This document shows positions 1-64,000 of a stretch of DNA of 64,000 nt, piece after piece. The stretch spans positions 744,001 through 808,000 of the forward strand of contig NZ_CP084090.1 of NCBI RefSeq assembly GCF_020217425.1, in the 5' to 3' direction. Origin of the DNA: Halomicrobium urmianum. Its GTDB lineage: Archaea; Halobacteriota; Halobacteria; Halobacteriales; Haloarculaceae. Position numbers and translations under genes: made by a program. The notes below the pieces were generated by a model, which was not told the DNA's origin, did no database searches, and saw only the letters and a list, made by a program, of their open reading frames with translations. The stretch's first letter is position 1. Each line of letters opens with the position of its first letter.

Positions 1-597
1 AACGACCACTCCGCGCCCATGGACGTGACGAACAACTTCAACGACGTCGCTGTCACCGGCGAGGCCGGCGAGGCCGACGTCTACGTGGCCGGCGACTCGG
101 GCAAGCTGTACTACAGCTTCGAGAACGGCACCGAGGGGACCTGGGAGTACGTTACCCCGGCCTCTGGCTCGGCGATCAACGCCGTCGACTTCTACGACGA
201 CCGGAAGGGTCACGTCGTCGACGGCAACCAGACGGTCCTGCACACGCGGGACGGCGCGACCTGGGACGAGATCGGCCTCTCCGACGCGAACTACAACCTC
301 TACGGCGTCGACTCCGACGGCGCGGACGACGTGTGGGTCTCCGGCGGCGGCGGGTCGATCTACCGCTGGGACGGCAGCCAGTGGCGTCGCGAGGACAACG
401 GCGACCCCGGCCTCCGCGACGTCGAAGTCGAGGGCGGCGACGGCCTGACCGTCGGCAGCGGCGGGAGCGTCTTCGACCGCGACGCCGGCGATGGCTGGGC
501 ACGGGAGCAGACGCCGACCGGCGCGAACCTGAAGGCGGTCGTCCGCGGCGATACGGACGTCGCGGTCGGCGCGGGCGGTGCGATCATCGAGCGGTAG
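1..597 (+). CDS. Beta-propeller (YCF48/BNR-like) protein, 3' part only
   Basis: The frame is open from the first base of the window, so the start lies upstream. At least 198 residues are visible, ending at a TAG at 595-597. The sequence is built from loosely repeated blades of about 40 residues that alternate short beta-strand-like hydrophobic runs with Gly/Asp/Trp turns, for example AVDFYDDRKGHVV, YGVDSDGADDVWVSGGGGS and LKAVVRGDTDVAVGAGG. This pattern fits the YCF48/BNR-like beta-propeller proteins often found as secreted proteins in haloarchaea. The first internal ATG at base 19 is unlikely to be the true start because the same repeat style reads through it. No catalytic residues are recognisable, so the function is unknown. 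Confidence 0.6.
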   Translation, partial: NDHSAPMDVTNNFNDVAVTGEAGEADVYVAGDSGKLYYSFENGTEGTWEYVTPASGSAINAVDFYDDRKGHVVDGNQTVLHTRDGATWDEIGLSDANYNLYGVDSDGADDVWVSGGGGSIYRWDGSQWRREDNGDPGLRDVEVEGGDGLTVGSGGSVFDRDAGDGWAREQTPTGANLKAVVRGDTDVAVGAGGAIIER

Positions 598-687
598 GCT
601 CGCCGTAGCCTCCGAGCAGTAGGCCCGCTGTAGATTTCGGATTCGCCGGTGCTGGCCAATACGGAGAGCTCCCGAATGTCAACGCCT

Positions 688-703
688 ACCAAAGCACTTT
701 GGT
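688..703. promoter_or_regulatory. Perfect inverted repeat, possible operator
   Basis: The sequence ACCAAAG-CA-CTTTGGT is a perfect 7-base inverted repeat with a 2-base spacer. It lies about 37 bases before the ATG of the small gene at 740 and just before a weak A/T-rich patch at 709-715. This position suits an operator for a dimeric regulator, but no regulator is tied to it by sequence. Confidence 0.35.
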
Positions 704-739
704 GTGACACTTACGATAGTGTGGTACATGGTGACAGCC

Positions 740-1012
740 ATGCAGCACGACTCCGCGGCTCCCGACGGCTGGCGCCGGGGCACCGCCACGCACCTGGATC
801 GGAAGTACACGCCCGCGACCCCGCTGGCCTTCGAGCAGGAGCGGACCGGCCGGCGCGTCGAGGTGATCCCGACGCTGATGTCCGCGCCCGGCGACGACGT
901 GACCTGGCACGTCCGCGCGGTGGACGACCAGGTGCGCGTCGTCGAGGACGAGATCGAGGACAGAGAGACGGCGCTGGACAGGGCGCGGGACGCGATGGAA
1001 GAGCGGCCGTAG
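740..1012 (+). CDS. Small conserved-type haloarchaeal protein, unknown function
   Basis: A 90-residue acidic protein starting MQHDSAAPDGW. In-frame ATGs also exist at 728 and 704; 740 is preferred because it lies about 25-30 bases after the A/T-rich patch CTTACGATAG and leaves room for the inverted repeat at 688-703. The protein has no signal peptide or membrane segment. Its middle (RRVEVIPTLMSAPGDDVTWHV) looks like a small beta fold and the C-terminal third is a charged helix. I do not recognise the family. The acidic composition and codon use match its neighbours, so it is probably a real gene. Confidence 0.6.
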   Translation: MQHDSAAPDGWRRGTATHLDRKYTPATPLAFEQERTGRRVEVIPTLMSAPGDDVTWHVRAVDDQVRVVEDEIEDRETALDRARDAMEERP

Positions 1013-1068
1013 GCGGGCGGCTACCGGAGGGCCCGCAGTCGCGCTTCGACGGCCGTAGAGTCCGACGA

Positions 1069-2456
1069 TTAGAGCTGCTGTACGTTCCGAAATTCGAACC
1101 GCGCGCCGCCCTCGGACGACTCCGTCACGTCGACGCTCCAGTCGTGGCCCCGAGCGATCGCACGGACGATGTCGAGGCCGAGACCAGTGCCAGTCGACTT
1201 CGAGGAGTACCCGGGCTCGAAGACGCTCTCGTGTTCGTCGGCGGGGATGCCCGGCCCATCGTCGGAAAGGAAAACCCGGCCTCGTCGTCGAGAGCGCCGA
1301 CGGTGACCGTGGCGTCGTCACCGGCGTGTTCGTGGGCGTTCCGGAAGAGGTTCTCGAACAGCTGCTGGAGCCGGTCTCCGTCCGCCAGTACGGTCGCGTC
1401 GGTGTCCACTACGAGTTCCATGTCACCCTCGTCGACGGTGCTCCACGCCCGGTTGACAGCCGAAGCGAGGTCGACCGGGTAGAGGTCCCCGACGGACTTC
1501 CCCTCCTGGGCGAGCGTGAGAAGATCGCTGATCAGGTTCTCGATCCGATCGAGCGCGTTAGCGACTTTCTCCAGATGCTGTTCGTCGCCGGAGGCGTCCA
1601 CGAGTTCGAGGTACCCGGTCGCGACGTTCAGCGGGTTTCGGAGGTCGTGACTGACGACGCTCGCGAACTGTTCGAGCCGGTCGTTCTTCTTCGAGAGTTC
1701 GGAGACGGTCTCTTGGAGTTCCTGCTCGGTCTTCTTCAGGCTGGTCCCGTCAGTGATGATCGCAAACGCGTGTTGCGCGCCGTCGTACCGGTACGGTATC
1801 AGCCGGAGCCGGTAGTACCTGGTGTCGTCGGGCAACGACATGGAGAACTCATTCGTGACTGCCGTCCCCGCCTCGACGGCGCTGTGAAGGTCCTCGTCGA
1901 CGTCGTCGAGATCGATCACGGACTGGAACCGCTGTCCCTCGTACGTCCCATCGACTGGGAAGCTATCGCGGAACTCGTCGTTGACGGTAACGATGGAGAA
2001 CTCGTTCTCGCGCACGGAGAGATCCGCGACCGCAATCGGTGCCTTCGCGAACAGCGACCGCCACCGGCGTCGATCGCGGTCACTGATCGCCTGTGTCCGT
2101 CTGGCCCGACTGATCTTCGTACCGGCGAACCCGCCTCCCACCGCACCGCCGATAGCCGCCTGTGCTACTGCGACGGACAGGTCAGTGCCGTCGCCTGCGA
2201 TCCACAGCCCCAACGCGGCACCTCCGAGCGCCCCTCCAGCGCTCCACGCCGCCGCTGTGGCCCAGTCCACGCGATCGACGCGACGACGTAGATATCCAAC
2301 CAACAACAGGGGAGAACCACCGAGCAGAACCACGATCAGCGCTCGCAATGGTGAAGCGGTCACGTCCCATCGAACTAGCCACTGGCTCACGATTTCGGCT
2401 TCAGTAAACAGGACTTTTACTGCTCCGATCATATATAGCGCGAGAGAAAGGCGCAT
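1069..2456 (-). pseudogene. Membrane histidine kinase with PAS-like domain, frameshifted
   Basis: The N-terminus has hydrophobic segments (about residues 1-55 and 70-115), followed by a PAS-like sensor region (about 135-245), a HisKA domain with phospho-acceptor His270 in VVSHDLRNPLN, and the ATPase N-box (LFENLFRNAHEHA). The reading frame is then lost at a run of four A on the + strand at 1271-1274. One more base there would restore the G1 box (LSDDGPGIP) and the G2 box (GTGLGLDIV), with a stop at 1069-1071 and a total of about 462 residues. As given, the frame runs to 1125 with an unrelated tail and the ATPase domain is cut. This is either a sequencing indel in a homopolymer or a real inactivation. 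The C-terminal motifs in the shifted frame are well conserved, so any decay is recent. Confidence 0.8.
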
Positions 2457-2520
2457 TCCGTAGTCTGCCTGTGAGTATTCGGCAGCTATTGTTAGCGTTG
2501 TGCAGGCATCCTCTGTATTG

Positions 2521-3028
2521 TTGACATCCCCCTCCGCCTGAAGGCGGAGGAATCCCGAGCGGTGGGAGTGTCAGGTCTGCAACCACGGACGCCGCCACTT
2601 CACGGGAGTCCGCCGCTAACCCAGCCATCGTGATCGGTGGCTGTCTAGCCGTGCCAAGCGGCTGTTACTCCTATCCTCGGTGTCGTTGACTCTCACCTGT
2701 TGTTTTTGCCAACAGAGAGCCTCCGACACGTCGCCAGACTCGGAGTTATCGTCGGGCTTGCTCAGGCCGACGGGCACAAGGACGAACCCTTCGAGGATTC
2801 GCGTTCACCGCGTCGGCGTTTCGGATACTGCCTCGTTATGTGGGCGGGCTGGCCGCCTCCGAGGGTCGTTCGGAATCCGCTCCGTTCCGACCTGACCTTA
2901 CTGCTGTATAGCAGTTCTTGGCACTTGACAGTATAGAATGGAAACTCAGCAATGCAATTGGCGGTGGAATGTATCACTAAGTCACCGCGCGTATCCACGG
3001 CGTGAACGCCGTGGTATTGCGCCTGTTC
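2521..3028. mobile_element. Palindrome-bounded, non-coding IS200/IS605-like element (element A)
   Basis: This 0.5 kb stretch has no convincing gene and is bounded by two hairpins with 8-base stems and TGAA loops: CCTCCGCC/GGCGGAGG at 2531-2550 and CCACGGCG/CGCCGTGG at 2995-3014. Its outer left end reads TTGACATCC, the same terminus seen (inverted) in other elements of this window. The interior (about 2815-2893) matches the complement of 27949-28024 in element B closely. The architecture fits the palindrome-associated transposable elements (PATEs) described in Haloquadratum, which are thought to be moved by IS200/IS605 transposases supplied elsewhere. End coordinates are good to about 10 bases. 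It sits upstream of the broken kinase gene. Confidence 0.65.
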
Positions 3029-3117
3029 AGCGTATAACGACTCCGGTCTGCCCAGTCGAATCCACGGACGGCAGTGGGAAAGACACCTGCGGTCCGCGAG
3101 TCGCCGATCGAGCGCCG

Positions 3118-3432
3118 CTACTCCAGTTCCTCGGCCACCGCTTCGGGGCCGAGCAGATCCGGATCGACCCTGAGGTCGGCCTGTCGGCTGGCGAAGTCCG
3201 GCAGCGAGCCCTCGGCGTAGACGACGACCCGCAGGTCGCCGTTGATGTCCTTCGCGACGGCGATGGAGGTGGCCTGGTCCATGTCCGTCAGGACGTACAC
3301 GTCGGCCTCGTGGATGCCGGCCTCCTCCAGTCCGGGGCGGTTCCCCAGCGGGGCCGTGGTGACCTCGTGGCCCTCGTCGGCGATGGCGTCGGCGATCCTG
3401 TCCGTGTCGGAGCCGGAGACGACGACCTTCAT
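3118..3432 (-). CDS. DUF7126-like small protein downstream of guaA
   Basis: A 104-residue protein starting MKVVVSGSDTDRIADAI. The N-terminal beta-alpha-beta pattern looks like a small NAD- or TrkA-N-like Rossmann half. The middle holds the strand VYVLTDMDQAT and a second strand, DLRVVVYAEG. Its ATG lies 2 bases after the guaA stop codon, so the two are almost certainly co-transcribed. In haloarchaea such a protein commonly sits next to guaA/pyrG and is sometimes labelled a CTP synthetase-related protein by neighbourhood only. No catalytic motif is visible and the role is unknown. Confidence 0.8.
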   Translation of the reverse strand: MKVVVSGSDTDRIADAIADEGHEVTTAPLGNRPGLEEAGIHEADVYVLTDMDQATSIAVAKDINGDLRVVVYAEGSLPDFASRQADLRVDPDLLGPEAVAEELE

Positions 3433-3434
3433 CG

Positions 3435-4352
3435 TCACTCGTACTCGATGGTCGCGGGCGGCTTGTGGGTCACGTCGTACAGCACCCGCGAGACGGTGTC
3501 GTTCTCGCCGGTGATGCGGCTCTGGATGCGCTGGAGGGTCTCCCAGTCGATTTCCTGGGCGCGGGCGGTCATGCCGTCCCGGCTCTCGACGGAGCGAACG
3601 GCGACGACCCAGCCGTGGACGCGGTTGTCGCCCTTGACGCCCGTGGCCTTGCCGATGACCGCCGCGAGCGCCTGCCAGGGGTCGTGTTCCTCGAGTTCCT
3701 CCTCGACGACGTGGTTGGCCTCGCGGGCGACCTCGAGCTTCTCCTCGGTGACCTCGCCGAGGATGCGGACGGCCAGCCCGGGGCCGGGGAACGGCATCCG
3801 CTCGGCGATGATCTCCTCCAGGTCGAGCGCGCGGGCGACCTCGCGGACCTCGTCCTTGTAGAGGTCCCGCATGGGTTCGACGATGCCGTCGAAGTCGACG
3901 ACCTCGGGGAGTCCCCCGACGTTGTGGTGGGACTTGATCGTCCCCTCGCTCTCGATCCGGTCGGGATAGATGGTCCCCTGGACGAGGTAGTCCGCGTCGA
4001 CCTCCGTCGCGACCGTCTCGAACTCCCGGATGAACTGCTCGCCGATGGCGTGACGCTTCTCCTCGGGGTCGGTGACGCCCTCGAGGACGTCGAGGAAGCG
4101 CTCCTTCGCGTCGACGATCCGCAGCGAGTCCATGTAGTCGAAGGTCTCGCGGATCTGCTCGGTCTCGCCCTTGCGCATCAGGCCGGTGTCGACGTAGACC
4201 GGGGTGAGCTGGTCGCCGACGGCCTCGTAGGCCAGCGCGGCGGCCGTCGAGGAGTCGACACCGCCGGAGAGCGCGATGACGGCGTTGGCGTCGCCGATCG
4301 CGTCGGCGATCTCCTCCTTGGCCTCCGGGATGAACGAGTCGACGTCGACCAT
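3435..4352 (-). CDS. guaA: GMP synthase (glutamine-hydrolysing), ATP-pyrophosphatase subunit B
   Basis: This 305-residue protein is the amination subunit of archaeal two-subunit GMP synthase, which converts XMP to GMP using ammonia from a separate glutaminase subunit. The PP-loop SGGVDSS at residues 29-35 binds ATP. The C-terminal dimerisation domain carries the typical [10 protein letters not shown] and [18 protein letters not shown] motifs. The length is normal for the B subunit, and the class I glutaminase domain of the bacterial fused enzyme is absent, as expected in archaea. The gene is followed after 2 bases by the DUF7126-like gene. The glutaminase subunit is not in this window. Confidence 0.95.
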
Positions 4353-4512
4353 CAGCGAGCCACCTCCCCGTGAGCGCCGGCTGTACCGGACGTGGGACCG
4401 TCGGGGCGTCGAGCGCGACTACACCGCAGAATAGCTGTCGGAGTCGGCATACGGAACCTCTGCGAGGGCGGGGCAAAACGGTTACGAATCGACCACTTGA
4501 CCGCCCGGCGAC

Positions 4513-4529
4513 CGGCCGCGGGGCGGCCG
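4513..4529 (-). terminator. GC hairpin just after the GH16 gene
   Basis: On the minus strand CGGCCGC-CCC-GCGGCCG forms a 7-base-pair stem two bases after the GH16 stop codon. There is no strong T-run directly behind it, so a terminator role is only suggested. The rest of the 178-base gap to guaA shows nothing else recognisable. Confidence 0.3.
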
Positions 4530-4530
4530 C

Positions 4531-5634
4531 CTACACCTGCTCGAACAGGTCGACGAGGTCCGCGAAGTCCGCCTCGCCGTTGCCGTTGTAGTCGTAGTAG
4601 TCGACGTGGTCGGTCATCGCCGGGTCGTCCATGTTGTCGAAGTAGGTGACGACGTCCTCGAAGTCGGTCTCGCCGTTGCCGTTGAGGTCCTCGTAGAGTC
4701 CGTCGCCGTCCGGGTCGGTCGGTGCCGGCCCGTCGCCGACCGCCGGTGGCCCGGATCCCTCGACGGCCTCGTAGTGGCGGACGTACTCGACGCGCATCTG
4801 CTGGGGGAACTCGGTCGTCTCGTCGGGGTAGCCCGGCCACTGGCCGCCCACCGCCACGTTCAGCAGGAGGAAGAAGCCGTGGTCGAAGACTCACTCGTCG
4901 CCGGCGTCCTCGACGGTCGCCTGGGTCACCTCGTGGTACTGGGTCCCGTCGACGAACCACCGGATCCGGTCGGGCCGCCAGACGATCGAGAAGGTGTGCG
5001 CGCTCTCGGAGAACGTCCCCGAGTCGAGCGCGTAGCTCCCGCTGATCCCGTCAGCACCGGAGTAGTCGGGCCCGTGGACGGTCCCGTGGACCGTGTCCCG
5101 CTCGTGGCCGAGGAACTCCATGACGTCGATCTCGCCGCAGTTCGGCCACCCGCGGGTCCCGATGTCGTCCCCGAGCAGCCAGATCGCCGGCCAGATGCCC
5201 TGGCCCTTGGGCAGCGTCGCCCGAACGTCGATCCGCCCGTGGCGGACCTCGCGTTTCCCCTGCGTCTTCAGCCGTGCGGAGGTGTACTCGTTGACGCCGT
5301 TGGGCGCCGCCTCCTCGCGCGCCTCGACGACGAGGCCGCCGTCCTCGACCCACGCGTTGTCGCCGTCCGTATAGTACTGGGCCTCCTCGTTGCCCCAGTT
5401 GCAGGTCGTTCCCAGCTCGCCGTTCTCCCCGCACCCGGGCCTGGTCTTGAACGTCCAGGTGCTCTCGTCGATCGAGTCCCCGTCGAACTCGTCGCTCCAG
5501 ATCAGTTTCCAGGTCGCTCCCTCGGGCGCCGGCGGAGCGGACGCCTCGTCGCTCTGTCTGCTCGCGACCCCGGTCCCGACCGTCGTCGCTGCTCCCAGTG
5601 CGCCGACGCGGCACAGCAGTGTGCGTCTGTCCAT
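4531..5634 (-). pseudogene. GH16 beta-glucanase/laminarinase with C-terminal dockerin, interrupted by in-frame TGA
   Basis: The start chosen is the ATG at 5634 (MDRRTLLCRVGALG), which gives a Tat-like signal peptide; an upstream in-frame ATG at 5688 would bury it. Residues 40-290 are a GH16 fold with the catalytic motif EIDVME at residues 168-173 (nucleophile E168, acid/base E173), so the enzyme should cleave beta-1,3 or mixed-link glucans. Codon 248 is TGA at 4891-4893. The same frame continues with VFDHGFFLLLNVAVGG, the conserved last GH16 strand, then a 63-residue dockerin-like module. Family members have Trp at this place (WVFDH), so one C-to-T change on the + strand turned TGG into TGA. 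Without readthrough the protein loses its last strand and the dockerin. It is the third gene of a dockerin-tagged trio. Confidence 0.85.
4534..4722 (-). repeat. Dockerin module repeat, copy 1 (GH16)
   Basis: This segment encodes a 63-residue dockerin-like module with two calcium-loop motifs of the form DxNGNGExD (DLNGNGETD and DYNGNGEAD) after a DPDGDGLYED lead-in. It is nearly identical at DNA level to 7638-7829 and clearly related to 5811-5999, so the module has been copied between genes. Confidence 0.85.
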
Positions 5635-5807
5635 AGTTCCCCCGTCGCCGCCAGCGTCGTCGCGCGCTCGCGCCCGACCGACGGCCACTCGAAAATTCAG
5701 TCGGATGTGGGCGACAAAAAATCACTGCCGGACTGCCACAGTCCCGCGCCTCGGGGTATCGGTCGAGTCGCCGACGCCGCGACACCGCCCGATATCGACC
5801 GTCCCGG

Positions 5808-7511
5808 TCAGACCTGCTCGAACAGCTCGACGAGGTCGGCGTAGTCGACCCCGCCGTTGCCGTTGTAGTCGAAGGCGTCGGCGTTGCCGGTCATCGCGTC
5901 GCTCTCCACGTTCTCGAAGTAGGTGACCACGTCGTCGTAGTCGACCTCGCCGTTGCCGTTGAGGTCCTCGTACAGGCCGTCGCCGTCGGGATCCGTCGGC
6001 CGATTCTCGTTGTCGCCGACGGCGGGCGGACGGTCGTCTCGCCCGTTCGGCGGCCCCTCTCCGCCCTCGACGGTCACGGTGACCCGCCGGCCGGCGTCCG
6101 AATCCGTCACCGACACCGTCCGCGTCACCGAGCCTTGGTCGGTCGAGACCGTCACCTCGTGCTCGCCGATGAAGGCGTCGACGCTGTAGGTGCCCGAGCC
6201 GTCGGTCGTTCCGGACTCGTCGGTCCACCACTCGTCGAAGACGAGGTCGCGATACACCTCCATGGCGGGCTTGGGCTCCCAGCCCTCGTAGTAGAACGGC
6301 CCGTCGTCGCGCCAGTGGTGCTCGTCGCTCCCGCCCGCCGTCAGGAAGGCGTCGGTGGCCGGGTGGCTGAAGACCGTCTTGAGGTACTCGCGGAACCAGT
6401 CGGCCTTGTCCTCGTCGGGCCAGTCACCGGTGACGTCGAACTCCGTCACGTGCAGGCGGACGTCGTGCTGGGCGTACCTGTCGAGGACGTCCATGGTCTC
6501 CTGCGACGAGACGGTCGAACTCCGATCCGTGAAGTGACTCTGCAGTCCGACGTAGTCCAGCGAACTGTTCTCGTCGAGGAACTCGATCTGGCGCTCGTAG
6601 TCGTCGCGGGCGTAGTCGTAGGAGCCTTCGATCGTGTTGTAGTCGTTGGTCGCCAGCCCCACGTCGTCTGGCGCCGCGTCGCGTGCGTGGTCGTAGTAGT
6701 CCGCGAGGAGGGGCGCGGTGACCGGGTCGAGGTCGTCGGCCTCCTCGTTCGCGGGCACCCCGTTGACGGCGCGGATGAAGCCCGGCTCGTGGACCACCTC
6801 GTTCATCACCTCCCACTCCTCGATGACCGAGCCGTAGGACGTCCCCTCGTACTCGAAGTCGGCGTAGTGGTCGATGATCGTCTGGACGTGCTCGAAGCTC
6901 CGGTCTTCGACGTACTGGGGGTCGAGGTCGGGTCCGTCCTGACCGCTATCGTGGTCGACGCCCATCGCGTCGACGACGTCTCCCGGGACCGCCCAGGCGT
7001 CGATGTTCGCCCACAGGCAGACGTGGCCGCGCACGTCCAGCCCGTTGTCCTTCGCCCAGGCCGTGGCCTCGTCGGCGTCGTCCTGGTTGTCCTCGAAGAA
7101 GCGCCACTTGTGGTAGTTCCCGAACCACACGACGTTGAAGTCCTCTTTCAGCGTCTCGCGGTACGGGTGTCCCGGCTCGGTCTGGTTCACGAGGAGGTCG
7201 GCCGAGAGCGCGTAGCCGAACCAGTAGTCGTGGGACTGCATCTCGACGGAGACGTCGGCGTCCGGAACCGGCTCCCCGTTCTCGTCGACCACTTCCACCT
7301 CCAGCGGCCCGGTGCGGTGCTCCTGGATGCGCTGGTCGGCGGCAGTCTCCCAGTCGTCGCTCTGGGCGGCCGCCGCGCCCGCGCCGGTCCCGCCGAGGAC
7401 CCCAATCGCCGCGCCGACGCCGACCGTGCGAAGGTAGTCGCGACGCCCGATGCCACCGCGGCGCTTCTCGTCCGGTACGCCCCCCTGACGTGCGTTCGTG
7501 TCGTTCGTCAT
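5808..7511 (-). CDS. GH10 endo-beta-1,4-xylanase, Tat-secreted, with C-terminal dockerin
   Basis: This 567-residue protein starts MTNDTNARQ. A Tat signal with R23-R24 (GRRDYLRTVGVG) is followed by an Ala/Gly-rich hydrophobic segment. Residues 60-95 look like a small carbohydrate-associated beta module. The GH10 barrel spans about 100-430, with the acid/base Glu238 in EWEVMNE and the nucleophile Glu357 in HVTEFDV. A further beta region (about 450-495) precedes an Asp/Pro-rich linker and the dockerin. The reaction is internal cleavage of xylan outside the cell. An in-frame ATG at 7589 lies too close to the TATA-like box at 7601-7612 and would hide the Tat motif. Linker and dockerin resemble those of both flanking hydrolases. 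Confidence 0.93.
   Translation of the reverse strand: MTNDTNARQGGVPDEKRRGGIGRRDYLRTVGVGAAIGVLGGTGAGAAAAQSDDWETAADQRIQEHRTGPLEVEVVDENGEPVPDADVSVEMQSHDYWFGYALSADLLVNQTEPGHPYRETLKEDFNVVWFGNYHKWRFFEDNQDDADEATAWAKDNGLDVRGHVCLWANIDAWAVPGDVVDAMGVDHDSGQDGPDLDPQYVEDRSFEHVQTIIDHYADFEYEGTSYGSVIEEWEVMNEVVHEPGFIRAVNGVPANEEADDLDPVTAPLLADYYDHARDAAPDDVGLATNDYNTIEGSYDYARDDYERQIEFLDENSSLDYVGLQSHFTDRSSTVSSQETMDVLDRYAQHDVRLHVTEFDVTGDWPDEDKADWFREYLKTVFSHPATDAFLTAGGSDEHHWRDDGPFYYEGWEPKPAMEVYRDLVFDEWWTDESGTTDGSGTYSVDAFIGEHEVTVSTDQGSVTRTVSVTDSDAGRRVTVTVEGGEGPPNGRDDRPPAVGDNENRPTDPDGDGLYEDLNGNGEVDYDDVVTYFENVESDAMTGNADAFDYNGNGGVDYADLVELFEQV
5811..5999 (-). repeat. Dockerin module repeat, copy 2 (GH10)
   Basis: The module has the same 63-residue length and the same two loops as the other copies (DLNGNGEVD and DYNGNGGVD). 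The second loop has Gly in place of Glu at the seventh position, which may weaken calcium binding. Confidence 0.85.
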
Positions 7512-7600
7512 GGGCTTCGAACTCCCCGTCCGCCTGCGTCTGATCGCCGTCCCCCCTGGGATCGGCGTACACAGTGCGGAACGTTTCATCGGTCGGACGG

Positions 7601-7612
7601 CAATATATTAAG
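7601..7612 (-). promoter_or_regulatory. TATA-like box before the GH10 gene
   Basis: The A/T-rich stretch CAATATATTAAG stands out in GC-rich surroundings and reads TTAATATATTG on the minus strand. It predicts transcription starting near 7580 and a leader of about 70 bases before the chosen ATG at 7511. Confidence 0.5.
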
Positions 7613-7634
7613 AATTTTGCATAGTGTACAAAGG

Positions 7635-8696
7635 TCACCGAACCTGCCCGAACAGGTCGACGAGGTCAGCGTAATCGACCTCGCCGTTGCCGTTGTAGTC
7701 GTAGGCGTCGACGTGGTCGGTCATCGCCGGGTCGTCCATGTTGTCGAAGTACCGGACCACGTCCGAGTAGTCGGTCTCGCCGTTGCCGTTGAGATCCTCG
7801 TACAGTCCGTCGCCGTCCGGATCCGTCGGCTGCGCGTCGCTGTCGCCGACGGCCGGCGGCCGGTCGTCCCCGTCGTCACCTTGCTCGGCGATGGCCGCGG
7901 CGAGGTCCTGGCCCACCTCCGAACTGCTCATGTACCCGCCGTGGCCCGAGACGGTGTCGGTGACGTCGACGTCCGCGTACCCATCGGGCGTCGCGGACGC
8001 GTCCGGTGCGCCCTGAGCGCCGAGCGCGGTGTCGCCCGAGCTGCCGAACCGCGAGTCGGGACCGAAGTCCCCCATGACGACGCCGTCGTTCCGGGAGTGG
8101 TAGTTCCGGACCGCCGCGGCGTGGTCCGCGATGGCGTCGTACCAGCGCCCGCCCTCGGTGACGGTCGAGCCGACGGCGGGGATGCCCATCGGCGCGACGG
8201 TGTCGACGACGTAGCCCGCCTCGAGAGCGTCGAGCGCGTCGAAGAGGACCCGGCCCCCCAGCGAGTGGCTGGCGAGCCGGATCGAACCGACGCCCTCGTC
8301 GAGGGCGCTCTGGACGAGCGGCGCGAGCCCGGCGGCGGCCTCGCTCGCCTGCTCCAGCGCGCCTTCGGGGTTCTGAGCGTCCGCCCGGTAGACGAAGGCG
8401 ACGGTCCGGTCGGGCTCGTACCCGGCAGCCGCGAGGGTGTCCGCGAAGGTCGCAGCCTGACCGAGTCCGGCGCTGCTTCGGTGCCACCCGTGTGCGAAGA
8501 CGAGTAGCTCGTCGACGGCTGGGAGCGACAGGTCCCCGGACTCGCGCAGGTCCAGCACTGTGACCTCGGATCCGCTGGACTGCGTGGCGGCCGTACCACT
8601 CGTGGCGATCCCCGAGGCGGCGAGGCCCGCACCGAGACGGCGGAGGACCCCTCGGCGCCGGACGGGAGCCCGTGACGACGCCCTGTGTCGAGACAT
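7635..8696 (-). CDS. Secreted alpha/beta hydrolase with C-terminal dockerin
   Basis: A 353-residue protein starting MSRHRASSRAPVRRRGVLRRLGAG, a Tat-type leader (RRRGVL) with an Ala/Gly-rich core. The fold is alpha/beta hydrolase: strand LLVFAHGWH gives the oxyanion loop, and Ser145 in ASHSLGGRV is the nucleophile. A later His in SGHGGYM is a candidate for the triad. It resembles the lipase/DUF900-like group, so an esterase acting on acylated polysaccharide would fit next to a xylanase and a glucanase, but the substrate is inference. The last 64 residues are the dockerin-like module. A TATA-like box at 8714-8727 puts the ATG near the transcription start. Confidence 0.85.
   Translation of the reverse strand: MSRHRASSRAPVRRRGVLRRLGAGLAASGIATSGTAATQSSGSEVTVLDLRESGDLSLPAVDELLVFAHGWHRSSAGLGQAATFADTLAAAGYEPDRTVAFVYRADAQNPEGALEQASEAAAGLAPLVQSALDEGVGSIRLASHSLGGRVLFDALDALEAGYVVDTVAPMGIPAVGSTVTEGGRWYDAIADHAAAVRNYHSRNDGVVMGDFGPDSRFGSSGDTALGAQGAPDASATPDGYADVDVTDTVSGHGGYMSSSEVGQDLAAAIAEQGDDGDDRPPAVGDSDAQPTDPDGDGLYEDLNGNGETDYSDVVRYFDNMDDPAMTDHVDAYDYNGNGEVDYADLVDLFGQVR
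7638..7829 (-). repeat. Dockerin module repeat, copy 3 (alpha/beta hydrolase)
   Basis: A 64-residue module (DLNGNGETD, DYNGNGEVD) almost the same as copy 1 in the GH16 gene, including the shared stretch FDNMDDPAMTDHVD between the loops. It ends with one extra Arg. Confidence 0.85.
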
Positions 8697-8713
8697 ATTT
8701 GCGGTATGGGGGC

Positions 8714-8727
8714 AATTAATATTATTG
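8714..8727 (-). promoter_or_regulatory. TATA-like box for the dockerin-tagged hydrolase
   Basis: AATTAATATTATT lies about 24 bases before the ATG at 8696 on the minus strand, the spacing of a leaderless haloarchaeal transcript. Confidence 0.55.
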
Positions 8728-8855
8728 TTTGAGATCCGTTCGGTCCCGGCGCCGTCGCGGAGCTCCCGGGTCGCGATTCGATGTAGCCGATAGAGGCCGT
8801 CGACCGGATCGACCGACGACGGGCTGTCGCCCGGTGCCGACCGGCAAAAACAGTA

Positions 8856-10517
8856 TCAGAGACGGGCGTCTGACGCGGTCGCCTCGGCGCCGCGGTCCGA
8901 GTCTTCGAGCACGGCCTCGACGAGACCGACGAACGGCGGGCTGGCCCGGGTCGGGCGCGAGCGGAACTCGGGGTGGAACTGCGTCCCGATGAAGTAGGGG
9001 TGGTCGGGCAGCTCCAGGATCTCCATGCGGTTGTTCTCGTAGCCGGAGAACACCATGCCGGCGTCCTCGAGGTCGTCGATGTACTCGGGGTTCACCTCGT
9101 ACCGGTGACGGTGGCGCTCGGTGCAGGAGGTCCCGCCGTAGAGGTCCGCGGCGAGCGTGTCGGGTTCGATCTCCGTCTCGTGGGCGCCCAGCCGCATCGT
9201 TCCGCCCATGTCCTCGACCTCGTACTGCTCGGGGAGGATGTCGATGACGGGGTGGGGCGCGTCCTCGTCGAGCTCCGTGGAGTTGGCGCCCTCGAACCCG
9301 CAGACGTTGCGGGCGTACTCGACGATGGCCATCTGGAAGCCCAGGCAGAGCCCGAGGAAGGGCACGTCGTTCTCGCGGGCGTGGCGGATGGCCTCGACCT
9401 TGCCCTCCGTGCCGCGGGAGCCGAACCCACCGGGCACGACGATGGCGTCGGCCTCGCGCATCCGCTGGGCGTGGTGCTCGGGCATGTCGTCGGAGTTGAC
9501 CCAGCGGACGTTGACGTCGACGTTGGTCTCCAGGCCGGCGTGTTTCAGCGCCTCGTTGACGGAGATGTAGGCGTCCTCGAGGTCGTACTTGCCCACGAGG
9601 GCCACGTCGACCTCGCCGGTGGTCTCCTGGGTGACGAGGTCGCGCCAGCGGTTCTCGCGCTCGTTCTCGGGCAGGGCCTCCTCCTTCAGGTTCAGCCGCT
9701 CCATGACGTACTCGTCGAGGCCCTCCTCTTCGACCATCAGCGGGACGTGGTAGATGTCCTCGACGTCGGGGTTCGAGAAGACCGCCTCCGTGGGCACGTC
9801 GCAGAACAGCGCGATCTTCTCCTTGGTCTCGATGTCGAGTTTGTCCTCGCAGCGGCCGACGAGGATGTCCGGCTGGAGGCCGATCGAACGCAGCTCCTTG
9901 ACGCTGTGCTGGGTGGGCTTGGTCTTCTGCTCGCCGTTCTTCGAGTAGGGGACGAGCGTGACGTGGGTGAAGAGGATGTCCTCCTCGTCTTCCTCGTGGG
10001 CGAACTGGCGCAGGGCTTCGAGGAAGGGCATGCCCTCGATGTCGCCCACCGTGCCGCCCACCTCGATGATGCAGACGTCGTTGCCCTTGGCCGCCTCGCG
10101 GATGCGGCGCTTGATGTCGTCGGTGATGTGGGGGATGATCTGGACGGTCTTGCCCAGGTAGTCGCCGGCGCGCTCCTTCTCGATGACGTGCTGGTAGGTC
10201 TTGCCGGTCGTGACGTTGTGGTCGAAGGTCATGTCCTCGTCGAGGAACCGCTCGTAGTTCCCCAGGTCGAGGTCGACCTCGCCGCCGTCCTTCAGCACGT
10301 ACACCTCGCCGTGCTGGAAGGGGTTCATCGTCCCCGCGTCGACGTTCAGGTAGGGATCGATCTTGACGGCGGTGACGTCGAACCCGGCGTTCTTGAGAAG
10401 GCGGCCCGTGCTCGCGGCGGTGATGCCCTTGCCCAGCCCCGACATCACGCCGCCGGTCACGAAGATGAATTTCCGACCCAGCTCCGGGTCGTAGTCTGTT
10501 TCGGGTTCCGTCGGCAT
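8856..10517 (-). CDS. pyrG: CTP synthase
   Basis: This 553-residue enzyme makes CTP from UTP, ATP and glutamine. The start is the ATG at 10517 ([23 protein letters not shown]). The N-terminal synthetase domain carries the P-loop [10 protein letters not shown] and the Mg/UTP motifs ([23 protein letters not shown]). The C-terminal class I glutaminase has its Cys nucleophile in LGLCLGFQ and the His/Glu pair in QFHPEF. The length is normal. pyrG and guaA are often neighbours in haloarchaea; here three dockerin-tagged hydrolase genes lie between them. Confidence 0.97.
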
Positions 10518-10662
10518 ACCGACGGTCGGGTTGGGTCGGTCAAAACCGTTTCGGGTACCGTAGCGTTCGCTACGGTGTGTCACGAGCAGGGCCGCGGAGC
10601 GCCCCACAGTCGGCGGTGAACCCGCCGATCTGGCGGGAGATTCCGAGGGACCTCTCCCGCCG

Positions 10663-11259
10663 TCACTCGTCGGCGAGTCGGCCCGCGAGGAAGGCCCCGA
10701 CGGCCTCACCGACCCGCCCCGACTGACCGGCGAAGAAGTGGTCGGCGGGCATCGCCTCGACTGCGGCGCCCCGCTCGCGGGCCAGGTCGACGAGGGGCTC
10801 CCAGTCGGCGGTTTCGTCGCGCTCTCCGTAGACGACCTGGAGCGGTGCCGACAGGGCCGTCAGGGCCGCCTCGGCGTCGATACCGGCCGCGCGAGGTGCG
10901 GGCGCGAGGACGCTGACGGCGTCGGGCTCCGGGTCGGCCCTCTCCGCCGCGGCCAGCGCGACGGCGCCGCCGAAGCTGTAGCCGAACAGCCCGACGCGGT
11001 CGAACCGGTTTCGGGCCCACGCGAGAGCGTTCTCCGCGTCCGCCGCTTCGCCGCGACCCTCGTCCCAGGGCCCGTAGTCGAACCGCAGGCAGGCCACGGC
11101 CCGCCCGACGAGGGCGTCGCTCACCGCCCGTAGCCGCTCGTCGGAGCGGCTCCCGCCGTGCTGCGGGTGGGGCGGACAGGCCACGACGACGGCGTCGGCG
11201 TCCTCGTCGCCGTCGAGCGTCCCGCGCACGTCCCGACCGCCGGGAATAGCCACTGGCAT
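10663..11259 (-). CDS. Alpha/beta hydrolase, dienelactone-hydrolase-like
   Basis: A 198-residue cytoplasmic protein with the nucleophile Ser95 in [11 protein letters not shown]. Candidate acid Asp (YGERDET, about residue 147) and His (PADHFF, about 173) complete the triad. The motif [10 protein letters not shown] near residue 28 is typical of the small dienelactone-hydrolase-like family (COG2945-type). The substrate is unknown. It is divergent from the PspA-like gene, with 61 bases between the starts, so the two share a control region. Confidence 0.85.
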
Positions 11260-11291
11260 AGCCGGAGTGACGTGTTCGGTCCATGTAAGGA

Positions 11292-11299
11292 TTTTAAGT
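11292..11299 (+). promoter_or_regulatory. TATA-like box for the PspA-like gene
   Basis: TTTTAAGT is centred about 25 bases before the ATG at 11321, which predicts a leaderless transcript. Confidence 0.55.
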
Positions 11300-11320
11300 T
11301 AGCACGCCCCAAGGGCGGGT

Positions 11321-12190
11321 ATGGGCATCCTCTCACGCGCGTCCTACGTCCTCCGATCGAAGTTCAACGCGGTGCTCAACCGCGCCGAGGACCCCAACGA
11401 GACGCTGGACTACTCCTACGAGCAATTGCGCGACGAACTCCAGGACGTCAAGCAAGGCATCGCCGACCTGACGACCCAGAAGAAGCGCCTGGAGATCCAG
11501 AAGCGGCGCCTCGAGGAGAACGTCGAGAAGCACAACCAGCAGGCCCGCGAGGCCGTCCAGCAGGACCGCGAGGACCTCGCCAAGCGCGCCCTGGAGAAGA
11601 AAAAACAGAAGATGCAACAGATCGAGGACCTGGAGGGCCAGATCAGCCAGCTCCAGTCTCAGCAGGACAGCCTCGTCGAGCAGAAAGACGAACTCCAGAG
11701 CCGCATCGAGCAGTTCCGGACCAAGAAGGAGACGATAAAGGCCCGCCACGAGGCCGCCGAGGCCTCCAAGCGCGTCTCCGAGGCCATGACCGGCGCCGGC
11801 GACGAGATGGCCGACGTGGGCCGCGCCATCGAGCGCGCCGAGGAGCGCACCGAGGAGATGGAGGCCCGCTCGCAGGCGATGGACGAGCTTCAGGATCAGG
11901 GCGTCTTCGAGGACGCCCTCAGCGATCAGGACCAGCTGGACCGCGAACTCGAGGAGATGCGCACGTCCGGCGAGGTCGACGCCGAACTGGAGACGCTGAA
12001 GGCGGAGATGGGGAAGTCGGACGCGTCCGAGGCCGAGAGCGCCGGCGACGAGGAGGCCACCGAGGAGGACCTGGAGGCCGAACTGACCGACGAGGCCGGC
12101 AACGGCGCCGGAGACGTCGAGACTCCCGACGTGTCAGACGAGGAAGTGGAGAGCGAACTCGAGGACCTGAAGGAAGACGAGCAGTCCTAG
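11321..12190 (+). CDS. PspA/IM30 (Vipp1) family membrane-stress protein
   Basis: A 289-residue protein starting MGILSRASYVLRSKFNAVLNRAEDP, the usual N-terminal amphipathic helix and loop of PspA/IM30. A long coiled coil (about 25-195) rich in Glu, Gln, Arg and Lys follows. The C-terminal 80 residues are a disordered, very acidic tail with a short last helix (EEVESELEDL). This ESCRT-III-like family assembles on membranes and protects them under stress. No Psp regulator is nearby. The membrane protein at 12314 lies downstream on the same strand, but a functional link is only inferred from position. Confidence 0.9.
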   Translation: MGILSRASYVLRSKFNAVLNRAEDPNETLDYSYEQLRDELQDVKQGIADLTTQKKRLEIQKRRLEENVEKHNQQAREAVQQDREDLAKRALEKKKQKMQQIEDLEGQISQLQSQQDSLVEQKDELQSRIEQFRTKKETIKARHEAAEASKRVSEAMTGAGDEMADVGRAIERAEERTEEMEARSQAMDELQDQGVFEDALSDQDQLDRELEEMRTSGEVDAELETLKAEMGKSDASEAESAGDEEATEEDLEAELTDEAGNGAGDVETPDVSDEEVESELEDLKEDEQS

Positions 12191-12217
12191 TGCGGCCGAG
12201 CGTCCGCCGCCGGCCGA

Positions 12218-12280
12218 CGCGACCGTCGACTGGGGGCCGGCGCACCACACGCGACCGCCGACTGGGGGGTCGGCGCACAA
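12218..12280. repeat. Imperfect tandem repeat of about 31 bases, two copies
   Basis: Units at 12218-12248 and 12250-12280 share the pattern CGCGACCG-YCGACTGGGGG-CGGCGCAC with a few mismatches. They lie between the PspA-like gene and the membrane protein at 12314. They could form a hairpin or be a remnant of local duplication; no function is evident. Confidence 0.5.
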
Positions 12281-12313
12281 CCTTTCTTTGCCCGTCCGCG
12301 CGTACGCCGCCCC

Positions 12314-13345
12314 ATGGACGACGGCGCGGCCGAGTCCGTCAGCGAGCGCGCGGACTGGAGCCGGTGGAAGCGATGGATACTGCTCGACGGGGACCGCCAC
12401 GTCGTCGCTGGGCTCCTGGTCGGTCTCGTCTTCCTGTCGCTCGTGACGGTCGCCTGGTACCGGCCGGGGGCGCTCCCGTCGGCGATGGGCTCGGCCGATC
12501 CGGTCGAGACGACGTTCCAGGCGCTGACGACCGGCGTGATCACGGGCGTGACGCTCGTGGTCACGATCAGCCAGCTGGTGCTCTCCGAGGAGTTCGGACC
12601 CGTCGGCGACCAGCGCGAGCGCATGGACGAGTCCGTGTCGTTCTACGACCACGTCGGCGATCTGATCGAGGACCCCGTCGCGCCGGCGGATCCCGCCGGC
12701 CTCCTCGAGTCAATCGTCGTGGCCGCCGGCGACCGGGCCGACGACCTGGCGGCCGCCGCGGACGACGTGGACGACGACGGGTCGCGGGAGCAACTGCGCG
12801 AGTACGCCCGACAGGTGGAGGACGACGCGGCCGTCGCGGCCGCCGACCTCTCCGGGACCGAGTTCGGCACGTTCGAGACGATGCTCGCGGCGCTGGGCTT
12901 CGAGTACTCGACGAAGGTGTACGAGGGCCGACGCCTGCGCGAGAGCGAACCGCTACCGACTCCCGTGGCCGATGCGCTGGACGAACTGCTGGAGGCACTG
13001 AACGCCTACGCGCCGGCCAGAGAGCACGTCAAGACGCTGTACTTCCGGTCGGAGCTGGCGGCGCTGTCCCGGACCGTCGTCTACAGCGCGGTGCCCGCAC
13101 TGGTGGTCTCGCTGGTGATGATCACCTACGGCTCCGATCCGTCGATCGTCGCCGGGCGGCCGCTGGGCGTCGACGCCATCGCGTGGGTCGTCGCCGCCGC
13201 GATGGCCGTCGCGGTCGTCCCCTTCGCGCTCCTGCTGTCGTACGTCCTCAGGGTCATCACGGTCGCGCGGCGGACGCTGGCGATCGGTCCGATAGTCCTC
13301 CGAGAGACCGCGCATCCGGGTCGCGGCGAGAGCGACGGGGAGTGA
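12314..13345 (+). CDS. Haloarchaeal membrane protein with two pairs of transmembrane helices
   Basis: A 343-residue protein. Hydrophobic helices lie at about 28-48 (VVAGLLVGLVFLSLVTVAW) and 70-92 (LTTGVITGVTLVVTISQLV), then a soluble acidic helical region of about 130 residues, then two more helices at about 245-268 and 282-315. The layout resembles proteins of the DUF2254-like or bestrophin-like kind, but I cannot assign a family. A/T-rich sequence near 12283-12292 could be its TATA box. Confidence 0.75.
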   Translation: MDDGAAESVSERADWSRWKRWILLDGDRHVVAGLLVGLVFLSLVTVAWYRPGALPSAMGSADPVETTFQALTTGVITGVTLVVTISQLVLSEEFGPVGDQRERMDESVSFYDHVGDLIEDPVAPADPAGLLESIVVAAGDRADDLAAAADDVDDDGSREQLREYARQVEDDAAVAAADLSGTEFGTFETMLAALGFEYSTKVYEGRRLRESEPLPTPVADALDELLEALNAYAPAREHVKTLYFRSELAALSRTVVYSAVPALVVSLVMITYGSDPSIVAGRPLGVDAIAWVVAAAMAVAVVPFALLLSYVLRVITVARRTLAIGPIVLRETAHPGRGESDGE

Positions 13346-13360
13346 CTGGCCGCCGCTCCG

Positions 13361-15295
13361 TCACTGGTTGAGCCATCGCCAGCCGATCGCCAGCGCGACG
13401 GCGACGATCACGGCGCCGACGGCGAGCACGGCGGTGTCGCCGCCGGTCGGTCCCGCGTCGCTCTCGACCACTGCCACGGCGACCCGCTCCCGGTCGGTGA
13501 GGGTCCGGCCGTCGGTCGTCTCGGCCGTCACGTTGACCGGCAGCGACTGCCGGCTCGGGACCGCGTCCTCCGAGACCGACAGCTGAACGCTCAGGTTGGC
13601 CGTCTCGTCGGGCGCGAGGGCGTCGGCGAACGCGGACGGCGACGCGCTCTCGAACGGTGGGCGGGCCGCGACCGTCGCCTCGACGTCCCGCAGCGGGCGG
13701 TCCCAGACGTTCTCGACGGCGATTCGGACGCGTCCGTCGGAGTCCGGTTCCAGGGCCGCGCCGGGCGACGACAGGCGGACGAACGGTTCGTCGGTGACGT
13801 TCACCACGACCGTCCGGGCGTCGCTGACCGCGCGCTCGCCGTCGCCCCCGGCGTCGTACTCGACACGGACGGACGCAGTGCGCGTCCCGGCCCGCACCGA
13901 CGACGCGACGGTCGCCGGGAGCCGGAACTCGGTCGACTCGTTCGGGCCGAGGTCGCCGAGCGGGACCCGCGACGCGGCCGGTGTCACCCCCTCGGGCGCG
14001 GATTCCACGACCAGCACTGCGTCGCGCGCGGCGGTCTGCCCGCGGTTGGCGACGGTTCCGGCGACGGTCCCCTCGGCGCCGACCCGGAGCCGCTCGCCGG
14101 TCGACTCGACCGCGAACGCCGGCGCCGCGGCCGGGCGGAACGGCGCGGACAGCCCCGTCGCCGTCCGGGCGTCGCCGGCGGCGTCCTCGTACTCGACCGC
14201 GGCGCTCATCGCGTACTTCTGGGCCGCCGCGTCGACCGCGGCGACGTCGAACCGGATCGTCCGCTCCGCGCCGGCCGGCCACTGCCCGACGTAGCGCGAA
14301 CTCGACTCGCCCCCGCCGACCGTCACCGCCCCGTCCGGCGACGAGAGGGCGACGTGCGCGTCCCCGACGGCCGCCGGACCGTCGTTGCGAACCGTGACCG
14401 CGTACGTCCCCCGCGAGCCGACGGTCACGTCCGTCTCGGTCGCGACGACGGAGAACTGCTGGCGGGGACCGACCGCGACCGGGACCGACAGCGGGCTGGC
14501 GTTGCGCCGGACGCCGTCGTCGTCGTACCGGGTCGACAGCGTCGCGGCGATCGTCCCCGGCTCGGCCCCCTCGCTCGCTGCGATCGGGAACCGGAGCGTC
14601 CGCGTCTCGTCCGGCCGCCAGTCGTCGACGTAGCGCGTGGCTGCACCGCTCTCCGCCACCGCGAGGTCGCCGCTGTCCGACGACAGCGTCAGGGCCGCGT
14701 CGCTGGCCGGCGCGGACCCGACGTTCTCGAGAGTGACGGCGACGGCCCCGCGCTCGCCCGCGCCGACCGTCGTCGTGACGTTCCGCACCTCGAATCGCGG
14801 CGCCGCCGCGACGGTCAGGGGGACGCGCGTCGTGGTCCGCACCGACTCCTCCTGCTGGGTGCCGTCGCCCTCCGAGACGTAACTGGTGTACTCGTAGCTG
14901 AGGGTCACCGGTACGTCGACGGTCCCCGGATCGGCGTCCTCGGCGACTGTGGCGGTGAACGGGAGCGGTTCGGTCCGGCCGACGCCGAGCGTGCCGACGG
15001 TCGCGGCGTCGGACCGCACGCTGATCGGAGCCCGGTCGCCGAGGCGAACGACCAGTCCGCGGGCCGTGGTCACCCGGTCGGCCAGCGCCGGGTTCGCGAG
15101 CGAGCCGGAATCGACCGTGCCCGAGTTGACCACGACGACCTCCAGCGTCGCCGTCTCGCCCGGCCGGACGGTGCCGTCGACGAATCGGACGTCGAGGTCG
15201 GGGCTCCCGAGGACGGCGGCGGTCCCCGCGCCCGACAGGCACAGGAGGGCGACCGCACCGAGAGCCAGCGCAAACCGCGGACGAGCGTCTCCCAC
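13361..15295 (-). CDS. Secreted surface protein with repeated CARDB/NEW3-like domains and C-terminal anchor
   Basis: This 644-residue protein starts MGDARPRFALALGAVALLCL with a Sec-type signal peptide. It holds about five or six repeated Ig-like beta domains of roughly 100 residues, each with a signature such as GETATLEVVVVNSGT, GERGAVAVTLENVGS or GSRGTYAVTVRNDGP. The pattern fits the COG1361/CARDB family. The last 22 residues form a transmembrane helix (VLAVGAVIVAVALAIGWRW) followed by LNQ, so the protein is anchored with its domains outside. It lies directly upstream of an ABC-2 type exporter on the same strand (73-base gap), as COG1361 proteins often do. The role is probably surface structure or accessory binding for that exporter. 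Confidence 0.85.
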   Translation of the reverse strand: MGDARPRFALALGAVALLCLSGAGTAAVLGSPDLDVRFVDGTVRPGETATLEVVVVNSGTVDSGSLANPALADRVTTARGLVVRLGDRAPISVRSDAATVGTLGVGRTEPLPFTATVAEDADPGTVDVPVTLSYEYTSYVSEGDGTQQEESVRTTTRVPLTVAAAPRFEVRNVTTTVGAGERGAVAVTLENVGSAPASDAALTLSSDSGDLAVAESGAATRYVDDWRPDETRTLRFPIAASEGAEPGTIAATLSTRYDDDGVRRNASPLSVPVAVGPRQQFSVVATETDVTVGSRGTYAVTVRNDGPAAVGDAHVALSSPDGAVTVGGGESSSRYVGQWPAGAERTIRFDVAAVDAAAQKYAMSAAVEYEDAAGDARTATGLSAPFRPAAAPAFAVESTGERLRVGAEGTVAGTVANRGQTAARDAVLVVESAPEGVTPAASRVPLGDLGPNESTEFRLPATVASSVRAGTRTASVRVEYDAGGDGERAVSDARTVVVNVTDEPFVRLSSPGAALEPDSDGRVRIAVENVWDRPLRDVEATVAARPPFESASPSAFADALAPDETANLSVQLSVSEDAVPSRQSLPVNVTAETTDGRTLTDRERVAVAVVESDAGPTGGDTAVLAVGAVIVAVALAIGWRWLNQ

Positions 15296-15368
15296 GGGTA
15301 GGCGCGGAGAGACGCACGCCGATCAGATAAACGTTCGTCGCGGACGAGCGCGTCGGTCGCCGTCGCGG

Positions 15369-16157
15369 TCAGACGTCCCGCCGGAGAAACCGGGCGCGGC
15401 CGACGGCGAACAGGAGGAACGCGGCGGCGAACAGCACGATCGCGCCCCCGACGTCGAACGTCTCGCGGACCAGTATCTCGGTGGGGTCGTAGTACCGCGT
15501 CGGACTCACCGCGCCGAGCCACTCGACGTCTGTCTCGGTCGTGACCGAATCGACGACGAACAGGAGGAAGACGCCGGCCAGGGCGCCGCGCTCGGCGAGG
15601 TCGCCCCGGGAGACCAGCACCGACAGCAAGAGGCCGGCCGCGGCGCAGGCCAGAAGGTAGGGCACCGACAGGACGTGGACGGCGATCAACAGCCCGAAGT
15701 CGATCGACTCCTCCACCGCCAGGAGGCCGGCGTAGACGACCAGCGGCATCACGAGGTTCAGCGCGACAACGGGCGTGAGGACCGCGAGAAACTTCTCGAC
15801 GAGCAGTCGCGACCGCGAGATCGGCGTCGCCAGGACCAGGTCGAGCCGACCGTCCTCGACGTCGCCCGCGACGCTCCCGCCCGCCTGGTAGGCGACGTAG
15901 AGACCGAGCAGCAGCACCCAGACGAACTGGTAGAACTCCGCGGCGAGAAAGCCCTCGACCGTGTTGAACGCCTCGACGCCGAACCCGCTCCGGAAGGCCT
16001 CGGGGAGGTTCTCGACGTACGCCTCGAAATCCACGCCGGAGGTCGCTATCGAGGGGTAGACGCCGACGATGAGCAGCGCGAAGGCGCTCAGCCCGACCGT
16101 CAGCGCGGCCGTCCCGCGGACCCGGCGGCGCGCGTCGTACCGGGTTACTTCAAACAT
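15369..16157 (-). CDS. ABC-2 type transporter permease
   Basis: A 262-residue integral membrane protein starting MFEVTRYDARRRVRGTAAL, with about six transmembrane helices. An ABC-2 signature lies in the middle (DVEDGRLDLVLATPISR). The start at 16157 overlaps the end of the ATPase gene by 8 bases, so the two are translationally coupled and form one exporter. The substrate is not evident from sequence. Confidence 0.9.
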   Translation of the reverse strand: MFEVTRYDARRRVRGTAALTVGLSAFALLIVGVYPSIATSGVDFEAYVENLPEAFRSGFGVEAFNTVEGFLAAEFYQFVWVLLLGLYVAYQAGGSVAGDVEDGRLDLVLATPISRSRLLVEKFLAVLTPVVALNLVMPLVVYAGLLAVEESIDFGLLIAVHVLSVPYLLACAAAGLLLSVLVSRGDLAERGALAGVFLLFVVDSVTTETDVEWLGAVSPTRYYDPTEILVRETFDVGGAIVLFAAAFLLFAVGRARFLRRDV

Positions 16158-17133
16158 CGCCGCCCTCCGCGGGGGGACCGCCGGCGCTTCGCTCGCCGTC
16201 GCGTCCCTCGGTCCGTTCGCGACCGACCGCGCCGTCCTCGGTCGCGCCGTCTGCCGCTCGCTCGCCGTAGAAGTGCATGAACACGTCCTCAAGCGGGGGC
16301 TCCTCGACGTCGAGGTCCACGACGTCGAACGCCGCGAGGTGGTCGAGCAGGTCATTGTAGTCCCCGGTAAAGGTGAACTGCGCCCGCTGACCGACGCGTT
16401 CGAGGTCGACCACGCCGGGCAGGTCGAGCGCCGCCGCGTCGAGCGAGTCGGCCGTCCGGACGCGGACGCGCTTGCCGCCCCGCCGCAGCAGGCTGTCGAC
16501 GTCCTCGAGGGCGGCGAGGCTCCCGCCGCGGATGATCCCGACGCGGTCGCAGACCCGCCGAACCTCGCCCAGCACGTGCGAGGAGAAGAAGACGGTGACG
16601 CCGTCGTCGCGCTCCCGGCGGACGAACTCGTGGAACCGTTCCTGCTTCAGCGGGTCCAGGCCGGACGTGGGCTCGTCCAGTATCACGAGGTCCGGGTCGT
16701 GCATGAACGCCTGGACGATGGCGAGCATCTGTGCGTTCCCGCTCGAGTACCCCCGTATCGTCCGTTCCAGCGGGGGATCGAACAGTTCGAGGAGTTCGGA
16801 ACGCCGCTGGTCGCCCTTGAGCGCGGTCTGGTAGTCGAGGAAGGCCTCGCCGGTGACGTCCTCGTCGAAACTGGGACGGGCGGGGAGGTAGCCCACGTCC
16901 GCCCGCGCCTGGCGGAGCGCTTCGGCGTCGCGGACGTCGGCCCCGAGCACCGTCGCGGTCCCGGCGGTCGGCGACTGGAACCCCAGTAGCGTCCTGATGC
17001 AGGTCGTCTTGCCGGCGCCGTTGGGCCCCAGGAAGCCGAACACCTCGCCCGCCTCGACGCTGAACGACAGCCCGTCGTTGGCGACGACGTCGCCGTACCG
17101 CTTCGTGAGGTCCCGCACCTCGATGGCGGCCAT
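16150..17133 (-). CDS. ABC transporter ATP-binding protein (ABC-2 export type)
   Basis: A 327-residue ATPase starting MAAIEVRDLTKRYGDVV. It has Walker A (GPNGAGKTT), a Q-loop, an ABC signature (YSSGNAQ, a variant of LSGGQ), Walker B (LVILDEPTSGLDP) and the H-loop His (FSSHVL). A C-terminal domain of about 90 residues is typical of drug- or lipid-exporter ATPases. The acidic low-complexity tail after about residue 285 is extra. Two upstream in-frame codons exist, but 17133 matches the family start. It pairs with the permease at 15369. Confidence 0.93.
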   Translation of the reverse strand: MAAIEVRDLTKRYGDVVANDGLSFSVEAGEVFGFLGPNGAGKTTCIRTLLGFQSPTAGTATVLGADVRDAEALRQARADVGYLPARPSFDEDVTGEAFLDYQTALKGDQRRSELLELFDPPLERTIRGYSSGNAQMLAIVQAFMHDPDLVILDEPTSGLDPLKQERFHEFVRRERDDGVTVFFSSHVLGEVRRVCDRVGIIRGGSLAALEDVDSLLRRGGKRVRVRTADSLDAAALDLPGVVDLERVGQRAQFTFTGDYNDLLDHLAAFDVVDLDVEEPPLEDVFMHFYGERAADGATEDGAVGRERTEGRDGERSAGGPPAEGGDV

Positions 17134-17218
17134 GCCGGCACGTCGCACCGGGAAACAATAGCGCTGTCCCCGCCCTGCTCCGGCCGCGGCGGGCGCCGCT
17201 CGGAACGGGCGGACGCTC

Positions 17219-19144
17219 TCAGACCAGGAAGGTGACGTCGGTGCGCTTCTGCTCGATCTCGGTCTCGAGGTGCTCGCGGAAGTCGGCGAGCTGGACGTCC
17301 TTCCGCTCGCGCTCCTTGCGGTCGCGGACGGAGACGACCTCCGCGTCCTCCTCGTCGTCGCCGATGATCAGCATGTAGGGGACGCGGTCGTCGTGGGCCT
17401 GCTGGATCTTCTTGCCGACCGTCCAGGAGCGCTCCTCGATCTCGACGCGGAAGTCGGACAGCTCCTCCCGCAGCTGCTCGCAGTAGGGGATGTTGTCGTC
17501 GGAGACGGGGAGGATGCGGACCTGCTCGGGCGCGAGCCACGGCGGGAAATTGCCGTTGAAGTGCTCGATGAGGACGCCCATGAACCGCTCGAACGAGCCC
17601 AGCAGGGCGCGGTGGACCATGACCGGGCGGTGCTCCTCGTTGTCCTCGCCGACGTAGGTCAGGTCCAGGCGCTCGGGGATGTTGAAGTCCAGCTGGACGG
17701 TGCCGATGGTCCACTCGCGGCCGAGCGCGTCCTTGGCGTTCAGGCCGATCTTCGGCCCGTAGAAGGCGGCCTCGCCCTCCTCGACCTCGTACTCCAGGCC
17801 CTCGGACTCCAGCGCCGACCGCAGCGCGTCGGTGGCCTCGTCCCAGATCTCGTCGCTCCCGACGGCGTCGTCGCCCTGGGTCTCCAGCTTGTAGATGACC
17901 TCGAGGCCGAAGTGGCCGTAGATGTCCTGGACGACCGAGAGGGTGTTCACGATCTCGTCCTCGATCTGGTCGGGGCGGACGAAGGCGTGGCCGTCGTCCT
18001 GAGTGAACCCGCGCACGCGCAGGAGGCCCGATAGCTCGCCGGACTGCTCGTTGCGGTAGACGGTGCCGAACTCGGAGAAGCGCACCGGCAGGTCCCGGTA
18101 GGAGCGGGTCTCGTCGCCGTAGATGTACGCGTGGTTGGCGCAGTTCATGGGCTTGAGCCCGTACTCGGTCTCGTCCTGCTCCCAGGCGAACATCTCGCCG
18201 TCCTCCTTGAACGCGTCGTAGTGGCCGGTGGGCTTCCACAGCTCGGCCTTGTTGAGTTCGGGCGTCCAGACCTCCTCGTAGCCGAGCTCGTCGTTCTTGG
18301 CGCGGACGTACTCCTCCAGTTCCCGGCGGATCCGCATCCCGTTGGGGTGGAAGTGCGCGCAGCCCGGCGAGTGGTCGGGAACGGAGAAGAGGTCCATCTC
18401 CCGGCCGATCTTCCGGTGGTCCCGTTCCTTGGCCTTCCGGCGGCGCTCGAGGTACTCTTCGAGGTCGTCCTCGCTGGGGAAGGCGGTGCCGTAGACGCGG
18501 GTCAGCGTGTCGTTGTCCTCGTCGCCGCGCCAGTAGGAGGCGGAGATCTCCAGCAGCGCGAACCCGCCGATCTCGCCGGTCGACTCGACGTGGGGCCCCT
18601 GACAGAGGTCGTAGAACTCGCCCTGCTCGTAGAAGGAGACGGGGTCCTCGCCGGCGGCCTCGGTGTCGAGGATCTCCTGCTTGTAGGGATTGTCCTCGTA
18701 GCGCTCGAAGGCCTCATCGCGGTCCAGCAGGACGCGCTCGATCTCCAGGTCCGCCTCGATGATGGACTCGGCCTCCTGCTCGATTGCCTCGAGGTCGTCC
18801 TCGTCGAGGTCGACGCCGGTCACGTCGTAGTAGAAGCCGTCGTCGGTCCACGGCCCCAGCGTCAGCTCCGCCTCGGGGTGGAGCCGCTGGAGGGCCTGCG
18901 CGAAGACGTGGGCCGCCGAGTGCCGGAGGACGTCGAGGTACTTGTCGGCGCTCGGTGTCACGATCTCGATCTCCACGTCCTCGCGGAGGGGCGTATGCTT
19001 GTCGACGAGTTCCCCGTCGACGACGCCGGCGACCGTGTCGCTCCCGAGGCCGGGACCGATCTCGTACGCGACGTCCTCGACGGTGGCTCCCGCCTCGACC
19101 TCGAGGGTGGAGCCGTCCGGCAGCGTGACCGTGACCGTGCTCAT
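17219..19144 (-). CDS. thrS: Threonyl-tRNA synthetase
   Basis: A 641-residue class II synthetase that charges tRNA-Thr. Domains in order are TGS (about 1-62), the N2 editing domain with the zinc-type motif HSAAH near residue 78, the catalytic core with the class II motifs ([21 protein letters not shown]; the [11 protein letters not shown] motif), and a C-terminal anticodon-binding domain. This is the long, bacterial-like form rather than the archaeal form with a DTD-like editing domain. The start is ATG 19144 ([12 protein letters not shown]); an ATG three codons upstream is also possible. Confidence 0.97.
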
Positions 19145-19250
19145 GGACGGCACAAGTCGGCACGACCGGATAAGTGTATTGAGACGAACTGCCCCCGTGT
19201 CGCGGCGGTGCCGTCCCCCGACGCGACGGGCCGCTATCGGGCGGTCGGCG

Positions 19251-19772
19251 TCACTCGCCCGCGCCGGGAACGGGTTCCCGGAGCGCGCCCGGTTCGGGGT
19301 ACTCGACCGCGGCGTAGGATCCCCGGCGGCCGTCGCCGATGCGCTCGATCCGCTCGGGGACCGTCCGCACCGTCCCCCCGTCGGCGTGAGGCGTCACGCA
19401 GGTCAGGTCGCCGTCGTCGTACTCCGCCAGTAGGGCGGCGGGCAGTTCGACGGAGCGGGACCGGTCGCCGACCAGCGAATCCACCGCGCGCTCGTCGACG
19501 GCGGGCGCCAGCGAGAGGTCGTTGTCGTCTGCCCACTCGCGGAAGGCGGCCAGTCGCTCGTGGACGGCCGCTCCGGGCGTGGTCCGTGCGGCCTCGCGCG
19601 AGGCCGGCGCCCGCCGTCCCCACACGCGGACCTCGAACTCGTCGATCCGGCCCTCGGCCTCCAGGGCGCCGAGGCGCTTGACGAGGCCGCTGCGGCCGCC
19701 GCGCGGCCCAGTTGCTGACAGCGACCTGACGTACAGTTCGACCCGAGTCCCCGCGCCGTCGCTCCCGGACAT
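19251..19772 (-). CDS. Conserved haloarchaeal protein, unknown function
   Basis: A 173-residue soluble protein starting [19 protein letters not shown]. The N-terminal half has a beta strand (VELYVRSL) and the motif [20 protein letters not shown], which recurs in haloarchaeal proteins annotated only as HTH-domain-containing or hypothetical. No DNA-binding helix is obvious. It is monocistronic, downstream of thrS and divergent from the UspA gene. Confidence 0.7.
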
Positions 19773-19964
19773 GGACGGGTCGACACGACGCGTCGCCCGA
19801 TATTAGTTATTTCGTTGACAATATGGCCCAACAGTGGTAGCGGCTGGGCGACGGTCCACTAACGCATCACGTCCGACGCCGGGTGTGATCAGGGTCCAGA
19901 AGGGTCTCGACGGGGACGGCCTTCCAGCGCTTCCGGGCCGGCGCGGCCGCCGTCGGGGTGACCC

Positions 19965-19970
19965 TATATA
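19965..19970 (+). promoter_or_regulatory. TATA box for the UspA gene
   Basis: TATATA, in the context CCCTATATAGGGG, lies about 27 bases before the ATG at 19995, so the transcript should be leaderless. The flanking CCC/GGG makes the box itself a short palindrome. Confidence 0.65.
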
Positions 19971-19994
19971 GGGGACGAATCCCAACGGGCCCCC

Positions 19995-20432
19995 ATGGTA
20001 GAGTACGACGACGTCCTCCTCCCGACGGACGGCAGCACCGGCACCTACGAGACGATCGACCACGCCGTGACGCTGGCGGGGACCCACGACGCCACGCTGC
20101 ACGCGCTGTACGTGATCGACCGCAGGCGCTACCGCGCCGCCGACAAGGACACGCAGGACGAGGTGATCCAGTCCCTCGAAGAGGAAGGCGAACGCGCGCT
20201 TGACGACGTGGCAGTCAGGGCCAGGGACGCCGGCGTCGACGTCGTCACCGAGCAGCGGGACGGCATCCCCTACCGCGAGATCCAGGAGTACGCGGCCGAG
20301 GCCGACATCGACGTCCTGACGATGGGCACCCACGGACAGACCGGGCGCGACCGCGTCGCCACGCTCGGGAGCGTGACCGAGCGCGTACTCAAGGGGGTCG
20401 AGGTTCCCGTGCTGGTCGTCAACATCGACTAG
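19995..20432 (+). CDS. Universal stress protein, UspA family
   Basis: A 145-residue single-domain Usp starting MVEYDDVLLPTDGSTGTY. The ATP-binding signature is present near the C-terminus (MGTHGQTG-9 residues-GSVTERVL, matching GxxGx9GSxxxxvl). ATP-binding members of this family act in stress survival; the partner is unknown. It has its own TATA box and is not part of an operon. Confidence 0.92.
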   Translation: MVEYDDVLLPTDGSTGTYETIDHAVTLAGTHDATLHALYVIDRRRYRAADKDTQDEVIQSLEEEGERALDDVAVRARDAGVDVVTEQRDGIPYREIQEYAAEADIDVLTMGTHGQTGRDRVATLGSVTERVLKGVEVPVLVVNID

Positions 20433-20443
20433 CGACGCCGCGG

Positions 20444-22153
20444 TCACTCGGCCGCGGGGTCGCCGCCGTCGCGCTCCGCGTCGGCGCTCCCGGCCTCGTC
20501 TCCGGTTTCTCCGTCAGTCCCATCGCCAGTCGCGTCGATGCCGTCACCCGCCGGATCGCTCTCGCTGGCGTCGCCTTCCTCGCGGGTCTCGCCGTTCACG
20601 CCGCTCGCGGCGTCGGCGTCGTCAGGGGCACCGTCCGCGCTCTCCTCGCCCGACGCGCCGTTCTCGCTCCCCGTCGGGGCGTCGTCAGCCCGCTTCGTCG
20701 TCGCCGCCAGGTCCGCCTCGAGCGCCCGGAGATCGGCCGCCAGGACGTCGAACTCCGGGTCACCGTCCTCGCCGCCCCCGTTCTGACCGCTGTCGGTCGA
20801 CGCCACGACCGGCGAGGGGACGTCGCCCGCGGCCGCCGTCAGCCGCGGGTCCAGCGACGGGATCGGGTGGACGGCGGGGTCGACGGGGCTCCCGTCGAGG
20901 TCGGTGGCGGTCCCCGCGTCCGCTGGGTCGGTGGCCTCGTCTTGGTCGGCGTCCGCGTCGGCACGGTCGGCTTCGTCGGTGCCCAGCGACGCGCCCGAGG
21001 CCACGTCTGACGCCGAGACCGCGTCGGTCGCGTCCCCGTCGTCGGGTTCCGCCGCGGACTCCGGTTCCGCGGCGTGGTCCGGGTCCCCCGGGTCGTAGAC
21101 GTACCGCGTGTCGCCGTCGAGGACGACGAACGGTCCGTCGTCGTCCTCGATCACGCGCCGATCCGAGTCGATGGCCACGTCGACCAGGTCCGCCAGCGAG
21201 TCCAGTTCGACCACCCGCTCGTCGGACGCGGGCGGCACGCGGCCGCGGGAGACCCACTCGTCGAACTCCGCGCGCTCCTCCCTGCGCTCGACGGCCGCCC
21301 GGACCGCCGGCGAGACGGTCAGCTGGTCACGGCGCTCCAGCGCCGCGAACCCGCCGGCGCCAGCCAGGCCGACCAGCGCCAGCAGGAGCCCGCCCCAGGC
21401 CCGCAGCGGGTCGGGATCGACGGGGACCGTCACCGCCTCCCGCGCCGTCTGCTCGAGGGGCGACTGGCGGTCGGTGGAGACCTCGTAGGTGTTGCGCCGG
21501 GGGCGGATCGACAGCCGGTCCGTTCGCTTGTCGACGACGGGCTCGTCCGCGAGGGTCGTCTCCGCCCGCGTCTCGGCGACGACGAGGACCTGCGTCCGCC
21601 CCACGGAGGCCTCCAGCTCCCGGTCGACGCGGGCCGTGCGGTTGGCGAGGTCCGTGACGTCGACCGAGAACGACACCGGGAGTGTCGCCCGGGAGGCGAC
21701 GCGGCGCTCGGTGCTGGCCAGCGGCTCCTCAACGCGCCAGTACTCCGTGGTCTCCTCCTCCGTCGCGTCGACGGCGCGCAGTACCAGCCGCAGGTCGATC
21801 GTCACGTTCGCGGGCGGGACGTCCCCGGCGTGAGTGTAGTTGTACGTCCCGTTCAGAACGGGCGTGACGCTCGTGAAGTACAGCGACCGGTTCCGCAGGA
21901 CTTCTCCCTCCTCGAAGGCCACGGCGTCTCGCTGCGCCGTCGCCCGGTGGTCGAACTCGCCTTCCGCGGTCCACTCGCCGACGACGCGCTCCTCCGTGGT
22001 CGTGTCCGGGCCCGCGTGCGCCTGATAGGCCGCGACGCCGCCGAGCGCCGCGACCACGAGACAGGCGGCGAGAACGACCCCGTAGTACGACGAGAGGCGG
22101 TAGCGAACGCGCGTCTCGGTCGGGAGGTCCTCACCGTCCGGCATCGTGCTCAC
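20444..22153 (-). CDS. DUF5305 family membrane protein
   Basis: A 569-residue protein. A transmembrane helix at about 25-45 (SYYGVVLAACLVVAALGGVAAY) is followed by a beta-rich extracellular domain (about 55-240), a second helix (about 255-278), then a cytoplasmic region with an ordered part and a 190-residue Asp/Ala/Gly-rich tail. This is the DUF5305 layout. The start is GTG at 22153: the A/T-rich box at 22172-22180 lies about 25 bases upstream, and ATG 22144 is the alternative. DUF5305 genes commonly sit with SipW-type signal peptidases and DUF1102-like proteins, as here, so it probably helps process or assemble surface fibres. Confidence 0.85.
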   Translation of the reverse strand: MSTMPDGEDLPTETRVRYRLSSYYGVVLAACLVVAALGGVAAYQAHAGPDTTTEERVVGEWTAEGEFDHRATAQRDAVAFEEGEVLRNRSLYFTSVTPVLNGTYNYTHAGDVPPANVTIDLRLVLRAVDATEEETTEYWRVEEPLASTERRVASRATLPVSFSVDVTDLANRTARVDRELEASVGRTQVLVVAETRAETTLADEPVVDKRTDRLSIRPRRNTYEVSTDRQSPLEQTAREAVTVPVDPDPLRAWGGLLLALVGLAGAGGFAALERRDQLTVSPAVRAAVERREERAEFDEWVSRGRVPPASDERVVELDSLADLVDVAIDSDRRVIEDDDGPFVVLDGDTRYVYDPGDPDHAAEPESAAEPDDGDATDAVSASDVASGASLGTDEADRADADADQDEATDPADAGTATDLDGSPVDPAVHPIPSLDPRLTAAAGDVPSPVVASTDSGQNGGGEDGDPEFDVLAADLRALEADLAATTKRADDAPTGSENGASGEESADGAPDDADAASGVNGETREEGDASESDPAGDGIDATGDGTDGETGDEAGSADAERDGGDPAAE

Positions 22154-22415
22154 TGTCCCGCCCCTGCTACGTAAATTATTGCACGGTAGTTGCTACGAAC
22201 TAACAGGATAGTCGTACGAGGTCGTGCCGTCGCTGGGGCTACCACTGACAGGAGCGCAGTCATCCACTAAACAGTAGTACACATTATAATTATATTATTA
22301 TAGTGTCGAAAACAACGGACTGACCCGACTCACGCTTCGAAACGACCCGGCAGTTAATATGTGCGTATTAGCATACGTTTCGGTAACCGCCTTGGTGGGT
22401 GGTTCAGGGATACGC

Positions 22416-22898
22416 ATGCAGCGACACAACGTACTCGTACTCGTCGGTATCGTCGCGATCGGACTCGGGGCAATCGTCGGCAGCGGCGCGCTGACGCAGG
22501 TCAGTGCGGACCGTACGGCGACTGTCAGCGTCACCGGTGACGGCGCGGCGCTGGTCGGCTTCGGGGCGAACACCACGTCGGGAATCGTATCGAACACCAG
22601 CGACGCGAAGGCGATCAGGCTCGGCGTCGACGGTCTCAACGACGACGCGACGACGACGCTCCCGGTGCTGGACGTGAGTAACAACGCCGACACGTCGCTC
22701 CGGGTCAACGCCTCGACCGACGTCGATTACGTCGACGCCAGGATGTCGGGCGGGTCCGCCGTCGACCTCGCCAGCGGGGACACCGCCGTCGTGCACTTCG
22801 AGATCGACGCCACGCACTCGAACTTCACCGACGGCGGCGACATCGGCGTGACGATCCAGGCCGACTCGTCGCGGACCGGGACGTCGACCGCGCAGTGA
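22416..22898 (+). CDS. DUF1102-like secreted protein (TasA/AbpA-type fibre subunit candidate)
   Basis: A 160-residue protein starting MQRHNVLVLVGIVAIGLGAIVGSGALTQVSADRT. The signal-like segment with a Gly-rich core, the GSGALTQ motif and the following ADRTATVSV strand are typical of haloarchaeal DUF1102 proteins. The rest is beta-rich with no charged catalytic residues. Related small proteins are cleaved by SipW-type peptidases, and some archaeal relatives of TasA form bundling pili. The gene is divergent from DUF5305. A TATA-like stretch (GTTAATATG) lies at about 22351-22360. A role as fibre subunit is inference. Confidence 0.75.
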   Translation: MQRHNVLVLVGIVAIGLGAIVGSGALTQVSADRTATVSVTGDGAALVGFGANTTSGIVSNTSDAKAIRLGVDGLNDDATTTLPVLDVSNNADTSLRVNASTDVDYVDARMSGGSAVDLASGDTAVVHFEIDATHSNFTDGGDIGVTIQADSSRTGTSTAQ

Positions 22899-23007
22899 TC
22901 GCCCCGCCCGCAGTTCCGGCCGGGATCGAGTGCGGTGACGGACCACCCGTCTAGCGAGGCGCGAACACAGCCACAGACCCGATTCTACAGCCACCACTCG
23001 AACCAGA

Positions 23008-24522
23008 ATGTACCGTCTCGCCGGACTCGCGGTCCTGGCCGTCGCGCTCGGAGCGGCCGCCGCGACCGGCGCGTTCGCCGGCGGCGACGAGGCGGTGCGG
23101 GGCGTCTCCGTCGCGCCGGCCGACGGCGGAGAGCGCTACGCCGAGATCGGTCCCGACGGCGAGGTGTCGATCGAGTTGCGGGACCTGAACCCGCGGGCGC
23201 GGACGGACGTCGGGGCCGTCCTCATCGTCGGTGCGGACGAGGGGCCGGCGCAGGTGTGGTTCGACGACGGACGGTCGTCGGTCACGTTCTACCGGACGGA
23301 CGCGGGCGCGGCCGTCGAGTCCCGGGCGAGCGCGGCGAGGCTGGCGTCGGGAGAGGCGATCGACGTCGGCCTCCGCGTCGAGAGCGGCGCCGAGCGACTC
23401 CTCCTCGAAAGCGTGACCGTCCGGGCGCTGGTCCCCGAGCGTCGCGACGGCGGGGGCGGGAGCGGAGACGGGGACGGGGCCGCACCGACAGCGACGCCAG
23501 CGTCCACCGGACCGAACGACGGCGGTGGCGCGTCGGGACCGGATCGCCCCGGCGAGGCCGGTGGCGACGGTCCCCGCGGGACGCCCACTCCGACGCCGAC
23601 CGTTGACGTCGGGGTCCCGCTGCCGGAGCCGTCGGTGTCCGTCTCGGCGGACGGGAACCTGATCGACGTGACCGTCGCGAACGCGCCGGCCTACTCCCCG
23701 GTGACGGCCGCGCTGAACGGGACGCCGGCGACGCGCGCTGCGGGCGTCGACCTGGCGTCGGTCGCGCTGACGTCGTCCTGCCGGGGCGACACCGGCCTGC
23801 GCGTGCGGACGTGGACCGCGCCGTCGAGCCCGACGCCGGCGGGAACGCGGGGGCTGTTCGCCTACGACCTGACCCCGGCGAACGGCTCCTGCGGGTTCGA
23901 CGCCGTGACGACCCGAGTGAGGGTAGACAGGGCGCACCTCGACGACGGACCGGCGACGCCGGACGCGGTGAGGGCACTCCGCCGGGACGGAGGCGAGTGG
24001 GCGCAGGCGAACGCGACGCTCGTCGCGACGACGCCCGAACACTACGTCTACGAGGTCCGCACGGCGGGCACCGCGGACGTCGCCGTCGTCGTCGGGGAAC
24101 CGGCCTTCGAGACGACGGCTCTGACGGCGACGCCGGTCGAGGCGCGCCCCGGAGAACCGATCACGGCGAACGGCACCGTCGCGAACGTCGGCGCCGGGCA
24201 GGGCGAAGTGACGGCCCGGATAACAGTCGACGGGGCGGTCGTCGCGGAACGGACGGCCGTCCTCGATCCGGGCGAGTCGCTGCGCGTCGCCGGGACCGCG
24301 GCGCTGTCCGAGCCCGGCACCCGCGAGGTGCGACTGGGGGACGCGACCCAGACGGTGACCGTCACCGAGGCCACGTCCGGGACGCCGTCAGACGACGGCA
24401 CTCCCGGGGTCGGCGGCCTCTCGCTGCTGGGGTCGATCGCGCTACTCGTCGCGCTGGCGCTGCTCGCCGCACTGTACTGGTACCGTCGCCGTCGGTCTGA
24501 GAACGCACGGTGGTCGACGTGA
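23008..24522 (+). CDS. DUF1102-like protein with Thr/Pro linker, CARDB domain and C-terminal anchor
   Basis: A 504-residue protein starting MYRLAGLAVLAVALGAAAATG (signal peptide). Residues 25-145 are a beta domain like the DUF1102 protein upstream. A low-complexity Gly/Asp/Thr/Pro linker (about 150-205) follows, then a PGF-type beta region and a CARDB-like domain (about 370-460, PGEPITANGTVANVGAGQGEV). A transmembrane helix at about 475-494 (LLGSIALLVALALLAALYW) ends in basic residues, so the protein is a wall-spanning anchor. It lies 109 bases after the small DUF1102 gene and its end is next to the signal peptidase start, giving a likely operon. Confidence 0.82.
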   Translation: MYRLAGLAVLAVALGAAAATGAFAGGDEAVRGVSVAPADGGERYAEIGPDGEVSIELRDLNPRARTDVGAVLIVGADEGPAQVWFDDGRSSVTFYRTDAGAAVESRASAARLASGEAIDVGLRVESGAERLLLESVTVRALVPERRDGGGGSGDGDGAAPTATPASTGPNDGGGASGPDRPGEAGGDGPRGTPTPTPTVDVGVPLPEPSVSVSADGNLIDVTVANAPAYSPVTAALNGTPATRAAGVDLASVALTSSCRGDTGLRVRTWTAPSSPTPAGTRGLFAYDLTPANGSCGFDAVTTRVRVDRAHLDDGPATPDAVRALRRDGGEWAQANATLVATTPEHYVYEVRTAGTADVAVVVGEPAFETTALTATPVEARPGEPITANGTVANVGAGQGEVTARITVDGAVVAERTAVLDPGESLRVAGTAALSEPGTREVRLGDATQTVTVTEATSGTPSDDGTPGVGGLSLLGSIALLVALALLAALYWYRRRRSENARWST

Positions 24523-24527
24523 ACGCG

Positions 24528-25678
24528 ATGGACGCGTCGCTACGGACCTGCGCCGCGGTCGCGCTACAGGTGCTGGGCGCGGTGGCCGTCGTCGCGCTCG
24601 CGCTGGGTGTGGTCCTCGGCCAGCCGGTCCTGCTCGGCTACGTGGAGACCGGGAGCATGGCGCCCGCGCTGTCCCGGGCGACGGGTTCGTGGCCGTCCCG
24701 GCGGCGGTGGCCGGACCGGCCGAACCGGGCGACGTCGTCGTCTTCCGCGCCGAGCGGCTCCACGGCGGCGGGCTCACGACCCACCGGATCGTCGCGGAGA
24801 CCGACGCCGGCTACGTCACGAAGGGGGACGCGAACCCGTTCACCGACCAGGACGGCGGCGAGCCACCGGTGACGGACGGACAGATCGTCGCGCACGCGCT
24901 CCGGTCCGGGGGGTCGGTGGTCGCCGTCCCGCACCTCGGCACCGCAGCCGCGGCGATCCGGGAGACCCTGTACGCGCTCCAGTCGGGCCTCGCGGCGATG
25001 CTGGGGACGCGCGCCGTCCTCGGCACCAGAGGGATGGGCCTGCTGCTGTTCGGCGCCGGGGCCCTGCTGCTGGTCGGGACGCTCGCCACGGAGGCGCGCG
25101 GCGGCCGGCGCCGCGGCCGGACCCGGTCGCCGCGCCGCACCGGCGTCGTCGACACGCGAGCGGTGGCCGTCGTGCTGGTGGCGGCCGTCGTGGTCCCGGC
25201 CACGGCGGCCATGCTCGTCCCCGGCGGCGTCCACGAGACGACGCTCGACGGCGACGCCGTGGCCGCCAGCGACGCGGTCGGCGACGGCGGGACCGTCAGC
25301 TGGGAGTACGAACTGCGCAACCGCGGGTACGTGCCGCTCGCGTTCGTCCTCGAACCGACAGCGGAGGGCACCACCGTCGACCGGGAGGTGGTCGTGGTCC
25401 CGCCGGGGGGCGAACGGTCCGTGACTGTCGCGGTAGACGCGCCGCCGCCCGGCCAGCGACGGGTCGCAGGCGTCGTCGAGCACCGGTACCTGCTGGTCCT
25501 CCCGCGGTCTTCGCTGCTCTCGCTCCACGAGGTCCACCCGCTCGCCGCGGTGGCCGCCGTCGACGCCGTCCTCGGCGGGGCCGTCCTCGCCGTCCTCGCG
25601 CGGTTCGTCGGCCTGGGACTCGTGCGCGTCCGCGACGAGACGTCCATCGGAGCGCGCGTCCGCCAGTGGCTCTGGTGA
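24528..25678 (+). pseudogene. SipW-type signal peptidase I, frameshifted
   Basis: The N-terminus (MDASLRTCAAVALQVLGAVAVV, one transmembrane helix) leads to the catalytic Ser motif GYVETGSMAPAL. The frame then breaks at the CCC-GGG run at 24673-24678. One added base there would give the expected SPGDGFVAVP and join the frame that runs to 25678. That frame carries the second box (DVVVFRAE), the His of THRIV (archaeal ER-type Ser/His), TKGDAN, two C-terminal helices and a beta domain. Start GTG 24510 is also possible and would overlap the upstream gene. The enzyme would process the DUF1102 proteins encoded just before it. As given the frame is broken, through real decay or a homopolymer sequencing error. 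Confidence 0.82.
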
Positions 25679-25730
25679 ACGGGCGTACCCGAACTGCACG
25701 ATCCGCCGGACCGGAACGTCGCCGAGCCAA

Positions 25731-25737
25731 CATATAT
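25731..25737 (+). promoter_or_regulatory. TATA box for the gamma-carbonic-anhydrase-like gene
   Basis: CATATAT is centred about 28 bases before ATG 25762, again predicting a leaderless transcript. Confidence 0.6.
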
Positions 25738-25761
25738 CGGGGACGCGTGCGACGTACTCAC

Positions 25762-26274
25762 ATGGACAGCCGCGAGTACGCGTTCGAGGGGACGGAACCG
25801 GACCTGCACGGCTACGCCCACGTGAGCCGGGAGGCGACGCTCGTGGGCGACGTCAGCGTCGGCGCCAACGCGAACGTCTGGCCGGGCGTCGTCCTCCGCG
25901 GCGACGTCGGGCCGGTCGAGATCGGTCGCGAGAGCGCGATCGGCGACAACGCCGTCCTGCACGCCTCGACCGTCGGCGAGCGGGCGCTGGTCGGCCACGG
26001 CGCGATCCTCAACGACGCGACCGTCGAGGACGGCGCCCTGGTGGGCTTCAACTCGACGGTCAGCGACGCGACCATCGGTGCCGGCTCCATCGTCGCGATG
26101 GGAACCGTCGTCCCGCCCGGGTACGAGGTCCCGCCGGAGTCGTTCGTCCGGGGGACGCCGGCCGCGGTGACGCCGCTCGCCGAGACCGACATCGACGCCG
26201 AAGCCGTCTTCGAGGCGTTCTCGTCGGGCGACTACGCCAACCTGGCCGACCGCCACGAGGACCTGTTCGAATGA
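25762..26274 (+). CDS. Gamma-carbonic-anhydrase-like hexapeptide-repeat protein
   Basis: A 170-residue left-handed beta-helix protein with hexapeptide repeats (VGDVSVGANANVWPGVVLRGDVGPV). It keeps the Arg and Asp of RGDVGPVEIG and the metal-binding His residues in LHAST and VGHGAIL, so gamma-type carbonic anhydrase or a related acyltransferase-fold protein is likely. The length is normal and the protein looks complete. Its TGA stop at 26272-26274 is also the first three bases of the TGACATCC end of the adjoining tnpB element. Confidence 0.88.
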   Translation: MDSREYAFEGTEPDLHGYAHVSREATLVGDVSVGANANVWPGVVLRGDVGPVEIGRESAIGDNAVLHASTVGERALVGHGAILNDATVEDGALVGFNSTVSDATIGAGSIVAMGTVVPPGYEVPPESFVRGTPAAVTPLAETDIDAEAVFEAFSSGDYANLADRHEDLFE

Positions 26275-26400
26275 CATCCTCCGCGCCCCGAAAGGCGCGG
26301 TTTCCTCCACGGGAGTCTTAGCTGGTCTACGACTCCCCAGAGGCAATATTCCCGTCGTGGTGAACGGTACTAAGGTCTGTGCGCTGTTCTTTGGGACAGT
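26275..26400 (-). ncRNA. Predicted guide (omega/re) RNA at the 3' end of the atypical tnpB
   Basis: TnpB guide RNAs are transcribed across the end of tnpB into the right end of the element, so one is expected here on the minus strand. The terminal hairpin at 26281-26300 would be part of it. This is by family rule only; the exact bounds are unknown. Confidence 0.3.
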
Positions 26401-27673
26401 GAGAGCGTGGTGACGCCGACCAGGTGTGGTCGTCCCACTCGAACCGCACGGGCCGTGCCATCGGCCTGACTGGTTCGTCCGTCTGCCGATCTAGAAACGT
26501 CTCCGACGCCGTTAGGTCGGCGTGTCCTTCGAATCCGCACGGACAGGTGAGCGTCTCCTGATGCCGTGTCGTTCGCTCTGTCGAGCCACAATGCGGGCAC
26601 TCCTGACTTGTCCACGCTTCTGACCGAACTTCGACAGAGATGCCGTATTCTTCGGCGGTACAGACCAGTCGCTCTGTGAACTGCTTGAACGCCCAGAAGT
26701 TGTGGGTCTTGGCGTTGGTCTCGACTGACCAGTGCCTCTCCAACACGTCGGTCAGACCACCAACGTACACGGTATCAACACCGACCTCGTGTAGTCGTTC
26801 TAGAATGTCACGACACAGTGCTTCTTGGGCGTGATCGCGGCGACGTGTCCGTTTCCGATATAGTCGTCGAATACGCTCGCTACTGCACCGAGCGTCTTCT
26901 AGCGCGGACTGTAAGTCGGCAATGTGGCGTGTCGTGTTGCGGAATCGCTCGAACAACTCGCGGCCTACGTACAGGTATTGCTGGCCGGTCGTGGTGGTAC
27001 AGGCGACGATGTTGTTCGCACCGATGTCCAGAGCGGCTTTCTCGGAAGCCAGTGGAGTCTCCCGCGCATCATCAGAAACAGTCACGGGTTGTGAAGCTCT
27101 GAAGGTGCCGTCGACGTCGTCGTACCACAGGTCTAACCGGCCCTGATCCTCGTACTCGGGCCAGTTGGGATCGCCACAGATTTCTAGCCGTAGTCGTTCT
27201 CGACGGCCGAGTCCGTACTTCTCTTTCAGTTCTTTGCCGACCAGCATCTCAAGCCGAGAACGCTCACCCCAGTCGACGGTGTATGCATCGTTGCGAATGA
27301 CGGTACGGAGTTGCCGGCCATCGTCCTGATTACCACGGAAGCCTGGCGGGTCCGGGTGCTCCGTGACAGACGTGTTCCCGGGGTCGTGGTATTGCTCTTT
27401 CAACCGGAAGAACCCACGCCACGCTTCGGTGTTTGTCCGAATCACCTGTTGAGCGGTGGAGGTACCGAGAACGGCCTTATATTTGCCTTCCAGACGGCCG
27501 GTATCAGCGTCCCACACGTCCTCACCCTCGTAGCCGTCTTCGCCGTTGTACCGCATGAGGCGCTCGTAGTTGACTTCGTTCCAGAGAGCGGCGGAAGCGT
27601 CCAACAAGTCCCCCAGCAGTTGCTTTCCGGACTCGGAGAGCGGTCGGACGACGAACGTGTTGGTACGCTTCAT
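26327..27673 (-). CDS. tnpB: TnpB-like protein lacking the canonical RuvC-II glutamate
   Basis: A 448-residue protein starting [15 protein letters not shown]. Start 27673 is chosen because the TATA box TATATAT at about 27696-27704 lies 25 bases upstream; 27685 and 27718 are alternatives. RuvC-I is present with D216 (ALDIGANN), the zinc ribbon is CPHCG...CPCG, and RuvC-III has D386 (HADLTASET). The RuvC-II motif reads [10 protein letters not shown], where the other TnpB of this window has HIVFEDLTHI. The catalytic Glu is therefore replaced by Gly305. A Glu352 in RSEAWTSQ, where the other protein has DPRNTSK, could be a relocated catalytic residue. Otherwise the protein is a nuclease-dead RNA-guided DNA binder. 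Confidence 0.88.
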
Positions 27674-27789
27674 CAACCAGTTCATGATTCCTTCCATATA
27701 TAAGTAAACTTCAGACATCCTGAGTGAAAGTGAAATAGATGTCGGGCCTTGAGACTCGCACTGAATACTACCGCGGTGGATTCTCGCCG

Positions 27790-28322
27790 GAGCGGGCGCA
27801 ATTTATATGCGGAGCAGGCGCAATACCACGCCGTTCACGGGGTGGATACGCGCCGTCACTCCTCGAAAGAGACCACCGTTCGAACGCCTCCCCGAGTTTC
27901 CCACAGTGATGTTTAAGTGACAGGCCGCCTTCCAGTGCTGTAGGAATCGGTCGGAACGGAGCGGATTCTGAACCGTCCTTCGGAGGCGGCCTGTCCGTCC
28001 ACGTAACGAGGTAGTATCCGAAAGAACAGTCGGTGAACGCCACATCCTCGACGGGTGTGCCAACGTGCCGACTGCTCAAAGCGAGCAAGACGATACCCCC
28101 AACTCTGCTGACGCTTGCTGGCATCCCGTGGCAAAAACAACACTGGGACGCCGTACACGGTCGAGGTGAGGGGTAACGGCCAGTTGGCATGGCCAGCAGT
28201 CCACCAGTCCGACGCTGTGGGACGACCCGCGCCCGAAAGGGCTGGTAGTCCGATGATTGGACTACAAACCTGAAACTCCCACCGCTCGGGATTCCTCCGC
28301 GTGAACGCGGAGGAGGATGTCA
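27790..28322. mobile_element. Palindrome-bounded non-coding element (element B), inverted relative of element A
   Basis: The element has no plausible gene. Its ends are hairpins of the same design as element A: CCACGCCG-TTCA-CGGGGTGG at 27826-27845 (one mismatch) and CCTCCGCG-TGAA-CGCGGAGG at 28294-28313, followed by GGATGTCA. Read on the minus strand it matches element A end to end in order, including the right-end flank (CCCGAGCGGTGGGAG), a TGTTGTTTTTGCCA block and the core at 27949-28024. It therefore belongs to the same PATE-like family. It fills the gap between tnpB and the ligase-like gene. Confidence 0.65.
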
Positions 28323-28384
28323 AGCTCTCCCTGTTGGCTCCCCGGTCCCAAAGTGTAAACCGCTCGCTCGCGCTACGGACGAGC

Positions 28385-29944
28385 ATGGACGACCTCGTCG
28401 ACCTGGTACACCGGTCGCTGAGCGAGGCGGCCGCCGAGGAGTTCGCCGCGCGGGTCGACGAACAGGCCGAGCGCCTCCGTCGGGACGTCGCCGCCGGCGA
28501 GTACGACACCGACGACTTCGCGATCGGGCTGGAGGTCGAGGTGTACGGCGTCGACCCGGGGGGCGAGGGCGGACGAAACGACGGCGGCGACGGACGGGCG
28601 GGCCGCCTGACCGCCCTCCCCGAGTCGGTCTTCGAGGGATCGCTCGCCGGGGAGCTGGGCGTTCACAACGCCGAGATCAACACCGATCCGGACGTTTTCG
28701 ATGGGGCCGGACTGGAATCGCAGGCCGACGCCTTCCGGCGACGGTTCCGTGACGGGCGGGACGCCGCAGCGGCTGCGGGGCGGGGCCTCGTCCTCGACGC
28801 GATGTGGACCGTCCCTCCGGACGAGGGCAGCGAGGCGTACCTCTCGGCCGTGGAGGAGCGGTCGGACGTCGTCGTCGCGGCGAACATGCACCGGGACGCC
28901 CGGTACGTCGCGCTGGACAACGACACGCTCCGGCACGCCGGCGGCGAGATCGAGTTCTCGGTCCCCGGCGCCGACCACGGGTTCCCGACGATCCTCTTCG
29001 AGTCGCTGGCCACCTCGGTCCAGCCCCACCTCCAGATCCCGACGGCCGAGCGGTTCCCCGCCTACTACAACGCCGCGATCCGGACGCTCGGGCCGGTGCT
29101 CGCGCTGACGGCCAACTCCCCGTTCCTGCCGCCGGACCTGTACAACCGCGTGGATGACCCCCGGAACCTGCTGTCCGAGACGCACCGCGAACTGCGCATC
29201 GCCGCCTTCGAGCAGTCGGTCAACACCAGCGCGAACCCGAAGGTCCGGGTCCCGGACGACGTCGAGACCGCCGCCGACGTCGTCGACTACGTCGTCGCCG
29301 ACGACACCTTCGCTCCCTTCCTGCGGGAGTGGGTCGACGACGACCCCGACGGCGTTCAGGGCGAACACTGGGAGTTCGACCACAAGCGCGGCACCTACTG
29401 GCGGTGGCTGCGCTGCGTCATCGGCGGCGACCCCGTCGACGGCGCCGGCGACGAGCGCTCGCTGCGCATCGAGTACCGCCCCGTCCCGACCCAGCCGACG
29501 GCCCGCGACGTCGCCGCCGTCCAGGCGCTCGTGGCCGGCCTGATCCGCGGCGTCGTCGCCCGGGACCACCCGCTCGCGGACCTCCCCTGGAGCGAGGCCG
29601 AACGGAGCTTCTACGCCGCCGCCCGCGACGGCCTCGACGCCGACCTCGCCTGGGTGACCGCCGACGGCGAGCGGACGGCCGATTCCGAAACCGTCTTCGA
29701 CGAACTGTTCGACCTCGCCCGCGCGGGCCTCGACGAGGCCGGGGTGTCCGGGGACCGCACCGACGAACTCCTCCGCCCGCTGGAGCGCCGGTGGGAAGCG
29801 CGGACGACGCCCGCAGCCTGGAAGGTCGGGCGCGCTCGCGACTATCTCGACGACGGGCTGAACCTGGCGAACGCGATTCACGCGATGCAGCGCGACTACT
29901 TCGACCTGAGCCGCGAGCGCGAGACCTTCGCCGACTGGCTCTGA
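28385..29944 (+). CDS. Glutamate-cysteine-ligase-like (GCS2/carboxylate-amine ligase) protein
   Basis: A 519-residue protein starting MDDLVDLVHRSLSEAAAEE. The motif FAIGLEVEVYGVD near residue 40 and the downstream GELGVHNAEINTDP and EIEFSVPGADHGFP resemble the metal- and ATP-binding core of the GCS2 glutamate-cysteine ligase superfamily. Haloarchaea make gamma-glutamylcysteine as a thiol, but this protein is longer than the known GshA, so the substrate is open. Its start follows element B by 62 bases. An in-frame codon upstream at 28301 falls inside the hairpin of that element and is rejected. Confidence 0.78.
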   Translation: MDDLVDLVHRSLSEAAAEEFAARVDEQAERLRRDVAAGEYDTDDFAIGLEVEVYGVDPGGEGGRNDGGDGRAGRLTALPESVFEGSLAGELGVHNAEINTDPDVFDGAGLESQADAFRRRFRDGRDAAAAAGRGLVLDAMWTVPPDEGSEAYLSAVEERSDVVVAANMHRDARYVALDNDTLRHAGGEIEFSVPGADHGFPTILFESLATSVQPHLQIPTAERFPAYYNAAIRTLGPVLALTANSPFLPPDLYNRVDDPRNLLSETHRELRIAAFEQSVNTSANPKVRVPDDVETAADVVDYVVADDTFAPFLREWVDDDPDGVQGEHWEFDHKRGTYWRWLRCVIGGDPVDGAGDERSLRIEYRPVPTQPTARDVAAVQALVAGLIRGVVARDHPLADLPWSEAERSFYAAARDGLDADLAWVTADGERTADSETVFDELFDLARAGLDEAGVSGDRTDELLRPLERRWEARTTPAAWKVGRARDYLDDGLNLANAIHAMQRDYFDLSRERETFADWL

Positions 29945-29957
29945 GAACGCCTCTCTC

Positions 29958-30989
29958 TCACGTTGTCTGTCGCGCTCCGCTGCCCCGGTCGACGGCGCGC
30001 AGGTCGATCCGGCCCTCGGACATCGGAACGCCGCGGTAGGGATCCTCGGCCAGCAGGAGGGCGCCGTCGAGGTCCGCGTACTCGGCCAGCGGCGCGAGGT
30101 GGCAGGCGGGCGCGATGGAGACGTTCGACTCCAGCATACACCCGACCATCACGTCCAGTTCGCAGGCGTGGGCGGCGGCGATGGCCTCGCGGGCGGCCCG
30201 CAGCCCGCCGGTCTTGATCAGCTTGACCGTCACGAGGTCGCAGGCGTCGGCGACGCGGGGAGCGTCCGCGGCGGTGACGAACGATTCGTCGGCGCAGATC
30301 GGGATGGGTGCGTCCTCGTGGACCCGCCGGAGCCCCTCTAGATCCTCTCTGGGGACGGGCTGTTCGAGGAACTGGACGCCTTCGTCGGCCAGCCAGCGGG
30401 CGTTCTCGACGGCCTCGGTGGCGTCCCAGGCGCCGTTGGCGTCCACCCGGAGGGTCGCGACGGGTGCGGCCTCGCGCACGGCGCGGACGCGCGCCCGGTC
30501 GTCGTCGGTCCCGACCTTGACCTTCAGGATCGGATACCCCTCGTCGACGGCCGCGGCGGCCTTCTCACGCATTCGGTCGGGGTCGTCGATGCCGACGGTG
30601 AAGGAGGTGGGCGGCGCGGCGTCGGGGTCGAGCCCCCACTGGCGGTAGCAGGGGACGCCCAGGTCACGGGCGGCGAGGTCCGCCAGCGCCGTCGAGACGG
30701 CCGAGCGGGCGACGGGGTCGCCGGGGGCTCGCTCGGCCAGTTCGACGGCGAGGCGCTGGTCGGCGTGGGGGTCGTCGCAGGCCTCGATGGTGGGGCGGAG
30801 GTCCTCGATGGTCGCTTCGACCGCGTCCCCGCTGCCGCCGTAGTAGCTCGTGGGCGCGACCCCGCCGACGCCGGTGGTGCCTTCGCGGCTCAGTTCGACC
30901 GCGACCACGTCGGCGGCGTCGGTGGTCCCGCGGGCGATGCCGAACGGGTCCGCCGCGGCGAGGGAGTGGCGCTCGACGGCGAGGTTCAC
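29958..30989 (-). CDS. dgcA: N-acetyl-D-glutamate racemase-like enolase-superfamily enzyme (DgcA)
   Basis: A 343-residue muconate-lactonising/dipeptide-epimerase-type protein. The GTG start at 30989 overlaps the stop of the upstream gene (GTGA). It has the catalytic Lys motif LKVKVG, the metal ligands in RVDANGAW, FLEQP and CADES, and the second Lys in VKLIKTGG. In bacteria an enolase-superfamily DgcA acts with the DUF1611 protein DgcN: D-glutamate is N-acetylated, then racemised to N-acetyl-L-glutamate. The adjacent DUF1611 gene supports that role here over L-Ala-D/L-Glu epimerase, but the substrate is inferred from the pairing. Confidence 0.85.
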   Translation of the reverse strand: MNLAVERHSLAAADPFGIARGTTDAADVVAVELSREGTTGVGGVAPTSYYGGSGDAVEATIEDLRPTIEACDDPHADQRLAVELAERAPGDPVARSAVSTALADLAARDLGVPCYRQWGLDPDAAPPTSFTVGIDDPDRMREKAAAAVDEGYPILKVKVGTDDDRARVRAVREAAPVATLRVDANGAWDATEAVENARWLADEGVQFLEQPVPREDLEGLRRVHEDAPIPICADESFVTAADAPRVADACDLVTVKLIKTGGLRAAREAIAAAHACELDVMVGCMLESNVSIAPACHLAPLAEYADLDGALLLAEDPYRGVPMSEGRIDLRAVDRGSGARQTT

Positions 30990-31993
30990 GGCAGCGCCTC
31001 CAGAAGCGCGTCGGCGTCGAACCGGATCGGGTCGGTCGCCGGGAGGCCCAGCGCGTCGCCGTACTCCGCCACGGCCTCGCGAGCGCCGTCCTCGTCCAGC
31101 CGACGGGTGTTGAGCGCGCCGGCGACGACGTCGGCCCCGCTGACGGGCGCGGCCATCCGCTCGTAGAGGTCGGCGTACTCCTCGACCGCGGGCAGCGGGA
31201 ACGACTCGTAGCCGTGGACGACCTCCCGGCCGGCGACGTGACACAGCACCAGCGCGTCGGGCTGGGCGCCGTGGAGGATGCTCGTCGTCACGCCGGAGTA
31301 GGCGGGGTGGACCAGCGCCCCCTGCCCCTCGACGATCAGCAGGTCGCGGTCGCCCTCCTCCAGGACGAGTCGCTCGACGGCGCCCGCCGCGAAGTCGGCG
31401 ATCACCCGGTCGACGGCGATACCGCGGTCCGCGATGGCGATGCCGGTCTGACCGGTCGGGACGACGGCGGCGTCGACCCCCCGCTCCCGGGCCGCGTCCC
31501 GGAGCTCGAAGCTCGTGGTCATCTTCCCCGTCGAGCAGTCCGTCCCCACCGTCACCACCACGTCGGCGTCCACGGCACCGGCGGTGCCGTCGGCGACGCT
31601 CAGGTCCTCGGGCGGCCGGCGCAGGTCACGCAGCTTTGCGCCGTGGTCCGCCGCGAGCGCGGCGAGCTCCTCGTCCTCCGAGAGCATGTAGTGGAGTCCG
31701 GCGATCACGTCGCAGCCCCGCTCCAGCGCCGCCCGCACGTCCGGCCGCCAGTCATCCTCGAACCCCCCGCCGATGGGGGCGATGCCGATCAGCAGGGCGT
31801 CGACTTCGGGCACCTCGTCCATCGACGCGACGATTGGCGCGTCCTGCACGTCCGGCAGGTGGTCGCGCACGCGCTCGCCCGCGGTCGACCGGTCCAGCAC
31901 CGCGCGCACGTCGTGGTCGCCGTAGCGCAACACGCCCACGGCCGTCTTCGCGTCGTCCGGGAACCTGTCGTGAGCGAGAATGGCGACGTCCAT
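30986..31993 (-). CDS. dgcN: DUF1611 family D-glutamate N-acetyltransferase-like protein (DgcN)
   Basis: A 335-residue protein starting MDVAILAHDRFPDDAKTAVG. An N-terminal Rossmann-like domain (about 1-120) is followed by a P-loop NTPase domain with the motif GTDCSTGKMTT at 150-160, which defines DUF1611. The family includes DgcN, which transfers acetyl from acetyl-CoA to D-glutamate. The stop codon overlaps the dgcA start, so the two are translationally coupled. D-glutamate is not a cell-wall component in haloarchaea, so catabolism of environmental D-Glu is the likely purpose. Confidence 0.85.
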   Translation of the reverse strand: MDVAILAHDRFPDDAKTAVGVLRYGDHDVRAVLDRSTAGERVRDHLPDVQDAPIVASMDEVPEVDALLIGIAPIGGGFEDDWRPDVRAALERGCDVIAGLHYMLSEDEELAALAADHGAKLRDLRRPPEDLSVADGTAGAVDADVVVTVGTDCSTGKMTTSFELRDAARERGVDAAVVPTGQTGIAIADRGIAVDRVIADFAAGAVERLVLEEGDRDLLIVEGQGALVHPAYSGVTTSILHGAQPDALVLCHVAGREVVHGYESFPLPAVEEYADLYERMAAPVSGADVVAGALNTRRLDEDGAREAVAEYGDALGLPATDPIRFDADALLEALP

Positions 31994-32049
31994 GCCGCTA
32001 GACTCGGCGCCACAGCGGTAAAAACCTCACCTCGGCCCTGTTTCGGGCA

Positions 32050-32727
32050 TCAGTCCGTTCGCCGGCGGATCGCGTCCCAGTCCGTGACGTCCGCGACGGT
32101 TCCGTCGGCCAGATCGACCGTGACGGTGTATTTGAGGGCGGTCCGATCGTCCGTCTCTGGCTGGCGGACTCTCACCGACGCCAGGTCCTCGACGTATTCG
32201 GGATCCCGCTCGACGGCGACGGTGGCATCGCTCTCTCCCCCATCGCCCTCGTCGCCGTCGCCGTTCTCGAACCGGTATACGGTCCCGTTCGACGCCTCGA
32301 CCGTCGTCGTATTTCCGCTGACGTTCGTCACGGACGTCGTCTCGAGCTTCCGGATCGGCTCGACGGTGAAACTATAGTCGCTCACGTCCCGGAGGTGCCG
32401 CCGGACCGTCTCGTTGCCCGTCGCGATATCGATCGCGCGCTCGCGCTCGGCGGCGGTCAGCGGCCGCTCGGTCTCGGTCCCGACGGCGAAGCGCCCGCGC
32501 CCTCGTTTCTCGATCTCGATCCGTCGGGCGTCCGACGCGTTCGCTACCACCGTCACGTCGCCGTCGGCGTCCGAGAACGTCACGTTCTCCCCGGACACGA
32601 CGAACTCCGGGCCGCTCGCGCCGAGCGGTCCGGCGACTCCGAGAGCGGTCCCCGCACCGGCCAGAACTACGCCGAGCGCGGTCAGGCCGATCAGCGTCCG
32701 GAGCCGGGAGCGGATGTCGCGCGTCAT
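32050..32727 (-). CDS. Secreted protein of unknown function, divergent from membrane regulator
   Basis: A 225-residue protein starting MTRDIRSRLRTLIGLTALGVVLAGAGTALG (signal peptide or N-terminal anchor). The mature part has alternating beta strands and a helix (AAERERAIDIATGNETVRRHL) and ends with a strand TVTVDLADGTVADVTDW. The second half has the spacing of a PepSY-like fold, and the protein at 33647 shares the design (a helix with the NETVR or NESVR motif followed by beta strands), so the two may be related. It is transcribed away from the membrane wHTH gene. Confidence 0.7.
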   Translation of the reverse strand: MTRDIRSRLRTLIGLTALGVVLAGAGTALGVAGPLGASGPEFVVSGENVTFSDADGDVTVVANASDARRIEIEKRGRGRFAVGTETERPLTAAERERAIDIATGNETVRRHLRDVSDYSFTVEPIRKLETTSVTNVSGNTTTVEASNGTVYRFENGDGDEGDGGESDATVAVERDPEYVEDLASVRVRQPETDDRTALKYTVTVDLADGTVADVTDWDAIRRRTD

Positions 32728-32770
32728 GGTTCCCCCCTTGGGTGAAAGACCCGATCAACGCTGCGGTGCA

Positions 32771-32835
32771 CCCGTTTGAAACCAGTTGGAAACAGGTTCC
32801 GAAGCCGCGAAACGGACGAAATCCGGGGAGAAACA
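32771..32835. promoter_or_regulatory. Cluster of GAAAC direct repeats, possible operator
   Basis: The divergent gap holds TTGAAACCAGTT, TGGAAACAGGTT, CGAAACGGAC and AGAAACAGGTA. Similar units (CGAAACGG, TGAAACGCG, GGTTTCG) recur at about 33467-33505 after the regulator gene, before the gene at 33647. The regular use of one word on both sides of a winged-helix gene suggests autoregulation and control of both flanking secreted-protein genes. Confidence 0.4.
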
Positions 32836-32872
32836 GGTAACCGTTAAGACCGGCTGTTAGGTAGTCGAGCGC

Positions 32873-33460
32873 ATGGATGTGCGGGCCCTCCAGGACGGAC
32901 GCGTCGCGCCGGCGGTCGTGTTCCTCGCCGCCGTCCTCGTCCTCTCCGTTCAGTTGATCAACCCCTCTCCGGTCGTCGTCTCGCTCGGTGAGAACGGGGC
33001 CGAGACCACGCGCGTCGGACAGTACTTCACGTACACCGACGTCGCCGTCGCCGTCCTCGCGTCGATCGTCTGCGGTGCGAGCGGGACGTACCTCCTCTTC
33101 GACGGGTCGCGGAGTTCTCCGGATCCGAACCAGTCGCCCGCGCGCGGCAGCGACGAACGCCGACCGGGGCGGGAACCGGCCGGTGCAAACGGTCCGAGAA
33201 CCGGTGGCGGGGAGGCGGTCGCGGACGGAATGTCCGGCCAGCGGGACGACCGGGAGTCGGCGCTGGATCGACTCGCGAACAACGAGGCGACGGTCTACTC
33301 GCTGCTCGTCGACGCCGACGGGACGCTCCCGCAGCGGCGGATCGTCGAGGAGACCGACCTCTCGAAGGCGACCGTCAGCCGGACGCTGGATAAACTCGAA
33401 CGCAGGGGCCTCGTCGAGCGCAAGCGCAACGGGATGGGGAACACGGTGCACCTCCTGTAA
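32873..33460 (+). CDS. Membrane-anchored winged-helix transcriptional regulator
   Basis: A 195-residue protein with two hydrophobic segments (about 10-28, AVVFLAAVLVLSVQLI, and 52-72, VAVAVLASIVCGASGTYLLF) enclosing an extracellular loop of about 25 residues. A disordered linker (about 75-120) follows, then a C-terminal MarR/TrmB-like winged helix (about 125-195) with recognition region VEETDLSKATVSRTLDKLERRGLVERKR. The layout suggests a one-component system that senses something at the membrane and binds DNA while anchored. It is flanked by genes for two secreted proteins and by GAAAC repeats. Confidence 0.82.
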   Translation: MDVRALQDGRVAPAVVFLAAVLVLSVQLINPSPVVVSLGENGAETTRVGQYFTYTDVAVAVLASIVCGASGTYLLFDGSRSSPDPNQSPARGSDERRPGREPAGANGPRTGGGEAVADGMSGQRDDRESALDRLANNEATVYSLLVDADGTLPQRRIVEETDLSKATVSRTLDKLERRGLVERKRNGMGNTVHLL

Positions 33461-33646
33461 CTCGTCGAAACGGCTCTGAAACGCGTTTTCATCCGGTTTC
33501 GTACCGCTCTCCAATCAACTGTTATCAGGTCTTTCAGCCAAGGGGTTAGCGGGGCGACCTGGGACGGCGACGGGCCACACTGGGCGCGGCGTCCGGTGAC
33601 CGGACCCTGCCGACCCGGAATCGCCTCGACACAGAGAGAGCAAACG

Positions 33647-34240
33647 ATGCACGACAAAGCAGTTACACTGGCGGTCGTGGCGGTGCTCGCAGTCGGTGCG
33701 AGCGGCGTCGTGGCCGCGTCGACGATCAGTCCCGCAACGGCCGCCGCACAGCCGTCGGGAGACGAGGTACAGCCAGCGAACTACACGACGAACGTCGTCG
33801 ATCCGGACGACCGACTGAGCGATGGGGACCTCGCGACCGTTCGGGGACTCGCGTGGGCGAACGAGAGCGTCAGGAGCGACATCGAGACCGGAAGTGCCGA
33901 CGACGGCGCTCCGGTCCACTTCCACGTCGAGGCCCTCGACGGCGAGGTCCAGGTCTACGTCGCTCCCCACGAGGGCGCGCCCCCGACCGTCCGCGCCGAC
34001 GTCGACCTCGCCTCCGAGACGATCACGGACGTCGAGCGGGTGAACGACGCTCGAACGGCCGACGACAGGGTGTCGATCGTCCTCCCGTCCGACGAGGTGG
34101 CCGCGGTCGAAGACGGCGAGACGGTTCGGGTCGCGACAGGCGGGGCGACGATCGTCCCGGACGACGCTGGGAACGGGTCCGTCAGCATGCATCCCTCGCC
34201 AACGAACCTGACTGTCGTCGAGAGCGAGCCTGCCGAGTAA
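33647..34240 (+). CDS. Secreted protein of unknown function downstream of membrane regulator
   Basis: A 197-residue protein starting MHDKAVTLAVVAVLAVGASGVVAASTI (signal peptide). The mature part has a helix (LSDGDLATVRGLAWANESVRSDI) and beta strands (VHFHVEALDGEVQVYVAP). The start at 33647 follows a GAGAGAG stretch that may act as a ribosome-binding site; an upstream in-frame ATG at 33596 would place 17 charged residues before the signal peptide. It looks distantly similar to the secreted protein at 32050, so the two may be paralogues under one regulator. Confidence 0.7.
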   Translation: MHDKAVTLAVVAVLAVGASGVVAASTISPATAAAQPSGDEVQPANYTTNVVDPDDRLSDGDLATVRGLAWANESVRSDIETGSADDGAPVHFHVEALDGEVQVYVAPHEGAPPTVRADVDLASETITDVERVNDARTADDRVSIVLPSDEVAAVEDGETVRVATGGATIVPDDAGNGSVSMHPSPTNLTVVESEPAE

Positions 34241-34333
34241 GGCCCGGACGGGCACCGATCGCCGCGACGCACTGGGACTCCTTCTGGCAGTCGTCGACGC
34301 GGCGGCCCCCGCCGCGTCGAACGCCTTCCCCGT

Positions 34334-35227
34334 TCACGGCACTCGCAGTCGGACGGTCCAGAACTCGCGGACGGCGTCTTCCAGGGCGGCCTCCGGGTCG
34401 CCCGTGGCGTCGACGGACGCGGTGACGTCGGCCACCTCGGAGAACCGAGAGAGGACGCTGCGCTCGCCGAGGACGTAGAGGCGGTCGGCCGACCGCTCCT
34501 CGATGGCGGCGCGGCACCGCTCCAGGTGGGAGTCGATCTGTTCCTCGCGGAGGCGCTCGAAGCGGGCCTGGGAGAAGCCGCCCTTGGAGTGCTGGCTCTT
34601 GAGGTCGGAGTCGAAGCCGTGGAAGGCGACGCGCTCGTCGCCGTCGTACTCGGCGAGGGCGAACAGGTCCGAGCGGACGAGCGCGACGGCGTGCTCGCCA
34701 GTGGGGCGGAACCACCCCCGCTCGACGGCGACGCGGTCGTCCCAGCGGGCGAAGGGCTCGGGCGCGACGGGGACGGAGAGGCAGGCCGACAGCAGGCCGG
34801 CGTCGTCGGCGACGACGAGGCAGGGAGCAGCGCGGCCGACCAGCCCGGCCCGGTCGCCCAGCGCCGTCCGAACCGCGTCGGGCACCTCGTGGCCGTCGGC
34901 GACGTAGGCGGTCAGGACGCCCTCGGGTCCGGTCTCGACGGCGGCGAGGCGGTCGAGGACCTCGTCGAGGCGGCCGCCCCGCAGCGTCTCCTCGGCGCGG
35001 AACTCGCGGTCCGCGTCGCCGTCCTGGAGGCGCTCGACGCGGTCCTCCAGTTCGGTCACGCGGTCCTGCAGGCGGTTGACCCGCTCCTCGGCGTCCTGGC
35101 GCTCGCTGGCGGCGTCCGCACGGCGCTCCTCCTCAGCCTCGAGCTGGCGTTCGAGGTGGTGGTTCTCCTCCTCCAGTTCCTCGATGCGCTCCTTCAGCGA
35201 TCCCCGCCCGAGCAGCTCGTCCAGCAT
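34334..35227 (-). CDS. Vms1/eRF1-like (VLRF1) protein with coiled coil
   Basis: A 297-residue protein. The first 70 residues form a coiled coil (MLDELLGRGSLKERIEELEEEN). The rest matches the VLRF1 domain, related to eRF1 and found in Vms1/ANKZF1, which release peptides from stalled ribosome complexes. The signature HSKGGFSQARFERLR (about residues 208-222) holds the Gly-Gly and Gln expected at the active loop. In archaea this family is a candidate rescue factor; its exact role here is not shown. Confidence 0.8.
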   Translation of the reverse strand: MLDELLGRGSLKERIEELEEENHHLERQLEAEEERRADAASERQDAEERVNRLQDRVTELEDRVERLQDGDADREFRAEETLRGGRLDEVLDRLAAVETGPEGVLTAYVADGHEVPDAVRTALGDRAGLVGRAAPCLVVADDAGLLSACLSVPVAPEPFARWDDRVAVERGWFRPTGEHAVALVRSDLFALAEYDGDERVAFHGFDSDLKSQHSKGGFSQARFERLREEQIDSHLERCRAAIEERSADRLYVLGERSVLSRFSEVADVTASVDATGDPEAALEDAVREFWTVRLRVP

Positions 35228-35299
35228 CGAGTGATGGGGAGGTCTGCTGGGGTAAAAACGTTCAGCCCCGACGGTCGGAGTTCGGAACCCGGTCCGTCC

Positions 35300-35647
35300 T
35301 CAGACGGCCGCGCCCGAGGTGAGTGAGAGCAGTTGCTGGGCGCGGTCGGCCTTGGCCAGCAGGACCTCCTTCAGCGTCGGCGGGTTCCGGACGCGAGCGT
35401 CGTCGAGGAACGACTCGGGGACGGCCAGCGTGTCCGCCGGGACCTCCTCGTCGCCCCGGACGGGGAAGTGACGCTCTTCCAGCTTCATCACGAGGGGGAG
35501 GTCCGTCCGCTCGATGCCCTCGCCCGTCGCGTAGAGCTCCCGATTGACGCGCTCGTGTTGCTCGCGGCACATCGCCGCGGTCTCCGCGTCCCTCGGTTCG
35601 ACGTAGAGGCGCCCCACGTAGTAGCCTCCCGAGAACCGTTCGAACAT
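35300..35647 (-). CDS. DUF5802-like small haloarchaeal protein
   Basis: A 115-residue soluble protein starting MFERFSGGYYVGRLYVEP, a conserved haloarchaeal N-terminus. It has no membrane segment or known catalytic motif. A TATA box lies at 35676-35684, about 33 bases upstream of the ATG. It is one of the small proteins conserved across haloarchaea with unknown function. Confidence 0.75.
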   Translation of the reverse strand: MFERFSGGYYVGRLYVEPRDAETAAMCREQHERVNRELYATGEGIERTDLPLVMKLEERHFPVRGDEEVPADTLAVPESFLDDARVRNPPTLKEVLLAKADRAQQLLSLTSGAAV

Positions 35648-35675
35648 GTGATCGGATCGTGGTAAGAGATAGCAT

Positions 35676-35684
35676 GGTATAAAT
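35676..35684 (-). promoter_or_regulatory. TATA box for the DUF5802-like gene
   Basis: GGTATAAAT on the + strand (ATTTATACC on the minus strand) lies about 33 bases before ATG 35647. Confidence 0.6.
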
Positions 35685-35881
35685 CCTCGCCGGCACGCTT
35701 TTCACGACGAGCAAACAGAGCGGCTGCGAGCGCCGTCGGACGCGCACGCGACTTCTGTGAACCGACCGGCGGGAGAGTGCCCGTACGGTGCGTAGACGCC
35801 GTCTGGGACGGTTTCGTGCCCTGATAAACGATTCAAACGGACGTGGGCCGGGCGCTGAACGGTCAGAACGGTACGCGTCGT

Positions 35882-35890
35882 TTTTTAAGT
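35882..35890 (+). promoter_or_regulatory. TATA box for the low-complexity secreted protein
   Basis: TTTTTAAGT lies about 28 bases before the chosen ATG 35915 and supports it against the upstream in-frame ATG at 35843. Confidence 0.6.
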
Positions 35891-35914
35891 ATCCGGACGT
35901 ACGAAGTGACGAGT

Positions 35915-37045
35915 ATGACCACGCGGCAGGCGGCGGTCGTCGCACTGGCGGTGCTGTGTGCCCTGGGAGCGGCGCTCCCGGCGGCGACCGCTCAGGAGAC
36001 GACGACGCCGAGCGAGGTGGGTGAGTCGGCGGGACTCGGGGACGAACTGACCGCCTTCATGCAGAGCAGCGCGGCGGAGGCGAACGACTCCGTCGAGTCG
36101 GGCATGTGGCGGTCGGCCTTCGAGTCGGCCGACGAGTCCGAGCGGGCGCGGCTGGCGACCAACCGGACCGAGCGGCTGGCGGACCGCCTCGAGCGGCTCC
36201 GCGAGCGCAACCGGACGCTGACCGCCCGCTACGAGAACGGATCGATCGATCGGTCGGCGTACCTGGCACAGGTGAGCCAGCTGTCGGGGCGCATGGCCGC
36301 GCTCCGGTCGAGCGTCAACGACACCGATCAGGCCGCAGAGGCTGCGGGCGTCGACCCGCCCGGCCTCGAACGGCTCCGGTCTGACGCGCGCAACGCGACC
36401 GGTCCCGAAGTGAACGGCGTCGCCCGCGGCCTGACGGCCGGCGGCGGCCCGCCGGCCGACGCGCCGGCCCGGGGCGGCCCGCCGAACGCGATCGACCGCC
36501 CGGAAACAGCGGGAAACGCGACGCCGGGAACGGGTCCGCCACGGAACGCCGGACCGAACGGGACGGGGGTTCCAGCGAGCGGATCGGTGGGTCCGGCGAA
36601 CGGGACGGGCGGACCGCCGGATGACGTCCGCGGTGCCGGAAACGAGACGCGCGGCCCGTCGGACGGCGAGGCGTCCGACGGGGACAGCGGACCGGCGGGG
36701 GACGCGGCCGGCGAGGGAAAGCCCGCCTCCGACGGTGACAACCCGGGAAATGAACAGGGGGGATCGGCGTCCGGTGACGGCGCGAACGGTGCCAGCAGCG
36801 ACGGACCCGGAGTCGACGACGGACCCGGTGAGGACGCCGGCGACGAGGGAGCTGGTACGGGAAACGGGCAGTCCGGTACCGGTAACGACGGTTCTGGCGG
36901 AGGTTCGGATCCCGCCGGGGACGGGGGTACCGGTCCGGCCGATCCGTCTGACGCCGCTGATGGCAGTGAGCGGGGCAACGACGGCGGCTCGGGAACCGGC
37001 GGTCCGGGGAACGGCCCCGGCGGCGCGTACGTCGTCCCTCGCTGA
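35915..37045 (+). CDS. Secreted protein: helical N-terminal domain and long Gly/Pro/Asn/Asp-rich tail
   Basis: A 376-residue protein starting MTTRQAAVVALAVLCALGAALPAATAQ (clear signal peptide). Residues 35-150 are helical and Arg/Glu-rich with repeated Asn-x-Thr/Ser N-glycosylation sites (NRTERL, NRTLTA, NDTDQ). From about 155 to the end the sequence is low complexity, rich in Gly, Pro, Asn and Asp (for example GNGQSGTGNDGSGGGSD). There is no C-terminal anchor. It may be a secreted matrix or spacer protein; the first 150 residues recur in haloarchaeal proteins of unknown role. It precedes the ArsR-like gene by 51 bases. Confidence 0.75.
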   Translation: MTTRQAAVVALAVLCALGAALPAATAQETTTPSEVGESAGLGDELTAFMQSSAAEANDSVESGMWRSAFESADESERARLATNRTERLADRLERLRERNRTLTARYENGSIDRSAYLAQVSQLSGRMAALRSSVNDTDQAAEAAGVDPPGLERLRSDARNATGPEVNGVARGLTAGGGPPADAPARGGPPNAIDRPETAGNATPGTGPPRNAGPNGTGVPASGSVGPANGTGGPPDDVRGAGNETRGPSDGEASDGDSGPAGDAAGEGKPASDGDNPGNEQGGSASGDGANGASSDGPGVDDGPGEDAGDEGAGTGNGQSGTGNDGSGGGSDPAGDGGTGPADPSDAADGSERGNDGGSGTGGPGNGPGGAYVVPR

Positions 37046-37096
37046 GGCACGGCGAGGAGACATGCTTATCTGGCGCGGTACACTACCGGGCGATGA

Positions 37097-37753
37097 ATGG
37101 ATTCCGCCGAGTTGCTCGATTTACTCGGGAACGCCAACCGCAGGCGCATTCTCCGGTTGCTGGCCCACAAGCCCTGTTACGTGACCGAGATCAGCGAGTA
37201 CATCGGCGTCAGTCCCAAGGCTGTCATCGACCACCTCTCGAAGCTGGAAGAGGCCGGGCTGGTCGAGAGTCGGACTGACGATCAGCGGCGGAAGTACTTC
37301 TCGATCGCGCGGAACCTCCGGCTGGAGGTCCAGGTCTCGCCCTACCGGTTCGGTACCAAGAGCGCCTACCCGGCCAGCCGCGGCCTCGACATCAGCACCT
37401 GTCGCCACCTCACCATCGACGTCAGTCCAGACGAGGGCGACGATCTGACCGACGTCACGCGGGAGCTCAAGCGGCTGGAACAGCTGGAGAACGAGCTCTC
37501 GATGGCCCAGCGGTGGGTCCAGGGCCGGCTCACCGAGGTCCGGGAGCGACTCAGCGAGCGCGTTGAGGACGGCGACGGCGACGGTCGCCTGTACGCCGAG
37601 GTGATCAGCGCGCTGGCCAACGGGTCCCGCGACGTCGACGCCGTCAGCCGCGAGGTAGAGGCACCGCCGGAACTAGTCGAGGAGTCGCTGAGCTGGCTCG
37701 CCGAGCGCGGCGTCGCCGAGCAGGACGGCGACGAGTGGCGACTGGCGGAGTGA
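37097..37753 (+). CDS. ArsR-type winged-helix transcriptional regulator
   Basis: A 218-residue protein. The N-terminal winged helix (LLDLLGNANRRRILRLL with recognition region VSPKAVIDHLSKLEEAGLVE) is typical of haloarchaeal ArsR-like regulators. The motif RKYFSIARNLRLEVQVSPYRFG then marks the family. A helical segment at 115-160 is likely a dimerisation coiled coil, and the last 50 residues may form a second winged helix. A weak TATA-like stretch (GCTTATCTGG, 37063-37072) lies upstream. The target genes are unknown. Confidence 0.87.
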   Translation: MDSAELLDLLGNANRRRILRLLAHKPCYVTEISEYIGVSPKAVIDHLSKLEEAGLVESRTDDQRRKYFSIARNLRLEVQVSPYRFGTKSAYPASRGLDISTCRHLTIDVSPDEGDDLTDVTRELKRLEQLENELSMAQRWVQGRLTEVRERLSERVEDGDGDGRLYAEVISALANGSRDVDAVSREVEAPPELVEESLSWLAERGVAEQDGDEWRLAE

Positions 37754-37889
37754 GCGGCGGGCGTCCTCGGGAATCGGGGAAGACGAGTCTGCCGGCGTCC
37801 TCGGGAGCGAAGCGACCGAGGGCTCGGGAGTCGAGCGAAGGCGAGTCTCCCGGTGGTCGACGGGTCGTCCTCGGTCGACAGCGGGGTTC

Positions 37890-38441
37890 TCAGTCGAGGT
37901 CCCTGGTCAGTCCGTCCCGCAGGTCCCGGCCGGCGTAGAAACTGACGAGCGCGACGGCCGCACCGACCGCGGCGCCGACTGCGACCGGCAGCCCGCCGGT
38001 CACGAACGTCAGCGTGATCGATCCGACGGCAAGCGCGAGGGCGCCGCTGGCCGCGCCGGCGACGCCCGCCTCCAGGTACCGCGGCGTCGAGGCGACCAGT
38101 CCCCCGCCGAACATCACCAGGAACAGCCCGACGAAGCCCGTGAACGGGACGACGGGGACCAGGTTCCCGAGGGCGAACACGCCGACCAGCGCCGCGCCCA
38201 GCGCCAGCAGGAAGGCCCGCGGCGAGAACAGCGACGTCGCGCGGGACTTCGCCCGTCCGGTGAGTCCGGCGTCCGTCCGGGCCTCGGCGTCCGCCGTCCG
38301 CTCGTCCGGACCGCCTGCGAGGCCGAAGTCGCCGTCACCGACCCCCTGATCGACCCCGAGGTCGCTGCCGTCCGCCCCGAGGTCGCCGACGTCCCCGAGG
38401 TCGGATTCCTCGACCTCGCGGTCCCTGGTCCGCTCTGACAT
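37890..38441 (-). CDS. Haloarchaeal membrane protein with acidic N-terminus
   Basis: A 183-residue protein. The first 60 residues are acidic and Asp/Gly-rich with repeats of the form DLGxDG. Three or four transmembrane helices then follow (about 75-97, 100-118, 122-140 and 143-165). I do not recognise the family. The convergent gap to the ArsR gene (37754-37889) carries GAGCGAAG-type repeated words common at haloarchaeal gene ends. Confidence 0.72.
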   Translation of the reverse strand: MSERTRDREVEESDLGDVGDLGADGSDLGVDQGVGDGDFGLAGGPDERTADAEARTDAGLTGRAKSRATSLFSPRAFLLALGAALVGVFALGNLVPVVPFTGFVGLFLVMFGGGLVASTPRYLEAGVAGAASGALALAVGSITLTFVTGGLPVAVGAAVGAAVALVSFYAGRDLRDGLTRDLD

Positions 38442-38607
38442 GTCCGGAACTGCGCGACCCAGCCCTAAGGCCCTTTCTCTGCGCGGACCGTCCGACGGTG
38501 AACCGGTTGCGCCTCTCAGGCCCGCGACGGGGGGATCGCCTGCCGCCGGACGGGTCCCGCCTGGTAGGAGTTGTATTACAACCCCTTCCCGGACACCTCC
38601 CAGTACT

Positions 38608-39984
38608 ATGCCGCGTCAGACACGGCGTTCCGTTCTCAGAGTGAGCGGAGTCCTCCTCGGTGGGATAGCTGTCGGGACGACGGTCACCGCCGCGGCCTCG
38701 GGCGACCGGTTCCTCGTGGACACGGCCGCTCTCGACCAGACGGCCGTCGACCGGCCGGACATCGAGGTCGTCCACGACCTCCCGGCGATCGACTTGATCG
38801 TCGTCCGCGGGTCCGAGTCCGATGTAGAGTCGCTCGGCGCCGACTACGCCCCGGACACCCGGTACTCGCTCGACCTGCCGCTGGACGACCGGATGCCCGT
38901 CGCCGACGCCGAAGCGACCGACGAACCGCTCTACGACCTCCAGTGGGACAAGCAGGTCCAGAACGTCCCCGCTGCCCACGAGCGCACCCGCGGCGAAGGC
39001 ACGCGCGTCGCCGTCATCGACACGGGCGTCGCGGCCGACCACCCCGACCTCCGGCACGCCGTCGACGAGGACCTCTCCAGGAACTTTACGGACGACGACT
39101 ACGGCGCGGGCGGCCCCTACGGCGGCTACCACGGCACACACGTCGCCGGAATCGTCGCGGCCAACGACGAGAACGACAGGGGGATCGTCGGAACCGCGCC
39201 CGCCACGGAGGTCGTCGACTGTCGCGTGTTCTCGCCGGAGGCGTTGGCCGCGTTCGCCGACATCGTCGCCGCGATCGTCTACAGCGCCGAGATCGGGGCC
39301 GACGCCGCGAACATGAGCCTCGGGGCGTATCCGGTCTCGCGCGAGGGGTACGGCGATTTCTACGGTCGGGTGCTCAACCGCGCGACGACCTACGCGAACA
39401 GCTGCGGCACGCTGCTGGTCGCTGCCGCGGGCAACGACGCGGCGGACCTGCAACACGACGGTCGCGTCTGCGGCGACTTCGACGACGACGGCTCCGGCGA
39501 ATGCATCCCGGCCGTCAGCCTGCCGAACGAGGCCGCCAACACGATGTCCGTCGGCGCGACGGGTCCGATCGGATTCGAGTGGGGCGAGGAGAGTCTCGAG
39601 GAGTCGTTCGAGAGCCCCGCGTTCTACACCAACTACGGGACGAACGCGATCGACGTCGGTGCGCCCGGCGGGGACGCCGACCTCGGCGCTGTCGGGACTG
39701 GCGTTCCCTGGCACCGTGACCTCGTGTTGAGCACGGTCGCTGAACCGAGTTTCAGCGACGACGGGACCTACGAGAGCGCTGAGTACGGCTACGAGTGGGC
39801 AGCCGGCACGTCGATGGCCGCTCCGCAGGTCGCGGGCGCCGTCGCACTCGTCGCGAGTCTGGACGACGCGGACCCGAACCGGGTCCGGGCGACGCTGGAA
39901 CAGACCGCCGACGACGTCGAGGAGTACGACGACGCTTACTACGGCGCCGGATTCCTGAATCCACTCGCGGCCGTCGACCAGTAG
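38608..39984 (+). CDS. Tat-exported subtilisin-like serine protease (S8)
   Basis: A 458-residue protease. The start at 38608 gives a Tat leader (MPRQTRRSVLRVSGVLLGG); the longer in-frame start at 38440 would bury it. A propeptide region (about 30-105) is followed by the catalytic domain with Asp138 (VAVIDTGVA), His175 (YHGTHVAG), the oxyanion Asn in AAAGNDA and Ser402 (GTSMAAPQVAG). It should degrade proteins outside the cell, like halolysin, but has no C-terminal PPC extension. Confidence 0.93.
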   Translation: MPRQTRRSVLRVSGVLLGGIAVGTTVTAAASGDRFLVDTAALDQTAVDRPDIEVVHDLPAIDLIVVRGSESDVESLGADYAPDTRYSLDLPLDDRMPVADAEATDEPLYDLQWDKQVQNVPAAHERTRGEGTRVAVIDTGVAADHPDLRHAVDEDLSRNFTDDDYGAGGPYGGYHGTHVAGIVAANDENDRGIVGTAPATEVVDCRVFSPEALAAFADIVAAIVYSAEIGADAANMSLGAYPVSREGYGDFYGRVLNRATTYANSCGTLLVAAAGNDAADLQHDGRVCGDFDDDGSGECIPAVSLPNEAANTMSVGATGPIGFEWGEESLEESFESPAFYTNYGTNAIDVGAPGGDADLGAVGTGVPWHRDLVLSTVAEPSFSDDGTYESAEYGYEWAAGTSMAAPQVAGAVALVASLDDADPNRVRATLEQTADDVEEYDDAYYGAGFLNPLAAVDQ

Positions 39985-40108
39985 CGCTCCACGGACGGCA
40001 TCGACCGAGCGCACCTCGGGTCCCATCGCCGGCGGGCTGGCGACTGTCGCCCACCGCCCGCCGCCTCGAACGAGTGGCTTCAAGTCCGCGCGGGCGGAAC
40101 GGACGCGC

Positions 40109-41356
40109 ATGAACGCAGGCGATCGGGTCCGCGTCGACCGCGCGGACCAGACCTTCGAGGGCGTCGTGTTGCCCTTCAGCTCGCCGGAGACGGTGGTCGT
40201 GAAGCTCGACAGCGGGTACAACGTCGGCGTCGACCGCGACGAGGCGTCGGTCGAAGTGCTCGAGTCGAACGCCTTCGAGGTCGAGGAGACCGAGGACGCC
40301 GAGGGCGAGTCGAAGGTGGAGTTCGACGAGGACCTGCCGACCGTCTCGCTGATCTCGACCGGCGGGACCATCGCGTCGACCGTCGACTACCGCACCGGCG
40401 CGGTCACGGCGCAGTTCGACGCCGAGGACGTCCTCCGCGCGGTGCCTGACCTGGCCGGTCTGGCCAACTACCGCGGCCGGGTCGTCGCCAACATCCTCTC
40501 GGAGAACATGACGCCGGACGTCTGGCAGCAACTGGCCCGCTGCGTCCGCGAGGAGATCGAGGCGGGCGCCGACGGCGTCGTCGTCATGCACGGCACGGAC
40601 ACGATGCAGTTCACCGCTAGCGCGCTGGCCTTCATGCTGGACACGCCGGTGCCCGTCGTCTTCACCGGCAGCCAGCGCTCCGCGGACCGACCCTCCTCGG
40701 ACAACGTGATGAACGCCGTCTGCTCGGTCGAGGCCGCCAAGAGCGACTGCGCGGAGGTGCTGGTCTGCATGCACGCCACGGAGTCCGACGACGCCTGCGC
40801 GCTCCACCGGGGCACCCGCGTCCGGAAGAATCACACCTCCCGCCGGGACGCCTTCGAGACCGTCGGCCGGGAGCCGCTGGGCCGGATCGACTACGAGAGC
40901 CGCGAGATCGAGTGGCACCGGGACCACGCCGAGCGGGGAGACGCCGACCTCGCGCTCCACGACGACCTCGAGACCGACGTCGAACTCGTGAAGTTCACGC
41001 CGGGCACCCCCGCCGAGCGGCTGGAGCGCGTCGGCGAACGGGCCGAGGGCGTCGTCGTCGAGGGCACGGGACTCGGCCACGTCAACACCGACTGGATCGA
41101 CGTCGTCGACGACCTCACGGATCAGGGGACGCCCGTCGTCATGACCAGCCAGTGCCTCGAAGGGCGGGTCTGCGACCGCGTGTACGACACCGGTCGCGAC
41201 CTGCTCGACGCCGGGATCATCGAGGGCGAGGACATGCTCCCCGGCACGGCCAAGGTCAAGCTCATGTGGGCGCTGGCCAACGCCGAGGACGTCGCCGACG
41301 CGATGCAGGAGTCACTCGCCGGCGAGATCACCGATCGGTCGGTCCCCTGGCTGTAA
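40109..41356 (+). CDS. gatD: Glutamyl-tRNA(Gln) amidotransferase subunit D
   Basis: A 415-residue asparaginase-like subunit of the archaeal GatDE amidotransferase, which turns Glu-tRNA(Gln) into Gln-tRNA(Gln). An N-terminal small beta domain (about 1-55) precedes the asparaginase fold, with the nucleophile motif STGGTIAS at 83-90 (Thr87) and the second motif HGTDTM. The length is typical. GatE is not in this window. Confidence 0.96.
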   Translation: MNAGDRVRVDRADQTFEGVVLPFSSPETVVVKLDSGYNVGVDRDEASVEVLESNAFEVEETEDAEGESKVEFDEDLPTVSLISTGGTIASTVDYRTGAVTAQFDAEDVLRAVPDLAGLANYRGRVVANILSENMTPDVWQQLARCVREEIEAGADGVVVMHGTDTMQFTASALAFMLDTPVPVVFTGSQRSADRPSSDNVMNAVCSVEAAKSDCAEVLVCMHATESDDACALHRGTRVRKNHTSRRDAFETVGREPLGRIDYESREIEWHRDHAERGDADLALHDDLETDVELVKFTPGTPAERLERVGERAEGVVVEGTGLGHVNTDWIDVVDDLTDQGTPVVMTSQCLEGRVCDRVYDTGRDLLDAGIIEGEDMLPGTAKVKLMWALANAEDVADAMQESLAGEITDRSVPWL

Positions 41357-41499
41357 GACGGCGTATCAGAACGTACACGCTCGTCGCTTTCTCGCAGTTG
41401 CCTCCGGACGGAGAGCTGCCAGTGAGCTACACGATTCGGCGCTGACTACAGGGGGGCGGGATGGCAGCGCCAGGTACCGCAGGCCCTGGTGCGATCCTC

Positions 41500-41772
41500 T
41501 TACCCGCCGCTGACGGGCGGCATCAGCGCGAGTTCGTCGTCCTCCTCGACCGCCGTCGCCAGCCCCTCCCTCTCGGCGAAGGGGTCCCGGCCCTCGTGGA
41601 GCAGGCGGAGGTGGTCCCGCAGGTCGCCGTCCTCGTCGAGCACTTCCGTCTCCAGGTCGGGGTGCTCGGCCAGCAGTGCGTCGAGCGCGTCGCCGACCGT
41701 CTCTTCCTCCCGGACGGTCACTTCGGAGTCGCCGGCGGCCTCGGCCAGCGTGGCGAACAGCTTCCACTTCAT
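41500..41772 (-). CDS. samp1: SAMP1/MoaD-like ubiquitin-like protein
   Basis: A 90-residue beta-grasp protein starting MKWKLFATLAEAAGD and ending PPVSGG. The C-terminal di-glycine is the site activated by the E1-like enzyme UbaA. The sequence pattern (VGDALDALLAEHP, ending in LPPVSGG-like form) matches small archaeal modifier protein 1, used for protein modification and molybdopterin sulfur transfer. The length is normal. The E1-like enzyme is not in this window. Confidence 0.88.
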   Translation of the reverse strand: MKWKLFATLAEAAGDSEVTVREEETVGDALDALLAEHPDLETEVLDEDGDLRDHLRLLHEGRDPFAEREGLATAVEEDDELALMPPVSGG

Positions 41773-41854
41773 GTGTCAATCGCTGTCGCGGGACGGGAAA
41801 GACGTTGTGCACTCTCCCGGCGGGTGGGAATCGAGAGCCTGGCTCGCTCGCCGT

Positions 41855-43843
41855 TCACCCGCGCCGCTCGTCGCCGTCTCGGTCGTTCTCGTCGCCGTCA
41901 GCGATCTCGGAGTCAGCGCCGTCGGCCGGTGCGTCGTCGCCGTCCTCGCCGAGCAGACCGTCGAGGTCGTTCAGGTTCTCGCCCGCGCCGCCCTCGCCGA
42001 CGAGCGGTTCCAGGTCGTCCCAGGCCTGGTCGATGACCGACGTCTCGTCGCGCTCGTGGCCGTCGGCGATCTCGGAGTCAGCGCCGTCGCCCGGCGCGTC
42101 GTCGCCGTCCGCCGGTTCCCGGTCGTCCGCGTCGGTCGACGGCGACGGGTCGTCAGCGCCGTCGGTCGTCTCGTCGCCGCCGTCCTCCGCCGGCGCATCT
42201 TCGCCGTTCTCCGGCGTCGCGCCGCCGTCACCGGGGAGCGTCGGCGTTTCGAGGTCGGATCCCGGCAGGTCGTCCGTATCCGGGAACGCGTCCCCCGTCA
42301 GGTCCGCGGCGTCGTCGGTCTCGGCGGCTGGCTCCGGGTCGGGGGCGGTCCCCTCCGCCGGTTCCCCGCCGTCGTCTGTCGCCTCGTCGGCCGCCGTTCC
42401 GTCGGCACCCGTCGGCGCTTCGCCCTCCGATCCTCCGCTCGGTGCTTCGGTCGCCGTCTCCCCGCCGTCGGACGTCTCTCCGTCGTCTCCCCTCGTGGCG
42501 TCCGCCGCCTCGCCGGCGCTCGCCCCGTCGCTGTCCGGCCCTGCTTCTGACTGCGCCGCCGCCCGCGTCCGGCCGCCTCCGTCGTCGGACTCGGCGTCGC
42601 CCACGGGCGTCGGGTCGCCGGGCGATTCGTCGTCCCCGGGCACTTCCGCGACGGCCGGTTCGTCGCCCGCGGATCTCTCTCCGACGGACGACGCTCCGGC
42701 GTCAGTGCCTCCGGACCACTCGGCGGCCTCCGAGAGCCGGCGCAGCAGGTCGGGCGTCGCGATGGCGTAGAGCACGTCGCCGGGTTCGAGCGTCCGGTCG
42801 GCCGCGGGCAGCGGCTCCGGCCGGACGTCCTCGCGGGTGATCGCGGCGACTGTCACCTCGACGTCGCCGACGCGGGCCCCGTCGAGGCGGCTCCCCGACT
42901 CGACCGTGACCGTGGCCATCGTCTCGTCGGCGGCCCGCAGCAGCGACGCGAACTCCCGGTCCGGGCGGTCCTGAACGGGCAGGGTCACCAGCCGGTACCG
43001 CTCGGTCGGGTCGAGCTTCGACGTGTCGGCGGCGTCGATTGCGACGGTCACCACGTCGCCGGCGACGCCGCGCAGTTCGCCCGTGAGGACGCGGCGTACG
43101 GGGTCGGTCTCCCACACCTGGACCAGATCGCCCGCGCTGGCGGCGTGGGCCGGATCGGCTCTGATCGCGACGGCGTTGGTCGCGGGCGGCAGCGTCGGCC
43201 CGATACCGGCGGCCCGGGAGCCGACCGCGAGGTACTCGACGGACCCGTCCTCGGCGAGCTCGACGTCGACGTGGCCGACGCCGTAGTCGGATTTGAGCCG
43301 CGAGACCAGCCGCTCGCGCAGCTCCACGCGGGTCAGCCGGCGCGGGAACAGGAAGCGGCGGCCGGACAGCGTCTCCGTCGTGGCCTCGGGAACGGGGTCG
43401 TAGCCGACGACGTCGTCGATCTCCTCGGGTAGCGCGACCGTCGTGACGCGCCCGACCGACTGGACGATTTCGCTGACGTCGGCGTCGACGTCGCGCCCGG
43501 TCGCGGCGAACAGGTCGGTCGCGAGGGCGTCGCCCAGCCGCGTCCCGGCGGTCGCGCCGAGGCCGCCGACGACGAAGAGGGTCACGTTCGTCAGCGCCGC
43601 GAGCACCTCGACGTCGCCGTCGACGTTGCCGATCTCCTGGGCCAGGAGCGGCGTCGTGTTCACGACGACGGCGACGCCGGCCAGCCCGACCAGCAGGGCC
43701 AGCCCCCGCGGGACCCGCTCGCGCACGTACCACCGGTACAGCAGCGCGACGACGCCGGCGAGCAGTCCGGCCAGCGCCGCCGTCCCGGCGATTTGGGCGA
43801 CGGCGGTGACGACCCGCTCGGCCGTGAGCTGGAGGAGCTGCAT
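41855..43843 (-). CDS. Membrane protein with RCK_C (TrkA-C) domains and long acidic tail
   Basis: A 662-residue protein starting MQLLQLTAERVVTAVAQIAG. Three helices (about 15-35, 45-65 and 80-100) are followed by RCK_C-like beta domains (about 205-300 and 300-400, with SKLDPTERYRLVTLPV and LEPGDVLYAIATPD). The last 240 residues are an Asp/Glu/Gly/Thr-rich disordered tail that contains the duplicated word DGADSEIADG. RCK_C domains bind ions or small ligands that gate channels. The ATG overlaps the stop of the next gene (ATGA), so the two are coupled. Confidence 0.85.
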   Translation of the reverse strand: MQLLQLTAERVVTAVAQIAGTAALAGLLAGVVALLYRWYVRERVPRGLALLVGLAGVAVVVNTTPLLAQEIGNVDGDVEVLAALTNVTLFVVGGLGATAGTRLGDALATDLFAATGRDVDADVSEIVQSVGRVTTVALPEEIDDVVGYDPVPEATTETLSGRRFLFPRRLTRVELRERLVSRLKSDYGVGHVDVELAEDGSVEYLAVGSRAAGIGPTLPPATNAVAIRADPAHAASAGDLVQVWETDPVRRVLTGELRGVAGDVVTVAIDAADTSKLDPTERYRLVTLPVQDRPDREFASLLRAADETMATVTVESGSRLDGARVGDVEVTVAAITREDVRPEPLPAADRTLEPGDVLYAIATPDLLRRLSEAAEWSGGTDAGASSVGERSAGDEPAVAEVPGDDESPGDPTPVGDAESDDGGGRTRAAAQSEAGPDSDGASAGEAADATRGDDGETSDGGETATEAPSGGSEGEAPTGADGTAADEATDDGGEPAEGTAPDPEPAAETDDAADLTGDAFPDTDDLPGSDLETPTLPGDGGATPENGEDAPAEDGGDETTDGADDPSPSTDADDREPADGDDAPGDGADSEIADGHERDETSVIDQAWDDLEPLVGEGGAGENLNDLDGLLGEDGDDAPADGADSEIADGDENDRDGDERRG

Positions 43844-45081
43844 CACGCGACCGCCTCCTCGAAGGCGTCGAGGGCGTCGCGCGCCCCGACGGCGTAGACC
43901 TCCTCGCCGGCCTCGACGACGTCGTCGTCGCCGGGCGCGACGACCCAGCCGCCGGACTTCCGGACGGCGAAGGCGCCGACGCCGTAGGTCTCCCGCAGGG
44001 ACGCCTCGCCCAGTCGCTCGCCGGCGACGGGCGCGTTCGCTCCGACCGTCACCTTCCGGAAGCGAACGTCGGCGCGCCGCAGGAGGGAGACGAGCTCGTA
44101 CTCGCGACGAGTGCCGCGCGACTCGACGACCACCTTCGCCTGCGCCGCCCGGACGAGCGGCTGGGCGTCGGTCCGGTGGACGGCGGCAGTCAGTCGCCCC
44201 TCGCCGCCGTCGGTCGTGGGCGCCCGCACCGGCGCCGGGGGCTTCTCGGCCCCGTCGACGTCGGGGCCGTCGAGCGTCTCGGCGGGCTCGGCGTCGACCG
44301 GCTTCGCGGAGCCGTCGCCCGACCGGGCGCTGACGACGGTCCCCCGGACCTGCGCGTCCGCCGTGATGAGCGTCACCTCGTCGCCGCGGGCCAGCCCCGT
44401 CGGGAGGACGGCGTCGACGGAGACGGCGTGGCGGTCGTCCTCGATGCGCTTCGAGAGCCCGGAAAAGGGCGGCGCGGCGACGACGGTCGCGCGGCCGCGC
44501 TCGTCGACGGTCACGGACGCGTCGCCGAGGTCGTACTCCGTCAGCAACCGGTCGGCCAGCCGCTCCTCCAGCTCGGCGATGCGCAGGTCCGCGGGGAAGG
44601 GCCACTCGCTGCCGCGGATCTCCGCCCGCAGGTCCTCGGGCAGCGGCGGGTACCCCTCCATGTCGGCCACCTCTCCGACGACGCGGACGGTCGCCTCGCG
44701 CCGGCCGCCGACGAGGTCGATCACGTCCGTCGAGAGCGTCCGCGAGCGGAGCTTCTCTAGGGAGAGCCGCCGCGGGAACTCGGCGCCCATCTGGTCGCCC
44801 TTGCTGTGGGCGTACATCGACGCCATCGTGACGACGATGATCGCGGTGACGACCCGCTCGGCGTTGGGCGCCTGCGTGATCGACTTGTCCGCCAGCGCTA
44901 GCAGGCCGCCGTTGACCCCCGCCAGCGCGATGGCGAGGACGGCCATACCGAACCCGGGCAGCGTGACGTCGGTGAAGTACTTGAAGGCGAACGCCAGCCC
45001 CCAGGAGACCAGCGCCGGGATGATCCCGACGAGGAGACCGAGATAGATACCGAGGAGAATCTCGACCGGAAGGGAAGCCAT
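43843..45081 (-). CDS. Membrane protein with RCK_C (TrkA-C) domains, partner of the previous gene
   Basis: A 412-residue protein starting MASLPVEILLGIYLGLLVG, with three membrane helices (about 5-30, 40-60 and 70-92), a long soluble region with two RCK_C-like domains (about 190-270 and 320-410, ending VVEAGEEVYAVGARDAL) and a charged linker between them. It has the same build as the gene downstream and is likely a paralogue. Together they may form a regulated transporter or mechanosensor; no ion-pore signature is visible. Confidence 0.85.
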   Translation of the reverse strand: MASLPVEILLGIYLGLLVGIIPALVSWGLAFAFKYFTDVTLPGFGMAVLAIALAGVNGGLLALADKSITQAPNAERVVTAIIVVTMASMYAHSKGDQMGAEFPRRLSLEKLRSRTLSTDVIDLVGGRREATVRVVGEVADMEGYPPLPEDLRAEIRGSEWPFPADLRIAELEERLADRLLTEYDLGDASVTVDERGRATVVAAPPFSGLSKRIEDDRHAVSVDAVLPTGLARGDEVTLITADAQVRGTVVSARSGDGSAKPVDAEPAETLDGPDVDGAEKPPAPVRAPTTDGGEGRLTAAVHRTDAQPLVRAAQAKVVVESRGTRREYELVSLLRRADVRFRKVTVGANAPVAGERLGEASLRETYGVGAFAVRKSGGWVVAPGDDDVVEAGEEVYAVGARDALDAFEEAVA

Positions 45082-45134
45082 ACACCACGCCTTATGCTCC
45101 GGTAGTAAATCGCTTCCGGCAGTTCACGGTGGAC

Positions 45135-45433
45135 GGAGGTTGTCAGCTACCCACGAGTACACTCGTGGGCTTGTCGGTGGACTCCCACACTTCGCGCTCC
45201 CGCACGAAAGCCCCACGCTCCGTCCTTTCCAAGAAGGGGCTTTCTCAGGTGGCTTTCGGGCGGGAGTCGGAGCGGTGCGTTCATTATTCCCGACTTCGGG
45301 GCTGGCTGACGGACGGCCCGTCCCACCGACGGCTTCTGCGCCTGCGGGATATATAGATTATATTACACGAAGTCACTTCAAGTTTACGCGCTTCCTCCCA
45401 CCCCTAAAGGGGTGGGCTTCCGCGCTGTCCCGC
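45135..45433. mobile_element. Short palindrome-bounded non-coding element (element D) cutting into a MazF-like gene
   Basis: The 0.3 kb stretch starts with the perfect hairpin CCCACGAG-TACA-CTCGTGGG (45150-45169) and ends with CCCACCCC-TAAA-GGGGTGGG (45397-45416), the same 8-base-stem, 4-base-loop design as elements A and B but with different sequence. No gene is inside. Its right edge meets the place where the MazF/PemK-like gene starts abruptly, so it probably replaced that gene's 5' end. The remaining bases before 45135 hold only the promoter region of the RCK_C operon. Confidence 0.6.
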
Positions 45434-45434
45434 T

Positions 45435-45692
45435 GTGAGCGACGAGGCGCATCCGTTCGCAGGGGAACAGTACATTGCCGTTGGGATATCAACGAAGGAA
45501 TACGACGAATCGATACCGCTCACTGGTGCGATCGTGGAAGGAGCACTCGACCGCGAGTCGGTCGTCGCTCCGTGGGCAGTCGTGTCGCTGCGCGAAGCCA
45601 ACATCGAACGGGCAGTCGCTCGGGTCGAGGAGTCCGTCATCGACCTAGCGGTCCGTCGGATGACGAGCTTCGTTGGCGATAGAGACCAGTAG
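45435..45692 (+). pseudogene. 5'-truncated MazF/PemK-like toxin
   Basis: An 85-codon frame starting GTG. From SDEAHPFAGEQYIAV to TSFVG it aligns position by position with the toxin at 47982 (NTDQHPFHGDEYLAM to PEYVG), including the VAPWAVVSL block (VSPWTVVTL in the other). About 40 N-terminal residues, the first strands of the PemK/MazF fold with the GDVVWV motif, are missing, and element D lies in their place. No antitoxin is next to it. It is likely non-functional. Confidence 0.7.
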
Positions 45693-45779
45693 TACTCGCT
45701 GCCGACTGTAACGTGGCTCACCCGGCTGCCAACTGACGGAAGGAAAGAGCTATCCGAGAAGACGGACAGTCGCAACCCA

Positions 45780-46880
45780 ATGCAACTGATCGACGATTCC
45801 GGGAACCTCTTCGGACTCGTCAACGTGGTGGACGCGCTCGTCGTCCTGCTGGCGCTGGCGGTGGGGGTCGCCGGCGTCGCACTGGTGACCGCGGACGACG
45901 GCGCCGACGACGAGCCCCCTGCACCGGAGCTGGCGACGACGAACGTGACGCTCGACCTGGGGGCCCAGCCCGAGGCCGTCGCCGCGGCGATCGAGGCGGG
46001 CGACACCTACTCGCCCGGCGGGAACGCCGAGCTGACGGTCACCGACGTCCAGGTCGCGCCGCAGGACGGGGGTGCCCGGGTCTATGTCCGCGCCCAACTG
46101 CGCGGCGAAGCCCGGAACGACACCATCGCCTACGGGAACGTACCGCCGCGGTTAGGACGCTCACTGGATATCAAGACCGACAGCTACGCCGTCTCCGGGT
46201 CGATCCAGTCGATCGGCGGGGGCGACGAACTACCGACCCGGACCACGCCTGTCCTCCTGCAGACGACGGTTTCCGAGACGACGGCTGCGGAGATCGAACC
46301 CGGCCAGTCGATGACCGTCGCCGGCCGCGAGGTGGCGACCGTCGAGTCGGTGACGGCCTACGGTAGCGACGGGAACGATCGGCGCCGACTCGCGGTCGGC
46401 GTCGAACTGGCGACGATCGGTGCCGACCGACCGCAGTTCGGCGGCCGCACGGTCCGCGAGGGCGTGACGATCCCGGTAGAGACGGCCGACTACCGTCTGG
46501 CCGGGACCGTCGACCGCGTCGGTGCGACCGAGCCCCGCGGCGAGGCGACCACCCGCGAGGTGACGCTGGTCGTCGACCGCGCGTCGCCAGAACTGGCGGC
46601 CGCAATCGAGGAGGGTGACACAGAGCAGGTCGGCGATCAGACCGTCGCCGAGATCACCGGCGTCGAGCGGACGAACGCGACGATGGTGCTCACAAGCGAC
46701 GACGGGAACGTCTATCTCCGCGAGCACCCCGTCGACGAGGAGGTCACGATGACGGCGGAGCTGACTGTCCGGGAGACCGCGGACGGCGTGCGGTTCAAGG
46801 GCGCGGCGATCAGGCGCGGCAGCGTCGTCACGCTCAACCTGGGAGACCTGACGATCGAGGCGACGGTTCAGTCGCTATAG
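45780..46880 (+). CDS. DUF4330-like single-pass membrane protein
   Basis: A 366-residue protein starting MQLIDDSGNLFGLVNVVDALVVLLALAVGVAGVALV. One N-terminal membrane helix is preceded by the short LIDDSGNLFGLVNVVD motif of DUF4330-type proteins. Three beta-rich repeat-like extracellular units follow, each with a GQxMTVAGREVATVES-like or QVGDQTVAEITGVERTN pattern. The function is unknown. A TATA-like patch is not obvious in the 87-base gap before it. Confidence 0.8.
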   Translation: MQLIDDSGNLFGLVNVVDALVVLLALAVGVAGVALVTADDGADDEPPAPELATTNVTLDLGAQPEAVAAAIEAGDTYSPGGNAELTVTDVQVAPQDGGARVYVRAQLRGEARNDTIAYGNVPPRLGRSLDIKTDSYAVSGSIQSIGGGDELPTRTTPVLLQTTVSETTAAEIEPGQSMTVAGREVATVESVTAYGSDGNDRRRLAVGVELATIGADRPQFGGRTVREGVTIPVETADYRLAGTVDRVGATEPRGEATTREVTLVVDRASPELAAAIEEGDTEQVGDQTVAEITGVERTNATMVLTSDDGNVYLREHPVDEEVTMTAELTVRETADGVRFKGAAIRRGSVVTLNLGDLTIEATVQSL

Positions 46881-46889
46881 GGGCGGCAA

Positions 46890-47517
46890 CAGCATTCATT
46901 ACGGGAGTGCAAGGAGAAAGCCCCATGCTTCAGCGCGGGGATGAATCCGACAAACCCTCTATAACCGACATTATCAAGTAACCCGGCATCGTACCGTAGT
47001 CCAAGCCAATCGCGTAAAGTATCAATTGGAAGACTCGGGGTCGCTTCCCGCCGACACGGACGGTTCCACGCCCACCACTTCGGTTCACAACGAGGTGGGG
47101 AGTACGTGGTTGAGACTCGTTCGCCGTCCTCACAGAACCCGTAGCCCCGCTGGAATCGGGCGGTAACGCTCGTGTACGGGAGGGGGTGACGGCTTAACCA
47201 AAACACGCTCCATTCGCGGTTGCACTTCGCCACGATTCGGCGTGGCGGAGTACGGTCGATGGCACGGCCCGTGTCGCGCCCCTCGAAACGAGGGACGTGA
47301 ATCCCCGCGTTCGCACAGTCCGCGTGGACTGGGCGTGGGGAGCGCCACAAGCAGGGCGACTCGCTACGAGTCGGTGTCACCACGCGCTCACCGTCCTGAC
47401 GTGGAGTCGCACGAACCCGGTACTCCCTTCGTGGGAGGAAGTTGCCCTCGGGGGCTTGGGAACGGCCCGATGCCCCACGCGGGAATCCTCGCCCTTCAGG
47501 GCGGGGAGGATGTCAAT
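46890..47517. mobile_element. Palindrome-bounded non-coding element (element C)
   Basis: The left hairpin is CCCCATGC-TTCA-GCGCGGGG at 46921-46940 (imperfect) and the right hairpin is CCTCGCCC-TTCA-GGGCGGGG at 47487-47506, followed by GAGGATGTCA, the same terminus as elements A and B. Several further inverted repeats lie inside 47240-47460 (for example CAGTCCGCG/TGGACTG and CGACTCG/CGAGTCG), as in a structured RNA. The frames through it (one of 171 codons on the minus strand, 46868-47383) look non-coding. The 138 bases from 47518 to the antitoxin start hold only an open frame without start. Confidence 0.6.
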
Positions 47518-47655
47518 GGAGGTAGCGGTCGCCTCGGCTCGCCCATTCGGCAGTAAATTCGACCCGACTACCGCAAAAGAAATACTGGTTCACTACGTAC
47601 CGTTACAATAGTCATCTCGAAGGACGACTTCAAAAGGCTCCAGGACGCCGATGAC

Positions 47656-47985
47656 GTGACCGTGTACGAAGAGGGAACGAACCCACATACGGTCATCCAG
47701 TTCCTCGCGGACAACCAGGACAAGGCCTTTCGACCGAAGGAAATCGCCGAGGCCACGGACATTCCACCGTCGAGCGTTCGCGTGACGCTCGCCCGACTGA
47801 AAGAGAAGGGATTCGTCGAACATACCGACGGGTACTGGGCAGTCGACGAGTACGAACTCGGGACGCAACGAGCCGCCCTCGTTAGCCGTCAGTCGATCGA
47901 CTCGGACCGCTACGAGGGGTACGACCGCGACGAGGCGCTCGAACACGCCGAGTTCCCGCCGGACCGGCAGCCACGCGATCGATGA
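47656..47985 (+). CDS. Winged-helix antitoxin-like protein
   Basis: A 109-residue protein with a winged-helix domain (VIQFLADNQDKAFRPKEIAEATD, then SSVRVTLARLKEKGFVE). The GTG at 47656 is the only start codon available, but the frame is coding-like upstream to 47611 (VISKDDFKRLQDADD) with no ATG, GTG or TTG there. The original start may therefore have been lost or mutated after element C inserted nearby. It overlaps the toxin gene by 4 bases (ATGA), a classical antitoxin-toxin arrangement. Confidence 0.75.
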   Translation: MTVYEEGTNPHTVIQFLADNQDKAFRPKEIAEATDIPPSSVRVTLARLKEKGFVEHTDGYWAVDEYELGTQRAALVSRQSIDSDRYEGYDRDEALEHAEFPPDRQPRDR

Positions 47986-48356
47986 GCCGCGGACAGCTTC
48001 CAAACCGGATTCAGCGCGGTGATGTCGTCTGGGTCGAGGATCCGTTCGATTTCGAGAGGCGAGACGGCGATGAGGCAGAGGCCCACCCCTACGTCGTGAT
48101 CAACACGGATCAGCACCCGTTTCACGGCGACGAGTACCTCGCGATGCTCATCACGACGACAGAGCGCAGCGAAGCGATCGCGATTCCCGAGCGGCGGTGG
48201 GAGTTCGGCAAGTTTCCGGGAGAGTCGTTCGTCAGTCCGTGGACCGTCGTCACCCTGAAAGACGACGATCTGGCCGACTACCAGGGCGTTCTGAAAAGCG
48301 AGGTCGTCGACGAGACCGTCGAGCAGTTCCCGGAGTACGTCGGTCTGAAGGTGTGA
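47982..48356 (+). CDS. PemK/MazF-like toxin
   Basis: A 124-residue protein. The N-terminal strand IQRGDVVWVEDP and the HPYVVINTDQHPFHGDEYLAMLITT block match the PemK/MazF fold, an endoribonuclease that cuts mRNA. The C-terminal part (SFVSPWTVVTLKDDDLADYQG) is also conserved in the truncated copy at 45435. It is coupled to the winged-helix protein upstream, which should be its antitoxin and autorepressor. Confidence 0.8.
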   Translation: MSRGQLPNRIQRGDVVWVEDPFDFERRDGDEAEAHPYVVINTDQHPFHGDEYLAMLITTTERSEAIAIPERRWEFGKFPGESFVSPWTVVTLKDDDLADYQGVLKSEVVDETVEQFPEYVGLKV

Positions 48357-48405
48357 ACTCGCCGGCGAAGGGCGACAGCGTAATACGGAATCGATCGAGT
48401 TTTGC

Positions 48406-50195
<1,790 letters not shown>

Positions 50196-50196
<1 letters not shown>

Positions 50197-51389
50197 CAGC
50201 GCACCACCTCCGCTCCCTCGGCGATCTGTCCGCTGGCGTGGACCCCCGCGTGCAGCGTGACGGACGGACCGACCAGCGTGCCCGGCGAGAAGGAGACGTT
50301 CCCGCGGGCGGTCGCGCGGTCGGCGAGGACCGCGCCCAGTCGGCGGTCCTCGAACACCTGCGTGTTGACCTGGACGTCGGCCGGACCGCCGGGGACGACG
50401 GTGCCGGCGCCCAGATCCACGTCCTGGCCGGTCACCGTGTCGATCAGCGTCGACCCGGCGTCGACGCGCGTGTCCGCGTCGAGGACGCTGTTCTCGACGG
50501 TCGCGTTCGGGCCGACGGTGACGTTCCCGCCCAGCGCGGCGTCCGGGCCGACGACGGCGCCGGCCGCGACCTCGCAGTCGGGGCCGACGACGACGGGCGC
50601 CTGGAGGGTGGCGTCGTCGTGGACCCGGGCCGACTCGTCGACCCAGACCCCGTCCTCGCGCTCGGACTGGACGACGCGCCCGCGGGCCAGTACCTCGCGC
50701 GCCACGGCCAGCAGGTCCCAGGGGTAGGTCGCGTCGACCCACATACCCTCCGTGGTCACGCCGCGGACCTCGTCGCGCTCGACCAGCCGCGAGATGGTGT
50801 CCGTCAGTGCGAGCTCGCCCTCGGTCCGGGGCGTCGCCTCGATGGCGCCGAAGACGTCCTCCGGGAAGGCGTAGATGCCGCCGTTGATCATGCGGTACTC
50901 GTCGGAGTCGGGCTTCTCCACGATGGAGACGAGGGTACCGTCCCGGAGGTCGACCGCGCCGTACTGGCTGGCGTCGGGCCGTTCCAGCACCGCCAGCGCC
51001 GGCGTGGTCGGATCGGCTTCGAACCGGTCGGCGACCGCCGCGACCGAGTTGCCGTCGATGACCCGGTCCCCGTTGACCACGAGGACGGGCCCGTCGACCG
51101 CAGAGCGGGCCTGGAGGAGGGCGTGCCCGCTGCCGAGCTGTTTCTCCTGGGTGACGTACGTCAGCGTCACGTCGCGGTAGGTCGGACCGAAGTGGTCCTG
51201 CACGCGGTCGCGCTTGTACCCGACCACGACGACGATGCGGGAGACGCCGGCGTCGATCAGGGCGTCGAAGACGTACTCGAGGATGGGGCGGTTTGCCGCT
51301 GGCAGCATGGGTTTGGGACGATTGCGCGTCAGCGGGCGCAACCGCGTCCCCTCGCCGGCCGCCAACACCACTGCCGTGCTGACGCTCAT
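50196..51389 (-). CDS. GlmU-like sugar nucleotidyltransferase with hexapeptide repeats
   Basis: A 397-residue protein. The nucleotidyltransferase motif LAAGEGTRLRPLTRNRPKP lies at residues 9-27, with the substrate motif NGDRVIDG and the C-terminal half a left-handed beta helix of hexapeptide repeats (VVVGPDCEVAAGAVVGPD). It should form UDP-GlcNAc (and perhaps acetylate GlcN-1-P) or a related nucleotide sugar. Overlap with glmS supports the amino-sugar role. Confidence 0.88.
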
Positions 51390-51602
51390 ACCTCCAACTG
51401 ACCCAGGAGTCGCTTCAACATTGTGTTCATAGGAACCGTCAGCCGCCGACTAACGCTGACGGAGGTTGAGAAATGCGGACCCTTATCGGATATCAGTGAA
51501 CGATCGATCACCAGATTCCGGCTGCCGCCGTTCGTTGTACGCGGTCGCGACGTCGCGCTCCCGCTCGCTCTAACGAGGTCGCTCGTTTCACTCGCAACCT
51601 CG
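51390..51602. other. Non-coding gap between GlmU-like gene and cheF
   Basis: 213 bases without a gene. The part at 51530-51600 carries TCGCTCG/ACTCGC-type words like those in the gap at 52660-52860. The stretch 51436-51462 has an inverted repeat (CCGTCAGC...GCTGACGG) that may end transcription of one of the flanking genes. No RNA gene was recognised. Confidence 0.5.
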
Positions 51603-52463
51603 CTACCGCTCCCCGACGCTCTGTCCAGCGACGCTGCGGCCCTTCGAGGTCAACTGAACCTCGGTGCGCTCGCGGACCACGCTGATGGCGTCGAGTTCGA
51701 TCAGCCGGTCGAAGATCTCCTCGGTCCGGTCGACGTCGATCCCGACGAACTCGGGGACGTCGAACGGCGAGACGCCCGAGTGCAGCGCCATGATCACGCG
51801 CTGCTCCGTGTTCGAGAGGTCCAGGTCCGCCCGGTTGCGCTCGGCGCTCTCGGCCAGCATCACCTCCAGGACGGTCGCGTGGAACCCCTCGCCGGCGAGG
51901 TGCGTCTCGACGCTGACGCCGTCCTCGCTGTGTTCGACCTCGACGACGGTCCGTTCCGCGCCGCTGACGGTCCGCTCCTCGACCGCCAGACTGCCGATGT
52001 CGGCCCGTTCGACGGTCACCGCCTGCCCGTCGGCCAGGGCCAGCCGCAGCGCCCTGTCGGTCACCTTCACCCGCCCTTTCGTCCACTCGGTGTCCTGCAC
52101 GACGCCGCCCTCGATGGCCGGATGTCTGACGAAGATGACCGCCTCGTCCAGCGCCGCCCGGTAGAGGTCCGTCTCGAAACTGTCCTGATCCGCCGCGCTG
52201 ACCAGCAGGACGTCCTCGCCGACGTGGAAAGCGAGGTAGTCGGCCACGCTGGCGCTCTCCTGGTTGACGTCGAAGCGGTCGGCGATGCGGTCGATCCCCG
52301 ACAGCGGGATCTGGCGCTTCTCGTCGGCGATCAGCGCGATCCGCTGGTTCGTCAGGACGACCCTACAGTCCCGCCAGTCGGCATCGGTCAACCGCTGGCC
52401 GCCCTGCACCGCCAGCAGGTACTGGCCCCGCGTGTCCGCGATCTTCCGCTCGGTGTCGCTCAT
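51603..52463 (-). CDS. cheF: CheF family taxis protein (paralogue 1)
   Basis: A 286-residue protein starting MSDTERKIADTRGQYLLAVQGG. In haloarchaea CheF links the chemotaxis proteins CheY, CheD and CheC2 to the archaellum motor. It shares the full-length architecture of the second copy at 52865, including the block AVIFVRHPAIEGGVVQDTEWTKGR and the winged-helix-like end (TEQRVIMALHSGVSPFDVPEFVGI). The start at 52463 is the first ATG of the conserved region; a TATA-like AATATACC lies at 52503-52510. No other che or arl gene is in the window. Confidence 0.88.
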   Translation of the reverse strand: MSDTERKIADTRGQYLLAVQGGQRLTDADWRDCRVVLTNQRIALIADEKRQIPLSGIDRIADRFDVNQESASVADYLAFHVGEDVLLVSAADQDSFETDLYRAALDEAVIFVRHPAIEGGVVQDTEWTKGRVKVTDRALRLALADGQAVTVERADIGSLAVEERTVSGAERTVVEVEHSEDGVSVETHLAGEGFHATVLEVMLAESAERNRADLDLSNTEQRVIMALHSGVSPFDVPEFVGIDVDRTEEIFDRLIELDAISVVRERTEVQLTSKGRSVAGQSVGER

Positions 52464-52864
52464 GCTGACCCCCGGAGTGTGGAGTGGTTTCCCGCTCCCC
52501 GGAATATACCTTCCGCCCCAGTTTTTGGGAGCGAGAATTGGCCCCACTTCCGACAGATGGCGGTGCCGTGTGACCGCGTAGGCACCTCTTAACGGACGCC
52601 GCTGCTGGATCCGGTCGCACGTTACGTTGGTAACTGGCTACTCGCGAGGTGTCGCCGCCCGCGTGTCGTTCGCTCCGCTCACGACCTCGCGCCTTTTCTG
52701 CGGTCGCTCATTTCATTCGCGGTCTCGCTACCTCACGGGTCGCTATGCTCCCCCGTTCGGTTTCTCCGAGGGCCCTCCCTTCGGTCGGCCTCCCTGCTCG
52801 CGTGTCGCCTCACTTCGTTCGGCTCCCGCTCGCTTCGAAGTCGCTCCCCGCAGTCGCGACTTCG
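52464..52864. other. 400-base gap between the cheF genes
   Basis: No gene is seen. Bases 52464-52520 hold the promoter of the first cheF. From about 52640 to 52860 the strand is rich in CGCTC, TCGCT and TTCGTTC words with short direct and inverted repeats, the kind of sequence often found after haloarchaeal genes. No RNA gene was recognised. Confidence 0.5.
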
Positions 52865-53725
52865 CTATTCCTCGTTCATCGCTTCGCTCGCCATGTTCCG
52901 GCCCTGGGCGTTCAGCGTCACCTCGGTCCGGGTGCGAACTTCGTCGACGGCACCGACCTCGAGCAGTTTCCGATAGATCTCCTCGACCTCGTCGACGGGG
53001 ATGCCGACGAAGTCGGACATCTCGAAGGGGGAGACGCCGGAGTACAGCGCCATCAACACCTGACTCTCCGTCTCGGAGAGCTCGTAGTCGCCCCCGCGGT
53101 CCTCGACGACGCGGTCCAGCAGCATCTCCAGCGCCGCGGTGTGGCGGTCCAGCCCGGAGAAGTGCGTCTCGACGCTGCGGTCGTCGGCGTCGGTGTGCTC
53201 GACCTCCAGGACGGTGCGGACCGCGTCCATCACCGATCGCTGCCCGGTCTCGACGGTCCCGACGTCGTCGACGGCGAACCGGGTCGACTCGCCGCCGGAG
53301 AACGCCAGCGCGACGTCGCCGTCGTCCAGTCGGAAGCGGGCCTTGCGCCACCCGGTCTCGTCCTGGACGACGCCGCCGACGACCGCCGGATGCCTGACGA
53401 GGATGACCTCGCCGTGCAGCGCCGCGCGGCAGTACTCACGCGCGAAGTCGTCGACGTCGGCGTCGACCGCGACGACGGCGTCGCCGACCCGCAGCGGCGT
53501 CGCGCCGGCGACGTCGACCCCGTTCGGCAGGTCCCCGTCGTCGACGAGCACGACGTTCGAGTGCGGGATGGCCTGCTTGCCGCCGTCGGTGGCGAGCACG
53601 AGACGTGCGTCGGTCACCACGACGCGACAGGAGCGCCAGCGCGGCTCGGCCACGGGCTCGCCGTCCCGCACGGCGTACCGGAAGTCGCCGGCGGCGTCCA
53701 CCAGGGTCCGTTCGTCGCCGCTCAT
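52865..53725 (-). CDS. cheF: CheF family taxis protein (paralogue 2)
   Basis: A 286-residue protein starting MSGDERTLVDAAGDFRYAV, the same length as the copy at 51603. Shared blocks include VILVRHPAVVGGVVQDETGWRKAR and the C-terminal region ESQVLMALYSGVSPFEMSDFVGI. The pairing of two CheF proteins is known from Halobacterium (CheF1 and CheF2), where both contact the archaellum switch. Here the N-terminal half has diverged more than the C-terminal half. Confidence 0.88.
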   Translation of the reverse strand: MSGDERTLVDAAGDFRYAVRDGEPVAEPRWRSCRVVVTDARLVLATDGGKQAIPHSNVVLVDDGDLPNGVDVAGATPLRVGDAVVAVDADVDDFAREYCRAALHGEVILVRHPAVVGGVVQDETGWRKARFRLDDGDVALAFSGGESTRFAVDDVGTVETGQRSVMDAVRTVLEVEHTDADDRSVETHFSGLDRHTAALEMLLDRVVEDRGGDYELSETESQVLMALYSGVSPFEMSDFVGIPVDEVEEIYRKLLEVGAVDEVRTRTEVTLNAQGRNMASEAMNEE

Positions 53726-53793
53726 GGCGCGTGGTACGTCAGTGATTGGCGGTTCCCGGTAAATAAGTTCTCACCGGCCGCGGGTAGCGGCGT

Positions 53794-54606
53794 TCAAACG
53801 ACGAGCAGCCCGCCGACCACGCCCAGCGCGCCGAAGCCGACGCAGACCGCCCAGAAGGGGACCCGGCGGACCAGCCTCACGAGCGCGTCGACGGTCAGGT
53901 AGCCGACGACGGCGCTGACCGCCAGCGCGAGGACGGCCGGAGCGGGGTCGATGGCGGGGACGCCGTCGTCGACGACCACGAGGACGTTGGCGGCCAGCGC
54001 GGCGGGGATCGACAGCAGGAAGGAGAGCCGCAGCGTCGACTCGCCCTCGTGGCCGCGCAGCAGCAGCGCGCTGACGGTGGTCCCCGAGCGGGAGACGCCC
54101 GGCAGGACGGCCAGCCCCTGGAGCGCGCCCACGAGAACGGCGTCGACCCAGTCCGGCGTGGCCCGCTGTTCGAGCGAGACGGCGGCGGCGAACCGCTGGA
54201 GCAGGCCCGTCAGGACCAGCAGGCCGCCGATGACGGCCAGGAAGGTGCCCGTCTCCAGTCCGGAGACGGCCTCCTCAAGCACGATCAGAGCGGGGATCCC
54301 CGTCGCGCCGGTCGCCAGCGTCGCCAGCGCGAGGAAGGAGAGGTCGGCGGTGTCGTCGGCGAAGGCCGTCCGCGGGCGCCACTCGGCGGCCGAGCGAAGC
54401 ACCTCGGCGACGGACTCGCGGTAGTACGCCAGCGCCGAGAGGGCGGTCCCGGCGTGCAGGAACAGGCCGAACTGGGTGGCCACTGCGGGGGAGGCCCCCG
54501 ACAGCGCGCTGACGGCCACGGCCGTGGCCCCCTCGCTGGAGACCGGCAGCCACTCGAGCGCCCCCTGAATCGCGCCAAGGATCACCGCGACGACGGCGTC
54601 GTCCAT
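53794..54606 (-). CDS. uppP: UppP-like undecaprenyl-diphosphatase
   Basis: A 270-residue membrane protein with about eight helices. The family motifs are EWLPVSSEGAT near the N-terminus and PGVSRSGTT in the middle, with the catalytic Arg and Ser. It removes a phosphate from a polyprenyl diphosphate carrier, which in archaea serves glycosylation. It is divergent from pus10. Confidence 0.92.
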   Translation of the reverse strand: MDDAVVAVILGAIQGALEWLPVSSEGATAVAVSALSGASPAVATQFGLFLHAGTALSALAYYRESVAEVLRSAAEWRPRTAFADDTADLSFLALATLATGATGIPALIVLEEAVSGLETGTFLAVIGGLLVLTGLLQRFAAAVSLEQRATPDWVDAVLVGALQGLAVLPGVSRSGTTVSALLLRGHEGESTLRLSFLLSIPAALAANVLVVVDDGVPAIDPAPAVLALAVSAVVGYLTVDALVRLVRRVPFWAVCVGFGALGVVGGLLVV

Positions 54607-54727
54607 GGGATGGGAAGGCGGGAACTCCGACTTATGCGGTTCGGTCGCGGCCGGCCCCGCGGGGAAGCGATTGGGCGTCGCCCCCGCTCCGAAACTGAAT
54701 TACGGGCCGCTCCCCTCGAGTCTCGCC

Positions 54728-56044
54728 ATGACGGTACTCGAGGACGCCCGGGCGGCGCTGTCGACCGGGCCGCTCTGCGACTCCTGTCTGGGGCGGCTGT
54801 TCGCCGACCGGAGCTTCGGGCTGGCCAACGCCGAGCGGGGCCGATCGCTCAGGATCTCGGTCGCGCTCGAGGACGACGAGCCCTTCGAGCCCGACGAGGA
54901 CTGCTGGGTCTGCGAGGGCGAGAGCGCCCGCTTCGAGGAGTGGGCCGACCGCGCCGCCGCGGCGGTGCGGGGCTACGAGTTCGACACCTACCAGCTCGGC
55001 ACGAAGGTCCCGCCGCTGCTGGAGGAGAACGACCGCCTGCTGCGGGAGGACCTGGGCCTGCCCGTCGGCGACGGCGAGGACGACGACCGCACCGACTTCG
55101 CCGGCGAGCGCCTGAAGACGGAGTTCAACCGCGAGGTGGGCAAGCGCGTCGGCGGACGGGTCGACGCCGAGGTCGACTTCGAGCGTCCGGACGTCCAGCT
55201 GACGCTGGACCTGGCGACCGACGAGGTCGAGGTCCAGGTCAACTCCGCGTTCGTCTACGGCCGCTACCGGAAGCTGGAGCGTGACATCCCCCAGACGGAG
55301 TGGCCGTGCAAGGAGTGCCACGAGACGGGGATCAAGGCCGGCGAGGAGTGCCCCGGCTGCGGCGGCACGGGGTACCGCTACGACGAGAGCGTCGAGGAGC
55401 TGACCGCGCCCGTCGTGCTGGAGGCCATGGACGGCGCGGAGGCGGTCTTCCACGGCGCCGGCCGCGAGGACGTCGACGCCCTGATGCTGGGCACGGGCCG
55501 GCCGTTCGTGATCGAGGTCAAGGAGCCCCGCCGCCGGGACGTCGACGTCGAGTCGCTCGAGGCGGAGATCAACGAGTTTGCCGACGGCGAGGCCGAGGTC
55601 GAGGGGCTCCGGCAGGCCACCCACGACATGGTCGAGCGAGTCAAGGAACACGACGCCTCGAAGACCTACCGCATGGACGTCGAGTTCGGCGCGCCCGTCG
55701 ACGAGGACGCCCTCGCGGACGCGCTCGACGCGCTGGAAGGGGCGACGATCGAGCAGGAGACGCCCCAGCGGGTCGACCACCGCCGGGCCAGCCTCGTGCG
55801 GACGCGCGAAGTGTACGCGATCGACGGGGAACTCGTCGACGACCGCCACGCCGACCTCGAGGTCCACGGCGCGGGCGGGCTCTACGTGAAGGAACTGGTC
55901 TCCGGCGACGAGGGACGGACGGAGCCGAGCCTCGCCGGGGAACTGGGCGTCGACGCCGAGGTGACCGCGCTGGACGTCCTCGCCGTCGAGGGCGAGGACG
56001 AGCCCTTCGAGCGGCCCGAGTTCTTCCGGGACGGCGACGAGTGA
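54728..56044 (+). CDS. pus10: tRNA pseudouridine synthase Pus10
   Basis: A 438-residue enzyme that makes pseudouridine 54 and 55 in archaeal tRNA. It begins with a zinc-binding CDSCLGRLF...CWVCEG motif, then a THUMP-like region, and has the signature VYGRYRKLERDIPQT and the catalytic Asp in REDVDALMLGTGRPF. A central CHETG...CPGCGGTG zinc-like pair is also visible. The start at 54728 (MTVLEDARAAL) is preferred to the upstream in-frame ATG at 54605, which overlaps the divergent promoter. Confidence 0.95.
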   Translation: MTVLEDARAALSTGPLCDSCLGRLFADRSFGLANAERGRSLRISVALEDDEPFEPDEDCWVCEGESARFEEWADRAAAAVRGYEFDTYQLGTKVPPLLEENDRLLREDLGLPVGDGEDDDRTDFAGERLKTEFNREVGKRVGGRVDAEVDFERPDVQLTLDLATDEVEVQVNSAFVYGRYRKLERDIPQTEWPCKECHETGIKAGEECPGCGGTGYRYDESVEELTAPVVLEAMDGAEAVFHGAGREDVDALMLGTGRPFVIEVKEPRRRDVDVESLEAEINEFADGEAEVEGLRQATHDMVERVKEHDASKTYRMDVEFGAPVDEDALADALDALEGATIEQETPQRVDHRRASLVRTREVYAIDGELVDDRHADLEVHGAGGLYVKELVSGDEGRTEPSLAGELGVDAEVTALDVLAVEGEDEPFERPEFFRDGDE

Positions 56045-56086
56045 CGCGTCCGAGCGCCGCGGAAACGCGGGTGTACCCGACCAGCG

Positions 56087-56261
56087 TCAAATCGCCAGCG
56101 TCGTCGCGAACCCGACGACGACGAACTGTCCCAGGACACCGACGCCGACCAGTGCGTGGACCTCGCCACGTTCCAGTGTGAAGTCGACGCCGTCGTCGGC
56201 GGCGACGTCCCCGAACCGTGATCCCGTCCAGTTCGACGGCTGGCGCGCCGGTGCCGCTCAT
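56087..56261 (-). pseudogene. Deletion scar of a Bmp-type ABC transporter (ATPase start joined to permease end)
   Basis: From ATG 56261 the frame reads MSGTGAPAVELDGITV, the first strand of an ABC ATPase, then loses frame. A shifted frame continues FGDVAADDGVDFTLERGEVHALVG, the sequence that normally precedes Walker A. Instead of GENGAGKTT the next residues are VGVLGQFVVVGFATTLAI and a stop at 56087-56089, a hydrophobic helix like the end of a permease. Most of the ATPase and the permease genes that should follow the binding protein at 56298 are gone. Start and stop spacing (36 bases after bmp) fit the original operon. Confidence 0.72.
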
Positions 56262-56297
56262 GGCGGTGAACTCGCCGGTAGCATCTGGGGGAGCAGG

Positions 56298-57512
56298 TCA
56301 GTCCTGGCAGCCCGACGCCGAGCAGGGCACCGTCACGTCGCCGTCGACGATGGCCTGCTTGGCTTCGCTGAGGTTCTCCTCCACGGCGTCGGGGAGCTTC
56401 GGCCCGACCGCCTGGCCCAGCACCATGGCGACGGCGTCCTCCTCGAGGCCGAGCACGTTGCGGCCCTGGACGCTCTCCCAGTTGTCCTGGACCACGGCCT
56501 CGGCGACCTGGCGGGTGCCCTCGTTGATCCGCTTGACCGCCGAGCCCATGACGACGTCCTGGTAGTCCGGTAGCGTCTTCGACTGGTCGGCGTCGACGCC
56601 GATGGCGAACCGGTCGGCCTCCTGTGCGGCCTGGAAGACGCCCTGGCCCGCAGCGGCCGCGGCGTGATAGACGATGTCCGCGCCGGCGTCGTACTGCGAG
56701 GAGGCGATGTTCGCCGCGGTCTGGGTGTCGTTGTAGTTTCCGATGTAGCCGACCCGGACGTCCACGTCCTCGTCGACCCACTCGACGCCGGCCACGTAGG
56801 CGCGCTCGAAGGCGTTGATGAGCGCGCCGTCGACGCCGCCCACGAAGCCCACGACGCCGCTGTCCGGGTTGAGCGAGTTGCCCTCGTGGGACAGTTCGCG
56901 GGTCGTCATCGTGCCGGCGAGCACGCCCGCCTGGAACGACATCTCGTGGTTGGCCCAGATGTAGCCCGCCACGTTGTCCCGGTCGAGGGAGTCGTTGATC
57001 AGCATCCACCGCTGGTCGGGGTACTCATCGGCGTTGGTCTCCAGGGCCTGGGTGTGCTGGTAGCCGACCAGCACGATCAGGTCGTAATCGGGGTTCCCGC
57101 TCTCGGCGAGGCGGGACTGCACCGTCCCGTAGTTGGACTGGTTGGTCTCCTCGACCTGCTGGAGTTCGATGTCGTACTCGTCGGCCGCGTTCTGGAGGCC
57201 CTCCCACGCCAGGTCGTTGAACGCCTGGTCGCCGAAGCCGGCCGAACTGGAGACAATAGCGACGTTTGCCGTCTCGCCGTCGCCGCCGCTCTCGGTGCCC
57301 TCGGTCTGAGTGCCGTCGGTTTCGGTGTCGTCACCGTCGTCACCGCCGTCACCGCCGTCGCCACCGGGTTCGCCGAGACACCCGGCGAGGACGCCGCTGA
57401 GAGCGACCGCCGCTCCGGACCGGAGCACGTCGCGCCGGTCGACGTCGCGCGCCCTGAGCTGCCGCCCGGACGCTGGTTCCGATCCGTCGTCTGGTGTGGT
57501 ATTATCTGCCAT
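56298..57512 (-). CDS. Bmp-family (nucleoside/sugar) substrate-binding lipoprotein, orphaned
   Basis: A 404-residue protein with a Tat-type lipoprotein leader: twin Arg in VDRRDVLRSG, lipobox LAGC (Cys about 45). An Asp/Gly/Thr-rich spacer (about 48-80) precedes the periplasmic-binding fold of the BmpA/PnrA-like family (VAIVSSSAGFGDQAFNDLAWEGL; GVVGFVGGVDGALINAFERAYVAG). Members bind nucleosides or related sugars for ABC import. Its transporter genes downstream are deleted, so import by this system is lost unless another copy exists. Confidence 0.9.
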   Translation of the reverse strand: MADNTTPDDGSEPASGRQLRARDVDRRDVLRSGAAVALSGVLAGCLGEPGGDGGDGGDDGDDTETDGTQTEGTESGGDGETANVAIVSSSAGFGDQAFNDLAWEGLQNAADEYDIELQQVEETNQSNYGTVQSRLAESGNPDYDLIVLVGYQHTQALETNADEYPDQRWMLINDSLDRDNVAGYIWANHEMSFQAGVLAGTMTTRELSHEGNSLNPDSGVVGFVGGVDGALINAFERAYVAGVEWVDEDVDVRVGYIGNYNDTQTAANIASSQYDAGADIVYHAAAAAGQGVFQAAQEADRFAIGVDADQSKTLPDYQDVVMGSAVKRINEGTRQVAEAVVQDNWESVQGRNVLGLEEDAVAMVLGQAVGPKLPDAVEENLSEAKQAIVDGDVTVPCSASGCQD

Positions 57513-57540
57513 ATTCGTTCACGTTGATTTGTACGGATAT

Positions 57541-57549
57541 GCATAAAAA
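57541..57549 (-). promoter_or_regulatory. TATA box for the Bmp-type binding protein
   Basis: GCATAAAAA (TTTTTATGC on the minus strand) lies about 33 bases before ATG 57512. Confidence 0.55.
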
Positions 57550-57613
57550 TACTTGTACTGTAAATGCCAGCTACAAGTGTGGTTTCAGCCGGTCAGGTAT
57601 CGCCGGTCGGGTG

Positions 57614-57622
57614 CATTTATTG
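57614..57622 (+). promoter_or_regulatory. TATA box for the aldo/keto reductase
   Basis: CATTTATTG is centred about 27 bases before ATG 57645, predicting a leaderless transcript. Confidence 0.6.
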
Positions 57623-57644
57623 ACAGCGCCACCGATCTTGCGAT

Positions 57645-58553
57645 ATGGAAACCCGACCGCTCGGCGAGACCGGACACGACTCGAGCGTCCTCACCTTCGG
57701 CTCGGTCGCACTGAACTTCATCGACCAGGAGGCGGCCGACGAGATGGTCGAAGACGCCGTCCAGGCGGGCGTCAACCACTTCGACGTGGCGCCGACCTAC
57801 GGCGACGCGGAGCTGAAGCTGGCCCCCAAGCTCGACGAGCACCGCGATGAGATCTTCCTCGGGTGCAAGACTCAGGAGCGGACGTACTACGGCGCCTGGG
57901 GCGAGCTCCAGAAGTCGCTCGACAGGCTGGGCGTCGACAAGATCGACCTCTACCAGTTCCACGCGGTGACGGAGTACCGGGAGCTGCGGGCGATCCAGGG
58001 CGAGTACGACCCCGAGCTCGCGCAGGGCGATCACGACCCCGGCGCGCTTCAGGCCTTCATCGAGGCGAAGGAGGAGGGGCTGATCGATCACATCGGCCTG
58101 ACCAGCCACGGCGATCCGAGCCTGATCCGGCAGGCGATCCACGACGTCGACGAGCTGGAGACGGTGATGTTCCCGTTCAACTACATCCTCGAAGCGAAGG
58201 AGGGGCCGGAGTACGACTACCGCTCCGTGCTGGAACTGGCCGAGGAGGAGGGGCTCGGCACGCTCTGTATCAAGGGCTTCGCGAAGGGGCCCTGGCCCGA
58301 CGACCTGCCCGAGGACGAGCGCCCGTATAACACGTGGTACGAGCCGTACGACACCGAAGAGGAGATCGTCGAGTGCCTCCGCTTCGCCCTCTCGCACGGC
58401 ATGACCTCCATCCCGAACGCGGGCGACCCCGACCTCGTGCCGACGATTCTGGAGGCCGCGGAGAACTACGAGCCGATGAGCGAGGCCGAGCAGGCGGAAC
58501 TCCGCGAGCGGGCCAGCGACGCCGAGTCGCCGGTGCCCGCGCGGCTGGACTGA
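57645..58553 (+). CDS. Aldo/keto reductase
   Basis: A 302-residue NADPH-dependent oxidoreductase. The catalytic tetrad is present: Asp47 and Tyr52 (HFDVAPTYGDAE), Lys75 (FLGCKT) and His106 (DLYQFHAV). The family fold is a TIM barrel. The motif for the C-terminal cofactor site is less clear (CIKGFAKGPWP). The substrate is unknown. It is divergent from the binding-protein gene and followed by a 208-base gap with nothing recognised. Confidence 0.93.
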   Translation: METRPLGETGHDSSVLTFGSVALNFIDQEAADEMVEDAVQAGVNHFDVAPTYGDAELKLAPKLDEHRDEIFLGCKTQERTYYGAWGELQKSLDRLGVDKIDLYQFHAVTEYRELRAIQGEYDPELAQGDHDPGALQAFIEAKEEGLIDHIGLTSHGDPSLIRQAIHDVDELETVMFPFNYILEAKEGPEYDYRSVLELAEEEGLGTLCIKGFAKGPWPDDLPEDERPYNTWYEPYDTEEEIVECLRFALSHGMTSIPNAGDPDLVPTILEAAENYEPMSEAEQAELRERASDAESPVPARLD

Positions 58554-58761
58554 CGCTGGCGGATCTGACTCTCGGACGACGCGTCTCATCCGGGCGACCG
58601 AAACGCTGAAGGTCGAAACTGACTGTTCAGGAAGTATCGCTGCGGAACTGCCGGACGGACGGGCCCGAACGCCTTCGTCCACGCCCCGGTGACCGGACGC
58701 CGGGGCCACCGCGACCGCGGGGCACCGCGCCGGCAGCGAGCAACTGACGATACCGACGAAC

Positions 58762-60183
58762 ATGGGACCTGATACATCGAACGTCGTCCTCGTCACGGTC
58801 GACTCGCTGCGGGCAGACGCGATCGGCGCCTACGACGCGGACCGGCACACGCCCGTGATGGACTCGCTGGCCGCGGACGGCACCGTCTTCGAGCGGGCGT
58901 TCGCGACGGGCAACTGGACGCCGTTCTCGTTCCCGTCCATCCTCGCCTCGCGGCCGGTGTTCGCCGACTCCGGCGGGATCGGCGTCGAGGCGTCGCCGAC
59001 GCTGGCCGAGACGCTGTCGGCCGCCGACGTCGCGACCGGCGGGTTCAACGCCGCCAACGGCTTTCTCACCTCGCACTGGGGCTACGACGACGGGTTCGAC
59101 GAGTTCGAGCCGTTCGTCGCCAGCGTCGGCTCCAGCATCTACAGCCGCTACCTCGCGACGCACCCCACCGTCGAGGCGTGGGTCCAGCTGGCGACCTCGC
59201 CGCTCCGGCGCGCGAAGTCGTGGCTCCGCGGGGAGACCGACGATCGGCCGTTCCTCGACGCCTCTCGGATGTTCGACGTGGAACACGCCGCGACCGAGTT
59301 CGTCGAGGAGACCGACGAGCCGTTCTTCCTGTGGGTCCACTACATGGACGCCCACACCCCCTACGTCCCCGCGCCGCGGTACATCCGTGAAGTCTCCGAC
59401 GACCTGGTCGGGACCCACCGGATGCTGCACGCGCACACGCGGACGGGGCTGGGCTGGGAGGTCGGCGAGCGGACGCTGGGGGACCTCCGGACGCTCTACC
59501 AGGCCGCGGTCCGACAGGTCGACGCCAGCGTCGGGCGCCTGCTGGACGCACTCGAAGCGAACGGCGTCGCCGACGAGACGGCCGTCGTCGTGGCCGGCGA
59601 CCACGGCGAGGAGTTCCAGGAACACGGTCACCTCGCGCACTACCCCAAGCTGTACGACGAGCTGATCCGCGTGCCGTTGATCGTCGACCTCCCCGGCGCG
59701 GAGGGGCGGCGGGTCGACCGCCAGGTCGGCCTCGACGACGTCCCGCCGACCGTGACCGACCTCATGGACGTCGACCCCGCCGAGGAGTGGACCGGCCAGT
59801 CGCTCGCGCCGACCGTCGAGGCGGGTACGGCCCCGCCCGACGAGTCCGTCGTCTCGGTCACCGTCCGCGGCGAGGAGGTCACCGCCCAGCCCATCCCGCG
59901 GTCGCTTGACGACGGCGACCTCCTCGTGAGCGTCCGCGACCGCGACTGGACCTACGTGGAGAACGTCGATTCCGGCGAGGTAGAGCTGTACGACCGGTCC
60001 GACGATCCGACCGAGCAGACGGACCTGTCGCCCGATCCGGGCCCGGACCAGCGCGACGCGATCGAGCGGTTCGGACCGATCGTCGACGCCCACGCCGAGC
60101 GCCTCCGCGACGGATCGACGGCGGGCGAGGGCGACGTCGACGACGAGCTCGCGGCCCGCCTCGAGGCGCTGGGGTACCGCTAG
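58762..60183 (+). CDS. Alkaline-phosphatase/sulfatase superfamily protein
   Basis: A 473-residue protein starting MGPDTSNVVLVTVDSLRADAIGAY, the metal-binding Asp motif of the superfamily. The nucleophile region reads FATGNWTPFSFPS, so the sulfatase Cys-x-Pro-x-Arg is replaced by a Thr-type site, as in phosphotransferases. The second metal motif is VVVAGDHGEEFQEHGHLAH. No signal peptide is seen. Members add or remove phosphate or sulfate on surface glycans; the neighbour at 60184 supports a surface role. Confidence 0.88.
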   Translation: MGPDTSNVVLVTVDSLRADAIGAYDADRHTPVMDSLAADGTVFERAFATGNWTPFSFPSILASRPVFADSGGIGVEASPTLAETLSAADVATGGFNAANGFLTSHWGYDDGFDEFEPFVASVGSSIYSRYLATHPTVEAWVQLATSPLRRAKSWLRGETDDRPFLDASRMFDVEHAATEFVEETDEPFFLWVHYMDAHTPYVPAPRYIREVSDDLVGTHRMLHAHTRTGLGWEVGERTLGDLRTLYQAAVRQVDASVGRLLDALEANGVADETAVVVAGDHGEEFQEHGHLAHYPKLYDELIRVPLIVDLPGAEGRRVDRQVGLDDVPPTVTDLMDVDPAEEWTGQSLAPTVEAGTAPPDESVVSVTVRGEEVTAQPIPRSLDDGDLLVSVRDRDWTYVENVDSGEVELYDRSDDPTEQTDLSPDPGPDQRDAIERFGPIVDAHAERLRDGSTAGEGDVDDELAARLEALGYR

Positions 60184-60606
60184 ATGTTCCGTGCCTTCCT
60201 CCGGAACGTCATCGACGGGCCCTTCGCGCCACAGCTTCGTCGGTTCGTCGCCGTCGGCACCTTCGCCGCGGGCGTCCAGATGATCCTGCTGTGGCTGTTC
60301 GTCGACGCGGCGAACCTGAACTACCTGCTCGGTGCCGCGATCGCCATCGAGTTCACCATCGTGCTCTCGTACGTCCTCAACAACGCCTGGACGTTCCGGG
60401 CCTCGCGCAACACCGGGACGATCGAGTACCTCGTCGGCCTCGCCAAGACGAACGTGGTCCGCGGGACGGCCATCCCGATCCAGCTGGCCGTCCTCTTCGT
60501 CCTCGTCGACTGGCGGAGCATCCCGTATCTGGCGGCCAACGCCGTCGCCATCGTCCTCAGCGGCCTCTACCGATACGTGCTGGACGCGCGCTGGACCTGG
60601 GGGTGA
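60184..60606 (+). CDS. GtrA-like four-helix membrane protein
   Basis: A 140-residue GtrA/DPMS_TM family protein with four helices: RFVAVGTFAAGVQMILLWLF, LLGAAIAIEFTIVLSYVLNN, a third near 85-105 and a fourth at 112-135. The W-T-F motif NNAWTFR is typical. GtrA-like proteins are thought to help move polyprenyl-linked sugars across the membrane. The ATG is adjacent to the stop of the upstream gene, so the two are coupled. Confidence 0.9.
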   Translation: MFRAFLRNVIDGPFAPQLRRFVAVGTFAAGVQMILLWLFVDAANLNYLLGAAIAIEFTIVLSYVLNNAWTFRASRNTGTIEYLVGLAKTNVVRGTAIPIQLAVLFVLVDWRSIPYLAANAVAIVLSGLYRYVLDARWTWG

Positions 60607-60792
60607 CGGCGCTCCTCGCGAGCGGCGGGCGGGCCGGTCCTCCGACCGCGTCGATTTCACAGGCAGTACGAGGCGGATGCCCCGACCCTTGAGGTCGGGG
60701 AGGAAGCCGACACCAGATGACACAAACCATGTCACTACGGCAGGCCGACTCCCAAACGTATAAGTAACGCCGTCCGTATATGTGAAAACACG

Positions 60793-62010
60793 GTGGAATA
60801 CCGTCGTACCGCCGTCATCAAACTCGACACTCCCGAAGGAGCCGACGATTCGCTTCGAGAGACTGTCGAGCAGTTCAAACACTGCGCCAACACCGCGAGC
60901 GAATGGTGCTGGCACGGCGACGATGGCTACCACGTCACCTCGAAAGCCAAAGCCGAACGCGCCCTCTACGACCGACTCCGCGACGAAACCGACCTTACCG
61001 CGAATCTCGTCCAGAAAGGGATTCGCAGGGCGGTCGAAGCCGTCAAAAGCGGAGTCTCGCGTCTCGAACGCGGTGAGAACACGTCACAACCGCACTTTTC
61101 TGCCGATAGCGCGGTCTACGACAAGCGGAGTGCGACGTTCCACCGCGACCACGTTTCCCTCTCGACCGTGGATGGGCGCGTCGAGTGCGACTACATTCTC
61201 CCCGACGACTCGGAGACACCGCCAACCAAGTACGTCTCCGACGAGGATTTCGAGTTTCGGATGGCGCACTTACAATACCGAGACGGTGACTGGTATCTCC
61301 ACGCCTCAATGCGGAAAGTCGAAGCAGACGAGGACCCGCCTGAATCCGAGTCCAAGCACAGAACAGTCCTTGGTGTGGATTTGGGCGTGAACAACCTCGC
61401 CGTTGCTTCGACGGGACGATTCTGGTCGGCAGACGAGTTCAACCATTGGCGACGAGAGTACGAGAAACGCCGTGGCTCGCTTCAGCAGTGTGGCTCTCGC
61501 CACGCCCACGAAAACATCGAGTCAGTCGGGCAGAAAGAGTACGGACGCTTCGAGATACACCTGCACACGGTGGCGAACGAACTTATCGAGGAGGCCGTCG
61601 AGAACGACTGTTCGCACATCGTGTTCGAGGACTTGACCCACATTCGGGAGAATATCCCCGAGGCGACGTGGCAACACGTCTGGGCGTTCCGACGCCTCTA
61701 CGAGTACGTCGAATACAAAGCCAAAGAACACGGTATCGAAGCCGTACAAGTTGACCCGCGCAATACGTCGAAACGTTGTTCGACGTGTGGGTTTACCCAC
61801 GACGATAACCGTAACGGAGAGTCGTTCGAGTGTCAGCAGTGCGGATATGAGAACCACGCCGACTACAACGCCTCAAAAAACATCGGTTTGCAGTATCTCT
61901 GTCGTCGGCAAAACGCAGACGATGGAGGCGCACCCGTAGATGTGCGCTTGAATCGCGGGACGCTGAACGTGAGCGGGGAGTACGTGCCCCCTGCCTCGGT
62001 TGAGGCATAG
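60793..62010 (+). CDS. tnpB: TnpB, IS200/IS605 family RNA-guided nuclease
   Basis: A 405-residue protein with all three RuvC residues: Asp196 (GVDLGVNN), Glu279 (HIVFEDLT) and Asp357 (HADYNASKN), and a zinc ribbon (CSTCGF...CQQCGY). It should be an active RNA-guided nuclease that helps keep the element in place. Translation starts at GTG 60793; the TATA box GTATAAGTA at 60758-60766 fits a start there. No ATG is available in this frame nearby. Confidence 0.93.
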   Translation: MEYRRTAVIKLDTPEGADDSLRETVEQFKHCANTASEWCWHGDDGYHVTSKAKAERALYDRLRDETDLTANLVQKGIRRAVEAVKSGVSRLERGENTSQPHFSADSAVYDKRSATFHRDHVSLSTVDGRVECDYILPDDSETPPTKYVSDEDFEFRMAHLQYRDGDWYLHASMRKVEADEDPPESESKHRTVLGVDLGVNNLAVASTGRFWSADEFNHWRREYEKRRGSLQQCGSRHAHENIESVGQKEYGRFEIHLHTVANELIEEAVENDCSHIVFEDLTHIRENIPEATWQHVWAFRRLYEYVEYKAKEHGIEAVQVDPRNTSKRCSTCGFTHDDNRNGESFECQQCGYENHADYNASKNIGLQYLCRRQNADDGGAPVDVRLNRGTLNVSGEYVPPASVEA

Positions 62011-62056
62011 AACGGGAGTCCACGCGAAAGCCTCGGGGCTTGACCCCGAGGCGATT
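61900..62056 (+). ncRNA. Predicted guide (omega/re) RNA of the TnpB element
   Basis: By rule for IS1341-type elements, a guide RNA covers the 3' end of tnpB and the right end, finishing at the element boundary where the guide begins. The right hairpin at 62031-62051 would be part of it. The bounds are estimated. Confidence 0.35.
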
Positions 62057-62097
62057 TACCGTTAGCCGTATACGGATCGGCGGCGATACCTCTCGCA

Positions 62098-64000
62098 ATG
62101 GGACCGTCCGACTCGGCGCCGGTGGGCCGGGACGACGTCCGGCACCTCTTCTCGCGGGTAGAGGAACCCGGCACGCCGTACACGACGACCGAAGTGGCGG
62201 AGCGGCTGCGATGTCGGCCGGAGGCGGCCGATCGGACCCTGTCGGCGCTCGCGGACCGCGGCGAGCTGCGGAGCAGAGAGACCGACGACGGCAACCGCCT
62301 CTGGTGGCAGCCGATCGAGGACCCGGACGTGGCCGAGGGGGAGCCCCGGCTTCGGGAGTTCGGCGCCTTCGTGAGCGCCGTCGAGGACTACGCCATCTTC
62401 ATGCTCGATCCCGACGGCACCGTCGCCAGCTGGAACCAGGGCGCCAGGCGGATCAAGGGGTACGAAGAGGAGGACATCGTCGGCCAGCACTTCTCGACGT
62501 TCTACACCGAGGAGGACAGAGCCGAAGACGTGCCGGAGGCGAACATCAAAAAGGCCGCCGAGCGGGGCCGCGTCGAGGACGAGGGGTGGCGCGTCCGCGC
62601 CGACGGGTCGCGGTTCTGGGCGAACGTCGTCATCACCGCCATCTACGACGTCGACGGCACGCTCCAGGGGTTTACCAAGGTCACCCGCGACATGACCGAG
62701 CAGCGGGAGTACGAGCTCCAGCTCCGCAAGGAGCGGGATCTGACCGAGCAGATCTTCGAGACCGTCCCCGTCAGCGTCTGCGTGATCGACGCCGACGGAA
62801 CCTTCCTGCGGGCCAACCAGCGGGCGCTCGACCTCCTCGACGTCGATCAGGCCGGCCTGGGGGAGCAGTCGATCGACGACTGGGGCCTGTACGACGGCGA
62901 GGGCGAGCGGGTGCCGGTCGAGCAGCGGCCGTGGTCGCGGGTCGCGGAGACGGGACGGCCCGTCTACGACGTCCAGTGTCGGTCCACCCGCGAGCCCGGC
63001 GGTCAGTGGTACTCGGTCAACGCGGCGCCGCTGGAGGGCGACCTCTCCGGGGACGCCGACATCGTGGTCGTCATCGAGGACATCACCGACCAGAAGGAGC
63101 GCGAACAGCAGCTCGAACAGCGGAAGACGGAACTGGAGACCGAACTGAGCGGCATCCTGGGGCGCATCTCCGACGCCTTCTTCGCGCTCGACGAGGAGTG
63201 GCAGTTCACCCACCTCAACGAACACGCGGCGGAGCTGTTCCGGCACTCCGAGGACGACCTCACCGGGCGGTCCTTCTGGGAGGTGTTTCCGGAGTGGTCC
63301 GACGGGCAGCTCTGGGAGCGGTTCCACGAGGCGATGGACACGCAGGAGCCCGCCAGCTTCGAGCTGTACGACGAGGAGCTGGACGTGTGGCTCGAGTACA
63401 ACGTCTACCCCTCCGAGACGGGGCTGTCCATCTACGCCCACGACATCACCGACCGCCGGGAGTACCAGCGCCGGCTCGAGGAGTCCAACGAGCGACTCGA
63501 ACAGTTCGCGTACGCCGCCTCCCACGACCTCCAGGAGCCCCTTCGAATGGTCTCCAGCTACCTCCAGCTGATCGAGCGCCGCTACGCGGCGGAACTGGGC
63601 GACGAGGGCCGGGAGTTCATCGAGTTCGCGGTCGACGGCGCCGACCGCATGCGCGACATGATCGACGGCCTCCTCGCGTACTCCCGGGTCGAGACGCGCG
63701 GCGAGCCGTTCGAGCCAGTGGACCTCGACGACGTCCTCGCGGACGTGCGCGAGGACCTTCAGATGAAGGTCGCCGAGAGCGACGCCGAGATCACCGTCGG
63801 GACGCTGCCGACCGTCGAGGGCGACCGCGGCCAGCTGCGGCAGGTGCTCCAGAACCTGATCGACAACGCCATCGAGTACAGCGGCGACGCGCCGCCACGC
63901 GTCCACGTCGACGCGGAGCGCGTGGCGCGAGGCGCCTCGAATCGGAGCGGCGACGCCGCGGAGAGCGGCGGTGAGTGGGTCGTCTCGATCAGCGACGAGG
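62098..64000 (+). CDS. Multi-PAS histidine kinase, 3' end outside window
   Basis: At least 634 residues from ATG 62098 (MGPSDSAPVGRDD), open to the end of the window. A winged-helix-like N-terminus (about 25-75, TTTEVAERLRCRPEAADRTLSALADRG) precedes three PAS domains (about 85-200, 215-335 and 350-455). HisKA has phospho-acceptor His476 (AASHDLQEPLR). The ATPase N-box (LQNLIDNAIEYSG) is present but the G-boxes lie beyond the end. The presence of a DNA-binding-like domain on a kinase is unusual but seen in haloarchaea. No receiver is visible. Confidence 0.9.
   Translation, partial: MGPSDSAPVGRDDVRHLFSRVEEPGTPYTTTEVAERLRCRPEAADRTLSALADRGELRSRETDDGNRLWWQPIEDPDVAEGEPRLREFGAFVSAVEDYAIFMLDPDGTVASWNQGARRIKGYEEEDIVGQHFSTFYTEEDRAEDVPEANIKKAAERGRVEDEGWRVRADGSRFWANVVITAIYDVDGTLQGFTKVTRDMTEQREYELQLRKERDLTEQIFETVPVSVCVIDADGTFLRANQRALDLLDVDQAGLGEQSIDDWGLYDGEGERVPVEQRPWSRVAETGRPVYDVQCRSTREPGGQWYSVNAAPLEGDLSGDADIVVVIEDITDQKEREQQLEQRKTELETELSGILGRISDAFFALDEEWQFTHLNEHAAELFRHSEDDLTGRSFWEVFPEWSDGQLWERFHEAMDTQEPASFELYDEELDVWLEYNVYPSETGLSIYAHDITDRREYQRRLEESNERLEQFAYAASHDLQEPLRMVSSYLQLIERRYAAELGDEGREFIEFAVDGADRMRDMIDGLLAYSRVETRGEPFEPVDLDDVLADVREDLQMKVAESDAEITVGTLPTVEGDRGQLRQVLQNLIDNAIEYSGDAPPRVHVDAERVARGASNRSGDAAESGGEWVVSISDE

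What the first reader, a model, noticed from the sequence alone, without database searches (positions are those of the whole stretch)
26327..27673. TnpB-like protein that has lost the RuvC-II catalytic glutamate
Seen: the motif [10 protein letters not shown] stands where the other TnpB of the window has HIVFEDLTHI, so Glu is Gly305; RuvC-I Asp216, RuvC-III Asp386 and the zinc ribbon remain. Known: TnpB needs Asp-Glu-Asp to cut; some TnpB relatives work as nuclease-dead RNA-guided repressors (TldR), and others have a moved glutamate. Inferred: this protein is either RNA-guided without cutting or uses a relocated residue, for example Glu352 in RSEAWTSQ, where the other protein has DPRNTSK.
Basis: partly seen in the sequence, partly recalled or inferred. 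Interest (0 to 1): 0.62.

Follow-up and report, generated by a model that had tools for sequence, protein, structure and literature searches.

The report
TnpB with a relocated catalytic glutamate
This is a transposon-borne, RNA-guided DNA-cutting protein of salt-loving archaea whose missing active-site glutamate has moved 47 residues along the chain, an arrangement already known from Fanzors and some TnpBs; so it is a new member of a known kind, not a dead enzyme.

Summary
In detail: in the TnpB-like protein at 26327-27673(-), residue 305 is Gly where canonical TnpB has the RuvC-II Glu. It is not a local loss. In the haloarchaeal family the column is Gly in 81/82 proteins, Glu352 is present in 77/77, Asp216 in 81/81 and Asp386 in 76/77. 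Across 111 distinct haloarchaeal TnpB-like proteins, Glu is found either at the 305 position (25) or at the 352 position (86), never at both and never at neither. Glu352 fits the published 'Ealt' signature ExxxxxxCxxC exactly. In the cryo-EM structure of the Fanzor SpuFz1, the Glu in this place binds the catalytic metals. The protein is under purifying selection (dN/dS about 0.18). The last ~45 codons plus ~57 nt carry a constrained, covarying right-end RNA (putative omegaRNA). Copies sit at different sites, each with its own guide. Most likely it is an active RNA-guided nuclease of the known Ealt / RII-r TnpB class, so the TldR-type 'dead repressor' reading is not supported. Activity was not tested. 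By-products: a divergent 47-aa ribbon-helix-helix-like gene in about half of these elements, and next to the window copy a tnpB-less element that keeps an omegaRNA-like sequence.

The parts
26327..27673 (-). tnpB gene, 448 aa, Ealt (RuvC-II-rearranged) type
   Evidence: ORF; PF01385/PF07282/NF040570; relatives start at the same Met; AF2 fold matches TnpB/Cas12f/Fanzor2
27026..27028 (-). RuvC-I Asp216 codon (DIG motif, hence not the DPG Fanzor clade)
   Evidence: 81/81 in family
26759..26761 (-). Gly305 codon, place of the canonical RuvC-II Glu
   Evidence: Gly in 81/82 family members; aligned with Glu of Cas12f
26618..26620 (-). Glu352 codon, relocated catalytic Glu (Ealt), six residues before the first zinc-ribbon Cys
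   Evidence: 77/77 in family; both synonymous codons used, GAA 36 and GAG 17; exclusive with Ecan
26537..26599 (-). TNB zinc ribbon, Cys359/362/377/379
   Evidence: all four conserved in family
26516..26518 (-). RuvC-III Asp386 codon
   Evidence: 76/77 in family
26272..26470 (-). putative omegaRNA scaffold: last ~45 codons of tnpB plus ~57 nt beyond
   Evidence: synonymous divergence falls to 0.14-0.28 from ~0.5 with no fall in pN; covarying consensus structure
26281..26300 (-). 3' hairpin of right end / omegaRNA
   Evidence: compensatory changes in up to 21 of 46 sequences per pair
26252..26271 (-). guide segment (host flank, 3' end of the gamma-carbonic-anhydrase-like gene)
   Evidence: sequence diverges between copies exactly after GATGTCA(T); only exact match in the genome is this site
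27674..27802 (-). promoter-proximal part of the left end; distal LE interrupted by the neighbouring insertion
   Evidence: aligns with LE of relatives; the conserved LE terminus CTA[C/T]CT..CAGCGAGAGA is not found in this copy
27803..28323 (+). separate tnpB-less element (MITE) carrying a sot0042-like omegaRNA, abutting the left end
   Evidence: three further copies at 98% and one at ~86%; RF02656 match at 28135-28314, E 4e-8

Best explanation
The gene encodes an RNA-guided DNA nuclease of the known 'Ealt' (RuvC-II rearranged, RII-r) branch of TnpB. It is carried by a TnpB-only IS200/IS605-type element of haloarchaea that must be moved by a Y1 TnpA acting in trans. The active site is Asp216-Glu352-Asp386. 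Glu352, in the loop after the fifth RuvC strand, takes over metal binding from the lost residue 305. The protein binds the omegaRNA made from the end of its own transcript (about 26470 to 26272, minus strand), whose guide is the flank of the insertion. It is expected to cut DNA that carries the guide match next to a target-adjacent motif, that is, the empty donor site, and so to help the element persist. Shown here: sequence, conservation, exclusivity of the two Glu positions, purifying selection, RNA structure, variable guides, spread to different sites. Inferred: RNA binding, cutting, and the role in retention.
For: E352 invariant and G305 invariant in the family. No protein of 111 has both or neither Glu. 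E352 is the only acidic RuvC/TNB position at 100% in both Ealt groups and 0% in Ecan. Ealt proteins form one side of a branch with the trait columns left out (SH-aLRT 97, one change). Exact fit to ExxxxxxCxxC (PMC10711439). The Fanzor Glu in the loop between beta-5 and TNB, E541 of SpuFz1, coordinates two Mg2+ (PMC11423790, PMC10432273); in the AF2 model strand 346-351 ends just before E352. One RII-r5 TnpB cut dsDNA in vitro (PMC10278001). dN/dS 0.18, RuvC part 0.13. omegaRNA constraint and covariation. Distinct guides and sites. The second Ealt group in this genome carries sot0042-type RNA, an Rfam family built from transcripts observed in Halobacterium salinarum.
Against: No biochemical or expression data for this family. 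The model is moderate (mean pLDDT 77.7, pTM 0.56) and its coordinates could not be read, so no Glu-Asp distance was measured. Only one RII-r clade member is known from the held papers to cut, and it is not shown to be close to this family. The target motif is inferred from left flanks, not tested. This copy has a broken left end.
Confidence: 0.85

Rival explanations
1. Nuclease-dead RNA-guided repressor (TldR-like), domesticated to regulate a host promoter.
For: Canonical Glu is absent; TldRs arose several times from TnpB by RuvC inactivation (PMC13418256).
Against: A compensating Glu is invariant; the other acidic residues and zinc ribbon are under strong selection; the gene is multi-copy with element ends, each copy with a different guide; the window guide has no second site in the genome better than 3 mismatches; no fixed non-transposon partner gene was seen.
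Confidence: 0.04
2. Active-site relocation has narrowed the activity: a nickase, or a cutter of one strand or of another substrate, rather than a full dsDNA nuclease.
For: Authors of PMC10711439 suggest the moved Glu may reduce trans-cleavage of ssDNA; several TnpBs process omegaRNA but were inactive in the dsDNA screen of PMC10278001.
Against: An RII-r5 TnpB and Fanzors with Ealt do cut dsDNA.
Confidence: 0.1
3. This particular copy is decaying: the family works, but the window copy is stranded by the insertion into its left end.
For: Distal left end is missing or unrecognisable and the abutting element separates the rest; the end branch of this protein (0.18) is longer than that of most near relatives.
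Against: The ORF is intact, dN/dS against L020 is low (dN 0.11, dS 0.72), right end and omegaRNA are intact, and promoter-proximal sequence remains.
Confidence: 0.15

Closest known systems
Ealt / RuvC-II-rearranged (RII-r) TnpB, D-Phi-G clade (Yoon 2023 PMC10711439; Nety 2023 PMC10278001)
   Same: Asp in RuvC-I with DIG motif, no Glu at the canonical place, Glu six residues before the zinc ribbon, Asp in RuvC-III, IS200/IS605-type ends with omegaRNA
   Different: Haloarchaeal; which numbered RII-r clade it belongs to could not be checked because the classification paper (PNAS 2023, e2308224120) is not held; some relatives carry a divergent small gene
Fanzor1/2 and cyanobacterial pro-Fanzors
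   Same: Same relocated Glu; Foldseek matches mimivirus Fanzor2 9b0l (E 6e-11) and SpuFz1 8gkh
   Different: RuvC-I is DIG, not DPG; not IS607; prokaryotic
ISDra2 / ISFba1 TnpB and Cas12f (canonical Glu)
   Same: Overall fold and domain order
   Different: Position of the catalytic Glu
TldR
   Same: TnpB homologue without the canonical catalytic set in a simple alignment
   Different: Here the Glu is replaced elsewhere, guides are element flanks, and the gene stays in the transposon
Haloarchaeal sotRNA/omegaRNA elements (RF02656 sot0042)
   Same: Right-end RNA overlapping the end of tnpB
   Different: RF02656 matches the second Ealt group and the neighbouring MITE; the window element's own RNA is not matched by it

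Membership tests
Ealt (RII-r) TnpB | No Glu at the canonical RuvC-II position | tested here: met
   Gly305, 81/82 in family; aligned to Cas12f Glu
Ealt (RII-r) TnpB | Glu six residues upstream of the first CxxC of the zinc ribbon (ExxxxxxCxxC) | tested here: met
   E352-AWTSQE-C359-PH-C362; 77/77; rule in PMC10711439
Ealt (RII-r) TnpB | RuvC-I Asp and RuvC-III Asp kept | tested here: met
   81/81 and 76/77
Ealt (RII-r) TnpB | Ealt proteins separate from Ecan proteins in a tree | tested here: met
   One branch, SH-aLRT 97, trait columns left out; tree held haloarchaeal proteins only
Ealt (RII-r) TnpB | omegaRNA at the right end overlapping tnpB | tested here: met
   Synonymous constraint and covariation; expression not tested
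Ealt (RII-r) TnpB | Cuts DNA with guide RNA | not testable with these tools
   needs bench assay
Ealt (RII-r) TnpB | Glu close to both Asp in the structure | tested here: inconclusive
   AF2 model made, strand ends at 351, but coordinates could not be read to measure distances
Fanzor / pro-Fanzor | DPG motif in RuvC-I | tested here: not met
   DIG; Ile 76 / Val 5 at the second position in family
TldR | RuvC active site inactivated | tested here: not met
   Complete D-E-D set once E352 is counted; never neither Glu in 111 proteins; cleavage itself not assayed
TldR | Uncoupled from transposon ends, coupled to a regulated gene, guide kept for a host target | tested here: not met
   LE/RE in copies, different guide in each of four own copies, no second guide site
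Canonical TnpB | Glu in RuvC-II (xED/ENL) | tested here: not met
   Gly305

The most novel reading that the evidence does not exclude
The haloarchaeal Ealt TnpB elements are regulated two-gene OMEGA elements: a 47-aa ribbon-helix-helix-like protein, read divergently from the shared promoter, represses tnpB, and tnpB-less elements that keep an omegaRNA (such as 27803-28323) borrow or decoy Ealt TnpBs in trans.
Probability: 0.25. Interest if true: 0.5.

Novelty: new member of a known kind. Interest (0 to 1): 0.27.

Why it matters
It turns an apparent 'dead' TnpB into a clean, abundant archaeal case of the relocated glutamate, with strict one-or-the-other exclusivity over 111 proteins. Scans that score TnpB activity by the canonical Glu column alone would wrongly call this haloarchaeal family nuclease-dead. 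The own genome carries both kinds side by side (about 10 Ealt and 13 Ecan of 24 loci), which is useful for direct comparison in one host.

Tried and rejected
Dead repressor (TldR): rejected on the conserved replacement Glu, transposon ends and variable guides. Alignment error: rejected (two independent alignments, 81/82 relatives). Pseudogene: rejected for the ORF (dN/dS 0.18). Other acidic candidates for the third metal ligand (D280, E292, D309, E341, E342, E373, E382): none is invariant in both Ealt groups. H. salinarum record and the PNAS 2023 and Wiegand 2024 papers are not held. Rfam gave no convincing family for the window's own RNA (HgcC E 0.017, below its cut-off).

Full report
Observation. 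The ORF at 26327-27673 on the minus strand encodes 448 aa and matches OrfB_IS605, the Cas12f1-like TNB domain and the NCBI model for RNA-guided endonuclease TnpB. Where canonical TnpB has Glu-Asp in RuvC-II, this protein has Gly305-Gly306. Two independent alignments agree: against solved Cas12f chains and against the other TnpBs of the same genome. Asp216, Asp386 and the four zinc-ribbon cysteines are there.

It is a family trait. The window lies in a 4.25-Mb haloarchaeal genome with 24 TnpB-like loci. Five of these belong to the window's subfamily and all five have Gly at the 305 position. A scan of 84,980 species genomes gave 80 close relatives, all haloarchaeal by record title, 57-83% identical. 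Column counts: Asp216 81/81, Gly305 81/82, Glu352 77/77, Asp386 76/77, zinc cysteines all kept. Residue 306, the neighbour of the canonical Glu, is variable (70 Gly, 9 Asp). Relatives are patchily spread: three of six same-genus genomes lack close copies, others carry several.

The glutamate has moved. I collected further TnpB-like proteins from related genomes and aligned them with those of the own genome. Of 111 distinct usable proteins, 25 have Glu at the canonical place only and 86 at the 352 place only; none has both and none has neither. The set was chosen by similarity to the query, so the proportion is biased, but the exclusivity is not explained by that. Over the RuvC and zinc-ribbon half, E352 is the only acidic residue that is 100% conserved in both Glu-less groups (52/52 and 34/34) and 0/26 in canonical ones. 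With the trait columns left out, the two kinds form two sides of one branch (SH-aLRT 97, one change; quick tree, some long branches). So one relocation event, old within these archaea or older, is the simplest reading.

Comparison with the known. Yoon et al. 2023 (PMC10711439) define Ealt as a Glu six residues upstream of the zinc-finger CxxC, as against Ecan about 50 residues upstream, and split Ealt proteins into a D-Phi-G clade (TnpB) and a DPG clade (Fanzor, pro-Fanzor). E352-AWTSQE-C359 is that spacing exactly, and the RuvC-I motif is DIG, so this is the D-Phi-G Ealt kind and not a pro-Fanzor. Nety et al. 2023 (PMC10278001) list clades with RuvC-II rearrangement (RII-r3, RII-r5) and report one active RII-r5 orthologue. 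In Fanzor structures the Glu lies in the loop between the fifth strand and the TNB domain, and E541 of SpuFz1 coordinates two magnesium ions with D383 and D606 (PMC11423790, PMC10432273). The AF2 model of the window protein has a strand at 346-351, followed at once by E352 and then the zinc ribbon, and matches Cas12f, TnpB and mimivirus Fanzor2 by fold. Model quality is moderate and I could not measure distances.

It is maintained, with its RNA. Median dN/dS against 52 relatives is 0.18, and 0.13 in the RuvC part. Both Glu codons are used at 352 (GAA 36, GAG 17), so selection acts on the amino acid. At codons 407-448 synonymous divergence falls to 0.14-0.28 from about 0.5 while amino-acid divergence does not fall; most of this tail is predicted disordered (residues 414-448, pLDDT below 50) but its DNA is conserved. 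The RNA from there to GATGTCA folds into a consensus with 18 pairs showing changes on both sides; the last hairpin has up to 21 such sequences per pair. Beyond GATGTCA(T) the sequences diverge completely, as expected of a guide.

It is a transposon passenger. In 43 copies the left end is preceded by CTA[C/T]CT or a close variant, with random sequence further out; I take this as the target/TAM side. The four own copies with a right end have four different guides. Same-genus genomes show the uninterrupted spacer between the gamma-carbonic-anhydrase-like gene and the next gene. No Y1 transposase is encoded by the element; five are elsewhere in the genome. In the window copy the right end supplies the TGA stop codon of the interrupted gene (26272-26274), and the left end is interrupted by a separate 521-bp element, so this copy may now be immobile although its gene and right end are intact.

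Mechanism. Most likely: TnpB binds omegaRNA cut from its own transcript, finds guide-matched DNA beside the target motif, and cuts with D216-E352-D386, which would favour retention of the element at donor sites (inferred from established work on TnpB). The nuclease-dead repressor reading is disfavoured because a replacement Glu is invariant, guides are not fixed, the window guide has no second target within two mismatches, and no domesticated partner gene was seen. A restricted activity such as nicking remains possible.

Verdict. Ordinary in kind but nicely clear: a haloarchaeal member of the known Ealt / RII-r TnpB class. The new details are the large haloarchaeal sample, the omegaRNA limits, and two side observations: the 47-aa ribbon-helix-helix-like gene inside about half of the elements and the tnpB-less neighbour with a sot0042-like RNA.

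Noticed in passing
27803-28323 (+); further copies in L135, L136, L137, L138: A 521-bp tnpB-less element (98% copies at three other sites, one at ~86%) keeps a sot0042-like omegaRNA (RF02656, E 4e-8 here) at its right end, so it could load TnpBs of the second Ealt group in trans.
   Followed up: partly
L025, L026, L048, L053, L020, L022 and ~26 more family loci, directly upstream of tnpB on the opposite strand: A 47-aa ribbon-helix-helix-like ORF (MRPNIDISHTLGGRVKDYAEANDLDLSEAYTEVLEAGL...) lies divergently between left end and tnpB in about half of the elements, and was not found in second-group Ealt or canonical loci. No confident Pfam match. Absent from the window copy.
   Followed up: partly
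L031, L056, L068, L106, L109, L116: A ~75-aa CxxC zinc-ribbon-like ORF (M..PLTCYICG...) sits in the same divergent place, in three loci together with the 47-aa gene.
   Followed up: no
26960-27085 (codons 197-238 of tnpB): A second stretch of low synonymous divergence (0.24-0.32 against ~0.5), around RuvC-I; possible RNA or regulatory element inside the gene.
   Followed up: no
right ends of L034, L044, L051, L062, L068, L074, L081; left end of L026: The terminal hairpin loop carries an extra ~45-nt insert that looks like two further stem-loops (GTCGTCGGGC..GCCCGAC..GGGA..TCCC), recurrent in different host genomes.
   Followed up: no
26272-26274: The right end of the element supplies the TGA stop codon of the gamma-carbonic-anhydrase-like gene it is inserted behind.
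   Followed up: yes
L003, L010, L013, L016: The second Ealt TnpB group of this genome carries sot0042 RNA (two above Rfam's cut-off), so sot0042-type RNAs in this genome accompany Ealt TnpBs.
   Followed up: partly
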